Origin: a virus
Virus record (IMG/VR): IMGVR_UViG_3300031365_000004
Span: 1-43,303 of that record
Reading direction: 5' to 3' (one strand)
DNA length: 43,303 nt
This document shows positions 1 to 43,303 of this stretch, piece after piece (positions within the stretch are counted from its first letter, which is position 1; every line of letters starts with the position of its first letter). Position numbers and translations under genes: made by a program. The notes under the pieces are model-generated. The model had not been told where the DNA came from. It saw only the letters and a list, made by a program, of their open reading frames with translations, and searched no databases.

Positions 1-118
1 AATACCTATATGGAGATCTCCATACTGAGGGAGGCAGAGTAGATTTTACCATAACTTTGTAGCAAGTAATATCTTTTTTAGCTACATATGCTTTTGTATC
101 TGTTGATATGAAACACAT
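1..118 (-). CDS. Partial conserved phage protein (N-terminal 39 residues)
   Basis: Reading leftward from ATG at 118-116, an open frame of 39 codons runs off the window edge without a stop. The peptide begins MCFISTDTKAYVAKKDITCY. The pattern of a short N-terminus, a lysine-rich stretch, 'DITCYKV' and a later 'SPY' resembles a small conserved protein common in Bacteroidota phages; its function is unknown to me. It is the last visible member of the leftward operon and follows the 128-373 gene by 9 bp. The C-terminus is missing, so no domain call is possible. Confidence 0.6.
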   Translation of the reverse strand, partial: MCFISTDTKAYVAKKDITCYKVMVKSTLPPSVWRSPYRY

Positions 119-127
119 AGGATTAGT

Positions 128-373
128 TTATTGTATGAGTTCAAGTTTGCCTTTGAACAGTTTATATAAACCTTTAGAGAAATCAGTGTAGAAAGTGCCT
201 ATCTTAGGACCATATTCAATCTTTTTGTAAATTATTACACCGGAAAAATATTTAGAAGATCTTTCATATTTATTTGTCACAAGAATAATATGATACCTAC
301 TTTCTACCAAATTACCACAAACAAAGATGTCTTCGTCTTGTATAGAAGAAGAGTTAATAAGTTTTGTTTCCAT
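128..373 (-). CDS. Hypothetical protein, 81 aa
   Basis: The product starts METKLINSSSIQDEDIFVCG and I do not recognise it. It is mixed polar and beta-rich, with a central IILV stretch too short and polar-flanked to be a membrane segment, and a basic C-terminus (KGLYKLFKGKLELIQ). It lies one base downstream of the stop of the 375-605 membrane gene and just before the partial gene at the left edge, so it belongs to the leftward mini-gene operon. No catalytic or metal-binding pattern is visible. Confidence 0.6.
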   Translation of the reverse strand: METKLINSSSIQDEDIFVCGNLVESRYHIILVTNKYERSSKYFSGVIIYKKIEYGPKIGTFYTDFSKGLYKLFKGKLELIQ

Positions 374-374
374 C

Positions 375-605
375 TTAAATATTTTTAAATATTGAGAGTA
401 ATCTGATTAAATAAATCCAACCAGTAACCATAAAGAAATAGAGAAAAGCTGCTAAAATAAATAGTAACCAATTAAACTTATCAAAATTGGTCTTAGTATC
501 CAACCAGCTGATAAAGTATATAATTGCTAGTGGTACAGCTAATATTAGTAAGAAAGATATAGTGCCAAGAACAACATTTAAGAATGTGCCTAAAAACTCC
601 TTCAT
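375..605 (-). CDS. Small two-helix membrane protein, 76 aa
   Basis: From ATG at 605 (MKEFLGTFLNVVLGTISFLL) the product has two strong hydrophobic segments, roughly residues 8-33 and 45-70, split by a short charged loop (SWLDTKTNFDKFN). An in-frame ATG at 638 would add 11 residues but overlap the upstream 607-756 gene by 30 bp. The 605 start sits one base after that gene's stop and is preferred. Small inner-membrane proteins like this are common in phage early regions (superinfection exclusion, host takeover), but nothing here decides the role. Confidence 0.6.
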   Translation of the reverse strand: MKEFLGTFLNVVLGTISFLLILAVPLAIIYFISWLDTKTNFDKFNWLLFILAAFLYFFMVTGWIYLIRLLSIFKNI

Positions 606-606
606 C

Positions 607-756
607 TTACCTGGTTTTATTGTTATAAACCAAGCCATCGATATCTATAGCGTAAGCTGCAGCTACCTTATGTGTGTAGAACTTTCTCATCTCTTTACCA
701 TCAAGAGTATTGACAGTATAGAGTAAATGTTTGCCTCTTATTAATGTGTGTGTCAT
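607..756 (-). CDS. Hypothetical mini-protein, 49 aa
   Basis: A short leftward frame starts at ATG 756-754 and overlaps the stop of the upstream zinc mini-gene as ATGA. The peptide begins MTHTLIRGKHLLYTVNTLDG and ends with VYNNKTR. The YAIDIDGLVYNN section looks like a small beta-hairpin. The exact ATGA coupling upstream and the 1-bp gap to the membrane gene downstream support translation despite the small size. No function can be assigned. Confidence 0.55.
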   Translation of the reverse strand: MTHTLIRGKHLLYTVNTLDGKEMRKFYTHKVAAAYAIDIDGLVYNNKTR

Positions 757-905
757 AAGTAGAATTTTTTATGTTTAATATCTCCACAATGTTTACATCT
801 AAGAATAGATAAATATCCAACAATTCTCCGAGTATCAGAATGTAAGATATTGAACTCTTGTTTTATTTCCCAATAGTGATTACACCTCTTTTTAAATAGT
901 TTCAT
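753..905 (-). CDS. Mini zinc-ribbon-like protein, 50 aa
   Basis: Starts at ATG 905-903 (MKLFKKRCNHYWEIKQEF) and carries Cys-Asn-His near the N-terminus and Cys-x2-His-Cys (CKHCGD) near the C-terminus, a plausible single zinc site. The stop overlaps the next gene as ATGA. The upstream sequence (ACTAAAACAACTTAACC before ATG) loosely resembles the ACTAAC leader motif seen before three other leftward genes. It is one of several tiny Cys-rich proteins in this genome. Such phage zinc mini-proteins often bind host RNA polymerase or nucleases, but that is inference here. Confidence 0.6.
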   Translation of the reverse strand: MKLFKKRCNHYWEIKQEFNILHSDTRRIVGYLSILRCKHCGDIKHKKFYL

Positions 906-917
906 GGTTAAGTTGTT

Positions 918-1163
918 TTAGTCAATAATATCCCAATCAAGTAAAGTATCTTCCATACCCATTAAAGGATATACCCGTCTTTTCCCTTTTGTTTTATTAG
1001 ATATTGTTGAGACAAAGAAGTCATTCATTATACTACCTGCAATGTACACATCTTGTTGTGGAATACCTGATAATTGTATTAATCCACTATTAAAGACGTG
1101 ATCAGGTATTCTAACATGTAAGCCTACAATGTTAGTTTCTTCCGGTAATTCTTTTACTTTCAT
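918..1163 (-). CDS. Hypothetical protein, 81 aa
   Basis: Begins MKVKELPEETNIVGLHVRIP and ends with an acidic tail (MEDTLLDWDIID). The first half alternates hydrophobic residues as in a beta-sandwich; RIPDHVFNSGLIQLSGIPQQDVYIAG looks like strands and turns. There are no Cys pairs, membrane helices or catalytic motif. Its ATG overlaps the stop of 1160-1420 as ATGA, so the two are translationally coupled. Unknown function. Confidence 0.6.
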   Translation of the reverse strand: MKVKELPEETNIVGLHVRIPDHVFNSGLIQLSGIPQQDVYIAGSIMNDFFVSTISNKTKGKRRVYPLMGMEDTLLDWDIID

Positions 1164-1420
1164 TGGTTAGGTTTTGAACATTCGTTAATAATAGGTATTA
1201 TATGTTGAAAGATAGATTCTGGTCTTTCCCAATTTTCTTCAGCCATCTTTACTATGTCATCAAACCAATTAGGAAACCAAGAACAATCTCCATCTTGAAG
1301 AGCTTCAGCTACTGTTATGTAATCGACTAAATGAAATAGTTCGCCATGTGAGTTGCTGTTATATATTCTCTCAGCATATTTTTCTATACCAAGTATTTTA
1401 AGTGCTTCTTTGAAGTTCAT
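1160..1420 (-). CDS. Hypothetical helical protein, 86 aa
   Basis: Starts MNFKEALKILGIEKYAERIY and is mostly alpha-helical, with a conserved-looking 'HLVDYITVAEALQDGDCSWFPNWFDDIVKMAEENW' middle. This resembles a small phage protein family of unknown role (my recollection, not a search result). It is coupled by ATGA overlaps to the membrane gene upstream (1417-1623) and the gene downstream (918-1163), so all three should share one leftward transcript. Confidence 0.6.
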   Translation of the reverse strand: MNFKEALKILGIEKYAERIYNSNSHGELFHLVDYITVAEALQDGDCSWFPNWFDDIVKMAEENWERPESIFQHIIPIINECSKPNQ

Positions 1421-1623
1421 GAGTCAAATATTGTAAAGATTAATATTAATAATAAAGTCCAGATAAGATCAATGATAAAAGTGACTACCTGCCAAATAAG
1501 TAACCATAGAAGAACTCTTAGAAAGGTGTCAGTATTCATGTGGTTATAAGTAACTACACCAGCAAGAATCCAAAATGTAAGTGTTCCAATGAAGATGAGG
1601 ATATTTGTTATTAAATCGTTCAT
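1417..1623 (-). CDS. Small integral membrane protein, 68 aa
   Basis: Nearly the whole product is hydrophobic: one segment at about residues 5-26 (ILIFIGTLTFWILAGVVTY) and a long one at about 36-66 (VLLWLLIWQVVTFIIDLIWT onward) that may form one or two helices. It is the first gene after the 1650-1746 RNA-like element, and its ATG lies 14 bp after the conserved TTTACTAACC motif. Possible roles are a holin-like or membrane-remodelling protein; position in the early-looking arm argues against being the main holin. Confidence 0.6.
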   Translation of the reverse strand: MNDLITNILIFIGTLTFWILAGVVTYNHMNTDTFLRVLLWLLIWQVVTFIIDLIWTLLLILIFTIFDS

Positions 1624-1636
1624 GATAGTGAATTTA

Positions 1637-1646
1637 GGTTAGTAAA
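1637..1646 (-). promoter_or_regulatory. TTTACTAACC leader motif, copy 1
   Basis: On the minus strand, TTTACTAACCTAAA lies between the T-run that ends the 1650-1746 helix and the ATG of 1417-1623. Near-identical motifs occur at 2089-2097 and 2663-2672 in the same relation to helix, T-run and start codon. Role unknown: translation-enhancing A-rich leader, processing site or phage-specific promoter. Confidence 0.45.
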
Positions 1647-1649
1647 AAG

Positions 1650-1746
1650 AAGAATAGACCTATCTGGGTTATTGGATTACGGATGTCTAACTGTTGGTTT
1701 TCCCCGCCTTTTCTGCATTCCTCGCAGCACCGTCCAGTCTATTCTT
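1650..1746 (-). ncRNA. Candidate structured RNA closed by a 10-bp helix
   Basis: AAGAATAGAC and its exact complement GTCTATTCTT (1650-1659 and 1737-1746) enclose 77 nt. On the minus strand the 3' arm is followed by CTTTTT, as at the end of an independently terminated RNA. Inside are a CTGC/GCAG hairpin with a purine-rich loop, a possible ACGG/CCGT helix, and purine-rich single strands. No open reading frame of note lies in it. It does not fit tRNA geometry. A perfect 10-bp closure at this distance is unlikely by chance in such a short gap. Confidence 0.5.
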
Positions 1747-1769
1747 ATACTGGTATTTATAACATTATC

Positions 1770-2072
1770 TTAACTATTATCCTTAATTCTTTTGAGAATA
1801 TTCTTTAAGTATCTTTGTCTTACTTTTGGTGATTTATAGTAAGAAGGTTGACTAAAACACTGTTTGTTATGACTAAATGAACTCAAATGAATACAGTTGC
1901 TACACATAGGATAAAAATTAGCATTAAATCCTAACTTACAAAGTGCACAAAGACGAATATCTCCATCGTATGGTTCATCGGTATCAATACACTCTTGATA
2001 CTTTTGAATAGTATCTTCTAGAGCTTCAATCCACTCTGATTTTCTTTCTAAAATTTCTTTTCGTGTTGGCAT
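1770..2072 (-). CDS. Small Cys-rich protein, 100 aa
   Basis: From ATG at 2072 the product begins MPTRKEILERKSEWIEALED, a charged helix, followed by a Cys cluster, CALCKLGFNANFYPMCSNC, plus a later His/Cys pair. That is four cysteines in two C-x2-C knuckles, a likely zinc site. The C-terminus is very basic (KVRQRYLKNILKRIKDNS), suggesting nucleic-acid binding. A longer frame starts at 2165, but it would read through the TTTACTAAC motif and the helix-T-run element, so the shorter start is preferred. It resembles a type of small phage zinc protein of unknown function. Confidence 0.6.
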   Translation of the reverse strand: MPTRKEILERKSEWIEALEDTIQKYQECIDTDEPYDGDIRLCALCKLGFNANFYPMCSNCIHLSSFSHNKQCFSQPSYYKSPKVRQRYLKNILKRIKDNS

Positions 2073-2088
2073 TGAAATGTGTTTTTGA

Positions 2089-2097
2089 GTTAGTAAA
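2089..2097 (-). promoter_or_regulatory. TTTACTAAC leader motif, copy 2
   Basis: On the minus strand TTTACTAAC follows the run of eight T that ends the 2101-2213 helix; the ATG of 1770-2072 lies 16 bp further on. Same arrangement as the copies at 1637 and 2663. Confidence 0.45.
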
Positions 2098-2100
2098 AAA

Positions 2101-2213
2101 AACCAAGGGAAATTGCGGCTTATTTCAAGTACGATATCATACTTCTTTACTACCGATATAGGCATTACCTGATCAACGACATTGGCCTCCTGTTATAGCC
2201 AGGCACCTTGGTT
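2101..2213 (-). ncRNA. Candidate structured RNA, 8-bp helix plus T-run
   Basis: AACCAAGG (2101-2108) pairs with CCTTGGTT (2206-2213). On the minus strand the 3' arm runs straight into eight T, as in an intrinsic terminator. A CCTG/CAGG hairpin with a 7-nt loop lies just inside the 5' arm. The 5' arm partly overlaps GCACCTTG (2203-2210), which can instead pair with CAAGGTGC at 2301-2308, so two exclusive folds are possible. Part of the interval is open in frame with the downstream gene, but I read it as leader rather than protein. Confidence 0.4.
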
Positions 2214-2221
2214 CTATGAAA

Positions 2222-2320
2222 AGCACAACCTCATGTTTCCTTTAACTACTCCGATACTAGATGATGAAACAGTTTATTATGTAGCTGTATCTGATTTCTA
2301 CAAGGTGCGTTGGTTGTGCT
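2222..2320 (-). ncRNA. Candidate three-way-junction RNA, 99 nt
   Basis: A perfect 9-bp helix (AGCACAACC with GGTTGTGCT, 2222-2230 and 2312-2320) closes a stretch that holds two more helices on the minus strand: TGTAG/CTACA with a 13-nt loop, and TGTTTC/GAAACA enclosing an internal CTA/TAG element. Three non-overlapping helices within 99 nt give a clean three-way junction. The 3' arm is followed by TTTC. No frame in this gap looks like protein. Known small-RNA families were not recognised. Confidence 0.5.
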
Positions 2321-2335
2321 AAGAAATATAGATAT

Positions 2336-2647
2336 TTAACTATCTAAAGGTTCAAATTGAGAGAAAATATAAAGATCATTAACCTCATCTTTGACCCATT
2401 GAGTGAGATGACAATCTGGATAGTAAGCAGCCATCTCAATGATGATCTGTCTTATTTGAGAGATACTATCTAACTCTTTCTTCATATCCCAATTGGCACA
2501 TTCAGGTGCATAAAAGGATAAGTTCTGTAATAGAGTAGTAAGAGTGGTAAAATGAGGTGAATTGCTCCAGTGATTAGTGATAAGCAGAATTAATTTGTAG
2601 AATTTTAATGCCTCTTCTTTGAAGTGCTTTAACTGAGAAGGTGTCAT
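2336..2647 (-). CDS. Hypothetical helical protein, 103 aa
   Basis: Begins MTPSQLKHFKEEALKFYKLI and is predicted almost all alpha-helical, with a mildly amphipathic pattern, several Trp/Tyr and no metal or catalytic motif. Its ATG follows the third TTTACTAACC motif (2663-2672) by 16 bp. It is isolated, with structured gaps of 263 bp downstream and 243 bp upstream, unlike the tightly overlapping genes at 900-1620. Unknown function. Confidence 0.6.
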   Translation of the reverse strand: MTPSQLKHFKEEALKFYKLILLITNHWSNSPHFTTLTTLLQNLSFYAPECANWDMKKELDSISQIRQIIIEMAAYYPDCHLTQWVKDEVNDLYIFSQFEPLDS

Positions 2648-2662
2648 TTTTTTATTTGTTTA

Positions 2663-2672
2663 GGTTAGTAAA
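2663..2672 (-). promoter_or_regulatory. TTTACTAACC leader motif, copy 3
   Basis: On the minus strand TTTACTAACCTAAA precedes the ATG of 2336-2647 by 16 bp and follows a six-T run downstream of a hairpin. It shares TTTACTAACCTAAA exactly with the copy at 1637. Confidence 0.45.
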
Positions 2673-2890
2673 TTTCAAAAAAGACCCACCAACGACATCT
2701 CTGCCAGTCATGTTATGACCATCGTGTTAGTGAGCCTTGTACTCTCTTTGTTTTAATACTACGTCTTGTCTGACGCTATGGAGCAGCTACGCTCGATGCA
2801 TTGGCCTTACATCACCAAAGCCATAAGGTGAACGCCTAGTCCATAGTTAACACCAGTTATTTTGCGGCAATATTACCTTGGTGTTTTATT
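2673..2890 (-). other. Structured intergenic region with several hairpins
   Basis: This gap has no convincing gene. It contains, in plus coordinates: a GTCAT/ATGAC hairpin with a 3-nt loop near 2707-2719; a CGTC/GACG hairpin near 2762-2775; CTATGGA/TCCATAG (2776-2782 and 2840-2846), closing a 71-nt block; and AACACCA/TGGTGTT (2849-2855 and 2879-2885). On the minus strand the leftmost part can pair CACTAAC with GTTGGTG before GGTCTTTTTT, a terminator-like end. The density of helices suggests one or more small RNAs or a structured leader. Confidence 0.4.
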
Positions 2891-3100
2891 TTAATCACTC
2901 ATGTCTACATGCCAATACTTCTTACATGTTAGACAGATATAGATGATGTCAGTTCCCCTCATAATATAGAAACTGTTGTCATACTCTTGCTTAGGATGAT
3001 CACACATCTTAGCACCACCATTGAGCCAACCACAGTCTTCATAGCCAGGATATACTTCACTAAACTTACCGTGCTTGGGATTAGGAGATCTAAATGTCAT
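2891..3100 (-). CDS. Cys/His-rich mini-protein, 69 aa
   Basis: Begins MTFRSPNPKHGKFSEVYPGY. Potential zinc ligands are Cys-Asp-His (MCDHPK) and, 25 residues later, Cys-x2-Cys followed by Trp-His (CLTCKKYWH), consistent with a small zinc ribbon. Its ATG overlaps the stop of the 3097-3342 gene, itself Cys-rich, so the two are coupled and may work together. Function unknown; nucleic-acid or RNA-polymerase binding is a common role for such phage proteins but is not shown here. Confidence 0.65.
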   Translation of the reverse strand: MTFRSPNPKHGKFSEVYPGYEDCGWLNGGAKMCDHPKQEYDNSFYIMRGTDIIYICLTCKKYWHVDMSD

Positions 3101-3342
3101 GATTGCTCACCCTCCATATTAGTCTCATGTGCGGGTAGATTGATGTCAATCTCACAAGTACAAGAATGATCTGGATGACCACAGTGCCAACAGATATAAT
3201 GCTCAGCATCACGCATCAGCTTATCCATCATCTGATCCTCAAGCTCCATCTCATCACCATGCTTAGACTCAACATAATGATCACATTCAGTACATACCTT
3301 CTCAACCTCGTTGATACAGTACCTTGAACAGTTTAGTCCCAT
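3097..3342 (-). CDS. Zinc-ribbon protein, 81 aa
   Basis: From ATG at 3342 (MGLNCSRYCINEVEKVCTEC) there are at least nine cysteines and several histidines, including CTECDHY and CWHCGHPDHSCTC, enough for two zinc sites. A TTG at 3381 would add 13 residues but would read into the first hairpin of the 3377-3538 array, so ATG is preferred. It is the first gene after that hairpin array, which would be its 5' leader. Coupled by ATGA to 2891-3100. Confidence 0.65.
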   Translation of the reverse strand: MGLNCSRYCINEVEKVCTECDHYVESKHGDEMELEDQMMDKLMRDAEHYICWHCGHPDHSCTCEIDINLPAHETNMEGEQS

Positions 3343-3376
3343 TGAAGTAAATATTGGTTTAAGCACCGCTAAAGTA

Positions 3377-3538
3377 ATCAACTAAAGTTGATCACAAGGG
3401 CCTAAGCATAACCAACATGAATGTTGATTACACCTAATCACAAAGACAATCAGAGATTGTCAGTGTAAATAACTTAAAAGTTATTCACCAAGATTATGCA
3501 CCAAAGCTATAATTTATTTGAAAACTAAAAGCTTAGTT
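3377..3538 (-). repeat. Array of five short tight hairpins
   Basis: Five inverted repeats with tiny loops occur in 162 bp: ATCAAC-TAAA-GTTGAT (3377-3392), CAACAT-GA-ATGTTG (3413-3426), GACAATC-AGA-GATTGTC (3445-3461), AATAACTT-AA-AAGTTATT (3468-3485) and AACTAA-AAGC-TTAGTT (3523-3538). The stems differ in sequence but share size (6-8 bp) and loop (2-4 nt). Linkers often carry CAC or CACC after the hairpin. No gene is visible here. It lies upstream of the 3097 gene on the minus strand, so it may be a structured leader, a set of operator palindromes, or hairpin promoters. Confidence 0.55.
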
Positions 3539-3631
3539 GATAGAATGTGGTTAGAGGGTTTTGAGGTTATATTACCCTCCTTCACCTCTCTTTTCTCACC
3601 TCCAAAGCTACTAATATTCAATAGGTTAAAG
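3539..3631. other. Non-coding purine/pyrimidine-biased stretch
   Basis: No gene is visible. On the minus strand it is purine-rich (GGAGGTGAG, GAGAGGTGAAGGAGGG), with a GAGGGT/ACCCTC pairing around 3555-3582. The 9-mer CCAAAGCTA occurs here (3602-3610) and again at 3501-3509. Its reverse complement TAGCTTTGG fits the TAnnTTTG -7 element, but no matching -33 element is found at the right spacing. Confidence 0.3.
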
Positions 3632-3734
3632 AAAAAGGGGAGTTATTAGCTCCCCTATAGACAAAAACACCAACTCCAATGAGTGCACCAGCTTTTAACT
3701 CTTTACCTTTTACTATGAAAAGGGGATAAGACAT
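3618..3734 (-). CDS. Doubtful 38-aa hydrophobic mini-ORF
   Basis: From ATG at 3734-3732 a 38-residue peptide can be read (MSYPLFIVKGKELKAGALIG onward). It has a hydrophobic stretch ALIGVGVFV, but its last third is encoded by a strong terminator hairpin (3637-3655), which argues against it being a real gene. The open frame continues upstream without a usable start, across the 3744-3768 palindromes. It is listed because it is the only candidate between two terminators. Confidence 0.2.
   Translation of the reverse strand: MSYPLFIVKGKELKAGALIGVGVFVYRGANNSPFSLTY
3632..3655 (-). terminator. Rho-independent terminator (leftward)
   Basis: GGGGAG (3637-3642), a 7-nt loop and CTCCCC (3650-3655); on the minus strand the stem is followed by TTTTT (3636-3632). 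Near copy of the terminator at 3813-3836. Confidence 0.75.
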
Positions 3735-3743
3735 ACCTAGTAT

Positions 3744-3768
3744 AGTAACTATAGTTACTGTAGTAACT
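3744..3768. promoter_or_regulatory. Overlapping palindromes, candidate operator
   Basis: AGTAACTATAGTTACT (3744-3759) is a perfect 16-bp palindrome. The half-site AGTTACT (3753-3759) then forms a second palindrome with AGTAACT (3762-3768), spacer GT. A weaker half-site, ATTACTT, follows at 3771. The half-sites alternate every 9 bp, as expected for cooperative binding of a dimeric repressor. It lies between two leftward terminators, so it could control a start of transcription within the leftward arm. Confidence 0.45.
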
Positions 3769-3812
3769 GTATTACTTAAGAGATATATCAGTGGATAAGG
3801 GTAAGCTGGTAT

Positions 3813-3836
3813 AAAAAGGGGAGAACTAATCTCCCC
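3813..3836 (-). terminator. Rho-independent terminator overlapping a gene end
   Basis: GGGGAGA (3818-3824), loop ACTAA, TCTCCCC (3830-3836), then TTTTTAT on the minus strand. The upstream arm encodes the last residues (WGD) and stop of the 3826-4116 gene, so terminator and coding end share bases. It should cut transcription after the first leftward gene. Confidence 0.8.
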
Positions 3837-4116
3837 AGTCGTCAGCCTGTTGTCTCCTGGTCTGATCGAAGACAACCAACATGCCGTCAATATTGGTGTA
3901 GGTACCACCTGGAATGATGACCGTGTCAGCCTTGTCATCAATGGTGACAGTGTCATCCTTGATGGCATTGGACAGGTTCTTCTTCCACATGGCATGCGTC
4001 AGACCGTTCTGGTCAGTGGCACGAATCTTGTTACGAACTTTGTTCGGGACAAAGTTGGTCAACACTAACTCCTGATCCTTATCGTTCAGGAAATTAAGCA
4101 AAGCTTTTAAATCCAC
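3826..4116 (-). CDS. Hypothetical protein, 96 aa, first leftward gene
   Basis: The frame begins with GTG at 4116 (read as M-DLKALLNFLNDKDQELVL). The first 55 residues are helical and charged; the second half is beta-rich (TVTIDDKADTVIIPGGTYTN) and ends DQTRRQQADDWGD. No family is recognised. It is the promoter-proximal gene of the leftward arm and has its own terminator, so it may be made at higher level than the genes beyond. Base composition is more GC-rich and even than the neighbouring mini-genes, which hints at a different origin or strong expression. No upstream ATG is available. Confidence 0.65.
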   Translation of the reverse strand: MDLKALLNFLNDKDQELVLTNFVPNKVRNKIRATDQNGLTHAMWKKNLSNAIKDDTVTIDDKADTVIIPGGTYTNIDGMLVVFDQTRRQQADDWGD

Positions 4117-4252
4117 TTTAATGGGTTTTTAATTAATACTAAAGCGTTAAGGGGGGTATTCCCCAATCTCTGATTGGTCGGGGAGGTTTGTGTGAGATCC
4201 TCCTCATTCTTGTACAAAAAATAAAAAAAATTAAAAAAATTTCCCAATTTAC
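4117..4252. promoter_or_regulatory. Divergent control region with nested hairpins
   Basis: Between the divergent 3826-4116 and 4288-4533 genes lie: GGGG-TATT-CCCC (4153-4164); CCAATC-TCT-GATTGG (4163-4177), which can extend to CCCC/GGGG at 4161-4164 and 4180-4183; and GGAGG/CCTCC (4182-4186 and 4199-4203). The first two cannot form together. An A-rich tract (4215-4240) lies before the rightward promoter. No clear TAnnTTTG element is seen for the leftward gene. Confidence 0.45.
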
Positions 4253-4283
4253 TTGACTTTTGCATTTAAATGTTGTATCTTTG
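4253..4283 (+). promoter_or_regulatory. Bacteroidota-type promoter
   Basis: TTG (4253-4255, in ACTTGAC), a 20-bp spacer, then TATCTTTG (4276-4283) fit the Bacteroidota sigma pattern TTTG-N19-TAnnTTTG. The 33 bp from 4251 match 27 positions of the promoter at 6237-6269. Expected transcription start is at about 4288-4290, on the ATG of the first gene. Confidence 0.75.
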
Positions 4284-4287
4284 TACA

Positions 4288-4533
4288 ATGGAAGAAAAAT
4301 ATATTATACCCTGGAAGGTTTATCTACGGTTAGATCCGCAGGAAGCGGAGACTACAGGGAAGATAGATTATTTTGGTAATCATACTTATATTATCTATTT
4401 TGATGGAGAGAAGAAGGAGTGCACCAGTTCTTATATTACTTTTAATGTTAATGAGACTATAAGTATAAAGGACATTAAAGAAAAGATAAAGGGCACTAAG
4501 GGAATTAAATCTATGGATTTAAAGATACTATGA
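4288..4533 (+). CDS. Hypothetical protein, 81 aa, first rightward gene
   Basis: The product starts MEEKYIIPWKVYLRLDPQEA and looks beta-rich in the first half (HTYIIYFDGEKKECTSSYIT), then ends with a Lys-rich helix. An ATG at 4270 lies inside the promoter, before the -7 element, so the ATG at 4288 is chosen. With the -7 element ending at 4283, the mRNA probably starts on or within a few bases of this ATG, i.e. leaderless or nearly so. Its stop overlaps the next start (ATGA). Function unknown. Confidence 0.65.
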   Translation: MEEKYIIPWKVYLRLDPQEAETTGKIDYFGNHTYIIYFDGEKKECTSSYITFNVNETISIKDIKEKIKGTKGIKSMDLKIL

Positions 4534-4712
4534 CAAAAGTAGACAAGATTAAAAAGTTAATGGTAAAGTATAATATTCCTATAGACTTAGCACAGTATAT
4601 AGTGGATAGGGAGGAGAGTGGGGCACAGGAAAAGGTACTAATAAAAGAATACATAAAAGAGTTCAAAAGAGCAGAAAAATGGAAAAATAAAGATAAAAAG
4701 AAAAGAAAATGA
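4530..4712 (+). CDS. Hypothetical basic protein, 60 aa
   Basis: Begins MTKVDKIKKLMVKYNIPIDL. The first 45 residues form a likely helical domain (IPIDLAQYIVDREESGAQEK looks like a small helix-turn-helix-like fold), followed by a very Lys-rich tail (KWKNKDKKKRK). ATGA overlaps on both sides couple it to its neighbours. The basic tail suggests nucleic-acid or membrane-surface contact; nothing more can be said. Confidence 0.6.
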   Translation: MTKVDKIKKLMVKYNIPIDLAQYIVDREESGAQEKVLIKEYIKEFKRAEKWKNKDKKKRK

Positions 4713-5047
4713 AAGGTTTACTAATTACAATTTGTTTAATAGTTTTGTTAGGTTCTGTTCACGGACAGAAGAGCTACACATATGATTTTGGTGTAGCTCG
4801 AGATGATGCCTTAACGATTACTGTTGGGGATGTCTACCGAAAGGTTCTTATAGAGGGTAATCCTTGGCAGGATACTGTTTGGGTTTATGTTACAATAGTT
4901 GATATCAAGGATGGTTGGGTAAAATACAATCTCAATAAGGGGTTTGATGAGCGTATTACTGATTTAGGCTACTCTTATGATCTTGTGAATGATTTTTACC
5001 TATATTATATATACAGAGGAGAACTTTATAAAAAGAAAAGAAGATGA
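4709..5047 (+). CDS. Secreted or periplasmic protein with Sec signal, 112 aa
   Basis: Begins MKGLLITICLIVLLGSVHG, a classic Sec signal peptide with likely cleavage G19|Q20, leaving mature N-terminus QKSYTYDF. Gln after the cleavage site is typical of Bacteroidota exported proteins. The mature part (about 93 residues) is beta-rich with many Tyr and Val and a basic end (YKKKRR). No Cys lipobox is present, so it is not a lipoprotein. It is the only exported protein in the early-looking region; a role in changing the infected cell's surface or blocking superinfection is possible but inferred. Confidence 0.65.
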   Translation: MKGLLITICLIVLLGSVHGQKSYTYDFGVARDDALTITVGDVYRKVLIEGNPWQDTVWVYVTIVDIKDGWVKYNLNKGFDERITDLGYSYDLVNDFYLYYIYRGELYKKKRR

Positions 5048-5133
5048 ATGAAGTATTATTAGCAGTAATTATTGTTTTTTCTCTAATAGGTCTATTGGTT
5101 ATTATTGCTCGGAGACAGACAACTAAAAAGTAA
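5044..5133 (+). CDS. Single-helix membrane mini-protein, 29 aa
   Basis: ATG at 5044 overlaps the preceding stop (ATGA). The 29-residue product is a 20-residue hydrophobic helix (VLLAVIIVFSLIGLLVIIA) followed by RRQTTKK, i.e. N-out/C-in by the positive-inside rule. Start coupling and the clean helix support a real gene. Function unknown. Confidence 0.5.
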   Translation: MNEVLLAVIIVFSLIGLLVIIARRQTTKK

Positions 5134-5137
5134 AGCT

Positions 5138-5290
5138 ATGAAAGCATCTAAGTTATTATCCGAGTATTTTAAGCTTTTAAGGTTTGATAAAGCCCATCAT
5201 TTAGGTTCAGGGGATATACGATTAACAATAGGTCAACAGGAGAATATTATAAAGATTATAGAGGCGCATGAAGAAGCTAAAGATGTGTAA
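5138..5290 (+). CDS. Hypothetical helical protein, 50 aa
   Basis: From ATG 5138 (MKASKLLSEYFKLLRFDKAH) the product is helical and mildly basic, with an acidic C-terminus (EAHEEAKDV). A TTG start at 5105 would overlap the preceding mini-gene and is not preferred. It overlaps the next gene's start (5283). No family recognised. Confidence 0.5.
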   Translation: MKASKLLSEYFKLLRFDKAHHLGSGDIRLTIGQQENIIKIIEAHEEAKDV

Positions 5291-5423
5291 GGTATGTAAG
5301 GAGGTCACTGAGCATGAATTAAACATGTTAGAGGGTGGTCTTTTGTTAAGCACTCAATGTACGAAGTGTAAGAGTATTTTTTCAGTCGGTCGAATAGGTA
5401 GAATGGAGATGCATGATGATTAA
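5283..5423 (+). CDS. Mini zinc-ribbon protein, 46 aa
   Basis: Begins MCKVCKEVTEHELNMLEGG, and after an 18-residue spacer has CTKCKSIFSVGRIG: two C-x2-C knuckles, the minimal zinc-ribbon layout. It overlaps the genes on both sides. Its N-terminus (CKVCKEVTEHEL) resembles that of the 5612-5734 protein (CKYCKEVTPHVN), so the two are probably paralogues. Confidence 0.6.
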   Translation: MCKVCKEVTEHELNMLEGGLLLSTQCTKCKSIFSVGRIGRMEMHDD

Positions 5424-5622
5424 ACCAAAACATTGGATCAGAAAGAGTGAGTTAAGGCTTTACTATGAAGTATATGGTGAAGAGGATGAATCTTTTGAGG
5501 ATTATGTTATCAGGTGGTCTGAGAGCATGAATGACATAGGTTTTCCTCATAAGATTATCGAGGATGGGGCTTGGGAGCAAAACGATTATTATATAGGTAA
5601 TGATTTTGAAGATGAAAAATAG
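5413..5622 (+). CDS. Hypothetical acidic protein, 69 aa
   Basis: Starts MMIKPKHWIRKSELRLYYEV; the second ATG (5416) is equally possible. The product is rich in Glu, Asp, Tyr and Trp and ends with DFEDEK. Small, very acidic phage proteins are sometimes DNA mimics that block host nucleases or anti-phage proteins; here that is only a possibility. It overlaps both neighbouring zinc mini-genes. Confidence 0.6.
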   Translation: MMIKPKHWIRKSELRLYYEVYGEEDESFEDYVIRWSESMNDIGFPHKIIEDGAWEQNDYYIGNDFEDEK

Positions 5623-5734
5623 ATACGAGAATGTTATCTGGAAGTACTGTAAGTATTGTAAGGAGGTTACTCCTCATGTGAATGGTATATGTAAACACTG
5701 TGGAAATTTTAATTATGACAAAGAGATAGGTTGA
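5612..5734 (+). CDS. Mini zinc-ribbon protein, 40 aa
   Basis: Begins MKNRYENVIWKYCKYCKEVT and continues to CKHCGNFNYDKEIG: two C-x2-C pairs 14 residues apart, the same layout as the 5283-5423 product. Start lies inside the end of the upstream gene and its stop overlaps the next ATG (TGATG). Function unknown. Confidence 0.6.
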   Translation: MKNRYENVIWKYCKYCKEVTPHVNGICKHCGNFNYDKEIG

Positions 5735-5985
5735 TGGAAAAAGATTTAGTAGGTGTTATTGCCTTATGTTCGAAGGATATGTTAGGAGTTATAACAGGTT
5801 ATGATGAAAAGCGAAAGGTTTGGGTTGGTTATCAATTGGAGAAGAACCCTGGAAGTTCTTGGGAGAGCAGTCGACCTAGATTATTGACAACTTTAAAAAG
5901 GTTAAGAGATATGCCTCAGTGGTCTATAAGCAAGGATTTTGGTGAACTTTTATATGGAGATGACTATGGCAGAAGTGGTTATTAA
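5734..5985 (+). CDS. Hypothetical protein, 83 aa
   Basis: From ATG 5734 the protein starts MEKDLVGVIALCSKDMLGVI and looks like a small beta-barrel: alternating hydrophobics with 'KDMLGVITGYDEKRKVWVGYQL' followed by 'SSWESSRPRLL', as in small phage proteins with a Tudor/SH3-like layout. TTG at 5731 would add one residue only. No catalytic residues are seen. Confidence 0.6.
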   Translation: MEKDLVGVIALCSKDMLGVITGYDEKRKVWVGYQLEKNPGSSWESSRPRLLTTLKRLRDMPQWSISKDFGELLYGDDYGRSGY

Positions 5986-6187
5986 GTTCACTCTTCCTAA
6001 AGAGCAGGAGGAGTATGATAGGTGTAATAAGGCACTTGATTTATGTAGTTTTATCTGGGATTTCCAACAATATTTAAGAGAACAGGTCAAATATGCAGAA
6101 AAACCTGATGATATTGACACTATTTTTGAGAAGTGGTTTGAGCTTCTAGATACTAAGAACATTGACTTAGACGCTCTTTACTCATAA
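5966..6187 (+). CDS. Conserved phage protein, 73 aa
   Basis: From ATG 5966 the product starts MAEVVIKFTLPKEQEEYDRC and continues through LCSFIWDFQQYLREQVKY to an acidic C-terminus. The layout 'F-LP-EQEE-..-W-..-YLR-..-K' matches a widespread short phage protein of unknown function (recalled from many phage genomes, not searched). An upstream ATG at 5939 would extend it but overlap the previous gene by 47 bp; the 5966 start overlaps by 20 bp. It is the last gene of the first rightward mini-gene block. Confidence 0.65.
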   Translation: MAEVVIKFTLPKEQEEYDRCNKALDLCSFIWDFQQYLREQVKYAEKPDDIDTIFEKWFELLDTKNIDLDALYS

Positions 6188-6191
6188 GAAA

Positions 6192-6219
6192 TGTTAGGGT
6201 TCCTAACAAAGGTTGTTAG
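6192..6219. promoter_or_regulatory. TGTTAG operator-like element, copy 1
   Basis: TGTTAGG-GTT-CCTAACA (6192-6208) is a perfect 7-bp inverted repeat, followed by a direct TGTTAG copy (6214-6219). The first and last TGTTAG start 22 bp apart. The same arrangement with 22-bp spacing and the shared TGTTAGAAAA tail is found at 22290-22317, also upstream of a promoter. Likely a binding site for a phage regulator. Confidence 0.6.
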
Positions 6220-6238
6220 AAAAAAAGTGCCAAAAAAC

Positions 6239-6269
6239 TTGACAAATGGATTTTAATGTTGTATATTTG
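6239..6269 (+). promoter_or_regulatory. Bacteroidota-type promoter for the structured RNA
   Basis: TTG (6239-6241 in ACTTGAC), 20-bp spacer, TATATTTG (6262-6269), an exact match to TAnnTTTG. It shares ACTTGAC and the TAATGTTGTAT core with the 4253 promoter. Transcription should start near 6275. Confidence 0.8.
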
Positions 6270-6275
6270 CAAAAA

Positions 6276-6534
6276 TAAGTTTAGGTTACCCTGAAGAGGG
6301 GCCTATGGGAAGCGGAAGTTACGTGTTAACTAAACCGTCAAGTTTAAGAGTATAACGTTGGTGATCTACTGTTGGGGACCATAAGATGTGAAAGGCAGTA
6401 GTGAGGCTTTAGGGGTACACTGGACCAACATATAAAGAACGACTTAAACATGTTCCTTGGGATCTTAAAGGTCTCGTTATCAAGTAGATAAACTTGATCA
6501 ATAGGGACCCCTCATCAGAAACAAGTTCTGATAT
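6276..6534 (+). ncRNA. Candidate structured RNA or long leader, about 260 nt
   Basis: No frame looks like protein between the promoter and the ATG at 6535, but there are many nested complementary segments: GTTTA-g-GTTA with TAAC-TAAAC (6279-6288 and 6327-6335) around a CCCT/AGGG hairpin; GTTGGT/ACCAAC (6357-6362 and 6424-6429) around CTACTG/CAGTAG (6366-6371 and 6396-6401); AACGA/TCGTT (6438-6442 and 6474-6478) around CCTT/AAGG; then ATCAAGT/ACTTGAT (6479-6498) and ATCAGAA/TTCTGAT (6514-6532). AGGGGT (6411) can pair with ACCCCT (6507), giving a possible pseudoknot. It is more G-rich than its surroundings. It could be a stand-alone RNA or a regulatory leader; the last hairpin ends 3 nt before the ATG. 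I did not recognise a known family. Confidence 0.65.
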
Positions 6535-6675
6535 ATGAAGAATAAGAAAAAGATAAAGAAGCTTAAGAAGAAGATAAAAGAGTTAGAGAGTAAGCTTCCT
6601 AATCCAACTATTAGAAAGATTGGGTTTGATTATTTGTATGAAGACGATAATGAGTATGAAGAAGAAGGATATTAA
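6535..6675 (+). CDS. Hypothetical Lys/Glu-rich protein, 46 aa
   Basis: Begins MKNKKKIKKLKKKIKELESK, a highly basic helix likely to form a coiled coil, then turns acidic (YEDDNEYEEEGY). The ATG directly follows the terminal hairpin of the structured RNA, so its translation may be gated by that hairpin. No family recognised. Confidence 0.5.
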   Translation: MKNKKKIKKLKKKIKELESKLPNPTIRKIGFDYLYEDDNEYEEEGY

Positions 6676-6677
6676 CT

Positions 6678-6848
6678 ATGAAACCCAGAATAAACTATCC
6701 GATAGTAAAAACAGACTCTGACAAGTATTATCCTTTAATGATATTAGATAGTTCTGGAGTTACACATTATTGGGATCATGATGGTAATTATGATGGTTGT
6801 TCAAGTGATCCACATATAGATTATGAAAGTGGAATTTGTTTAAATTGA
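6678..6848 (+). CDS. Hypothetical protein, 56 aa
   Basis: Begins MKPRINYPIVKTDSDKYYPL. Contains 'THYWDHDGNYDGCSSDPHID', which is Asp- and His-rich and might bind a metal, and ends with SGICLN. It follows 6535-6675 by 2 bp. Unknown function. Confidence 0.5.
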   Translation: MKPRINYPIVKTDSDKYYPLMILDSSGVTHYWDHDGNYDGCSSDPHIDYESGICLN

Positions 6849-6859
6849 AAAGAAGTTAG

Positions 6860-7003
6860 ATGTATAATAGCAGATATGTAATAGAATTTAAGAGTGGTGG
6901 TTACAAAGGAGATTTTCTTTATCCTTTGAAGTCTTTTGACATTGTTGTAGTTAGTGAAGAGAGTGATAATAAAGTAAAAAACATTTATATATTTAAAGTA
7001 TGA
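6860..7003 (+). CDS. Hypothetical beta-rich mini-protein, 47 aa
   Basis: Begins MYNSRYVIEFKSGGYKGDFL with alternating hydrophobic residues (FDIVVVSEES, NIYIFKV), typical of a small beta-sheet protein. Its stop overlaps the ATG of the next gene (ATGA). Unknown function. Confidence 0.5.
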   Translation: MYNSRYVIEFKSGGYKGDFLYPLKSFDIVVVSEESDNKVKNIYIFKV

Positions 7004-7191
7004 AGAAGTTTATTAACAATGCTTGGGTCACAATAGTAATTTGGCAATTATTGTTTATTAGTGGATTATGGATTGGTAGTGCTAAGGTAGATAGTGCTAC
7101 AACTGCTATTCCTGCAGTTTTCTGGTTTGGTACATTTTGTTTATGGGCTTTTGGCATGAACAAAGGCTGGTTTAAAAATAAAGATGAGTAA
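7000..7191 (+). CDS. Small two-helix membrane protein, 63 aa
   Basis: Begins MKKFINNAWVTIVIWQLLFI; hydrophobic segments at about 8-26 and 36-53 are separated by SAKVDSATTA, and the tail is polar (KGWFKNKDE). ATGA coupling to the previous gene. It is the last gene before a clear terminator. Likely inner-membrane; function unknown. Confidence 0.6.
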   Translation: MKKFINNAWVTIVIWQLLFISGLWIGSAKVDSATTAIPAVFWFGTFCLWAFGMNKGWFKNKDE

Positions 7192-7205
7192 CCTCCTTTC
7201 TTTCG

Positions 7206-7246
7206 GGTTCCCTATGGCACTAGCCTACCGCTGTGGGGAACCTTTT
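7206..7246 (+). terminator. Rho-independent terminator
   Basis: GGTTCCC (7206-7212) pairs with GGGAACC (7236-7242) around a 23-nt loop, followed directly by TTTT. It closes the transcript that starts at the 6262 promoter. Confidence 0.7.
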
Positions 7247-7256
7247 ACTATTTTAA

Positions 7257-7871
7257 ATGGAGTCAATGACTTGTATAGGTATGTCACGTTCAGGACATAC
7301 TTTTGTTGCGAATAATATAAGATCCTGGTTACCTGAAGTGGAGTTTACTGATCAAGAGAACAGGATCTTTCCTAAGCAGGATTTTGATTATTCTTTTATA
7401 GTAGTAAGAGATTATATGAATTGGTTGGCTTCTTATCTTACTTTTTTAAGAAAGATTCCAAGAGAGAAATTAAGGTCTCATGCTGAAGTGTATGTTGGAA
7501 GGTACAAAGAGCTTTTAGAGGAATATCTTTTTCCTAAAAGGGTACCGAAGAGTGTGAGAGTTTGTTATGATTACTTCGTTAGGAATAGGTTATACAGGCA
7601 AGGTGTTTGTGAGATAGTAGGGGGTGAATATAACGAAAAGGTATTAGATAAGATACCAAAGAGAGGTGGTTATAGTTCTTTTGATAAGGATCATTATCAA
7701 GATAAAGGATCACAGATGGCTGTTTCAAGAAGGTATCAGCATATGCCAGGTAGTGATATAAGTAAGGAATATGTATATTTCTTAAAGAATGATAAGGGTT
7801 CTATACAGTTATGGAGAGAGAATTTTGGATTTACATCTGATCAGGAGGATTTTTTAAATATGTATAGATGA
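7257..7871 (+). CDS. Sulfotransferase-like P-loop protein, 204 aa
   Basis: Residues 6-22 (CIGMSRSGHTFVANNIR) match the 5'-phosphosulfate-binding loop of PAPS-dependent sulfotransferases (pattern RSGHTF). Residues 48-60 (IVVRDYMNWLASY) match the 3'-phosphate-binding motif (VRDP-like, Arg then Ser). The length is near the family's lower limit. By family rule it would move a sulfate from PAPS to a hydroxyl or amine of an acceptor. The phage makes no visible PAPS, so host PAPS would be needed. The acceptor is unknown: a surface glycan, a small molecule or a phage component. A P-loop kinase is the alternative, but two motifs at the right distance favour sulfotransferase. It starts 10 bp after a terminator's T-run, so it needs readthrough or an unseen promoter. 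Confidence 0.65.
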   Translation: MESMTCIGMSRSGHTFVANNIRSWLPEVEFTDQENRIFPKQDFDYSFIVVRDYMNWLASYLTFLRKIPREKLRSHAEVYVGRYKELLEEYLFPKRVPKSVRVCYDYFVRNRLYRQGVCEIVGGEYNEKVLDKIPKRGGYSSFDKDHYQDKGSQMAVSRRYQHMPGSDISKEYVYFLKNDKGSIQLWRENFGFTSDQEDFLNMYR

Positions 7872-8023
7872 TAGTAGAGTATGAGAGTGATAGTCTGGTA
7901 ATTCATTTTACCAGTGATTTAGAGAAGAATTATTTTAAAGAGAGGAGCCTCTTACTTATGGAGAGGCTTGAGGATGAAGAGGGGTTTTACGGTTTTAAAT
8001 TAGTGTTTAATGGAAAGAATTAA
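7868..8023 (+). CDS. Hypothetical acidic protein, 51 aa
   Basis: ATGA-coupled to the sulfotransferase-like gene. Begins MIVEYESDSLVIHFTSDLEK; it has a beta start, a helical LLLMERLEDEE segment and a final strand. It overlaps the next gene's start by 14 bp. Unknown function. Confidence 0.5.
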   Translation: MIVEYESDSLVIHFTSDLEKNYFKERSLLLMERLEDEEGFYGFKLVFNGKN

Positions 8024-8330
8024 AGATATTAAAGAGATTATTATTGGTGAAGGTGAGGTATTATTTGAGGTAATACATCCAAAGAGAAAAAGTGGAATAA
8101 TTTTAGAAGAAAAATTATCAGATAAGCGGACAAACGATTACGGCATTATTATTGCAAAAGGGTCTGCAGTAGTAGATCTTGAGGTAGGTGATATTGTTGT
8201 TCGTATTAGACCCAAAGATCTTCCTGGGTATGAGTATCATAACAAAGAATATGTATTAACTTCTAGATATAATATTGCTATAGTAGTCAAACCTGCTAAT
8301 TTCAGCCTAACAGAAGAGTTAAGAGCATGA
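8010..8330 (+). CDS. GroES-like co-chaperonin, 106 aa
   Basis: The order of elements fits the GroES fold: an early strand (EVLFEVIHPKRKSGIILEEK, like the 'KTSGGIVLP' start of the mobile loop), a Gly-rich turn (GIIIAKGS), 'LEVGDIVVRI' matching the conserved 'V-GD-V' motif, then a Tyr-rich segment and a final strand (YNIAIVV). Family length is about 95-110. It would cap host GroEL for folding of phage proteins, as T4 Gp31 does for its capsid protein. It overlaps its neighbours and lies upstream of the packaging module. Moderately sure; sequence identity to cellular GroES is visibly low. Confidence 0.6.
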   Translation: MERIKDIKEIIIGEGEVLFEVIHPKRKSGIILEEKLSDKRTNDYGIIIAKGSAVVDLEVGDIVVRIRPKDLPGYEYHNKEYVLTSRYNIAIVVKPANFSLTEELRA

Positions 8331-8518
8331 ATAGGAGAATAAGAAGAAAAATGGGAGCTGGGAATCCTGAACCACAGGTCAAGCGTGTCTTTCAGAAGGT
8401 TAATCGAAATGATATCTGTCCTTGTGGATCGGGGAAGAAATTTAAGCATTGTACTTGCTTTAATCATCAGAAATCCTATTACAACTTTAAGAAAAAACAA
8501 AGTGATAAGGGAACTTAG
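8327..8518 (+). CDS. SEC-C motif zinc protein, 63 aa
   Basis: Starts MNRRIRRKMGAGNPEPQVKR. Residues about 27-45 (NDICPCGSGKKFKHCTC) are a textbook SEC-C motif (CPCGSGKKFKHC), the zinc-binding tail found at the end of SecA and as a stand-alone module. Both ends are strongly basic. ATGA overlap with the GroES-like gene. SEC-C can bind SecB or ribosomes in bacteria; in phages its role is not known. A terminator follows. Confidence 0.75.
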   Translation: MNRRIRRKMGAGNPEPQVKRVFQKVNRNDICPCGSGKKFKHCTCFNHQKSYYNFKKKQSDKGT

Positions 8519-8530
8519 TCTCCCTTTTAA
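8507..8530 (+). terminator. Probable rho-independent terminator
   Basis: AAGGGA (8507-8512) pairs with TCCCTT (8521-8526) around an 8-nt loop, then TTAATAATT. Moderate stem with a short T-run; it overlaps the end of the SEC-C gene. Confidence 0.5.
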
Positions 8531-8541
8531 TAATTAAAGTT

Positions 8542-8829
8542 ATGAATTATGAGATATTGGATAAGAGTAGGGCATACAGGGCTAATTGCTCACCTGTGGA
8601 GATTGCTCTTTATCCTGAAGTGGGTGAACTAATTTACACTAGTGTTGGGGATTGTTTTAAGTGTGTGAGTGACACAGCAGGACAACTTTATTTTGAACTC
8701 ATTCATCCAACTGTGATTTGTGATGGGACCTTGCTCCCTGATTTAACGGAGAAGCAGTTGGAATTATTTTGGGCCTTAAGTCGTTCTGAGTTAAATAGGG
8801 TACTTTATGGAATTAAATATACCAGTTAA
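8542..8829 (+). CDS. Hypothetical protein, 95 aa
   Basis: Begins MNYEILDKSRAYRANCSPVE. Strand-rich centre (VGELIYTSVGDCFKCVSDTA, LYFELIHP) and a helical end (EKQLELFWALSRSELNRVLY). Cysteines are scattered and do not form a convincing zinc site. Overlaps the following HTH gene by 23 bp. No family recognised. Confidence 0.6.
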   Translation: MNYEILDKSRAYRANCSPVEIALYPEVGELIYTSVGDCFKCVSDTAGQLYFELIHPTVICDGTLLPDLTEKQLELFWALSRSELNRVLYGIKYTS

Positions 8830-9157
8830 TGGTGCTGAGCGTATATATGTGATGTTAGGTATGTTTTCTATTTTCCCTCCTTACAGTCGATTAGACAATA
8901 GGGAAAAGAAAATCTTATCTGAGCTTTATTACATTAATAGTGAGCTTAAGCAGTTAAATGATCATCGTCGGGGGCAGATCATTTTTGATTATGATACAAG
9001 GAAGGAGATTGCACAGAAATACGGATTGAGTATGAACTCTGTTTACAATGTCTTCTCCTCCTTGAAGAAGAAAGGATTTATAGAAGATAACACTTTGCTT
9101 CATAAGTTAGATTATGAGGAGAGTGTTCTAATACAATTCAAAAAGAATGAACGTTGA
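8807..9157 (+). CDS. Winged-helix DNA-binding protein, 116 aa
   Basis: Begins MELNIPVNGAERIYVMLGMF. Residues about 63-98 hold a clear helix-turn-helix: 'DTRKEIAQKYGLSMNSVYNV' as helices 2-3 and 'FSSLKKKGFI' leading into the wing, as in MarR/GntR-type folds. A phage-encoded regulator just upstream of the packaging genes could control late transcription and is a natural candidate for binding the TGTTAG elements at 6192 and 22290, but that link is inferred. Stop overlaps the next gene by 11 bp. Confidence 0.65.
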   Translation: MELNIPVNGAERIYVMLGMFSIFPPYSRLDNREKKILSELYYINSELKQLNDHRRGQIIFDYDTRKEIAQKYGLSMNSVYNVFSSLKKKGFIEDNTLLHKLDYEESVLIQFKKNER

Positions 9158-9368
9158 TTTCGATGTTTTACAGGAGCATGGTAGGATTGTTAAGACGAGG
9201 ACATACGAGGATGTTGATAAGGCTCTAAGGGCTTATAGGGAACTATACGAGAGCTTATCCATCAATAAAGAGGTTATTTTTGGAAGGGAAGGAGAATCTT
9301 TTGACTTTAAATTAGGTATTTCCATATCCTCTCCATATATTATTACTGTACAAATATATTTAGGATGA
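9147..9368 (+). CDS. Hypothetical protein, 73 aa
   Basis: Begins MNVDFDVLQEHGRIVKTRTY; helical middle (DVDKALRAYRELYESL) and beta end (SPYIITVQIYLG). ATGA overlap with the metallophosphoesterase gene downstream suggests they are made together. No recognised family. Confidence 0.55.
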   Translation: MNVDFDVLQEHGRIVKTRTYEDVDKALRAYRELYESLSINKEVIFGREGESFDFKLGISISSPYIITVQIYLG

Positions 9369-10633
9369 AGAAAATATATCAATATGATGAAGAGGGTTTA
9401 TTGTTAAAATCTTGGAAAAGTATTGCAGCTGCAGCTAATCAGTATGATATTGATGAGTCTGCTATACGTAAGGCTGTTAGTCGGAATGGTACGTCTGCAG
9501 GATTTTTCTGGAGTAAGGAGAAGCTAAATAATTTTTTTGAGTCAGATCTTTCTCCTAAGTATGATGATATCTTATATGATCATAGTAAGCTTGAGTATAG
9601 CTTACAAAAGTCAAGAGACACTAATAGGATCAGTAGAGCCAAGAACAGAACTAATTATAGGTTTTACAATCTTATTGAGACTCTTAGTGATTCTTTAGAG
9701 AAGCAGTTTGAGTCTATTGCTTTTACTACTCCTGTGCAGGAGCCTAACATCGTTAAGAACGGTAAGGTTTTTATAGTACAGATCTCTGATGCACATTTCA
9801 ATGAGGAGATTGATCTGCCACATAACAGATATGATTTTTTTGAAGCCTCTAAGAGGATGCAGAAGCTTGCTTATAAGATCAAGAGTTATGCTGGTGAGGA
9901 CTTATCAAAGATCATTGTTGCTATGACAGGAGATATGATTAACAGCGATCGTCGATTGGATGAGATGTTAAATATGTCTACCAACCGAATGAAGGCAAGC
10001 TTATTAGCCACTTCCCTACTCTCTTACTTTATTAAGGAGATGGCTACTATCGCTCCTGTTGAGGTTGTTGCGGTAACGGGTAATGAAAGTCGTATACATG
10101 ATGAATGGGGATTAACAGATAAGATGTTAACAGACAACTATGATTTTCTAATTTTCAATATGCTCAAGGCAGTTCTTAAGGATCATCCATACATCACTTT
10201 TATGGATAGCAATCCAAAGGAGACGGTTGTTGAGGTTAATGGATTAAAAATATTAATTACACATGGAGAGATGTATAAGCAAGCGACTCAGGACCGAATA
10301 CAAAAAACCTTCGGGAGGTATGCTGCTAGAGGTATCAACTTGGATTACATTATCTTTGGCCACATCCACTTCGCTAATATTGGTGATATTTTTGCTCGTA
10401 GCGGCTCTATTTCTGGAAGTAATACTTATTCTGAATACGGGATTGACTTGGTTACGAAAGCTTCTCAGAACCTGCATATAATTTATAAGGAGGGTGAGAT
10501 GGATAATATCAGGATGGATATTCATAACACGAACGGTTTTCCTGGTTATCCTCTTCATGATGATGTGGATGCATACAATGCATTAGGGAATAAGAAAGTA
10601 TACAAGAAGTATACTGTTATAGTAGTGAAGTAA
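9365..10633 (+). CDS. NUMOD1-metallophosphoesterase fusion, 422 aa
   Basis: Residues about 1-55 (KKIYQYDEEGLLLKSWKSIA, then helix-turn-helix, then FFWSKEK) match the NUMOD1 DNA-binding repeat known from homing endonucleases. Residues 132-385 are a calcineurin-like phosphoesterase: SDAH (D142, H144), GD (189-190), GNES (239-242), TH (299-300) and GHIH (332-335), the five metal-site blocks in order. Block III reads GNE rather than the usual GNH, so the usual catalytic His is absent there; H245 is nearby. By family it hydrolyses phosphodiesters or phosphoproteins with two metal ions; the NUMOD1 domain points to DNA, as in Mre11/SbcD-like nucleases. It sits among late-region genes before the terminase, so DNA processing at packaging is plausible. 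Confidence 0.75.
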   Translation: MKKIYQYDEEGLLLKSWKSIAAAANQYDIDESAIRKAVSRNGTSAGFFWSKEKLNNFFESDLSPKYDDILYDHSKLEYSLQKSRDTNRISRAKNRTNYRFYNLIETLSDSLEKQFESIAFTTPVQEPNIVKNGKVFIVQISDAHFNEEIDLPHNRYDFFEASKRMQKLAYKIKSYAGEDLSKIIVAMTGDMINSDRRLDEMLNMSTNRMKASLLATSLLSYFIKEMATIAPVEVVAVTGNESRIHDEWGLTDKMLTDNYDFLIFNMLKAVLKDHPYITFMDSNPKETVVEVNGLKILITHGEMYKQATQDRIQKTFGRYAARGINLDYIIFGHIHFANIGDIFARSGSISGSNTYSEYGIDLVTKASQNLHIIYKEGEMDNIRMDIHNTNGFPGYPLHDDVDAYNALGNKKVYKKYTVIVVK

Positions 10634-10848
10634 TGAGTACTAACGATACACGTAAGAGAAGTTTTGGCAAGTGTTACGACTGTAACTTGATTGGGGTGGA
10701 TAAGGATGCAGAAACCATTGTTAGGGAAGGTGACCGTACTATTCCGGTCTGTTGGGAGTGTGCAAAAGCTTACGTGTTTTTTATAGAAGAAAATGGAACT
10801 GAAGAAGGATTACCGGAGAATGATGACTATAGAATTGATGGCGGATGA
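10633..10848 (+). CDS. Small zinc-finger protein, 71 aa
   Basis: Begins MSTNDTRKRSFGKCYDCNLI. Two pairs, CYDC and CWEC 26 residues apart, form a likely zinc ribbon; the C-terminus is acidic. TAATG overlap with the phosphoesterase gene. Function unknown. Confidence 0.6.
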   Translation: MSTNDTRKRSFGKCYDCNLIGVDKDAETIVREGDRTIPVCWECAKAYVFFIEENGTEEGLPENDDYRIDGG

Positions 10849-11038
10849 TGAAAAGAATTATGATGAGATCAGGCCTTTCCTATCCGCTATGAAGAAGATC
10901 CATGAAGACTCAGCTTCTATTGGCTTCTTAAGACGGTTCACGAAGAATGAACAAGTGGTGTTAAATGGTATCTGGGATAAAATAAAGAACGATGAGGAAT
11001 TCATTATCGAGAAAAGTGATCAAGGAGCTAAAAGCTGA
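10838..11038 (+). CDS. Hypothetical helical protein, 66 aa
   Basis: From ATG 10838 (MADDEKNYDEIRPFLSAMKK) the product is all-helical and acidic. Earlier in-frame ATGs at 10793 and 10820 would overlap the upstream gene more deeply (56 and 29 bp) and encode a less natural basic N-terminus, so 10838 is preferred with modest confidence. No family recognised. Confidence 0.5.
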   Translation: MADDEKNYDEIRPFLSAMKKIHEDSASIGFLRRFTKNEQVVLNGIWDKIKNDEEFIIEKSDQGAKS

Positions 11039-11219
11039 ATTTGGTCTCCCTGAGTATAAGATTATTGCTGTTATGAATAGTATTTTTGGTATGACAGCTT
11101 TTATTATTAGGAATGAGTGTGATCCCAAAAAAGGTAAGTTTCCAACGATAGGTATACCCTTCTTTGGTAAATTTTACCATAAATTGAAGTATGAAGATAT
11201 TCGAAATAGAAAACAATAA
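10992..11219 (+). CDS. Conserved pre-terminase phage protein, 75 aa
   Basis: The frame starts at ATG 10992 (MRNSLSRKVIKELKAEFGLP); a GTG start at 11016 would reduce the overlap with the previous gene. The layout 'EFGLP-..-VMNSIFGMTAFIIRN-..-IPFFGKFYHK' fits a short protein often found ahead of the terminase in Bacteroidota phages (recollection, unsearched). The ending 'IP-FGKFY-K' recalls the DNA-binding arm of HU/IHF proteins, so a histone-like role is possible. Confidence 0.55.
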   Translation: MRNSLSRKVIKELKAEFGLPEYKIIAVMNSIFGMTAFIIRNECDPKKGKFPTIGIPFFGKFYHKLKYEDIRNRKQ

Positions 11220-11742
11220 TGTTACTTATGCTCCTCAAGCACTCCTTTTGAAACCTTTTAAGGAGTTATGGGAGAGGGATAAGAGTAAGAGTAAAGGGCG
11301 TGCGAAGGACGAGCTTGCGTACATCTGGTACATGGAGGATGTTCGGTCAGATTTTTATGATATTGTTGACGAGGACGAGAGGCGTACAGAGGTTTTAAAA
11401 TTTCTGACCGAGCTTCCCCCTTCTTACAAAGAGGATGCAGCCATTAAAACAGCTAAGAAAGAGTATAAGAGACTCTCAGAAGGGATGGCTGTCAAGCTGT
11501 TGAAGGATGCTATGATCATGATCCAGAAGATGCGTGTGGCTATGTTAGCAACAGATTTTGATGAGCGTGACAAATCTGGCAAGCCCATACATGATATTGA
11601 TAAGGTGATGCGGTATGTGGATCGTATTCCTACTCTTTTAAAAAGTTTAAAGGAGACCTATCGAGAGATAGAGAGAGAGGCTCAGGAACAACATCTCATG
11701 CGTGGTGATAGGATAAAGTCTACCTTTGAAGAAGGTATATAA
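11191..11742 (+). CDS. Candidate small terminase or terminase partner, 183 aa
   Basis: Begins MKIFEIENNNVTYAPQALLL. It is mostly helical and highly charged, with an acidic/basic heptad-like C-terminal half (VDRIPTLLKSLKETYREIER). It ends one base before the TerL ATG. Position directly upstream of TerL and the helical, coiled-coil-prone makeup fit a small terminase subunit, but no HTH DNA-binding domain is evident. The start overlaps the upstream gene by 29 bp. Confidence 0.5.
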   Translation: MKIFEIENNNVTYAPQALLLKPFKELWERDKSKSKGRAKDELAYIWYMEDVRSDFYDIVDEDERRTEVLKFLTELPPSYKEDAAIKTAKKEYKRLSEGMAVKLLKDAMIMIQKMRVAMLATDFDERDKSGKPIHDIDKVMRYVDRIPTLLKSLKETYREIEREAQEQHLMRGDRIKSTFEEGI

Positions 11743-11743
11743 T

Positions 11744-14044
11744 ATGATATATAAGACAAATAAGTGTCAAACAACATTAACGGACGAACATTTAAAAGAG
11801 TTGTCTAAGGATAGTAGAGCAGATTTTCTACATGTCTTAGACAATGTTATTTTTATAAACAGGCTTATCTCTCCTAATCGTAAGTATGCAAAGGACTTAG
11901 AAAGGGATGAGCTGGGACGTATTAAAGTAGATATTGTCAATCCACATATCCTTGAGGATACTGATTACTTTCGTCCTGCAGCATTACATTTTGAAGAGCA
12001 TGGTTCATACACAAACTTACCTCCTAACTCACATCCACGATCTGAATTTTATAGGTTCTGGAAGGAGGAAGCTAGACGCTGTCGTGAGGGTTATGTACGA
12101 GAGAGTGACGGTGAATGGATACCAGGAGACTACTATTATTATTTAAATTACTCTCCTATCCTACTTTCTAAGATGAGTGGTAAGTATCAGATCACTTCTC
12201 GTGTAGAGGGCTTTCCTAAGTTTTGGGATGGTAGTTACCTCTACTATCATTACATGGAACAGGCGCGTCATATGGGCAAGCATACTAACTGTCTCAAGTG
12301 TCGTGGGAGAGGATACTCTTTTGAAGGTGCTTCTCTACTAGGTAAGGTTTTTATTCTTGGAGATAGGGATGAGGATTCCCGTAAGAACCAAGCTGCCTTC
12401 GCTATTGCGAATGAGAAGGAATTCCTTATCAAGGATGGTATCCTGAATAAGTTCATGGATAATATTAACTGGTGTGCTAAGCACACTCCTTGGCCCCGTA
12501 ACAGACTAAAGGACTCCTTGGACAATATGACCTGGACAATGGGTTATAAGGATAAGAGTACACAACAGATTAAAGGTACAGAGAATGAGGTCTCTGGTGT
12601 TTCTCTGAAGAATGACCCACAGAAAGCTCGTGGTAAGAGGGCTTGTCGTATTGAGTGGGAGGAGTTCGGTAAGTTTCCACACGTACTTACAGCATGGCAG
12701 ATTGCTCGTCCCTCTGTTGAAGATGGTGGAGTGGCTTTTGGACAGATGAATGGCTTCGGCACAGGCGGAACATTGGGAGCAGACTTTGTTGCTGCAGAGG
12801 CTATGTTCTATGGGCCAGAGGGATATAACATTTTGTCATTGCCCAATGTCTTTGATCTGGGTACAGATGGCACCTCACGGTGCAGTTTCTTTCATGGTGA
12901 ATATCTCAATAGGAATCTTTGCTATGATAAGGAGGGCAACTCAGATGTAATAAAGGCTCTCTTAGAGACGTTCACAAAAAGAGAAAAAATTAAATTTGGT
13001 TCTGCAGACCCGAATACTATTATACAAGAGAAAGCTGAATCCCCTATCTTTCCGCAGGAGGCTATTATGAGGCGAGAAGGTTCTATCTTTCCTGTTATGG
13101 ATCTGAAAGAACATTTAGCGGATGCAGCTGTTGATGTGAATAAGTTCACTGCAGCACATTATGTAGGTGACCTATATCATACTGGTGAGGGAGAGATGAA
13201 GTGGCGTATTAATCATGATATCTTCCCTATACGTGAGTATCCTTTAAAAGATCAGTTACATAAGAGAGGTGCCATAGAGATTTTCCAAATGCCTATTAAG
13301 AACCATGAGGGTTTAATCCCTTGGTTACGATATATTGCGGGCGGAGATACCTATGATGATGATTACTCTATTACTGATTCACTAGGAAGTGTATTTATTT
13401 TTGATCGTTTTACCGATCGGATCGTTGCGGAGTATACTGGTCGTCCTGCTACAGCTAATGAGTTTTATGAGATTGTGCTACGCTTGGTAAGGTACTATAA
13501 TGCTTTACTTAACTATGAGAACAATAAGAAGGGCTTGTTCACTTACTTCATGCATAAGCACATGATCAATTACTTGGCAGAGACACCTCAGATACTAAGG
13601 GATATGGAGTATATTAAAGATCCACGTATGTATGGAAACAAGATGTATGGTACACCTGCCAGTAAGTCTATCAGTTCCTGGGGTAGACGATTACAAGCTG
13701 ACTGGATGCGTGATGTTGCAGTAGGTGAATCAGACACATACATAGATGAGAAGACCGGAGAAGAGGTGGAGAGAGTCCCTTTGATGAACCTGCAGAAGAT
13801 ACGCTCCTTGGGTTATATTAGTGAAGCTATCGCATGGAACCCAGATGGTAACTTCGACCGTGTAGATGCTATGACGCAGGTTATGATCCTAAGAGAGCAA
13901 CTGATGAAGTTTGATGCTAAAGAGTCTGTTCAGAGAGTAAAAACAAAGGCGAAAGATGATTTCTTTGCTCGGATGGACAAGTATACACAAACAGCACAAC
14001 GCTATAATCTACAAAAAAATTATGCCTCTTCATTTGGAAATTAA
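11744..14044 (+). CDS. terL: Terminase large subunit, 766 aa
   Basis: DNA-packaging motor ATPase and nuclease. Residues 184-196 (LKCRGRGYSFEGA) are the degenerate P-loop seen in crAss-like TerL proteins. RIEWEEFG (302-309) fits Walker B with the catalytic Glu; GFGTGGT (337-343) fits the coupling motif. The nuclease half has AGGDTYDDD (532-540) with the first metal-binding Asp, NYENNK near 590 (Glu) and FDRVDAMT near 700 (Asp), the usual RNase H-like acidic triad. Length is typical for crAss-like terminases and much longer than lambdoid ones. ATG 11744 is chosen over TTG 11726, which would overlap the upstream gene. Confidence 0.9.
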   Translation: MIYKTNKCQTTLTDEHLKELSKDSRADFLHVLDNVIFINRLISPNRKYAKDLERDELGRIKVDIVNPHILEDTDYFRPAALHFEEHGSYTNLPPNSHPRSEFYRFWKEEARRCREGYVRESDGEWIPGDYYYYLNYSPILLSKMSGKYQITSRVEGFPKFWDGSYLYYHYMEQARHMGKHTNCLKCRGRGYSFEGASLLGKVFILGDRDEDSRKNQAAFAIANEKEFLIKDGILNKFMDNINWCAKHTPWPRNRLKDSLDNMTWTMGYKDKSTQQIKGTENEVSGVSLKNDPQKARGKRACRIEWEEFGKFPHVLTAWQIARPSVEDGGVAFGQMNGFGTGGTLGADFVAAEAMFYGPEGYNILSLPNVFDLGTDGTSRCSFFHGEYLNRNLCYDKEGNSDVIKALLETFTKREKIKFGSADPNTIIQEKAESPIFPQEAIMRREGSIFPVMDLKEHLADAAVDVNKFTAAHYVGDLYHTGEGEMKWRINHDIFPIREYPLKDQLHKRGAIEIFQMPIKNHEGLIPWLRYIAGGDTYDDDYSITDSLGSVFIFDRFTDRIVAEYTGRPATANEFYEIVLRLVRYYNALLNYENNKKGLFTYFMHKHMINYLAETPQILRDMEYIKDPRMYGNKMYGTPASKSISSWGRRLQADWMRDVAVGESDTYIDEKTGEEVERVPLMNLQKIRSLGYISEAIAWNPDGNFDRVDAMTQVMILREQLMKFDAKESVQRVKTKAKDDFFARMDKYTQTAQRYNLQKNYASSFGN

Positions 14045-14082
14045 AAGAAAATTGTTTATTTTTTAAGGTTAAATTTATTATC

Positions 14083-16452
14083 ATGGCACATTATTTAAAA
14101 AATGCTGATTCCTTTTCTCCTTTTCCTCATCAGAAGAGGACGGACGCAGAGAAGACTAAGAAGTTCTTTAAGGAATGTATAGATGCTGGGATTAGTGTTA
14201 TCAGCAGTGAGATAGGGAATGGCATACGTGCTACAAAAAGAAACATGCTTATCAACTATGATCTTATTGCTAATAAGATACATGACGCTGAGGTTCAGCG
14301 TGTGGTTAATCCCTTTGGCATTGAGTATGGTAAGCTGCCTGATAACTATAGGAACTGTCCATTATTGAACTCCAATCTTATGCTCTTATGGGGTGAGGAA
14401 AGGAAACGCTTCTTCAATCCTATTGTTACTATGGTCAATAGTGATGCTGTCAATGAGAAGCTTAAGATGTTGGATAAGCAGGTAGATGATTTTATTATCA
14501 AGGAGGCTACTGATCCTACTATGTCTGAGGAGGAGCTTGTCAATCGTTTCCGTGAGCTGGATGACTGGAAGAACTTCCAATACCGTGATCGCAGGGAACG
14601 TATGGCACAGCAGGTTATTGATTATGGTTTTAATATCTTAGATCTAAAAGATGTTTTCAGTCGTGGCTTTGAGGACCTGACGGTTGCTGGAGATTCTATC
14701 TATATAACAGATATTATTAATGGTGAGCCTATCCTTCGTCGTGGAGATCCTATCACTCTTACTGTTTTAAGAAGTGGCAATTCACCTCACATAGAGGATG
14801 CAGACATGATTATTGAAGATCGTTATCTGCCTGTTGGTAAGGTGATAGATGAGTATTACGATGAGCTTACCAGTAAACAGATCACTGAGCTGGAGGAAGG
14901 TGCTAATGTTCACAAGAGGTCTATGGGGGGTCTTATGGGCAACCAGCTTCTTCATGGTAAGACAGATTTTTCTAGTTATGTAGAGGCTGTTGGGATAGGA
15001 GAGATTATTGTTGGTGTTAACAAGGATGGTATCCGCACTTTTGGTAGTGCCTTTGATGAAGAGGGTAATGTACGTGTCACTCGTGTACTATGGAAGGGGA
15101 TGCGTAAGATAGGTGTTGTAACTTATATAGATGAGCTTGGTGAGCTACAGAAGTCTTTTGTTCCTGAGTGGTATGAACCCCTTGTGGAGATGGGCGAGGC
15201 TGTCAAGTGGATATGGATCTCTGAGTGGTTAGAAGGAACGAATATTGGTGAGGATATTAAGGTAAAGATGGGTCCTCGTGATGTACAGTTCAGAAGTATG
15301 GATAACCTTTCTAAGTGCCATCCTGGTATAGTAGGTATCTCTGCTAATGTGGGGAATACTGAATCTCGATCATTGGTTGATCTGGCAAAGCCTTATCAGT
15401 ATCTTTACAATGCCGTTCTTCATAAGATGGAACTGGCTATTGCAAAGGATTTTGGTAATCTTGGGAGGCTTGATCTCTCTATGGTGCCTGATGACTGGAG
15501 CATGGATAAGTGGCTTTATTATGCTTACATGATGGGCTGGATGGTTGAAGATCCTTTTAATGAGGGTAAGAAAGGTGCTGCAATGGGTAAGCTGGCTGGC
15601 ACAATGAACCAGAACTCCAAGAGCGTTGATCTTACTCAAGGACGGTTTATTAGTGATCAGATGTCTATTCTTCAGTTTCTTGAGAACAGAGTAGATAATA
15701 TCACAGGTATTACCCCTCAACGTAAGGGTGCTATAGATAACCGAGAGACGGTGGGTGGTGTGGAACGTTCAGTAACTCAATCTAGCCATATCACTGAGAA
15801 GTGGTTCTCTCTACATGATAGCACTAAGGTCAGGGCATTAGAGGCGTTTATTGAGACCGCTAAGATCGCCTGGCGGGGTAAGTCCTTCAAGAGAAGTTTT
15901 GTTCTAGATGACTCTAGCATGGGTATCCTGGACTTCGACTCGGAAGTTTTCAATGAGGCTGAGTATGGTATCTACGTCACTACCAGCTCAAGTGATATGG
16001 AGATGATCCAACAGCTGAAGGCATTAACACAGCCCTTCCTGCAGAACGGTGGTTCAATGTCTATTATCATAGATATCTTCAGGACGAAAGATCCTGCATC
16101 CTTACAGCGTAAGATAGAACGGTATGAGAGCAAGATGGCTGAGCAAGCACAACAGGCACAACAAGCAGAGATGGCTGCTGAGGAGAGGCGTGTTGCTCGT
16201 GAGGAGGCTATGAAGAAGTATGAGATTGATATGAAGTATAAGCAAGCTATTGATACGGAGCTATTGAAGCAAGGTGCACAGGAAGGTGAGCTTGAGGATA
16301 CTGGTTTAGAAGAGGAGAAATTTGAACAGGATAAGGTTGAGCATGAGGATAAGATGACTCTTGAGGAGAAGAAGCTTAGAGAGCAGATACGCTCCAATAA
16401 GGAAAAAGAAAAGATCCAAAGGCAGAAACCTAAGAGTACAGCAACTAAGTAA
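14083..16452 (+). CDS. Portal protein, 789 aa
   Basis: Position between TerL and the capsid genes, and length near that of crAss-like portals, identify it. The N-terminal 120 residues are basic/helical (KRNMLINYDLIANKIHDAEV). The core is mixed alpha/beta with 'DLTVAGDSIYITDIINGEPI', typical of the portal stem/wing. The segment 'QMSILQFLENRVDNITGITP' then 'RETVGGVERSVTQSS' matches the helix and crown part seen in crAss-like portals. The last 110 residues are a long Glu/Lys/Gln-rich coiled coil (barrel/crown extension). It forms the dodecameric vertex through which DNA passes. Confidence 0.85.
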   Translation: MAHYLKNADSFSPFPHQKRTDAEKTKKFFKECIDAGISVISSEIGNGIRATKRNMLINYDLIANKIHDAEVQRVVNPFGIEYGKLPDNYRNCPLLNSNLMLLWGEERKRFFNPIVTMVNSDAVNEKLKMLDKQVDDFIIKEATDPTMSEEELVNRFRELDDWKNFQYRDRRERMAQQVIDYGFNILDLKDVFSRGFEDLTVAGDSIYITDIINGEPILRRGDPITLTVLRSGNSPHIEDADMIIEDRYLPVGKVIDEYYDELTSKQITELEEGANVHKRSMGGLMGNQLLHGKTDFSSYVEAVGIGEIIVGVNKDGIRTFGSAFDEEGNVRVTRVLWKGMRKIGVVTYIDELGELQKSFVPEWYEPLVEMGEAVKWIWISEWLEGTNIGEDIKVKMGPRDVQFRSMDNLSKCHPGIVGISANVGNTESRSLVDLAKPYQYLYNAVLHKMELAIAKDFGNLGRLDLSMVPDDWSMDKWLYYAYMMGWMVEDPFNEGKKGAAMGKLAGTMNQNSKSVDLTQGRFISDQMSILQFLENRVDNITGITPQRKGAIDNRETVGGVERSVTQSSHITEKWFSLHDSTKVRALEAFIETAKIAWRGKSFKRSFVLDDSSMGILDFDSEVFNEAEYGIYVTTSSSDMEMIQQLKALTQPFLQNGGSMSIIIDIFRTKDPASLQRKIERYESKMAEQAQQAQQAEMAAEERRVAREEAMKKYEIDMKYKQAIDTELLKQGAQEGELEDTGLEEEKFEQDKVEHEDKMTLEEKKLREQIRSNKEKEKIQRQKPKSTATK

Positions 16453-16484
16453 AGCTATAACCTGAAAAAATTTTATCGCTTATT

Positions 16485-16517
16485 TTTGGACAAGAGGGTT
16501 TTTATTTATTATATTTG
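16485..16517 (+). promoter_or_regulatory. Bacteroidota-type promoter before scaffold and MCP
   Basis: TTTG (16485-16488), 21-bp spacer, TATATTTG (16510-16517). It would start a transcript about 15-20 bp upstream of the scaffold gene's ATG, giving extra expression of scaffold and major capsid protein. Confidence 0.7.
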
Positions 16518-16538
16518 TAACTATTAAAATTGGTAGAG

Positions 16539-17723
16539 ATGGCGAATGAAGAAAAAGAACTGACAATCCTTGATATGGATTTCGGTGAATTTGTTAATCC
16601 GGGTGGTGAGTTTCTTGAACCGGAGCTTCCTGATAAGGAGGATAAAAAACCCACCAAGAAAGAGGATGAATCTAATGAAGATGATCCCATAGATGTAAAT
16701 GAAGTTCTTTCACAAACAGAAAAGGAAGAACCAGGAGAAAAAGAAAAAAAGAAAAAAGACGAAGAATCTCCTGCTTCTAAGACTGATTCGGAGGAATCCG
16801 ATGATCCCTTTACTCTTGTCCTCGCACGCTACCAATTGGAGCAGGGGATTCTTTCATCTTTTGATGAGGACGAATTACGAAGAGTAATAGAGGAAGAGGG
16901 AGAAACAGCTGGGTTAAGTTATTTGATACAAAGTGAAGTAGAGAATAACACGAAGGCTATTTCAAGTGCCTTAGACCAATACTCGCAGGAGTATATAGAA
17001 TTAAGAAAATCCGGTTTTTCTGCAGAGGAAGCTGGTGGAGCTGTTTTACAGCTTGAGGCGTTAGAGGGTATTACTGAAGATGATTTAAGAGAGGATGACA
17101 AAGAGGATCTTCGTCGTATGATCTTAAAAGAAAACTACAAGGCTACCACTAATTTCTCAGAGGCAAAGATAGACAGGCTCGTTAAACGTTCTTTTGATAT
17201 TAATGTTGATGTTGATGATGCTATTGAAGCTCTTGACGGTCTAAAAGAGGCCAAAAAGAAGGAGTTAAAAGATGCTAAGGAGAGTCAACGGTTGGAGCAG
17301 GAAAAGGCTCAGGCTGCTTATAATGAGCAGTTACAAGCTTTGAACAAGCATATTGATTCATTAACGGAGATCATTCCGGGGAAAGCAATCAATAAGCAGA
17401 CTAAGGCGAAGATCAATGAGATGCTCACTAAGCCTGTTAAGCAGTCTGAAGAGGGTTATGCCATGACGGAGCTATGGGCTAAGAGGGCTGAGAACCCGAT
17501 TGAGTTTGACACTACCTTAGCTTATCTTTACTTATCAGGTGTTTTTGATGGTAAGTGGGATCAGATAATGAAAACTGCAAACACAAAATTAACAGATAAA
17601 TTAGAAAAATCATTAAAAGAAAAAGGATCTACTCTGTTAGGAGGTCGTTCAACTATTAAGAGCGAGTCCGAGCGTACAAGGGAAGATATGATTGGCCCTA
17701 TGCGCCATTTGTTGCGAGATTAA
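16539..17723 (+). CDS. Candidate scaffold protein, 394 aa
   Basis: From ATG 16539 (MANEEKELTILDMDFGEFVN) the first 90 residues are strongly acidic and disordered, with Lys/Glu tracts; the rest is helical with a coiled coil around residues 230-275 (rich in KEL, KDAKESQRLEQEKAQ). The C-terminus is basic (RTREDMIGPMRHLLRD). Location directly between portal and MCP, low hydrophobicity and coiled coil are the hallmarks of phage scaffolding proteins, which guide capsid assembly and then leave. The basic C-terminal helix would bind MCP. A TTG start at 16530 would add three residues. Confidence 0.65.
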   Translation: MANEEKELTILDMDFGEFVNPGGEFLEPELPDKEDKKPTKKEDESNEDDPIDVNEVLSQTEKEEPGEKEKKKKDEESPASKTDSEESDDPFTLVLARYQLEQGILSSFDEDELRRVIEEEGETAGLSYLIQSEVENNTKAISSALDQYSQEYIELRKSGFSAEEAGGAVLQLEALEGITEDDLREDDKEDLRRMILKENYKATTNFSEAKIDRLVKRSFDINVDVDDAIEALDGLKEAKKKELKDAKESQRLEQEKAQAAYNEQLQALNKHIDSLTEIIPGKAINKQTKAKINEMLTKPVKQSEEGYAMTELWAKRAENPIEFDTTLAYLYLSGVFDGKWDQIMKTANTKLTDKLEKSLKEKGSTLLGGRSTIKSESERTREDMIGPMRHLLRD

Positions 17724-17743
17724 TATTGCTAAATTAATATAAA

Positions 17744-19252
17744 ATGGAAAAAATCAGTAAACTTCAAATTGTAGAACCCAAGTATTGGTCAGGCTTGACT
17801 AGAGAATCTCACCTGGGATGGCTGGGGTTGCTGGAACCAGAATTTATTTCTAAGAACGTAGATATGCTCTATGAGGTAAATTACGGTGCCGACAACTTCG
17901 TAAGCTTCACAGACAGTTTCCCTACCAAATACTTGGATACGGAAGGACCATATCGCTGGTGGTTACAGGGTGCCGATGAGAGGAATATTCCTCTTGTAAA
18001 AGCTTCTCTTGTCTCTACTGGTACGTCTCTTAATGCAACTCACCAACCTGGTGTTGCACGAACAGCTTTTTATATGTGGTTCCCCGAAAGGTATTTTGAG
18101 ATCACATCAGTTATCGTTGGGGAGCACCCTGATGATTACGCACTTCGTATTGTTGAGGAGCCAGCATCTGACGGCACACAATGGAGATATAAGGTTGAGC
18201 TTGTTACTGGCGATGATAACCTTTATGTTCCTGTAGCTGATCTTGCTGGTGGGACCAGATGGTCAGAGGAGTATGGACTGGTTGAACAAGAACTCTCCAA
18301 AAGAGGTTCAGGTGTTCATCACACTGCTCCTTACATGATGGAGAACGTCACTTCTTACATCCGTAAGAACTATGAGGTTCCTGGTAACATGATTATACAA
18401 GGACAGAATAAGCCTCTTGCTTATGCTTTCAGGGATCAGGATGGAAATACTCAAACCCGCTGGATTGATAAGCTGGGTTGGGACTTCTTTGTTCAGTTCC
18501 GCAGGGACAAAGCTCGGTTACTCCTTCATGGAAAATCCAATAAGCTTGGTGACGGTTCTTATGGTAACAAAGGAGAAAGTGGAAACACCATTCGTTCAGG
18601 CTTCGGCTTATATGAGCAGATGGAAGGTGGAAACACTCTTTATTACAATGATTTTAGTGCTGATCTTATTGGAGATTTCGCACTTGACTTGTCGATAGGA
18701 AAACTTCCTGAAGACAAGCGTGAATTTATTATGTCCACAGGTGAGCGTGGTTTGTACAAGTTCCACCAATCAATGGCTGACAAGGCTGCTAACATCAGTT
18801 GGCTGCAATCGAGTCAGAACATGCAGATTCGGAGTGATGGTACTGCTAAGCTGATCGAAGGACAATTTACTGAGTACACCTTTGTAAATGGTATTAAGTT
18901 CAAGGTTATGCTTGATCCTATGAAGGATGATCCGATTAGGAATAAGCTTCCCCACCCTGACGGTGGATTAGCAAGCTCCTATATCTATGATATCTGGGAT
19001 GCTGGTACAACCAATGGTGATGCTAATATCATGAAGGTTGCTGTGAAGAACAATGAAGAGTTCTTCCGGTATATCCCTGGAATGCGTGACCCATTCACTC
19101 CAGGAGGTCTTGGTAAGAGCACTGATCCGGTGATCACTGCTTCGCCTGTTGATGGATATTCTGTTTATAAGATGTTCATTGGTGGGATGTTGTTAAAGAA
19201 TCCTCTTAAGACTGGTAGGGTAATACCTTCCCTCTTAAGAACTATTCAATAA
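17744..19252 (+). CDS. Major capsid protein, 502 aa
   Basis: Begins MEKISKLQIVEPKYWSGLTR. Length and the motif set recall crAss-like HK97-fold capsid proteins: an N-terminal arm, 'FVSFTDSFPTKYLDTEGPYR', a central E-loop/beta region, 'YGLVEQELSKRGSGVHHTAP', 'FIMSTGERGLYKFHQSMADK' (spine-helix-like) and a C-terminal 'MRDPFTPGG-..-DGYSVYKM-..-LKTGRVIPSL', close to the ending seen in that family. It is downstream of the scaffold and followed by a hairpin terminator, consistent with very high expression. Codon use is richer in C-ending codons than in the flanking mini-genes. Confidence 0.85.
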   Translation: MEKISKLQIVEPKYWSGLTRESHLGWLGLLEPEFISKNVDMLYEVNYGADNFVSFTDSFPTKYLDTEGPYRWWLQGADERNIPLVKASLVSTGTSLNATHQPGVARTAFYMWFPERYFEITSVIVGEHPDDYALRIVEEPASDGTQWRYKVELVTGDDNLYVPVADLAGGTRWSEEYGLVEQELSKRGSGVHHTAPYMMENVTSYIRKNYEVPGNMIIQGQNKPLAYAFRDQDGNTQTRWIDKLGWDFFVQFRRDKARLLLHGKSNKLGDGSYGNKGESGNTIRSGFGLYEQMEGGNTLYYNDFSADLIGDFALDLSIGKLPEDKREFIMSTGERGLYKFHQSMADKAANISWLQSSQNMQIRSDGTAKLIEGQFTEYTFVNGIKFKVMLDPMKDDPIRNKLPHPDGGLASSYIYDIWDAGTTNGDANIMKVAVKNNEEFFRYIPGMRDPFTPGGLGKSTDPVITASPVDGYSVYKMFIGGMLLKNPLKTGRVIPSLLRTIQ

Positions 19253-19259
19253 ACTTTAT

Positions 19260-19290
19260 GGGGGTACTGAGGAGTGCCTCCATCATTTTA
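19260..19290 (+). terminator. Probable terminator or attenuator after MCP
   Basis: GGGGGTACT (19260-19268) and AGTGCCTCC (19273-19281) form a 9-bp stem with two wobble pairs and loop GAGG; TTTT follows at 19286-19289. The short T-run suggests partial termination. Confidence 0.55.
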
Positions 19291-19310
19291 ATTAAAAAGA
19301 GTAAAGGAAA

Positions 19311-20207
19311 ATGGAAAAAACGGTAATAAGTCGTGAAGAGGCGTTGGCAAAAGGTTATTTAGAAGATAGGATTGTTTATCTTAGACCTTCACCACGAAAA
19401 GGAAAAATGATTAAGGACCCCACTCATGTAGGATATTTCATGCATGAAGGGGCTACGATGAGGTTTGTCCTCCCAAAAAATTCTAGAGGTGAGTTAGTAA
19501 ACATCTTTAGTAGTAAAGAAGAGCAAGCGTTCTTTGAAGAAGAGTTGGATGTTGATTTGAGTATACACAAGAAGAAAGACAATTTTTGGAATTCTTTCAG
19601 TGTGAAGTTTCAGAAGAGTCCTATCACCATGCATCTAGGTGAGAAGTTTGACTTAAAAAATCCAAGTGATAACTTAAGAGTCAGAATTCTCAGACACTGT
19701 ATGGAGGTAGCACCTAGTTGGGATCAACGGTTTGAGTATCCCACATATAAGTTTGCCCTTGTGGAGGATGATTATGAAGAGAACAAAGCATCTGAAGAAG
19801 CTCTTAAGCAGCAAGAGATCTGGAAGTTTTTCGGTTCTATCTCTAATAATTCTCTAAAGATGAAGGAGTTTGTCTCTGTTTATCTTGCTTCTAAGAAGAA
19901 GCTAAAGAGTATTCCTAGTGATTCTACCAAAGAGCGATTGATGAAAGAGCTTAACGAGATTATCAATAATGATCCTGATGGATACTTAGAGATAGTAAAT
20001 GATCCACACTTCCCAATGAAATCATTCATTATGAGTGCTATTAGTGTTGGAGCGATTGAGAAGCAAGGTGTTAATAAGTATATTATACCTGGAGACAATA
20101 CTTCTTGGCAGCTGAATGAATTAGTAGATTACTTAGAGAGCTTAAAGGAAAACTCTGATGATCTTTATTTAAAGATTAAGGCACAGATTAACATCAAAGA
20201 GAAGTAG
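19311..20207 (+). CDS. Head-region protein of unknown role, 298 aa
   Basis: Begins MEKTVISREEALAKGYLEDR. The N-terminal 140 residues look beta-rich and compact (RIVYLRPSP, 'EGATMRFVLPKNSRGEL', 'VRILRHCMEVAPS'); the second half is helical. It is placed between MCP and a connector gene, so a role in head completion or decoration is likely from context. It sits 2 bp before the next gene. No catalytic motif is seen. Confidence 0.6.
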   Translation: MEKTVISREEALAKGYLEDRIVYLRPSPRKGKMIKDPTHVGYFMHEGATMRFVLPKNSRGELVNIFSSKEEQAFFEEELDVDLSIHKKKDNFWNSFSVKFQKSPITMHLGEKFDLKNPSDNLRVRILRHCMEVAPSWDQRFEYPTYKFALVEDDYEENKASEEALKQQEIWKFFGSISNNSLKMKEFVSVYLASKKKLKSIPSDSTKERLMKELNEIINNDPDGYLEIVNDPHFPMKSFIMSAISVGAIEKQGVNKYIIPGDNTSWQLNELVDYLESLKENSDDLYLKIKAQINIKEK

Positions 20208-20209
20208 AG

Positions 20210-20908
20210 ATGACTGCCAGCCAGATGTATAATGAGTTTGAGGTTACCTATGAGGCTATAGCTAGTGATAATGCACCCGGCTATGAACCTTATGAAGTAT
20301 CTATCTTACTTACTCAGGCACAGGATTCTATTATAAGAGAGTTAGCTAGTGTTGGTGTTGAAAAGGATGATGTCAGTGCACTCGTCTTAGGACCTTTTAT
20401 AGAGACTTCAACGTACACCACATCTGCTGCTTCTACTATGTATCCCTCTACTTTTGAGATCACTGTTGATGAGGGAGATTTCTGGAGGATAGTCAATGAA
20501 CGATTAAAAGAGTCAGAAAGTGGTTCGACTATAGATGTTCGTCCTATTGACCATGCGTTCTTTGAAGCAAATAAAGATAATCCATTTAAGAAGCCTGATA
20601 GTACAAGGTATTACTGGCGGTTTATCCAGAAGAACGGTAGTGATGCTAACTGGTGTATCTATGGCCCAACGGCTATTCACACCTATTACATAAACTACTT
20701 GGAGAAGCCTGATCCTATTATTGTTCCTGGTGTATCGTTAAGCACTGTTATTGATGGAACAACTATTAACGCTACTATTTTTAATGATGGGTTAGACTGC
20801 AAATATAACTCTGTTATACACAGAACAATTATTGACAGAGCTGCTCAACGTGGAAAGGCCATTGTTGGTGACCCACAGGGGGTGCAACTCTTAAGCACAA
20901 TGAAATAA
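20210..20908 (+). CDS. Head-tail connector / ring-type protein, 232 aa
   Basis: Begins MTASQMYNEFEVTYEAIASD. The early helix 'EVSILLTQAQDSIIRELAS' is typical of connector and ring proteins that dock below the portal. 'IDVRPIDHAFFEANKDNPFK' followed by 'YYWRF' matches the 'RP-..-NPFK-P-..-WR' block I associate with crAss-like ring proteins. Beta-rich middle and conserved end 'RTIIDRAAQRGKAIVGD'. It should form a ring in the neck between portal and tail. It lies beside head genes, with two more ring candidates at 37988 and 39247. Confidence 0.65.
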   Translation: MTASQMYNEFEVTYEAIASDNAPGYEPYEVSILLTQAQDSIIRELASVGVEKDDVSALVLGPFIETSTYTTSAASTMYPSTFEITVDEGDFWRIVNERLKESESGSTIDVRPIDHAFFEANKDNPFKKPDSTRYYWRFIQKNGSDANWCIYGPTAIHTYYINYLEKPDPIIVPGVSLSTVIDGTTINATIFNDGLDCKYNSVIHRTIIDRAAQRGKAIVGDPQGVQLLSTMK

Positions 20909-20937
20909 AATTATTGTTTAACTAAATATTTAATATT

Positions 20938-22215
20938 ATGTATGAAGATGGCGTAACTTACCAATACATTGCTAACGCTACTAATGGAGCTACAGACACG
21001 GTAACCTTGGGAAAGGATATTGCTGTAGGCTCCCTTGCTTTGGTAAAGGTTGCAGATAACAAGGTACAAGAATCTGATATGACTAGTACGGCTGGTCTCT
21101 TTAGGATTGTACAAAAGACAGCTGCTGGTCAGTTGCTCTACTCACCTGAGTTTGACTTGGTGAATAGTACGACTATTAGTGCTAAGTCTTATACTGCACC
21201 CACAGAACAAGTCACCTATTATGGATATAATGGTAGCACCTTGAGCTTAGGTACTATTGTTTCTGGACAGACATATGTCCTCCATTTTACTGTTGAAAAC
21301 TTCGCTCCGGGCATAGGACACTCCCCGCTAGTAAAGACTGTCCCTTATGTTGCTACCTCGGCTGTACAAGCTGATCTTGCTACTGGTCTCGCTCAATCTT
21401 TTGAGAGGATTTTTGGTAGGGAGCCTTATAAGCTTATTCAGAATGATGTTATCTGTAGTGCTGCTGTAACAGCTGCTAATGGTACTAAATCAGGTCAGGA
21501 GGTAACTGTTGTAAATGGTTCAACAGGTCTTACTTTTGAAACTGATGTTACTTATACTGCAGGTGGTGGGTCTACTCTCGCTGTAGGAGACTACTTGAGA
21601 ATTGGATCTGTCGGTGGTGGAACTGCCTTGACTGATCCTGTCTACAAGGTAACTGCTATCAGTACTGTATATGTAACGGTTGATCGTCCTGTAACTGCTG
21701 CCTCTGGTACTTATGATGATGCAGGTGGAACTTCAGACATTGAGGTTATCCCTGCTGCAACGGGTAATGCCGCTGATTGGGGCTTTAAGTTAACGGGTAT
21801 TGATCGGTTTGCAGTAAGTGGTTTCAATCCACAAACTGATTATTATAGTAAAGTACGTTTCGACGTTGCTTCTGATGATTTTGACTCTACTGTTGTCACA
21901 ACTGCTAGTGTAGTTTCTTCAGAGGGTGTTGGATCAGCATATGAAGTGGCTATGTTCGAATCTAAGCTTGCCATGAATGATGGTAAAGGAAAGTATGCAA
22001 GTGCGTATCCTCCTACCTCTTATCGTGGTGAAACAGATTTGACTACCCCTGGTTACTATGATACGATTATTCTTGATTGCACAAGCAGCAATTATACCTC
22101 AGCAACGACTGGTATACAACCTGTTTCTAAGTTTAAGATCATACTTAGGATTGAGGCTGTCACTGGAGCGTTAGCTGGTGATGATGTAGACACGGCTCTT
22201 GGTGTAACTGTTTAA
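20938..22215 (+). CDS. Beta-rich structural protein, 425 aa (aux capsid or tail)
   Basis: Begins MYEDGVTYQYIANATNGATD. The sequence is rich in Thr, Val, Gly and Ala, with many short strands ('GDYLRIGSVGGGTALTDPVY' in a barrel-like insert of about residues 200-255). The N-terminal 140 and C-terminal 120 residues form a split outer domain around that insert. This composition fits tail-tube, head-decoration or auxiliary capsid proteins. Being last in the head module and before a strong terminator, I favour an auxiliary capsid or tail structural role. No exact family is recognised. Confidence 0.55.
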   Translation: MYEDGVTYQYIANATNGATDTVTLGKDIAVGSLALVKVADNKVQESDMTSTAGLFRIVQKTAAGQLLYSPEFDLVNSTTISAKSYTAPTEQVTYYGYNGSTLSLGTIVSGQTYVLHFTVENFAPGIGHSPLVKTVPYVATSAVQADLATGLAQSFERIFGREPYKLIQNDVICSAAVTAANGTKSGQEVTVVNGSTGLTFETDVTYTAGGGSTLAVGDYLRIGSVGGGTALTDPVYKVTAISTVYVTVDRPVTAASGTYDDAGGTSDIEVIPAATGNAADWGFKLTGIDRFAVSGFNPQTDYYSKVRFDVASDDFDSTVVTTASVVSSEGVGSAYEVAMFESKLAMNDGKGKYASAYPPTSYRGETDLTTPGYYDTIILDCTSSNYTSATTGIQPVSKFKIILRIEAVTGALAGDDVDTALGVTV

Positions 22216-22257
22216 GCACTAATTACCACTATATATCTCAATTATTACTTTTAACAT

Positions 22258-22290
22258 GGGGGAGAGGCGGCAGCTTCTTCCCCTTCTTTT
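22258..22290 (+). terminator. Rho-independent terminator closing the head module
   Basis: GGGGGAGAG (22258-22266) pairs with the run ending CTTCTTCCCC (22275-22283), with wobble pairs, around loop GCGGCAGC; TTCTTTT follows (22284-22290). Confidence 0.75.
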
Positions 22291-22317
22291 GTTAGCTTTG
22301 TTAACAAGGTTTGTTAG
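22290..22317. promoter_or_regulatory. TGTTAG operator-like element, copy 2
   Basis: TGTTAG (22290-22295), TTAACA (22301-22306) and TGTTAG (22312-22317), then AAAATAAA. Spacing of the two TGTTAG copies is 22 bp, identical to the element at 6192-6219, and the last 20 bp are nearly the same sequence. It lies 10 bp closer to its promoter than copy 1, one helical turn. Confidence 0.6.
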
Positions 22318-22325
22318 AAAATAAA

Positions 22326-22357
22326 TTTGCTTTTTTATATTTTTTATTGTATCTTTA
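22326..22357 (+). promoter_or_regulatory. Promoter for the adhesion module
   Basis: TTTG (22326-22329), 20-bp spacer, TATCTTTA (22350-22357), one mismatch from TAnnTTTG. The leader to the ATG at 22378 is about 15 nt. Confidence 0.65.
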
Positions 22358-22377
22358 CCGATTAAATTTTTACTTTC

Positions 22378-22653
22378 ATGAAACTAGACACATTAGCAGG
22401 AATCATTCGATCATATTTCCAACGTCTTGTAGGCGGAGGAGGTACAGAAGTTTGTGAAGCGAGTACCGCAACGGGACGCTTCCACACTCTCTATGTAGCT
22501 GAAGAGGCTACATTCACTGCTGTTGTTGGTGGAGGTCCAGGTTCAAGCACTTGGGTAACTACACTTCCAGCAGGTACTACTCTTACGGCTGCTGTAGGGT
22601 ATCCAGTAACCTCTTATACTACTTCTAGTGGGATAGTAATTAGTTATTCATAA
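22378..22653 (+). CDS. Small beta-rich structural protein, 91 aa
   Basis: Begins MKLDTLAGIIRSYFQRLVGG. A short N-terminal amphipathic helix is followed by Gly-rich turns and 'RFHTLYVAEEATFTAVVGGG' plus 'LPAGTTLTAAVGYPV'. This resembles small phage proteins of about 90 residues with an A-ED-..-PAGT- signature, probably head-fibre or spike components (recalled, unsearched). First gene of the adhesion operon. Confidence 0.5.
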   Translation: MKLDTLAGIIRSYFQRLVGGGGTEVCEASTATGRFHTLYVAEEATFTAVVGGGPGSSTWVTTLPAGTTLTAAVGYPVTSYTTSSGIVISYS

Positions 22654-22657
22654 AATT

Positions 22658-23728
22658 ATGTCTTTGCTTGTTTCAGGAGTTGGATGTGTTATGCCACTCC
22701 GTCTCAACGGTAATATTGCTGTTTTTGGGAGTGGGAGTGTTACTTATACAGATCAATACACTATATATGATGATGCATGTGCTACCGTTCCTGCCTCAAC
22801 CGTTTATACTGAAGAAACGATATATGATATACGGAAACGGATAGTTGGGACTGTCTATGAGATTGATGCAGCATTAACTGATACTGGTTTTGATGGAGAT
22901 GAGAATTATGATTGGGTCTGGATATACAAGACTACAGGACAGACGGCTAATTTCAGGACATGTGTTAGGGATGGAGCTTTTGTGGTAGATTGTGAGATTA
23001 CTGAGACAGGGTTCGACGGTACTGAGGATGTTGATTGGGAAAATTTATCTAGTACGGAGCCTGTTGTTGTTACATCTGAAGACTTAACGACATATACACA
23101 AGTTGATCCAGAGGACAATCTTGCTACTACAGCAGATAAGTTAACTGTTACAAATATTCACCCAGAGCATACTACAACCTATTTGTATTATGATTTTGGA
23201 GCCAACTATTTCAAGAAAGATTTTGAGATCCGGTTTGCACTTAAGGTAACTGATATGTGGACGCAGCATGCCTTACAGGGTATTATTGGTGTCGCAAGAA
23301 CTGTAGGTCTTGCTGTCGAGGGGCCAAGGATAAGATTGAATTACGATTATCAAGATGCTGGCGAAGGAGCAAATTATGTTCTAGGTGTTGGTGGTGGTGA
23401 TCATGTGGCGCATGGCAACCAGAACCAGTTTTTAATAGGGACAACTTATTACATCAAATTTCAACGAATCTACGTTGGTGGAGAAGCAGATAATTATGTT
23501 CTGGCAACGGCTTATACTGATCCTGACTATACAGTTGTTGCGAAATATATTTATGGTGGGCAAATCGGTGAAGATATTGCTCCTTGGGGTGATAATGATT
23601 TTTCACTTGCTCATGCTACTGAGGAATTTAGGTATTTAATAATAGCATCTTCAAGTAGAGATGAGTATAGTGCTTCCGAGGTTGGTTCCTTTGAAATTTC
23701 TGATGTAGAAATAATATCTAATGAATAA
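22658..23728 (+). CDS. Virion adhesin with two TGF-G-E-DW repeats and jelly roll, 356 aa
   Basis: Begins MSLLVSGVGCVMPLRLNGNI. Residues 59-93 and 99-131 are two copies of a roughly 35-residue motif ('ALTDTGFDGDENYDW' and 'EITETGFDGTEDVDWENL', the second preceded by VRDGAFVVD). From about residue 140 a lectin-like beta-sandwich follows (FEIRFALKVTD, 'GPRIRLNYDYQD', 'NQFLIGTTYYIKFQRIYV'), ending 'VGSFEISDVEI', the usual ending of concanavalin/jelly-roll domains. Its role is probably glycan binding on the virion or at the cell surface; no signal peptide. Confidence 0.6.
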   Translation: MSLLVSGVGCVMPLRLNGNIAVFGSGSVTYTDQYTIYDDACATVPASTVYTEETIYDIRKRIVGTVYEIDAALTDTGFDGDENYDWVWIYKTTGQTANFRTCVRDGAFVVDCEITETGFDGTEDVDWENLSSTEPVVVTSEDLTTYTQVDPEDNLATTADKLTVTNIHPEHTTTYLYYDFGANYFKKDFEIRFALKVTDMWTQHALQGIIGVARTVGLAVEGPRIRLNYDYQDAGEGANYVLGVGGGDHVAHGNQNQFLIGTTYYIKFQRIYVGGEADNYVLATAYTDPDYTVVAKYIYGGQIGEDIAPWGDNDFSLAHATEEFRYLIIASSSRDEYSASEVGSFEISDVEIISNE

Positions 23729-23739
23729 ATTATAGAATA

Positions 23740-26475
23740 ATGTCTATTTACCGAGATGGTGTACGTGATGGGGCTTATGTTATTGATATTGTATTAACAG
23801 AAACCGGGTTTGATGGTGTTGAGGATACTGACTGGGAGAATCTACAATCTTATGCAGTCGATCATGGTCCTGTCCAGCTAACGATAGACTACACCGATAC
23901 GCAGTTTACGTTCAAGTGGAAGGCTCCTGCTACGAGTACGTTGGTATTCCATTGGGGTGATGGTACTACATCAGAGGTGAGTGGTAACGATGCAGCGCTT
24001 GTGACTACTACGAGCAGTTACTCAGGTGCGGGGACGTATGATTTCTGGCTCAGTGGTGATGATGCTGCTTTGACTTATATTGATATAAGCTCTCAGGCTT
24101 TTGTGAGTGGGGATGTGAGTGGATGGAGTGCTTTGACTGATTTGACGACTCTATATGCTTTTTCAACGGGTGTAAGTGGGGATATATCTTCATTTGTTGC
24201 ATTAACTTCATTGACTAAATTATATTGTAACTCAACTTCAGTTTCAGGTGATGTATCTGGGTTCAGTGCATTGACTTCATTAACTGAATTACTTGTCAGT
24301 TCATCAAATGTTACAGGTGATGTATCAGCATGGAGTACATTGGCTTCATTAACTTTAGCATATTTTCAGTCAACAAGTGTAACGTTTGACGGCACGGATT
24401 CATGGACGAATGCAAGTTGTATTATAAGGGCAGATGACATTACAGCTACTGCCACTATGGTTGATAATATGATAGCTGCTTTCTCCACTTGTACTGATTG
24501 CACAATAAACATAGCCGGCACAAACGCCCACCGTACCGCAGCGAGCAATGATGATCTGAACACCTTACTTGCTAATGGGAACACGATCACCTTGAATGAT
24601 GTATTAGGCGATGAGTTGCATACTTCACTGAACGCAGCTAATGATTCAGCTACGGAGGCAATCACTGCTTTTGCTGATTACGTAAGTACGATAGATGGAG
24701 CGACTAAGGTCACTACGGGAGCGGATATGTTGGATATGATACCGCAGGGGGCGGAGGAGGTGACTAATGGGGATTTTGAAACAGGAGATACAACTGGGTG
24801 GTCATTCATTGATTGTAATGGGGATGTTGATACTTATCAAGGTAGAACTAATGTTTTAAGATGTGTTCTGACAAATTCCTCAACTATTTATGCTTATCAA
24901 GCTCATATTACGACAACAGGTAAATATTATCTATATAGTTGTGATATTTATATCCCGAGTGGGCAAACATTAGATGCAGTTTCTATAAGATCGGATTCTG
25001 GAGCTGCATATAATTTAGCGGAAACATCAACAAAAGATGAATGGGTAACGCTAACGGTTGTTCATAGAGTAGGATTGACAGATGATAATTGTGATATATA
25101 CACATATAGTGGAGATGTAGATGACGTATTTTATGTAGACAACGTATCAGTCAAAGAACTCCAAGTCTTAGGCAGCGATCTAGTAACTAATGGATCGTTC
25201 ACACTGGGGGCTGATCTGAATGTGAGTAATTGTGAGAATGGGTCAACCACTTTTGCTTATGGTACATTTGCTAATGCTACTCCGTCTGGATTTGATGCAA
25301 TAAGTGATGGTTCTTCTGTTCATATAGCAGGAACAGCCGATGAGATTGAATTTGTCAGTGGTCAGAAATATGTAGTTACATTTGATTGTATATTGAACGG
25401 TGGATTAACGGCTCCATATTTTAATTTTACTAAGGATTTAGGTGTAACCACATCAAGAACTGTTGAAGGGCAACAATTAGCCGTCAATGGCTCGAATGTC
25501 TTTGAGTTTACATCTACTTATACAGGTACTTATGTGGTAATGGCCTTTTATAATTACTCTACCACAGCCAACTACCAAATAACCAACCTATCAGTTAAGA
25601 ACAGCGATACGGATTGGATTGCAAGCGATGGATGTATCGTGTATGGAGGAAAAGCACAAATTGATGGAAGTCAAGGTGGATATTCATCATTAGTTCAAAC
25701 ATCTATTCTTACAGATGGAATGAATTTGATAAAATTTACTATATCTAATTATTCAGCAGGGGAGATAAGGGTTCATACAGGATTAGCAGGAGAGTGGTTG
25801 ACGGCAGACGGAACGTATAATATATTAATGGAATCAACTTCTGCGAACTTAACTTTTGCTTTTAATTCTGCTTTCATAGGCTCCATAGACAACGTAAGCG
25901 TTCACAAGCTCACCGTACAGAAAGAGATTGCCGCAAGCACGAACTACACCGGAGATCATTACATCTTGCCCGTGGATGAGAACAGCATAGCCATACCTGT
26001 GGATTATAGTGCAGAGGCTATCGTGGCGCAGAAGATTACAGGGGAGACGAATGCTACTACCGATTGGGTTGTTGGTAATAATGCTCTAATTACTTCTGTA
26101 AATACCCCCGTAAATGATGGTAGTTTTGCTTTGCAGATTGAATCAGATACCACACCCACATCTGGAGCTTATGGAGCAATAGCTTTAGAAGGATCGGTTG
26201 GGACGGTAGATGACACACTATATAGGATTTCATTTTATGTGAGGCATATTGGTAGCGGTACAGAATGGAATTGTTACATATCAGGTGCATCCGGTGGAAC
26301 AAATTACAGGATTGGGGATACATTAGAAAACACAGACACCACCTATGTTGAATATGTATATTATTGGGTTCAGGTGGCAGATTCAGATTGGCTTACTTTC
26401 AGAGAGGTAGGTAATGATAATGATGGTGGGGTGTATGTGGATTCGCTGAGCATTAAAGAGGTGACATTTACATAA
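23740..26475 (+). CDS. Large multi-domain adhesin (LRR and carbohydrate-binding), 911 aa
   Basis: Domain order: a TGF-G-E-DW motif (residues 3-36); a PKD-like beta domain (46-118, with 'VFHWGDGTTSEV'); four leucine-rich repeats of 23 residues (121-213; unit like SVSGDVSGFSALTSLTELL); a helical linker (225-335); then three or four jelly-roll modules with the 'NGDFETGDTTGWS ... FYVDNVSVKEL' pattern of CBM 4/9-type domains (about 341-480, 484-610, 611-720 and 760-911). This is a receptor-binding or adhesion protein for surface polysaccharide. Composition changes between AT-rich modules and more GC-rich linkers, which suggests module shuffling. No signal peptide and no catalytic site seen. Confidence 0.7.
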   Translation: MSIYRDGVRDGAYVIDIVLTETGFDGVEDTDWENLQSYAVDHGPVQLTIDYTDTQFTFKWKAPATSTLVFHWGDGTTSEVSGNDAALVTTTSSYSGAGTYDFWLSGDDAALTYIDISSQAFVSGDVSGWSALTDLTTLYAFSTGVSGDISSFVALTSLTKLYCNSTSVSGDVSGFSALTSLTELLVSSSNVTGDVSAWSTLASLTLAYFQSTSVTFDGTDSWTNASCIIRADDITATATMVDNMIAAFSTCTDCTINIAGTNAHRTAASNDDLNTLLANGNTITLNDVLGDELHTSLNAANDSATEAITAFADYVSTIDGATKVTTGADMLDMIPQGAEEVTNGDFETGDTTGWSFIDCNGDVDTYQGRTNVLRCVLTNSSTIYAYQAHITTTGKYYLYSCDIYIPSGQTLDAVSIRSDSGAAYNLAETSTKDEWVTLTVVHRVGLTDDNCDIYTYSGDVDDVFYVDNVSVKELQVLGSDLVTNGSFTLGADLNVSNCENGSTTFAYGTFANATPSGFDAISDGSSVHIAGTADEIEFVSGQKYVVTFDCILNGGLTAPYFNFTKDLGVTTSRTVEGQQLAVNGSNVFEFTSTYTGTYVVMAFYNYSTTANYQITNLSVKNSDTDWIASDGCIVYGGKAQIDGSQGGYSSLVQTSILTDGMNLIKFTISNYSAGEIRVHTGLAGEWLTADGTYNILMESTSANLTFAFNSAFIGSIDNVSVHKLTVQKEIAASTNYTGDHYILPVDENSIAIPVDYSAEAIVAQKITGETNATTDWVVGNNALITSVNTPVNDGSFALQIESDTTPTSGAYGAIALEGSVGTVDDTLYRISFYVRHIGSGTEWNCYISGASGGTNYRIGDTLENTDTTYVEYVYYWVQVADSDWLTFREVGNDNDGGVYVDSLSIKEVTFT

Positions 26476-26487
26476 TAACATAGAACT

Positions 26488-26823
26488 ATGGCAAACGAAG
26501 CATACGAAAAGAGCGTGAGGGTCAACGGCGGCAAGTATTTTTTTTACAAACGTCCTGGAAAGGAATGGACGGGTAGTTTCAAAAAACAACGAATTTATTC
26601 CAGAACATTTATGCCCGAGGGGACAGAGATAAAAGAGGCTGAAGATAAAGCAACTCTTTTAAGCATACTCAAAACAGATAAGGTTCCGTTGAAGGAATCT
26701 TATCTGGATAAAGAAACGATTGCAGAACTGGACAAAGCAAAGGTGAGTTATGAAAAAGATATTAGCATTAATCCTATTGACCCTGACATTAAGCCTATCG
26801 GCACAGTGGGAAAAGGTAAGTAG
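26488..26823 (+). CDS. Hypothetical basic protein, 111 aa
   Basis: Begins MANEAYEKSVRVNGGKYFFY. Strongly charged; the first part is beta-like ('KYFFYKRPGKEWTGSF'), then Lys/Glu helices. Its last 74 bp overlap, in another frame, the signal peptide of the next gene. It could be a small fibre-associated or chaperone protein by position; no family recognised. Confidence 0.55.
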   Translation: MANEAYEKSVRVNGGKYFFYKRPGKEWTGSFKKQRIYSRTFMPEGTEIKEAEDKATLLSILKTDKVPLKESYLDKETIAELDKAKVSYEKDISINPIDPDIKPIGTVGKGK

Positions 26824-27199
26824 GCCGTTAGGTGTCATAGCGTGGAATATCGCAGCTACATCCATCGGTGCTTACGGTGATGCCATACGTGATGATGGGC
26901 ATAATATCGGATGGGCATTGAACGGTGTTGAGGCGGTAATGTTCGTAGGTGGTAAGTGGGTATGGAATCTTAAAGGTGTTGATGAACATGCTGCCTATGC
27001 CGTATCGTTTGCTTTTACACGGGCGGCCTTGTTTGATGTTCAGTACAATAGTTACAGAGGGTTAGGATGGGATTACACGGGGAGCACTAAGTTATGGGAC
27101 AAAGCATGGCAAGAGCTTAAACCACCACCACACGGCAAGGCTTTCTTCTACGGATGGAGTTTTATGTTAGGAATATCAATACCATTAAAAGAATTATGA
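26750..27199 (+). CDS. Exported membrane-associated protein, 149 aa
   Basis: Begins MKKILALILLTLTLSLSA followed by QWEKVSRPLG: a Sec signal peptide with Gln at the mature start. The mature part is Trp/Gly/Ala-rich with moderately hydrophobic helices ('VIAWNIAATSIGAYGDAIRD', 'AAYAVSFAFTRAALFDVQYN') and the stretch 'YNSYRGLGWDYTGSTKLWDK'. I associate this layout with a conserved protein of Bacteroidota phages and prophages of unknown function. It probably acts in the periplasm or membrane of the infected host. Starts 74 bp inside the previous gene. Confidence 0.55.
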   Translation: MKKILALILLTLTLSLSAQWEKVSRPLGVIAWNIAATSIGAYGDAIRDDGHNIGWALNGVEAVMFVGGKWVWNLKGVDEHAAYAVSFAFTRAALFDVQYNSYRGLGWDYTGSTKLWDKAWQELKPPPHGKAFFYGWSFMLGISIPLKEL

Positions 27200-27200
27200 T

Positions 27201-27332
27201 ATGTCAGGTACATCTATCACACAACTAATAAAAGAGTTCAAAGAATATGCAGATGAAATCCTATCCTCAAGGAAAAGAGCAACTGAATTTGTGAATATTA
27301 TTTGGGATAAAATAAACAATAAAGAATTATAA
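27201..27332 (+). CDS. Hypothetical helical mini-protein, 43 aa
   Basis: Begins MSGTSITQLIKEFKEYADEI; a single amphipathic charged helix ending NKEL. It sits 1 bp after the previous stop and 1 bp before the next ATG, so it fits the operon. Unknown function. Confidence 0.45.
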   Translation: MSGTSITQLIKEFKEYADEILSSRKRATEFVNIIWDKINNKEL

Positions 27333-27333
27333 G

Positions 27334-27948
27334 ATGAAAAAACTATTTATTTTAACGGCGATCTTGATCTCATCCCTTGTGGTGTTTGGTCAGAACGAGT
27401 ACAAATATGTGCTGAATCTATATGGGGGATTAAAGATCGGCTCAGAGGCTCGTATAGCAAGTGTGGCAGAGGTAGACTCTATAAAAATTGTTAGTGGTGA
27501 ATTGCTCTTTTATGTAGGTTCAACACCGTATTATGCGGGTACCGCTTCTTCCGTTAGTATTGAGGACACTATTTCTCCTGTATATTATTATAGGTTTGGC
27601 AGTGGCCTTGCTGGTGATACGGTCTATGCTGATGCCTCTTTAAACGCTGTATGTGGTCATTATTACGTGGCTAATGATTCATTACAATTAACTAATCTGA
27701 TTACGAATATCTCTTCAGGGGATACACTTGACTTCTCATTGGTGTATAATGACAGTGTTTATGTAAGTACAGATTGTGATACGATTGTGACAGTCAATGC
27801 CGGGTCTGCCGCCGGGAAGATAAACACTACTCTAACCACATCTGTTCCTTATGGTAACTATATATGGATAGAGATAGATGCAGTGGTGACGGGAAGCAAA
27901 CCGATATGGTTCAGGTCTGATTTGATTGGGTATATAAAAAGAGATTAA
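27334..27948 (+). CDS. Exported beta-rich surface protein, 204 aa
   Basis: Begins MKKLFILTAILISSLVVFG then QNEYKYVLNL: Sec signal peptide with Gln +1. The mature protein is beta-rich (alternating Val, Thr, Tyr, Asp) with 'GLKIGSEARIASVAEVDSIK' early on. The segment 'GSEARIASVAEVDSIKIVSG-..-GSTPYY' parallels 'GSPLDNLTRVDSVKTVGT-..-GATPYY' of the 28985 protein, so the two N-terminal regions are probably related. Likely secreted or surface-bound; role unknown. Confidence 0.6.
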   Translation: MKKLFILTAILISSLVVFGQNEYKYVLNLYGGLKIGSEARIASVAEVDSIKIVSGELLFYVGSTPYYAGTASSVSIEDTISPVYYYRFGSGLAGDTVYADASLNAVCGHYYVANDSLQLTNLITNISSGDTLDFSLVYNDSVYVSTDCDTIVTVNAGSAAGKINTTLTTSVPYGNYIWIEIDAVVTGSKPIWFRSDLIGYIKRD

Positions 27949-28042
27949 CATTAGAAAATTATTTCAGTTCTTAAGGGAACATGTAGCACATATTATGTAA
28001 CAGATGATGGTAAACCATTGATAGTACAATAAAGAAAATATT
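27949..28042 (+). other. Gap with coding-like fragment
   Basis: No start codon is available, but 'TCSTYYVTDDGKPLIVQ' followed by TAA can be read just before the 28043 gene. This looks like the remnant tail of a small fibre protein rather than random sequence. Nothing else is seen here. Confidence 0.25.
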
Positions 28043-28480
28043 ATGAGCATACGAGAATTTTTCTTTTCCAGTGGCACGAAGTTACGGCTTAAGGGAAATG
28101 ATTATGAGGGAATGATTGGTTTAGACTCTAGAGGGTTTGACTTTGATAAAGCTGTTACACAGAATGAGATTATTGAGCTTACCTCTTCTGAGTGTAATTC
28201 TATTGATCTGCAAGAAGGTAATATCTTTAAGGTAACTCTTGATGCAAATATCTCCTCTTTCTCTGTTACTAATGGAGATGTAGGTACATATATATTCATC
28301 TTCGAGCAGGATTCTACAGGTGCACGTACAGTAACTTTTGATGGTAATTTCTACTTTGAGAATGCTGCAGGTGCTCCAGACTTTAGTGCGGATGCAGCTG
28401 ATGTAATTAATATAGTTAGTTTCTTATGCGATGGTACAAATTATTATGGAAGTTTTATGACAAACTTTGTCGCTGTATAA
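28043..28480 (+). CDS. Phage structural beta protein, 145 aa
   Basis: Begins MSIREFFFSSGTKLRLKGND. The core 'GNIFKVTLDANISSFSVTNG' followed by 'GTYIFIFEQDSTGARTVTFD' is a pattern common in phage tail and fibre proteins (a small beta-sandwich ending 'VVSFLCDGTNYYGSF'). It is probably a fibre or spike domain. No signal peptide. Confidence 0.6.
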   Translation: MSIREFFFSSGTKLRLKGNDYEGMIGLDSRGFDFDKAVTQNEIIELTSSECNSIDLQEGNIFKVTLDANISSFSVTNGDVGTYIFIFEQDSTGARTVTFDGNFYFENAAGAPDFSADAADVINIVSFLCDGTNYYGSFMTNFVAV

Positions 28481-28491
28481 ATTTGTTGATA

Positions 28492-28683
28492 ATGTATTGG
28501 ACAAGTTTTGGTGTTTTTGGAGGAGTAACAATATCTACATCTGAGGTCTGGACAGATGGAAGTGAAATATTTAGATTACAAGTAAGAGGGTTATATTTAA
28601 ATTTAGATCAAGCAATGACTGCCACTGGTTTCAATGGTACACAAGGAGTAGACTGGGATGTAATAAAGTCAACAAGATACTAA
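28492..28683 (+). CDS. TGF-G-E-DW motif mini-protein, 63 aa
   Basis: From ATG 28492 (MYWTSFGVFGGVTISTSEVW) the second half is one complete repeat: 'FRLQVRGLYLNLDQAMTATG' then 'FNGTQGVDWDVI'. Longer reading from 28426 would overlap the previous gene with an unlikely sequence. TAATG overlap with the next gene, which holds two more copies. Function unknown. Confidence 0.55.
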   Translation: MYWTSFGVFGGVTISTSEVWTDGSEIFRLQVRGLYLNLDQAMTATGFNGTQGVDWDVIKSTRY

Positions 28684-28988
28684 TGGCACAGTATACACAG
28701 ATAACAGTTGGTGATCCTTTGTCATTATCGAGGAACACATTGATCTTTAGATATGATGTAAGAGGAACAACACTATACTTAGATCAGACTCTGAGTACAA
28801 CTGGGTTCAGTGGAACAGAAGGAGTAGACTGGGGATCTGTAATGGCTTACGGTGGTGGAGGAACAGGTGTATTTAGAGTTGGTGCAAGAGGAGGATATTT
28901 CTGTTTAGATGAGGCTCTTGATGCAACAGGGTTCTCTGGTGTTGAGGATGTCAATTGGCAAACAATAGAAAAAGATAAACTACAATGA
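28683..28988 (+). CDS. Two-copy TGF-G-E-DW motif protein, 101 aa
   Basis: Begins MAQYTQITVGDPLSLSRNTL. Residues 21-54 and 63-96 are two copies of the motif ('YDVRGTTLYLDQTLSTTGFS' and 'VGARGGYFCLDEALDATGFS', each followed by G-x-E-x2-(D/N)W), joined by a Gly-rich linker (AYGGGGTG). Nearly the whole protein is this module, so the module must fold or assemble by itself. Likely a small virion or fibre-linked protein. Confidence 0.55.
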   Translation: MAQYTQITVGDPLSLSRNTLIFRYDVRGTTLYLDQTLSTTGFSGTEGVDWGSVMAYGGGGTGVFRVGARGGYFCLDEALDATGFSGVEDVNWQTIEKDKLQ

Positions 28989-30037
28989 AGAAGTTATTAA
29001 TATTTTTACTTTTTATAATAAGTTTCCTAGGTGTCTCTGCACAAAACACTGGATCTTTTGCTCTTAGGGGATTATGGATAGGTTCTCCATTAGATAACTT
29101 GACGAGAGTTGATTCAGTAAAAACAGTAGGAACCTATCTTGCTGCATATGCGGGTGCTACTCCATATTACTTTACTAAGGATACTACATATCTTTTTGGA
29201 ACAGACACATTAGGATTGAGTACCAGAATAGGTGAAGATTCTACTCGTATTGATTCTCTTGAGAGTGTTGTAGCAGACAGTTTACTAGATCATAGAAATG
29301 AACTTGATTCTCTTAAAAGTGTTGTAAAGGATAGTTTAGAGGATCATCTAACAGAGATTGAGGTTCTAAAACGTACAGTAGGAGACTCTGTTCTAGTTTC
29401 AGCTCAGATAGGAGAGTTGCAGATTGATTCTTCTATTAACTTTGCTCCACACTCAGACCCGCCCAGTTCACCTGTTGAGGGGGATGTTTATTACGACTCA
29501 GATGTTGATAGTTTGTATATATATATTAATAGTGCATGGGTAGCTTTAAACAGAAATACTGGTAGTAATTTTGATACTACTACTATATATACAGTATTGG
29601 ATTCTATGAGATTAGTCCTGGCAGATACCATACCCGCTGATAGTCTGATGAGGATAGATGCAGATAACCAACTTCTTTGGCCCTGGGTATTTACTGATTC
29701 ATCTCAAATGAAGGATGACCGGAATATGCTTTTATGGTATTATCCAGGCCCTGATACTATGGTTGTAGATACAGCGAGATGCTGGTCTTTGAGCGCTTCT
29801 CCAACATTTTCTTATCAGGTATATTGGACGGATGAAGATTACACATCATCTCCAGATTCTTTATTCTCGGGAGGGCCTGTTATTGTTACTGGTGCCGAAA
29901 CAGTTACTATAGGAGAGGTGGACATACCAGGCTCGATAGATATCCCACCCAAAAGCTTAATATATCTCCATTTTTCAACGATGACAGCTAAACCTGAATA
30001 TGGTATATCTATGAATTTTGTAGGACACTATAGATAA
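28985..30037 (+). CDS. Exported protein with coiled coil and beta domain, 350 aa
   Basis: Begins MKKLLIFLLFIISFLGVSA then QNTGSFALRG: Sec signal peptide, Gln +1. Residues about 75-145 hold Asp/Ser/Leu heptads ('RIDSLESVVADSLLDHRNEL', 'LDSLKSVVKDSLEDHLTEIE'), a trimeric coiled coil typical of fibres. Then comes 'PPSSPVEGDVYYDSDVDSLY', a short phage-fibre motif, and a C-terminal beta domain (about 190-350). The fibre layout with a Sec signal is unusual. ATGA overlap with the previous gene. Confidence 0.6.
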   Translation: MKKLLIFLLFIISFLGVSAQNTGSFALRGLWIGSPLDNLTRVDSVKTVGTYLAAYAGATPYYFTKDTTYLFGTDTLGLSTRIGEDSTRIDSLESVVADSLLDHRNELDSLKSVVKDSLEDHLTEIEVLKRTVGDSVLVSAQIGELQIDSSINFAPHSDPPSSPVEGDVYYDSDVDSLYIYINSAWVALNRNTGSNFDTTTIYTVLDSMRLVLADTIPADSLMRIDADNQLLWPWVFTDSSQMKDDRNMLLWYYPGPDTMVVDTARCWSLSASPTFSYQVYWTDEDYTSSPDSLFSGGPVIVTGAETVTIGEVDIPGSIDIPPKSLIYLHFSTMTAKPEYGISMNFVGHYR

Positions 30038-30750
30038 TGAAGAAATTAATATTCATATTACTATTTTTCCTACCTGTCTTGCTAATGGCACAGACAGTAT
30101 TTATTATGATGCCCCCATCAATTGACACTAGCACATCCCAGGGATATGATTATACCGATCTTGTTCATTGGTATCCATTAATTTCCGATTATAACGATGC
30201 ACATGGATCAGATAATGGTACAAATCATGGGGCTGCACAGGGCGACAGCACGATCAATGGTGTGGGTGCAACATATTTCAATGAGGCTGAAGATGATTAT
30301 GTGGCGGTCACCGGGACTAATTACGGAACAAGCACCTTTGCTTTATTTGTGACCCTGAAAAGACATTCGGTGACCGGCAATGATGGTGTTTTCGTGGGCG
30401 GGTCCGGATCAGCTTGTTTTCTTATTGATGATTCAGGTCACCCGATGCTTTTTGACAGGGATGGCTCATACGTTACATCAACGCTTATCGTTGCACTGAA
30501 TACCGAAACCTTTGTGGGGTGGTCCTATGCACAGGATCGAAATGAGGTCAGGTTTTATGTTAATGGAGAAACGGAGGTGATGAGTTATTCAGAAGAGTTT
30601 GCTGCCAACACAACGGGTATTGGAGGTATATCAGCCGATTATAACTGGGACGGGTTACAACAGAACATCGCTATCTGGAATGATTCATTAACGGAAGCCA
30701 ATTTCGATTATTACTATAATAACGGGGATTTTAAAGGATATGAAGAATAA
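30037..30750 (+). CDS. Exported LamG/concanavalin-like protein, 237 aa
   Basis: Begins MKKLIFILLFFLPVLLMA then QTVFIMMPPS: Sec signal, Gln +1. The mature part fits the laminin-G-3/concanavalin fold: 'LVHWYPLISDYNDAHGSDNG', 'ATYFNEAEDDYVAV', 'FALFVTLKRHSV', 'VGWSYAQDRNEVRFYVNGE' and the closing 'LQQNIAIWNDSLTEANF'. Probably binds glycans at the host surface. More GC-rich than its neighbours, a sign of separate origin. Confidence 0.7.
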   Translation: MKKLIFILLFFLPVLLMAQTVFIMMPPSIDTSTSQGYDYTDLVHWYPLISDYNDAHGSDNGTNHGAAQGDSTINGVGATYFNEAEDDYVAVTGTNYGTSTFALFVTLKRHSVTGNDGVFVGGSGSACFLIDDSGHPMLFDRDGSYVTSTLIVALNTETFVGWSYAQDRNEVRFYVNGETEVMSYSEEFAANTTGIGGISADYNWDGLQQNIAIWNDSLTEANFDYYYNNGDFKGYEE

Positions 30751-33028
30751 ATTAATCCTTTTCTTTTTGCTTTTTGCTTGCGCGCTTAGTGCACAACGGA
30801 TGACTATAGGAGGTCATTTGGTTAATATTGGTGGCAGTTCAATATCTAATATCGCTCCAAAAGTAACTATAGATAGTGCTGTTGTTCAAGATGCTACTCC
30901 TGGTAGGTTTAGTGTTTTCTTTTCAGAATATATAGATGGTGTTTCCCCGGATGTATCAGAATGGACTATTACCATTAATGGCACCCCCCATACCGCAGAT
31001 AGTTATCAGATATGGTATGATCAGGTTAACTTCTATTCGGGTTCAGTAGAAGCTCAGTATGGGGATATAGTTACTATAACATATTCTGGAAACTCTTGGA
31101 TTTCTTATCCTCTTTATAACCAAGTAAGGAATTATGGTAATTATTCTATTACTAATTATGTGGAGGAAGTAACCCCAGATCCAGATGCATATGTAGCTGG
31201 AATTGGAGCGAGTCATACTTATACTCCATATAATAGTCTAGATGATAGCACGGGATATGATGTGATGAATCTTGCTTTTCCAGGAGCATTCATTGATGAG
31301 CAACAAGATAATTGGGATACTGTTACTAATACAGAGGCATTCGATTATGTTATTGTAGCAGTAGGTACAAATAATTGTGTAACTGGAACACCTGATTCAG
31401 CTACTATTGTAAATGAATATATTGACTTATTAGCTTCTATAAACAATGATATAAGCTCAACGTGTAAAGTAATTTGTTTTACTTTAGTTGCGAGTACGGA
31501 TGCTGAGGTTGTAAGTGAAAGTGACATGGCGGTCATGCGATCTTTTAATAGCTGGTTAGAAACTGTGCCAACAGGAGTTGATCTAGTAAGTACAGATAAC
31601 ACAGATGATCTAATGCTTGGGGATGTTATTAATCCACTATATGTATCTGACGATCCTGAAGATCCTCTTCACTTTAATGATGCTGGGAAAGCAGTAGTAG
31701 TTCAGAACCTTATAGATGCTATTGATTCAGCAAGTGTAATAGAAAACTACACTATTCTTTATCAATGGGATTTCGAAACTGCATCATTAGGTGATTTCGG
31801 TGAGACTGAAATTGATGATTATTTTCCTTATAATTTTATTAAATATTCAGTAGGTGGTGGAGATAGCATAGTAATTGATGAGATTGATGGAACGCCTACA
31901 CAGGTACTTAAAATTAGAGAAGAAATGGGAGGAGGTCAAAGTGGAGGACTTACTATACGTACTTATTTTGATGTTTCTCATACTGAATATGATAGTCTTT
32001 GTATTTCATACAGACATAAGTTTGAACCAGATTATGAATGTATGAGTGGTAACAGTAAGATAGGAGCTAAATTAAGAGGGCATGATGGTATAAATTATGT
32101 AGATTCACCTACAGATGAGTCATATCCTACAGATTTTTATGCAGGTCAATTATTAGTAGCTGGAATGCAGATGACAGATTATCTTTATGCTTGGTATACA
32201 CCAGATTTTTTTGATTATAATCCATTTAGTTTAATTGGTGAGGGGGAAGCTAATGGTGAAGTTCCATATCCTCATGGAGATTCTACATTTTATATTCCCG
32301 GAGTTTGGTATTCAGAAACAGTATGTGCGGCAATGAATAGTGTTGGAGATGCTACTAATTCACGGTATGAACAATGGACAAATGGAGATATGATTGTTTC
32401 TATGCCCACAGCTGTAAGTGGAGATGACGAGTTTGGTTTTCTTGAACATCCAGATCAGTTGAAAATAAATTATACACTTATTGGAGGGTTTCAAAGTAAA
32501 CCAGATCAGGGTCATAATGGTTCAAAGGATTCGTATTATTATATAGATGATGTAACAATATGGACTCCAAAAAATGATGCTTATTGGGATAGTGGTCAAT
32601 TACATCCAAGTGGAACAAAAATCACAAGTCCAACAGCTATTGATGATCTTACTGTTTATTGGGACACTTTGATTAATTTAACTGGAACGCCAGATACAAT
32701 TTATTCAACAGACTATTCATCTGATGTTGGTGCCGGATGGACAGGTGCATGGTTAGTAGATGCGGGAGATGGGAATACTGTTACGGCAACAGCATTAAGT
32801 ACAAGTAGTATCGGAGAAGATGATTGGATGCAAGTCTATGATTCAAACGATGCGAACGGTGATCTATTGTATTGGATATTAGGTAATGATTTTAATTTAT
32901 TAGACAGTTTTGATGGGGGGGGAGCCACTATTGAAAGCAGCGGTCGATATCTTTATATATGTGCTGGAAGCTGTGAAAAAGAAATAGGTACAACAGCGTT
33001 CAGATTTAAAGTAGATATAACACCATAA
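30740..33028 (+). CDS. Exported SGNH esterase with PL-like lectin domain, 762 aa
   Basis: Begins MKNKLILFFLLFACALSA then QRMTIGGHLV: Sec signal, Gln +1. Residues 41-116 look like a SwmB-type beta domain. Residues 150-330 are an SGNH/GDSL hydrolase: GIGASH (catalytic S158), a Gly near 182, GTNN (N211) and DPLHF (D308, H311). Residues about 345-640 form a jelly roll like polysaccharide-lyase/alginate-lyase folds ('LCISYRHKFEPDYECMSGNS', 'FYIPGVWYSETVCAAMNS', 'DSYYYIDDVTIW'); the C-terminus is another beta domain. It probably deacylates and binds a surface or extracellular polysaccharide. Catalytic lyase residues cannot be confirmed by eye. Confidence 0.75.
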   Translation: MKNKLILFFLLFACALSAQRMTIGGHLVNIGGSSISNIAPKVTIDSAVVQDATPGRFSVFFSEYIDGVSPDVSEWTITINGTPHTADSYQIWYDQVNFYSGSVEAQYGDIVTITYSGNSWISYPLYNQVRNYGNYSITNYVEEVTPDPDAYVAGIGASHTYTPYNSLDDSTGYDVMNLAFPGAFIDEQQDNWDTVTNTEAFDYVIVAVGTNNCVTGTPDSATIVNEYIDLLASINNDISSTCKVICFTLVASTDAEVVSESDMAVMRSFNSWLETVPTGVDLVSTDNTDDLMLGDVINPLYVSDDPEDPLHFNDAGKAVVVQNLIDAIDSASVIENYTILYQWDFETASLGDFGETEIDDYFPYNFIKYSVGGGDSIVIDEIDGTPTQVLKIREEMGGGQSGGLTIRTYFDVSHTEYDSLCISYRHKFEPDYECMSGNSKIGAKLRGHDGINYVDSPTDESYPTDFYAGQLLVAGMQMTDYLYAWYTPDFFDYNPFSLIGEGEANGEVPYPHGDSTFYIPGVWYSETVCAAMNSVGDATNSRYEQWTNGDMIVSMPTAVSGDDEFGFLEHPDQLKINYTLIGGFQSKPDQGHNGSKDSYYYIDDVTIWTPKNDAYWDSGQLHPSGTKITSPTAIDDLTVYWDTLINLTGTPDTIYSTDYSSDVGAGWTGAWLVDAGDGNTVTATALSTSSIGEDDWMQVYDSNDANGDLLYWILGNDFNLLDSFDGGGATIESSGRYLYICAGSCEKEIGTTAFRFKVDITP

Positions 33029-33050
33029 TAATAATTTAAATAAAGTATAT

Positions 33051-33290
33051 ATGAAAAGTTGGAAAGAAATCTATCAGTATGCTCTTGGTGGTATTATAGT
33101 ATTAGCCTTTTTTGGAGTGTTAGTATTTATGATCACCAATGCAGCTGAGCTTAAGGGAAATGATAACCAGGTACTTTACTCAATGGTGGGTGTACTTGGG
33201 TCAGTAACTGTTATGGTAGCATCCTACTTCTTTGGATCAAGCAAAGGATCCGCAGAGAAAAATGATATCATAAGTAAGAATAATAAGTAA
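33051..33290 (+). CDS. Putative holin, 79 aa
   Basis: Begins MKSWKEIYQYALGGIIVLAF. Two hydrophobic helices (about 12-30 and 42-62) and a charged C-terminus (GSSKGSAEKNDIISKNNK), a common class II holin layout in Bacteroidota phages. It directly precedes the endolysin (TAATG overlap), as expected of a holin that releases it. Confidence 0.75.
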   Translation: MKSWKEIYQYALGGIIVLAFFGVLVFMITNAAELKGNDNQVLYSMVGVLGSVTVMVASYFFGSSKGSAEKNDIISKNNK

Positions 33291-33766
33291 TGCCTAGATT
33301 TAGTAATACATCTAAAAATAGATTAGGTCTTGCACATCAAGATCTTCGTATTCTCTTTGACTATGTCATAAAGACATTTGATTGTAAAGTACTTTATGGG
33401 TTTAGAACCCCGGAAGAACAGTTTGAACTGTATAAGAAGGGAAGAAAAGAAGTAAATGGTAAGTGGATAATTCAGGATTCCAAAAAGGTTGTAACATATA
33501 AAGATGGTACAATCAAGAAATCCAAGCACAACTACCTTCCTTCTTTGGCTGTCGATGTAGCCCCATACTATAGTGAGGAACCTCACATCAGATGGGATGA
33601 TACAGACACCCTTCACTACTTCGCTGGTTTGGTTATGGGACTCGCTGTACTATTAAAAGAAACTGGAATTATTGAATCCACTATTGTTTGGGGCGGAGAT
33701 TGGAATCGTGATTTTATTCTTCATGACCAGGCCTTCATGGATTATGTACATTTCCAGATAGCTTGA
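33290..33766 (+). CDS. Endolysin, M15 L-alanyl-D-glutamate peptidase type, 158 aa
   Basis: Begins MPRFSNTSKNRLGLAHQDLR. It has 'YGFRTPEEQFELYKKGRK' (substrate side), H80 and D89 in 'SKHNYLPSLAVDVAP' (the H-x8-D zinc motif of M15/VanY peptidases), 'VWGGDW' and H154 near the end (third zinc ligand, D151 beside it). It cuts the peptide stem of peptidoglycan. No signal peptide, so it depends on the holin. Typical length for the family. Confidence 0.85.
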   Translation: MPRFSNTSKNRLGLAHQDLRILFDYVIKTFDCKVLYGFRTPEEQFELYKKGRKEVNGKWIIQDSKKVVTYKDGTIKKSKHNYLPSLAVDVAPYYSEEPHIRWDDTDTLHYFAGLVMGLAVLLKETGIIESTIVWGGDWNRDFILHDQAFMDYVHFQIA

Positions 33767-33793
33767 ATAAATAACTAATAAAAATTAAAAATT

Positions 33794-34825
33794 ATGCCAA
33801 ACACATTTAAAAAGCTACGTGCTGCATATGAATACTATGGAGACGTAATCAAGATGGTCCTTCGAAGCGGAAGGAACAAAAAAGGTTCTGTTGAGTTTGA
33901 CGGGTCAAACCTTAGTATGAAGATTAATGATGCTACTGTTGTAAACACTACTGAAGATGGTGCAGCCGTTACTGGTACACTATCTGCCTCTGGAGCCGTT
34001 AGTCTTTCTAGCACTCTTGCTGTAGATACAATTAATGAGTCTACTTCAGCAAATGGAGTTTCTATAGACAGTGTTCTTATTAAAGATGGAGCAATCTTAA
34101 GTAATGTAGCTGCTGTCCAAGGATTTCCTATTTGGAATGGTGTAGATCCCTCAGACTGGATCACTTACATAGATGACTTCATTAACCCTGATATCACTAC
34201 TATCTCTGCAGGAGCAGATAGTACTTTAGGTTACAATATTGTAAGTGACGATGTTGGCACTACAGGAGTAGAAGATGGATTAGGAGGTTGGCTTGAAGTC
34301 GCTAGTGGTGGAACTAATAATAATGAAACCTATCTTGCCTCTACTAATGAAGCTTTCCTCTTTGACACAGACAAAAAATTTGTATTCAAGTGTAGAGTAA
34401 AATTAACTGAGGCTGCTACTGATGATGCAAACTGGGTTATTGGAGTATCTGATACTGCCTCTGCAGACTTTTTAGTTGATGATGGTGCTGGTCCTGCTGC
34501 TTCCTATGATGGTGCGGTATTCTTCAAGGTAGATGGTACTATGAAAATTCAATTTGAGTCTTCGAATGCAGGTACACAAGTTACTAATGCTACTCTTGCT
34601 ACTTTTGTAAGTGGCACTGCTTATAATCTTGCTTTTGTATATGACTATGGTAATGGCACCACTGGTTCTATCACTCCTTATGTAAATGGTACTGCTGGAA
34701 CAGCTCATGCCATTACTATTGCTGGCTTGCAGGAAATGCATCTTGTAATGGGTGTTAAAGCTGGAGATAGTAATGCTGAGAGTCTTATGGTTGACTATGT
34801 TGCAATCGCACAAGAACGTAGATAA
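33794..34825 (+). CDS. Fibre / head-decoration protein with beta-prism repeat and jelly roll, 343 aa
   Basis: Begins MPNTFKKLRAAYEYYGDVIK. Residues about 40-110 contain phage-fibre repeats ('VTGTLSASGAVSLSSTLAVD', 'TINESTSANGVSIDSVLIKD'), a pattern common in marine and gut phage fibres. The rest (about 120-343) is a lectin-like beta-sandwich with 'KKFVFKCRVKLTE', 'YNLAFVYDYG' and 'VDYVAIAQER' at the end. It is probably exposed on the virion and binds glycans. Confidence 0.6.
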   Translation: MPNTFKKLRAAYEYYGDVIKMVLRSGRNKKGSVEFDGSNLSMKINDATVVNTTEDGAAVTGTLSASGAVSLSSTLAVDTINESTSANGVSIDSVLIKDGAILSNVAAVQGFPIWNGVDPSDWITYIDDFINPDITTISAGADSTLGYNIVSDDVGTTGVEDGLGGWLEVASGGTNNNETYLASTNEAFLFDTDKKFVFKCRVKLTEAATDDANWVIGVSDTASADFLVDDGAGPAASYDGAVFFKVDGTMKIQFESSNAGTQVTNATLATFVSGTAYNLAFVYDYGNGTTGSITPYVNGTAGTAHAITIAGLQEMHLVMGVKAGDSNAESLMVDYVAIAQERR

Positions 34826-34838
34826 ATAATAAATTGAA

Positions 34839-35129
34839 ATGGGAAAGGTTTACACCAATCAAGAGTTTACTCTTTATGTCCATACTGGAACTGATTTGAC
34901 TAATTGTTCAACAGTACAGATACAAGGTACTGAACCGGATGGTTCATCTATGACCAACCGTTCAGGAGATATTGTAGATCGCACTAAAGGTTTAGTATCT
35001 CTTACTGTATTAGATACTTATTTTACTACATCAGGTGTATGGGTATTGTGGGCACATGTTAATTACACTGGAGGAGACGAAGCTTGGGGTGAACCTTTCT
35101 TTTTATATATTCATGAATCAGGATCTTAA
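34839..35129 (+). CDS. Small Ig-like structural protein, 96 aa
   Basis: Begins MGKVYTNQEFTLYVHTGTDL. Alternating strands with a central 'GLVSLTVLDTYFTTSGVWVL' and ending 'EPFFLYIHESGS': a small beta-sandwich like phage Ig-like fibre adaptor domains. Operon member between fibre genes. Confidence 0.6.
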   Translation: MGKVYTNQEFTLYVHTGTDLTNCSTVQIQGTEPDGSSMTNRSGDIVDRTKGLVSLTVLDTYFTTSGVWVLWAHVNYTGGDEAWGEPFFLYIHESGS

Positions 35130-35140
35130 ATTAAAATATT

Positions 35141-35572
35141 ATGAGTAGTAAGACAAATGATTTCGAAACAGAAGTATTAGAATTATTATTTAATGATACT
35201 GATATTTCTGGAATAGGAAGCGATATTAGAGCAGATGGTACTGCGGGGAACTTATATGTAGCCTTGTATACATCTACACCAACTGAAGGAGGTGCAGGGA
35301 CAGAATGTGATTATACAGGATATTTTCAAAGACCAGTTGGTCGTTCAGGAAGTGGGTGGACAGTATCAGGAAATCAAGTTAGTAATACTGCACAGATTAC
35401 TTTTGGGGTATGTACTAATGGAAATAATACGGTAAATGGTGTAGCTATTCTTAGTGATGATGAAGATAGTGAACACATCTTATATTATGGAGCATTAGAT
35501 ACTCCATTATCTGTCACTTCCGGGGTACAACCAATCTTTCCTATAGGTGCGTTAGTTATTACTGAAGATTAA
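35141..35572 (+). CDS. Phage fibre-tip/appendage protein, paralogue 1, 143 aa
   Basis: Begins MSSKTNDFETEVLELLFNDT. The order 'GNLYVALYTSTPTEGGAGTE', 'YFQRPVGRSGSGW', 'TFGVCTNGNN' and 'PLSVTSGVQPIFPIGALVIT' is the well-known small phage tail-appendage domain often annotated as Gp80-like, found as a single-domain protein in many phages. Next gene is a diverged copy. Confidence 0.65.
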   Translation: MSSKTNDFETEVLELLFNDTDISGIGSDIRADGTAGNLYVALYTSTPTEGGAGTECDYTGYFQRPVGRSGSGWTVSGNQVSNTAQITFGVCTNGNNTVNGVAILSDDEDSEHILYYGALDTPLSVTSGVQPIFPIGALVITED

Positions 35573-35583
35573 ATTTATATATT

Positions 35584-36030
35584 ATGGCAGGAAAATGGAA
35601 TGATTTCGAAGAAGAATTTTTAAAATTAATTTTTCAAAACGTAAATCCTAGCAATTATCTTATTGGTGCTTTAAACCATGTAAGAGGTTCTGCTACGGCT
35701 GGAAACTTATATATTGCACTTTTTACAGCTGATCCAACAGAAACTGGATCAATAGCTAATGAATGTAATTATACAAACTATGCTCGTAAAGCAGTTGCTC
35801 GTTCGTCTGCTGGATGGACAGTAACTAGTAATGTAGTAACTAATACTGCTGCTATTACTTTTGTTACTGCAGGTAGTTCAGAAACTGCAACTCATTATGG
35901 AATTTGCAAGGCGGGAACAAGAGCTGTAGCAGATTTGATTATGTATGGAGAGTTTACATCTCCTCTTTCAATCTCTAATGGAGTAACTCCACAGATACCA
36001 GCAGGTAGCTTAAGTATTACAGAAGAATAG
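35584..36030 (+). CDS. Phage fibre-tip/appendage protein, paralogue 2, 148 aa
   Basis: Begins MAGKWNDFEEEFLKLIFQNV. Shares 'TAGNLYIALFTADPTETGSI', 'ARKAVARSSAGW', 'AITFVTAG' and 'PLSISNGVTPQIPAGSLSIT' with the 35141 product in the same order; the two are tandem duplicates that have diverged. They may form a hetero-oligomer or give alternative receptor specificity. Confidence 0.65.
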   Translation: MAGKWNDFEEEFLKLIFQNVNPSNYLIGALNHVRGSATAGNLYIALFTADPTETGSIANECNYTNYARKAVARSSAGWTVTSNVVTNTAAITFVTAGSSETATHYGICKAGTRAVADLIMYGEFTSPLSISNGVTPQIPAGSLSITEE

Positions 36031-36031
36031 T

Positions 36032-36676
36032 ATGGCGTCTATAGGATCTTCTATAAGTAGTAGTAGTAGTTTAGTAGCTACCACATTACGTGATATTACT
36101 CCTAATGGTTCAACAACTATTTCATCATTAAGTTCTATTACAGGAACAGTTGTAAACTCAACACCGTTAGGAAGTAGTACTATTAATAGTGTAACTACTT
36201 CAGTAGGAGCTATTCAAGATTTAGGAGACCCTAGTATAGCAGCTTCTATAGCAAGTTCCTCCACTATTGTTTCAGGAATAAGAGATTCTGGAAATGCTTT
36301 TATACAGAGTTCTATTGCTAGTAGTTCAACTTTGTTGTCTTCTATAGTGGATTATATTACTATATCAAGCTCTATTAGCAGTTCAACAACTTTAGTAGGA
36401 GCTTTATCTGATTTTGGAAGTCCATATATTGCAGCCACTCTCTCTGGAGCAGCTAGTAGTCTAACTGCAGGAATTAGAGGTCAAGACTCCCCTCTTATAC
36501 TAAGTTTGATTACTTCTAGTTCTGCTTTAACTTGTTCAATAGGAGATATAGATACTCTTTCTGCAACTCTTAGTTCTTTTAGTACTTTAGAATCAATTAT
36601 AGGAAAATTTAGTGAATTAGCTTTATTAAAATATTCTAAGATTACAAGAGTAAAATTATTTAAAAGCAAGATATAA
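36032..36676 (+). CDS. Ser-rich repetitive fibre-like protein, 214 aa
   Basis: Begins MASIGSSISSSSSLVATTLR. It is built of loose repeats of 25-30 residues with the form 'I-SSIASSSTLLSSI-D' (for example ISSSISSSTTLVGALSD and IAASIASSSTIVSGIRD). Regular small-residue and Ile/Leu spacing suggests a beta-solenoid or extended fibre shaft. The C-terminal 25 residues are basic and differ from the repeats. No Cys. Possibly a fibre shaft or glycosylated surface protein. Confidence 0.55.
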   Translation: MASIGSSISSSSSLVATTLRDITPNGSTTISSLSSITGTVVNSTPLGSSTINSVTTSVGAIQDLGDPSIAASIASSSTIVSGIRDSGNAFIQSSIASSSTLLSSIVDYITISSSISSSTTLVGALSDFGSPYIAATLSGAASSLTAGIRGQDSPLILSLITSSSALTCSIGDIDTLSATLSSFSTLESIIGKFSELALLKYSKITRVKLFKSKI

Positions 36677-37041
36677 TGTTTAAATCTATCCTAAATATAT
36701 TAAAGATCATTGGTGCTTTGAGTGTTTTTACCGTAGCTATGTGGGGAGTCTTTAAGTTTTATAATGGTATACAAAGAGGGCAAGAAGAGATTCTTACTGA
36801 GATTGAGTATATACAGGTTGATCAAGGATTTCTTTCTGAAGATCTTGTTCGTATACAAGATACCTTAGATGATATTATTAATCACCAAAAGAAGCAGGAT
36901 ATGCATATGAATGATATGCAAGCAGCTGCTAAGTTTTATATACGTAATCAAAAGAACATAACTGAGGAGGCAATGGAAGAGGCAATAGAAATAATGTTAA
37001 AAAAAAATACCGATCCGATAGTATTAGCAGACCCAAACTAA
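36676..37041 (+). CDS. Membrane-anchored coiled-coil protein, 121 aa
   Basis: Begins MFKSILNILKIIGALSVFTV. One N-terminal helix (about 7-28) is followed by charged coiled coil (about 32-75: 'GQEEILTEIEYIQVDQGFLS', 'DLVRIQDTLDDIINHQKKQD'). The layout is like an inner-membrane spanin subunit or a lysis-timing protein. It lies two genes before the spanin candidate at 37318. Confidence 0.5.
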   Translation: MFKSILNILKIIGALSVFTVAMWGVFKFYNGIQRGQEEILTEIEYIQVDQGFLSEDLVRIQDTLDDIINHQKKQDMHMNDMQAAAKFYIRNQKNITEEAMEEAIEIMLKKNTDPIVLADPN

Positions 37042-37084
37042 AACATGAGATAATTTTTGAAAAAATAAATTAATACACTAACCT

Positions 37085-37318
37085 ATGGAAAATGGTAAAG
37101 GTTACATAACAGACAAAACCGAATTAATTGAAAAGGTAGTAACAAGCCATATGAGACCTCTCATTACGTGCGTATTAGAAGGACAAGAGAGAAATCTTCG
37201 CAAGTTAGATGAAGTATTATCTATGATGAAGATGACAAGAGATAATAGATTACTAATTTGGATACTAGGCACAGTTGATTTAATCACCATTGGAACTTTA
37301 CTTTTATTTCTTCAGTAA
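37085..37318 (+). CDS. C-terminally anchored membrane protein, 77 aa
   Basis: Begins MENGKGYITDKTELIEKVVT. The N-terminal 55 residues are helical and charged; the last 20 ('LLIWILGTVDLITIGTLLLF') are a single membrane helix. This tail-anchored form suggests a lysis regulator or holin partner. The stop overlaps the next start (TAATG). Confidence 0.5.
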   Translation: MENGKGYITDKTELIEKVVTSHMRPLITCVLEGQERNLRKLDEVLSMMKMTRDNRLLIWILGTVDLITIGTLLLFLQ

Positions 37319-37986
37319 TGAAACCACTTCAAATAAGGAATCTTATCTTACTAATTAGTATTGTTTTACTAGGATTATTATCCTGGAAAGTTTACTCTCT
37401 TAGAAAATTTAAAGATCGTACCACAGAGCTTAACGGGGTAAATAAAAAGTTACAAAACGAGCTTGATCTCTTAAAGGCAGAACGAACTCTTTACTGGGAT
37501 ACTATTGATTCTTTGGACATGGAGTATTTTCATTTAGATAAAGAATTTCAAAAAGTAAATAAAGAATTAGAGATCTTAAGAGACAGCTTAGCAAGGACTC
37601 CAGAGATCATAGATAGCCTTCCTACAGGACAATCTTATGATTATCTTCAGGCACGTTACCCAGATTCTTCTGAAAAGGAGTATCCTTTCTCCGAGGAGCA
37701 AGTAAAAGATATACATAAGGATATTGCTATTGGAGATATTTATGAAGGTCTTTACTTAAAGCTGACAGATAGTGAGGCGATCTTACAGAATAAGTTAGAT
37801 AATAAAGAGAAGGTTGAATCTGGTTTGCTGTCTGTGATTGATAGTTACAAAGAAGAAACAGAGGCTCTTAAAAAAGCTAATCAAAAGATACTAGAAAAAA
37901 ATATTAAAGTAAAGACACAAAGGAATGTAGTTATTTTAGTCTCTGTCATAGAAGCAGTTGGAATCGGATTTTTAATAGCATTATAA
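37318..37986 (+). CDS. Spanin-like protein with membrane helices at both ends, 222 aa
   Basis: Begins MKPLQIRNLILLISIVLLGL: N-terminal helix (about 7-27), a long coiled coil (33-95), a short 'SLPTGQSYDYLQARYPD' plus 'KEYPFSEEQVKDIHKDI' segment, a second coiled coil, and a C-terminal hydrophobic helix (about 202-222). The 'SLPT-..-YL-..-YPD-..-YPFSE-Q' block is one I associate with Bacteroidota phage spanin-like proteins (recollection). It would bridge the envelope at the last step of lysis. Confidence 0.55.
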   Translation: MKPLQIRNLILLISIVLLGLLSWKVYSLRKFKDRTTELNGVNKKLQNELDLLKAERTLYWDTIDSLDMEYFHLDKEFQKVNKELEILRDSLARTPEIIDSLPTGQSYDYLQARYPDSSEKEYPFSEEQVKDIHKDIAIGDIYEGLYLKLTDSEAILQNKLDNKEKVESGLLSVIDSYKEETEALKKANQKILEKNIKVKTQRNVVILVSVIEAVGIGFLIAL

Positions 37987-37987
37987 T

Positions 37988-38674
37988 ATGAATATAACTC
38001 TCAATAAGTTAGCGTTTGATGTGCTTGAGATGTATCGAGCAAACTTGAAAGATACTGACTCTGTTGATATTAGGCAAGTGGTGCATTGGATTAATAGTGC
38101 CAGAGCTTTTCTTATCAAGCAGAGATTAGATAGAAATATTTTTAATATCTATGAGGAGGAATTACAAACTATATCTCCATTAGGTATTTTACCAGTAAGT
38201 GGAAGCACATCTATAGTATACACTTCTTCTGAGATACCCGCCACTATCAGTCGAAAAGGACATGCAGGAACACTTACTAAGGTTTGGTATCCCTTTAACT
38301 CATTGACTGCTCCATACACAAGTACTTATCCTGTACAGATCGTTCCTTTTCAGAGGTTTGAAAGAGTAGGGAATAGAAAGTTCAATGGTAATCTTCACTA
38401 TGCAGCTATCAGCTCGGATAGGAAATTATATATAAAATCCTATACTTTTACAGGAGGTATTGATCAAACAAAGGTAGAGGGTGTTTTTCAAGATCCTATT
38501 GAGGTAATGACATTGAACTCTGAATCCGATCCTTATAATGCTGACTACCCACTTAACAGTAGTCTTATCAGAGATCTAATAAATTTAATTGTTTCAGAGA
38601 AATTTCAAATTATTTTAAAACAGTCTGAAGACCATATAGGTGAGGATGGTCGAGACACAACAACAGTAGCGTAA
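37988..38674 (+). CDS. Ring / tail-tube-type protein, 228 aa
   Basis: Begins MNITLNKLAFDVLEMYRANL. The helix 'DSVDIRQVVHWINSARAFLI' followed by a beta domain ('YTSSEIPATISRKGHAGTLT', 'VQIVPFQRFERVGNRKFNGN') resembles the crAss-like ring proteins that build the short tail. It is grouped with 38705, 39247 and the muzzle-type gene, the same set seen in crAss-like genomes. Confidence 0.65.
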   Translation: MNITLNKLAFDVLEMYRANLKDTDSVDIRQVVHWINSARAFLIKQRLDRNIFNIYEEELQTISPLGILPVSGSTSIVYTSSEIPATISRKGHAGTLTKVWYPFNSLTAPYTSTYPVQIVPFQRFERVGNRKFNGNLHYAAISSDRKLYIKSYTFTGGIDQTKVEGVFQDPIEVMTLNSESDPYNADYPLNSSLIRDLINLIVSEKFQIILKQSEDHIGEDGRDTTTVA

Positions 38675-38704
38675 TGTTTATAAGAGGACAAAAAAGTAAA
38701 AAAG

Positions 38705-39229
38705 ATGTTTAAGCGTACAAAGGGATATTATAACTCAGATTATACTATTCAAGATTTTTATGAATGGTATTGTGCAACAGCCTCTGGTCCTATATCCAAG
38801 GATCTCTTTAAGAGGGTTTTTAAGAAGTTCATTGAACGAATGATGATTGAGATTATTTACAATTCTGCAGAGATGGATATGGGAAATAGTCTTGGTATAT
38901 TACGAATAAGAGATAAGGAATATAAGATTGAGTTAAACGAAGAGGGTAGGGTAGATAAGAAAAAGCTAATTCCTAATTGGGGAAAGACTCTAAAGAAATG
39001 GAAAGTTCTTTATAAGGATATTGATCCTAATGAATGGCATAATATAAAAAACAAACCAATTATCTATCATGAGAATGAACACTCCGATCAGACCCTTAAG
39101 CAGTGGTTTTGGGATCGGTCAGCAGTTGAGTTAAAGAATGGACACCATTATAAGTTCAATGCTACTAGATATTGGGATAGGCTTTTAGCCAAAGTAAATA
39201 AAGAAAGTAACGTCAGCTACTATAGGTAA
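38705..39229 (+). CDS. Conserved crAss-like structural-module protein, 174 aa
   Basis: Begins MFKRTKGYYNSDYTIQDFYE. Very basic; 'MDMGNSLGILRIRDKEYKIE' and 'NEHSDQTLKQWFWDRSAVEL' followed by 'YKFNATRYWDRLLAKVN' fit a protein found between the ring genes in many Bacteroidota phages (the motif 'LG-LRI' then 'WFWDK'). Function unknown; it may bind DNA or act in head-tail joining. Confidence 0.6.
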   Translation: MFKRTKGYYNSDYTIQDFYEWYCATASGPISKDLFKRVFKKFIERMMIEIIYNSAEMDMGNSLGILRIRDKEYKIELNEEGRVDKKKLIPNWGKTLKKWKVLYKDIDPNEWHNIKNKPIIYHENEHSDQTLKQWFWDRSAVELKNGHHYKFNATRYWDRLLAKVNKESNVSYYR

Positions 39230-39246
39230 TATAAATAAATAAACTA

Positions 39247-40239
39247 ATGGCACTAAATGGATCATATGTAACAGTCGATTTTATAATTGATAAGCTTGAG
39301 ACAGATTTTGGGTTTGATGACATTGAATACAATGAGGTTGTTGAAAATATTTGGGATATAGTAGGTTATGTTTCTGATCCTAGTTCTTTTGAAAGGAAGT
39401 TCGATGAGATAGTGATTGCTGATTATCGTGGGGAGTTACCTACTGATATTTATTCTATTGTGGATGGTACAGTCATGGAGAAAGATTCTAAAATCCCCTT
39501 GATTGAGAGTACTGACTTGATGGATAGGTTCTCTGATGACACAACTATATTAGCAGATACAGATGCATTAGATTATACCTATAAGATTATTGAATCTTAT
39601 ATCTATACTGGATTAGAGGATGCCACTCTTATGATCTCATACCGTGCCTTCCCTACTAGTGATAACTTACCTCTTGTTCCTGATCATCCCAAGGCTATAC
39701 GTGCAGTAGTTAACTATTGTGGAGAGAGAATTGCTTTTAAGTTGATGCTCAAAGATAAGCTTAGTGAGAGGAAGTATGAGATTATCAGACAAGAGAGCTT
39801 ATTTAGTACTGCTGCTTATAAGACCTCTTCTAAGATACCAAGTATAGATGGTATGGAAAGATTAAAAAATATGCATCTGAATATCTTACGTAACCCTACT
39901 ATGCATGATAATAACTTCAAGCATCTTGGTACTAGGGCAAAGGTATATACTTCTTCTATAAATACAGAAGGGTTATCCAATACTCTTTACTTTGAGGTTA
40001 CTGCTACTGCAGATGGACAGACCTCTTTCTCTCGTCCAACAGATATATCTGCTAATAATCTAAACACTGTTAAGTCTGGTGGTACCTGGGTTGTTACTAT
40101 CTCTGGAACAGATCATACCATGACTTATGATACAGATGTATCTTATACCTATAGTACAGATGTTATTACTTATGTAACTACTAATTTTGGAGCAGTAAGC
40201 ATAGGAGATGTTATCTCCTTTACATATAATATTCAATAA
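39247..40239 (+). CDS. Ring / tail-tube-type protein with added beta domain, 330 aa
   Basis: Begins MALNGSYVTVDFIIDKLETD. The N-terminal 245 residues have the crAss-like ring-protein pattern: helix 'NEVVENIWDIVGYVSDPSSF', then 'IVIADYRGELPTDIYSIVDG', a beta section and a helical 'HPKAIRAVVNYCGERIAFKL'. The last 85 residues ('TLYFEVTATADGQTSFSRPT' to the end) are a separate small beta-sandwich that looks added. TAATG overlap with the muzzle-type gene. Confidence 0.65.
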   Translation: MALNGSYVTVDFIIDKLETDFGFDDIEYNEVVENIWDIVGYVSDPSSFERKFDEIVIADYRGELPTDIYSIVDGTVMEKDSKIPLIESTDLMDRFSDDTTILADTDALDYTYKIIESYIYTGLEDATLMISYRAFPTSDNLPLVPDHPKAIRAVVNYCGERIAFKLMLKDKLSERKYEIIRQESLFSTAAYKTSSKIPSIDGMERLKNMHLNILRNPTMHDNNFKHLGTRAKVYTSSINTEGLSNTLYFEVTATADGQTSFSRPTDISANNLNTVKSGGTWVVTISGTDHTMTYDTDVSYTYSTDVITYVTTNFGAVSIGDVISFTYNIQ

Positions 40240-43200
40240 TGGCTGAACACATTCATACCCTGGAGGGAGGTCTTGATCAAGATACGAGTGCTTTTAAGTA
40301 TCCTAAGAATAAGTATTACGAAGCTCGTAACATGAGGCTTACTGTTGATGAGGAAACGCAACAGTATTCTCTTACTACTATTGATGGTAATGAGTTAGAA
40401 TTTGATATAGATGGGTATTGGTACATGGGGCATTGTTTTGTAAGAACACAACTTGTCCTTTTCCTTTGGGATGCTAACTTAGCTGGGAATGATGTTATCA
40501 TAGAAATTGATCCTACTAGTGTTCCTGTAACAGGTACTACACTGAATGTTTCTGGAGCAGTTTTTATTTTTACTGGAGATCTGGGTTTCAGTTCAGGAAA
40601 TTTAATCTCTGCTGTTAGTAGTTATGAGGGTAGTGATATAAGAAAAGTTTACTTCACTGATGGTGTCTCCCCATTACGTATGATTGATCTTGAAAGAACC
40701 TATACAGGTTTTGATGCTGATGATCTTAATGTTCTTCCTCCAAGTGATCATGAAGGATATGAGATCACTAATATCTTAGAAGGAGGGAGTCTTGAAGCAG
40801 GTGTTGTACAATACTCCTACTTCCTTTACAATAAGAATGGTGCACAAACTTCTTTTGCTCCTCCCAGTGTACCTCTTAATATTACTTATGGTTCAGTATC
40901 TAATGCTGGTTCTTATAGAAGTAGTAGAGGAGGTAACTCAGAAGAGGTTTGCAATAAGTCTATTGAGTTTGAGATCACTAATAATATTGGTACAACACGG
41001 TTTGATTATATTCGTGTAGTAGGGATCTACTATGTAGATAAGGATATCGCTCCTACGATTAAGGTTATTGGAGACTATGAGTTCACTGCTAACACAATGA
41101 AGTTCCTGGATACAGGAAGTGGATATAGTCTCACTTACACACAAGCAGAGTTCAATGCTATCAGTTCTGTCTTTACTGCCAAAAGCTTAGAAGATAAGAA
41201 TAACTATCTCTTTGCTGCAGATATTACAGAAGAATCTTTTGATGTAGATATTGACTGTCGTGCTTATCGGTTTGATAAGAATGGATATGCTAAGCTTTGG
41301 GAAGCCAATAAGGAAGATTATTATATTATTTACGCTGATGGTGTTGATCGTATTGGAGAAGGAAATGCTGCCGATCTAGGAGACTGGGAATTTTTTGATA
41401 ATGGTGTATATGATGCTAACTATACATCTTATGATGAGACAGGGTATGGTACTGATTGGAGCATCCCTGAAGATGCCGACTGTATCTGCCCAAGCAACTA
41501 TATAGACAGTGATCTTTTTGGTAGTGAAGTAACCTTTGCAGACTTTACTATTGCAGGTGGTACAGGAACTGATGATGGTGGTGGAGCAGGGGTTGCTTAT
41601 CTAGAGGATAGTACTACTACTTGGGTGGTAGATTCTCTTATTGGAGCTACTATATATAATGTAGATGAAGCTACTAGTGGACCTGTCACAGATAATGATG
41701 CTCATACTGTAACTGCTACTGGTGTTACTTGGTCTAATGGAGATACTTATATTATAGATACATCAACACAATGGTTCCAATACAAGTATACAGCTGATGA
41801 ATATGATCCTGATGGAGCGAACACTTTTGGTGCTACAGGTCCAAATGTAGAACTTACTATCTCTCCTGTAGAGATGACTTCAGATGCTATAAATACAGAT
41901 TCTATAGACTTAACTGGTCCTGCTTATACTAATTGTTCTTTTCAAGATAGTGGCAACACAGAAGGAAAGAACCAGATGTATCAGTTTCTTGCTAATTCAG
42001 TAGATACTAATGGTAGTTATCTAGATACATATGATAACTATATGTCTCCTTTGATTGCTGCATATAATAAGAGTTTTCGTAGAGATGAAATATACCGTAA
42101 AGGAGTTGTTTTTATAGATAATTTCTTGCGAGAAAGTAATGTCCATTGGATATGTGATGTTCGTATGCCAAGAACTTTTGATGCGTCTAATCCAGGAGGA
42201 TTGGGTAATACACCTTTTAACTTAATTGAGACTGGTGGTAGTCAAATAGAATTCAGGGGAGTACAAACATCAGTAGAGATTGATTATGCTACAGCTCTAT
42301 CTGACGCTAATGTTATTGGTTTTAGAGTTGTCTATGTTAAGAGAAATACTTCTAATTGTACTGTTTTAGATAATGGATTAGCTGGTTCTTTGGAAGAAGT
42401 AAATAGTTCTGGTACTGAATATAATGTAGATGGATATGTTTTTCCTACAAGTATTGTAAATTCCCAATGGATTGCAAATAGTGATGCTTATGAATTAAAT
42501 ATACAACACTTAGTTACTGATTTTGCATTAGTTGCTATGACAGATGAGGGAATTGAAAGCACAGACATAGCAGAGACAGAAGATACAATAAAAGAATATG
42601 TATCTCCAGATATTAATTTTGCTCCTACTGATGTACCAACAAATGCTACTAAGTTAATTAGTTATTGTAATAAAGAATCTTCTATTAGTATGTATTCTTT
42701 TAATGAAGAAGGAGATGCTAATCCCCTTTATGTAGATACTGTTACTTTTAAGAAATATGATTCTGTAGAAACAGAAGGAGAAGGAGGAAATGCTTATAGT
42801 GAATATAATATTGATGACTTTGCAGTCTTCTCTGATACTACATATAATGCAGGAAATAGTTCTTCTTCATACAGTCGTGTTGTAGATGGAAAGAGAGTAT
42901 GGAACTACTCTAAAGGAGGAGGAGCAGGATATAGAAATGCTTCCGCAAGGGGAACATGTGGTGTTATAGGAGGAAGTGTGGGTATAAACAGTAAGGCATA
43001 TAATTTCTTTGAACAAGATTTACCTAACACAGAAGTAGAAGCACTTTACTGTGCACGTAAACAGATTATAGAGCCTTATGGTGGTTTTTCTTTTGAATCT
43101 CGTTTGCAGAATACCTATGAAGAGTGCTCTCCTTATATATACTTCAGCGATACAACATCAGTTGATTGTTATGGAGACACCTATATAGGAATGTTTGAGC

Positions 43201-43303
43201 ATTTAAGAACAATGTTAGCAAATTTTTCAGGAGATGCTGGAACTGTAGATACTAATATTGAAGTTTTATATTTTATAGCTGAGTCTTCTTTTAATCCAAA
43301 CTT
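40239..43303 (+). CDS. Muzzle / stabilisation-type tail protein, partial (1021 codons visible)
   Basis: ATG at 40239; I read the frame codon by codon to about 42120 with no stop, and no stop is reported in it to the window edge. It begins MAEHIHTLEGGLDQDTSAFK and has 'YPKNKYYEARNMRLTV', the start typical of crAss-like muzzle/stabilisation proteins. A beta-propeller-like body follows ('IRKVYFTDGVSPLRMIDLER', 'NSEEVCNKSIEFEITN', 'TRFDYIRVVGIYY'), and later 'KSFRRDEIYRKGVVFIDNFL' with 'VHWICDVRMPR', a signature of the family. It closes the short tail and helps DNA ejection. The 3' end is outside the window. Confidence 0.8.
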   Translation, partial: MAEHIHTLEGGLDQDTSAFKYPKNKYYEARNMRLTVDEETQQYSLTTIDGNELEFDIDGYWYMGHCFVRTQLVLFLWDANLAGNDVIIEIDPTSVPVTGTTLNVSGAVFIFTGDLGFSSGNLISAVSSYEGSDIRKVYFTDGVSPLRMIDLERTYTGFDADDLNVLPPSDHEGYEITNILEGGSLEAGVVQYSYFLYNKNGAQTSFAPPSVPLNITYGSVSNAGSYRSSRGGNSEEVCNKSIEFEITNNIGTTRFDYIRVVGIYYVDKDIAPTIKVIGDYEFTANTMKFLDTGSGYSLTYTQAEFNAISSVFTAKSLEDKNNYLFAADITEESFDVDIDCRAYRFDKNGYAKLWEANKEDYYIIYADGVDRIGEGNAADLGDWEFFDNGVYDANYTSYDETGYGTDWSIPEDADCICPSNYIDSDLFGSEVTFADFTIAGGTGTDDGGGAGVAYLEDSTTTWVVDSLIGATIYNVDEATSGPVTDNDAHTVTATGVTWSNGDTYIIDTSTQWFQYKYTADEYDPDGANTFGATGPNVELTISPVEMTSDAINTDSIDLTGPAYTNCSFQDSGNTEGKNQMYQFLANSVDTNGSYLDTYDNYMSPLIAAYNKSFRRDEIYRKGVVFIDNFLRESNVHWICDVRMPRTFDASNPGGLGNTPFNLIETGGSQIEFRGVQTSVEIDYATALSDANVIGFRVVYVKRNTSNCTVLDNGLAGSLEEVNSSGTEYNVDGYVFPTSIVNSQWIANSDAYELNIQHLVTDFALVAMTDEGIESTDIAETEDTIKEYVSPDINFAPTDVPTNATKLISYCNKESSISMYSFNEEGDANPLYVDTVTFKKYDSVETEGEGGNAYSEYNIDDFAVFSDTTYNAGNSSSSYSRVVDGKRVWNYSKGGGAGYRNASARGTCGVIGGSVGINSKAYNFFEQDLPNTEVEALYCARKQIIEPYGGFSFESRLQNTYEECSPYIYFSDTTSVDCYGDTYIGMFEHLRTMLANFSGDAGTVDTNIEVLYFIAESSFNPN

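Follow-up and report, generated by a model that had tools for sequence, protein, structure and literature searches.

The DNA analysed here (the window) is a whole 43,303-base IMG/VR virus contig, which belongs to a crAss-like phage according to its terminase (11726-14044, matching phrog_6681) and portal (14083-16452, matching phrog_6547); the terminase is about 44% identical to Crassvirales terminases. The genes point leftward up to approximately 4116 and rightward from 4270. The element under study, 6239-6534, lies 2 kb inside the rightward module, with the terminase 5 kb further downstream, and the next ATG ORF after the element begins at 6535. The window also encodes a GroES-like co-chaperonin (8010-8330, phrog_3188), whose position is kept in many crAss-like phages, and a 422-aa protein (9365-10633) with a calcineurin-like phosphoesterase domain and an N-terminal NUMOD1-like stretch below the Pfam cut-off. 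The genome collection yielded terminase matches in four MAG contigs, whose host labels are implausible; nothing about the host could be learned from them. The element has two parts:

6239-6269, plus strand: Bacteroidota-type promoter, TTG (-33) and TATATTTG (-7), recognised in the sequence by pattern match
6276-6534, plus strand: structured non-coding RNA, its 5' end inferred from the promoter and its 3' end placed at the end of hairpin Hi

The original prediction had described an exact TAnnTTTG promoter followed by no gene for about 265 nt, and both statements were borne out. The letters at 6239-6269, TTGACA-(17)-TATATTTG, match the pattern exactly and agree with the sigma-ABfr consensus, TTTG/TAnnTTTG (PMC7366714); judging from these letters, transcription would be expected to start near 6275-6277. 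Because 0.8 chance occurrences of the bare pattern are expected per window, the motif match alone is weak proof and it is conservation that counts: the homolog described below has a TTTG/TTG...TATATTTG promoter in the corresponding position, and most related RNAs are preceded by one. A second exact promoter (TTG-20-TAnnTTTG, 4253-4283) is found at the switch from leftward to rightward genes, before the first rightward gene (ATG 4288). No plus-strand ORF of at least 20 aa overlaps 6270-6534, the largest minus-strand ORF there being 35 aa, and the unusual gene-free space proved a good guide. The downstream gene proposed at 6535-6848 does start at 6535 but consists of two ORFs, 6535-6675 and 6678-6848. 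When folded against dinucleotide-shuffled controls, as had been suggested, the plus strand reached -71.2 kcal/mol, modestly above the shuffles (z -2.23; 4 of 200 as good), and the opposite strand gave z -1.67. RNAs at the same position in relatives are no more stable (z -1.4, -1.3 and, for phage crAss001, +0.25). Fold stability by itself is thus weak, suggestive support, and covariation decides.

Such covariation came from a homolog at 376-671 of another contig, L082, with 69% identity to the element (blastn E 2.5e-14); the same contig encodes a 422-aa protein 79% identical to that of the window. Searches by DNA similarity with either element against 50,697 phage records returned chance-level pieces only, the 5' block of the element, used as an exact pattern against IMG/VR, retrieved the L082 contig only, and the upstream gene at approximately 5731-5985, used as search bait, had no IMG/VR relatives. 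This gene is conserved in L082, and the ORF directly downstream of the RNA there is unrelated to that of the window. Consequently, the RNA is not tied to the gene at 6535-6675. A riboswitch-like leader for 6535-6848, as once envisaged, is disfavoured on this account and by the division of that stretch into two ORFs.

We aligned the two elements with MAFFT, blind to structure, and took 56 pairs from the fold of the window. Over both sequences 87.3% were paired and nine pairs had changed on both sides, a result equalled in 2 of 500 shuffles; when the partner was slid by 1-3 columns, pairing fell to 39-51% with 0-4 compensated pairs. Moreover, in an unbiased scan of all helices of at least 5 bp that pair in both sequences, ranked by compensatory changes, the top three were Hd 6357/6429 (three changes), Hb 6317/6331 (three) and the long-range pairing Lr, 6411-6416/6507-6512 (two); a parallel-strand control yielded no compensated helix. 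The resulting anatomy is as follows, all on the plus strand:

6296-6301: 5' strand of P1a, GAGGGG, pairing with 6508-6513; retained by L082, where one G-C pair has become G-U
6302-6306 with 6501-6505: P1b, CCTAT/ATAGG, which closes the RNA; formed by both sequences, two pairs having changed on one side only
6307-6311 with 6453-6457: P2, GGGAA/TTCCT, present in the minimum-free-energy fold; invariant in L082 and hence silent on covariation
6312-6315/6335-6338 and 6317-6321/6327-6331: Ha/Hb hairpin, loop CGTGT; four compensatory pairs against L082
6342-6348 with 6443-6449: Hc, GTTTAAG/CTTAAAC, enclosing Hd and He; one compensatory and two wobble changes, all pairs kept
6357-6362 with 6424-6429: Hd, GTTGGT/ACCAAC; three compensatory changes
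6366-6373 with 6394-6401: He, CTACTGTT/GGCAGTAG, with GGGACCATAAGATGTGA in its loop; in L082 GTATATT/GGTATAC around a near-identical loop, the register between the two being set by hand
6411-6416 with 6507-6512: Lr, AGGGGT/ACCCCT, a pseudoknot; AGGAGC/GCTCCT in L082 (G-C to A-U, U-A to C-G), both changes compensatory and no pair broken
6459-6475: Hg hairpin, GGGATC-TTAAA-GGTCTC; GAGATT/AATCTC in L082
6479-6498: Hh hairpin, ATCAAGT-AGATAA-ACTTGAT, just before ATAGGGA; CAGC/GCTG at the same place in L082
6514-6532: Hi hairpin, ATCAGAA-ACAAG-TTCTGAT; in L082 the stem differs by two compensatory changes and the loop ACAAG is unchanged

The terminal loop of the long Hc-Hd-He arm, GGG(A/G)CCATAAGAT, is nearly invariant. 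Hi lies outside the closed body and ends 2 nt before the ATG at 6535. He, Hg and Hh were misaligned by MAFFT, yet they can be drawn in both sequences. The 3' strand ACCCCT has two possible partners. It may join the 5' GAGGGG as P1a or, as Lr, the AGGGGT that lies in the inner loop separating Hd from He. Of these two helices, Lr is better supported by covariation, and it is compatible with P1b.

Conserved helices in relatives had been proposed as a check on the seven helices first drawn, and the nine compensated pairs with the top-ranked Hd, Hb and Lr provide them. Four of the seven (6357/6424, 6366/6396, 6479/6492 and 6514/6526) are present, and each can also be drawn for L082, where the letters have changed. 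The helix at 6289/6297 exists too, but it is invariant in L082 and competes with the closing helix, and two (6279/6331 and 6438/6474) have no counterpart there. The possible long-range pairing of 6411 with 6507 is kept through its two compensatory changes; the helices are therefore not all nested, as had been stated, since this pairing makes a pseudoknot. The covariation of the window's own RNA rests on two sequences, only one close homolog being present in the collections searched, and the inner loops are uncertain because RNAalifold on the same two sequences gives partly different inner helices. Even so, we regard it as very probable that the element is a conserved structured RNA, whether or not it belongs to the wider family described below.

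The RNA could in principle be the remnant of a known RNA. Group I introns are common in crAss-like phages (PMC7886860), and in Steigviridae tRNA arrays occupy the same interval. However, no Rfam 15 family matched the window at gathering threshold (GOLLD, ROOL, group I intron, tRNA, tmRNA, RNase P and riboswitches included), only three chance-level matches appeared at E<=10, and in the relatives Rfam found only tRNAs located elsewhere. ARAGORN found neither tRNA nor tmRNA in the window. The motif GGUAAAGCCACCC was considered for its likeness to RNase P and rejected, with no covariance-model match and no P4 consensus. A promoter directly before the RNA and conserved covariation argue against decay, and we give this reading almost no credence. 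Altogether, the description of a structured non-coding element of no known family is supported by the homolog, the covariation and the Rfam negatives.

About 32 other crAss-like records have a promoter-led structured RNA of approximately 150-330 nt at the corresponding position, heading the rightward module upstream of the terminase. Terminase-based scans of IMG/VR gathered more than 100 relatives. Among these, a search for a promoter followed by a gene-free gap gave L007, L016 and L017 (gap 296-297 nt); profiles built from these three led to L174, L187, L198, L190, L175, L180 and L012, and the covariance model R1 added L043 and L040/L041, together with L159 and L157 in part. In the R1 subfamily (L007/L175; 13 contigs, 12 distinct rows in alignment A9), 96.8% of cells are paired and 37 of 48 pairs are compensated, against none of 500 shuffles and at most 17 in slid controls, in an alignment that was fitted to the model and is thus biased toward it. 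In A5, made with MAFFT and not fitted to the model, 24 of 43 pairs are compensated. A second large subfamily of 13 contigs (L191, L181, L183, L171, L172, L170, L173, L185, L182, L169 and L204-L206) has 37 of 70 pairs compensated and its own covariance model, R3. Related or candidate elements were also seen in L013 (z 6.9 to L159), L023, L063, L061/L078 and cr85_1. L067, tried as a nearer relative, was rejected: its interval holds tail genes and its AGGGGCTCC motif is coding. In L210 (cr108_1), a promoter-led 250-nt gap around 7165-7312 contains a very short lysine-rich ORF and, reaching up to tRNA-Asn, a stretch rich in hairpins; it is possibly another variant of the RNA.

Known phages carry the RNA as well, among them the cultured crAss001 (L143; MH675552). 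There it spans approximately 659-985, after gp2 and ahead of gp3, with the tRNA array following at once, and no annotated feature covers its body, only 26 nt of gp2 overlapping the start of the searched stretch. It is also present, without an annotated feature, in 25 B. intestinalis phages, cr112_1 and cr128_1, the last being intermediate between crAss001 and L043/L040 (alignment A13; scores against shuffles z 15.6, 8.0 and 7.9).

We then asked whether the RNA of the window belongs to this wider family. With filters off, R1 and R3 found no significant match in 6200-6700, and R2, the covariance model of the window's RNA, matched only the window and L082 (222.6 bits for L082, which is itself in the model) and none of the other subfamilies. 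Nevertheless, the window agrees with the family in having a sigma-ABfr-type promoter directly before a non-coding stretch within the 150-330 nt range, and the two together head the rightward module, upstream of TerL. The order of parts is also the same. A closing helix CC(U)/AGG, then GA, with a hairpin just before AGGGA, an arrangement found by inspection and not predicted beforehand, is seen in the window (6302-6306/6501-6505 plus Hh) and in alignment A12 (columns 121-128/286-293), and a hairpin before AGGGA is recurrent in the relatives. A strict descriptor of P1 plus a hairpin retrieved the window and L082 only and is therefore too tight for the wider family. Pairwise sequence scores form a chain when compared with shuffles, from L082 to L023 (16/4000, this pair being one of many tried) and from L023 to L191 (2/2000) and L175 (0/2000); none was significant between the window itself and members other than L082. 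What connects the window's RNA to this syntenic crAss-like family is its position, its promoter and its architecture, together with a single weak link in sequence, and we consider membership probable. A motif common to the window and the L191 group, CACTG..TRTAAAGAA..TGTTCC, had been noticed by eye and was set aside, as pairwise scores against shuffles did not by themselves support it.

The relatives also bear on whether the RNA is an independent gene. Intrinsic terminators (hairpin of -9.7 to -18.6 kcal/mol plus a T run, 8-9 T in most) follow the RNA by 80-155 nt in at least 10 relatives (L187, L198, L175, L180, L174, L171, L173, L182, L169, L204 and L023), and in several of these the next gene has its own promoter; there the RNA therefore forms its own transcription unit. 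In both large subfamilies the spacer that separates AGGGA from the terminator repeatedly holds a short motif resembling AAGTTGTTT (L187, L175, L180, L171, L173, L182, L204, L169 and L174). The earlier view of a stand-alone RNA is thus favoured by the promoters and terminators of relatives, but the window itself has no terminator after 6534, and its RNA may be co-transcribed with the following genes. L082, crAss001, L190, L191 and L159 likewise lack one, and in these cases as in the window an ORF starts within about 50 nt. These six cases agree with a different scenario, in which the RNA is a cis-acting leader of the late module. As it emerges it would bind the polymerase that is making it and cause this enzyme to pass terminators, in the processive antitermination of PUT and EAR elements, or it would protect or regulate the long transcript. 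Its invariable location at the head of the rightward module, beside a promoter and on the coding strand, fits this scenario. In crAss001 the structural genes lie downstream of the RNA, and late or structural genes of this phage are thought to depend on the host RNA polymerase (PMC8375218). Against it stand the strong terminators with separate promoters for several next genes, the turnover of the genes immediately downstream, and the earlier exact promoter at 4253, an entry to the module that does not require a start at the RNA. We hold such a leader to be possible but rather unlikely. The put RNA of HK022 and the EAR element of Bacillus are similar in being structured RNAs that head a long transcript; they differ in that many of the relatives here end in their own terminator, and Rfam gave no match.

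We therefore favour, at roughly even odds, the view that 6276-6534 is a stand-alone, fast-evolving structured non-coding RNA gene whose product acts in trans with a protein partner. Transcription would be carried out by the host RNA polymerase, probably at a middle or late stage, and would begin at the RNA's own promoter, which is of sigma-ABfr type and heads the rightward (structural) module. In the folded body, P1b and P2 would enclose the Ha/Hb hairpin and the long Hc-Hd-He arm, two or three hairpins would follow on the 3' side, and through Lr the 3' tail would reach back to pair with the long arm's inner loop. The RNA would then most likely serve in trans as the folded partner of a protein. 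Sequence drift under a fixed shape and place is typical of RNAs with a co-evolving phage protein partner, such as the phi29 pRNA. Because shape and position are kept here while the sequence drifts fast, a phage-encoded partner seems more likely. The idea of a protein partner is in this respect an analogy with the phi29 pRNA and not evidence for packaging. We infer that the RNA is expressed, that it acts in trans, that it has a protein partner and that it is homologous to the other subfamilies. A bolder reading, which we hold slightly less likely than not, is that a pseudoknotted and so far undescribed RNA gene family extends across much of Crassvirales, from many uncultured contigs to the cultured gut phage crAss001, and serves a core step of infection, possibly by means of a conformational switch between P1a and Lr.

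A packaging or assembly RNA, comparable to the phi29 pRNA that serves its ATPase, would suit the conserved synteny about 5 kb upstream of the terminase and the divergent sequence under a common shape, which phi29-like pRNAs also display. However, the terminase here is an ordinary crAss-like large subunit (phrog_6681), and motors of this kind are not known to require an RNA. Moreover, L067, whose best terminase segment is 59% identical, has no such RNA in the approximately 10 kb upstream, and we judge this role highly improbable. The likeness to the phi29 pRNA lies in a small phage RNA with drifting sequence and kept shape near the packaging genes, whereas size, fold and terminase kind are different and Rfam gave no match. 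Alternatively, the RNA could target the host, inhibiting a defence system, the RNA polymerase or ribosomes or serving as a decoy for one of these: fast divergence with retained shape would suit an arms race, and the promoter is of host type. Yet many different crAss-like phages keep it in one position, where the structural module begins and not in an early region, which is atypical of accessory counter-defence genes; an anti-host role is accordingly improbable.

The nearest kind among known RNAs is GOLLD/ROOL. These are likewise encoded by phages or prophages, ornate, pseudoknotted, of unassigned function and located near tRNA islands (PMC12286853), and the RNA of Steigviridae (crAss001) sits directly upstream of the tRNA array. 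They differ in size, sequence and fold: GOLLD often exceeds 800 nt, against 150-330 nt here, and neither sequence nor covariance models matched. The Bacteroides sRNA GibS also has a sigma-ABfr promoter and a terminator, but it was reported to be relatively unfolded (PMC7366714), whereas the RNA described here is heavily structured and phage-borne. In the open-access literature we found no non-coding RNA described for crAss-like phages, and this RNA would add a large structured class to the order. It was missed by homology searches because its sequence drifts fast under a fixed shape. The RNA also offers a possible marker for the head of the late module, and the copy in crAss001, an unannotated RNA gene, is directly testable in an existing phage-host pair. 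The crAss-like phages are among the most abundant human gut viruses, and for the majority of their genes no function is known.

Two further features emerged from the comparison of the window with L082. A hairpin-rich, terminator-like gap follows a conserved 63-aa gene in both, at 7190-7250 of the window (TTCGGGTTCCC...GGGGAACCTTTT) and at approximately 1050-1110 of L082 (TAGCTCCC...GGGAGCTTTC). In addition, the alignment is broken within the terminase by about 1 kb of extra sequence (L082 7744-8786) and again before the portal (9071-10408), both of which may correspond to intron or homing-endonuclease insertions.
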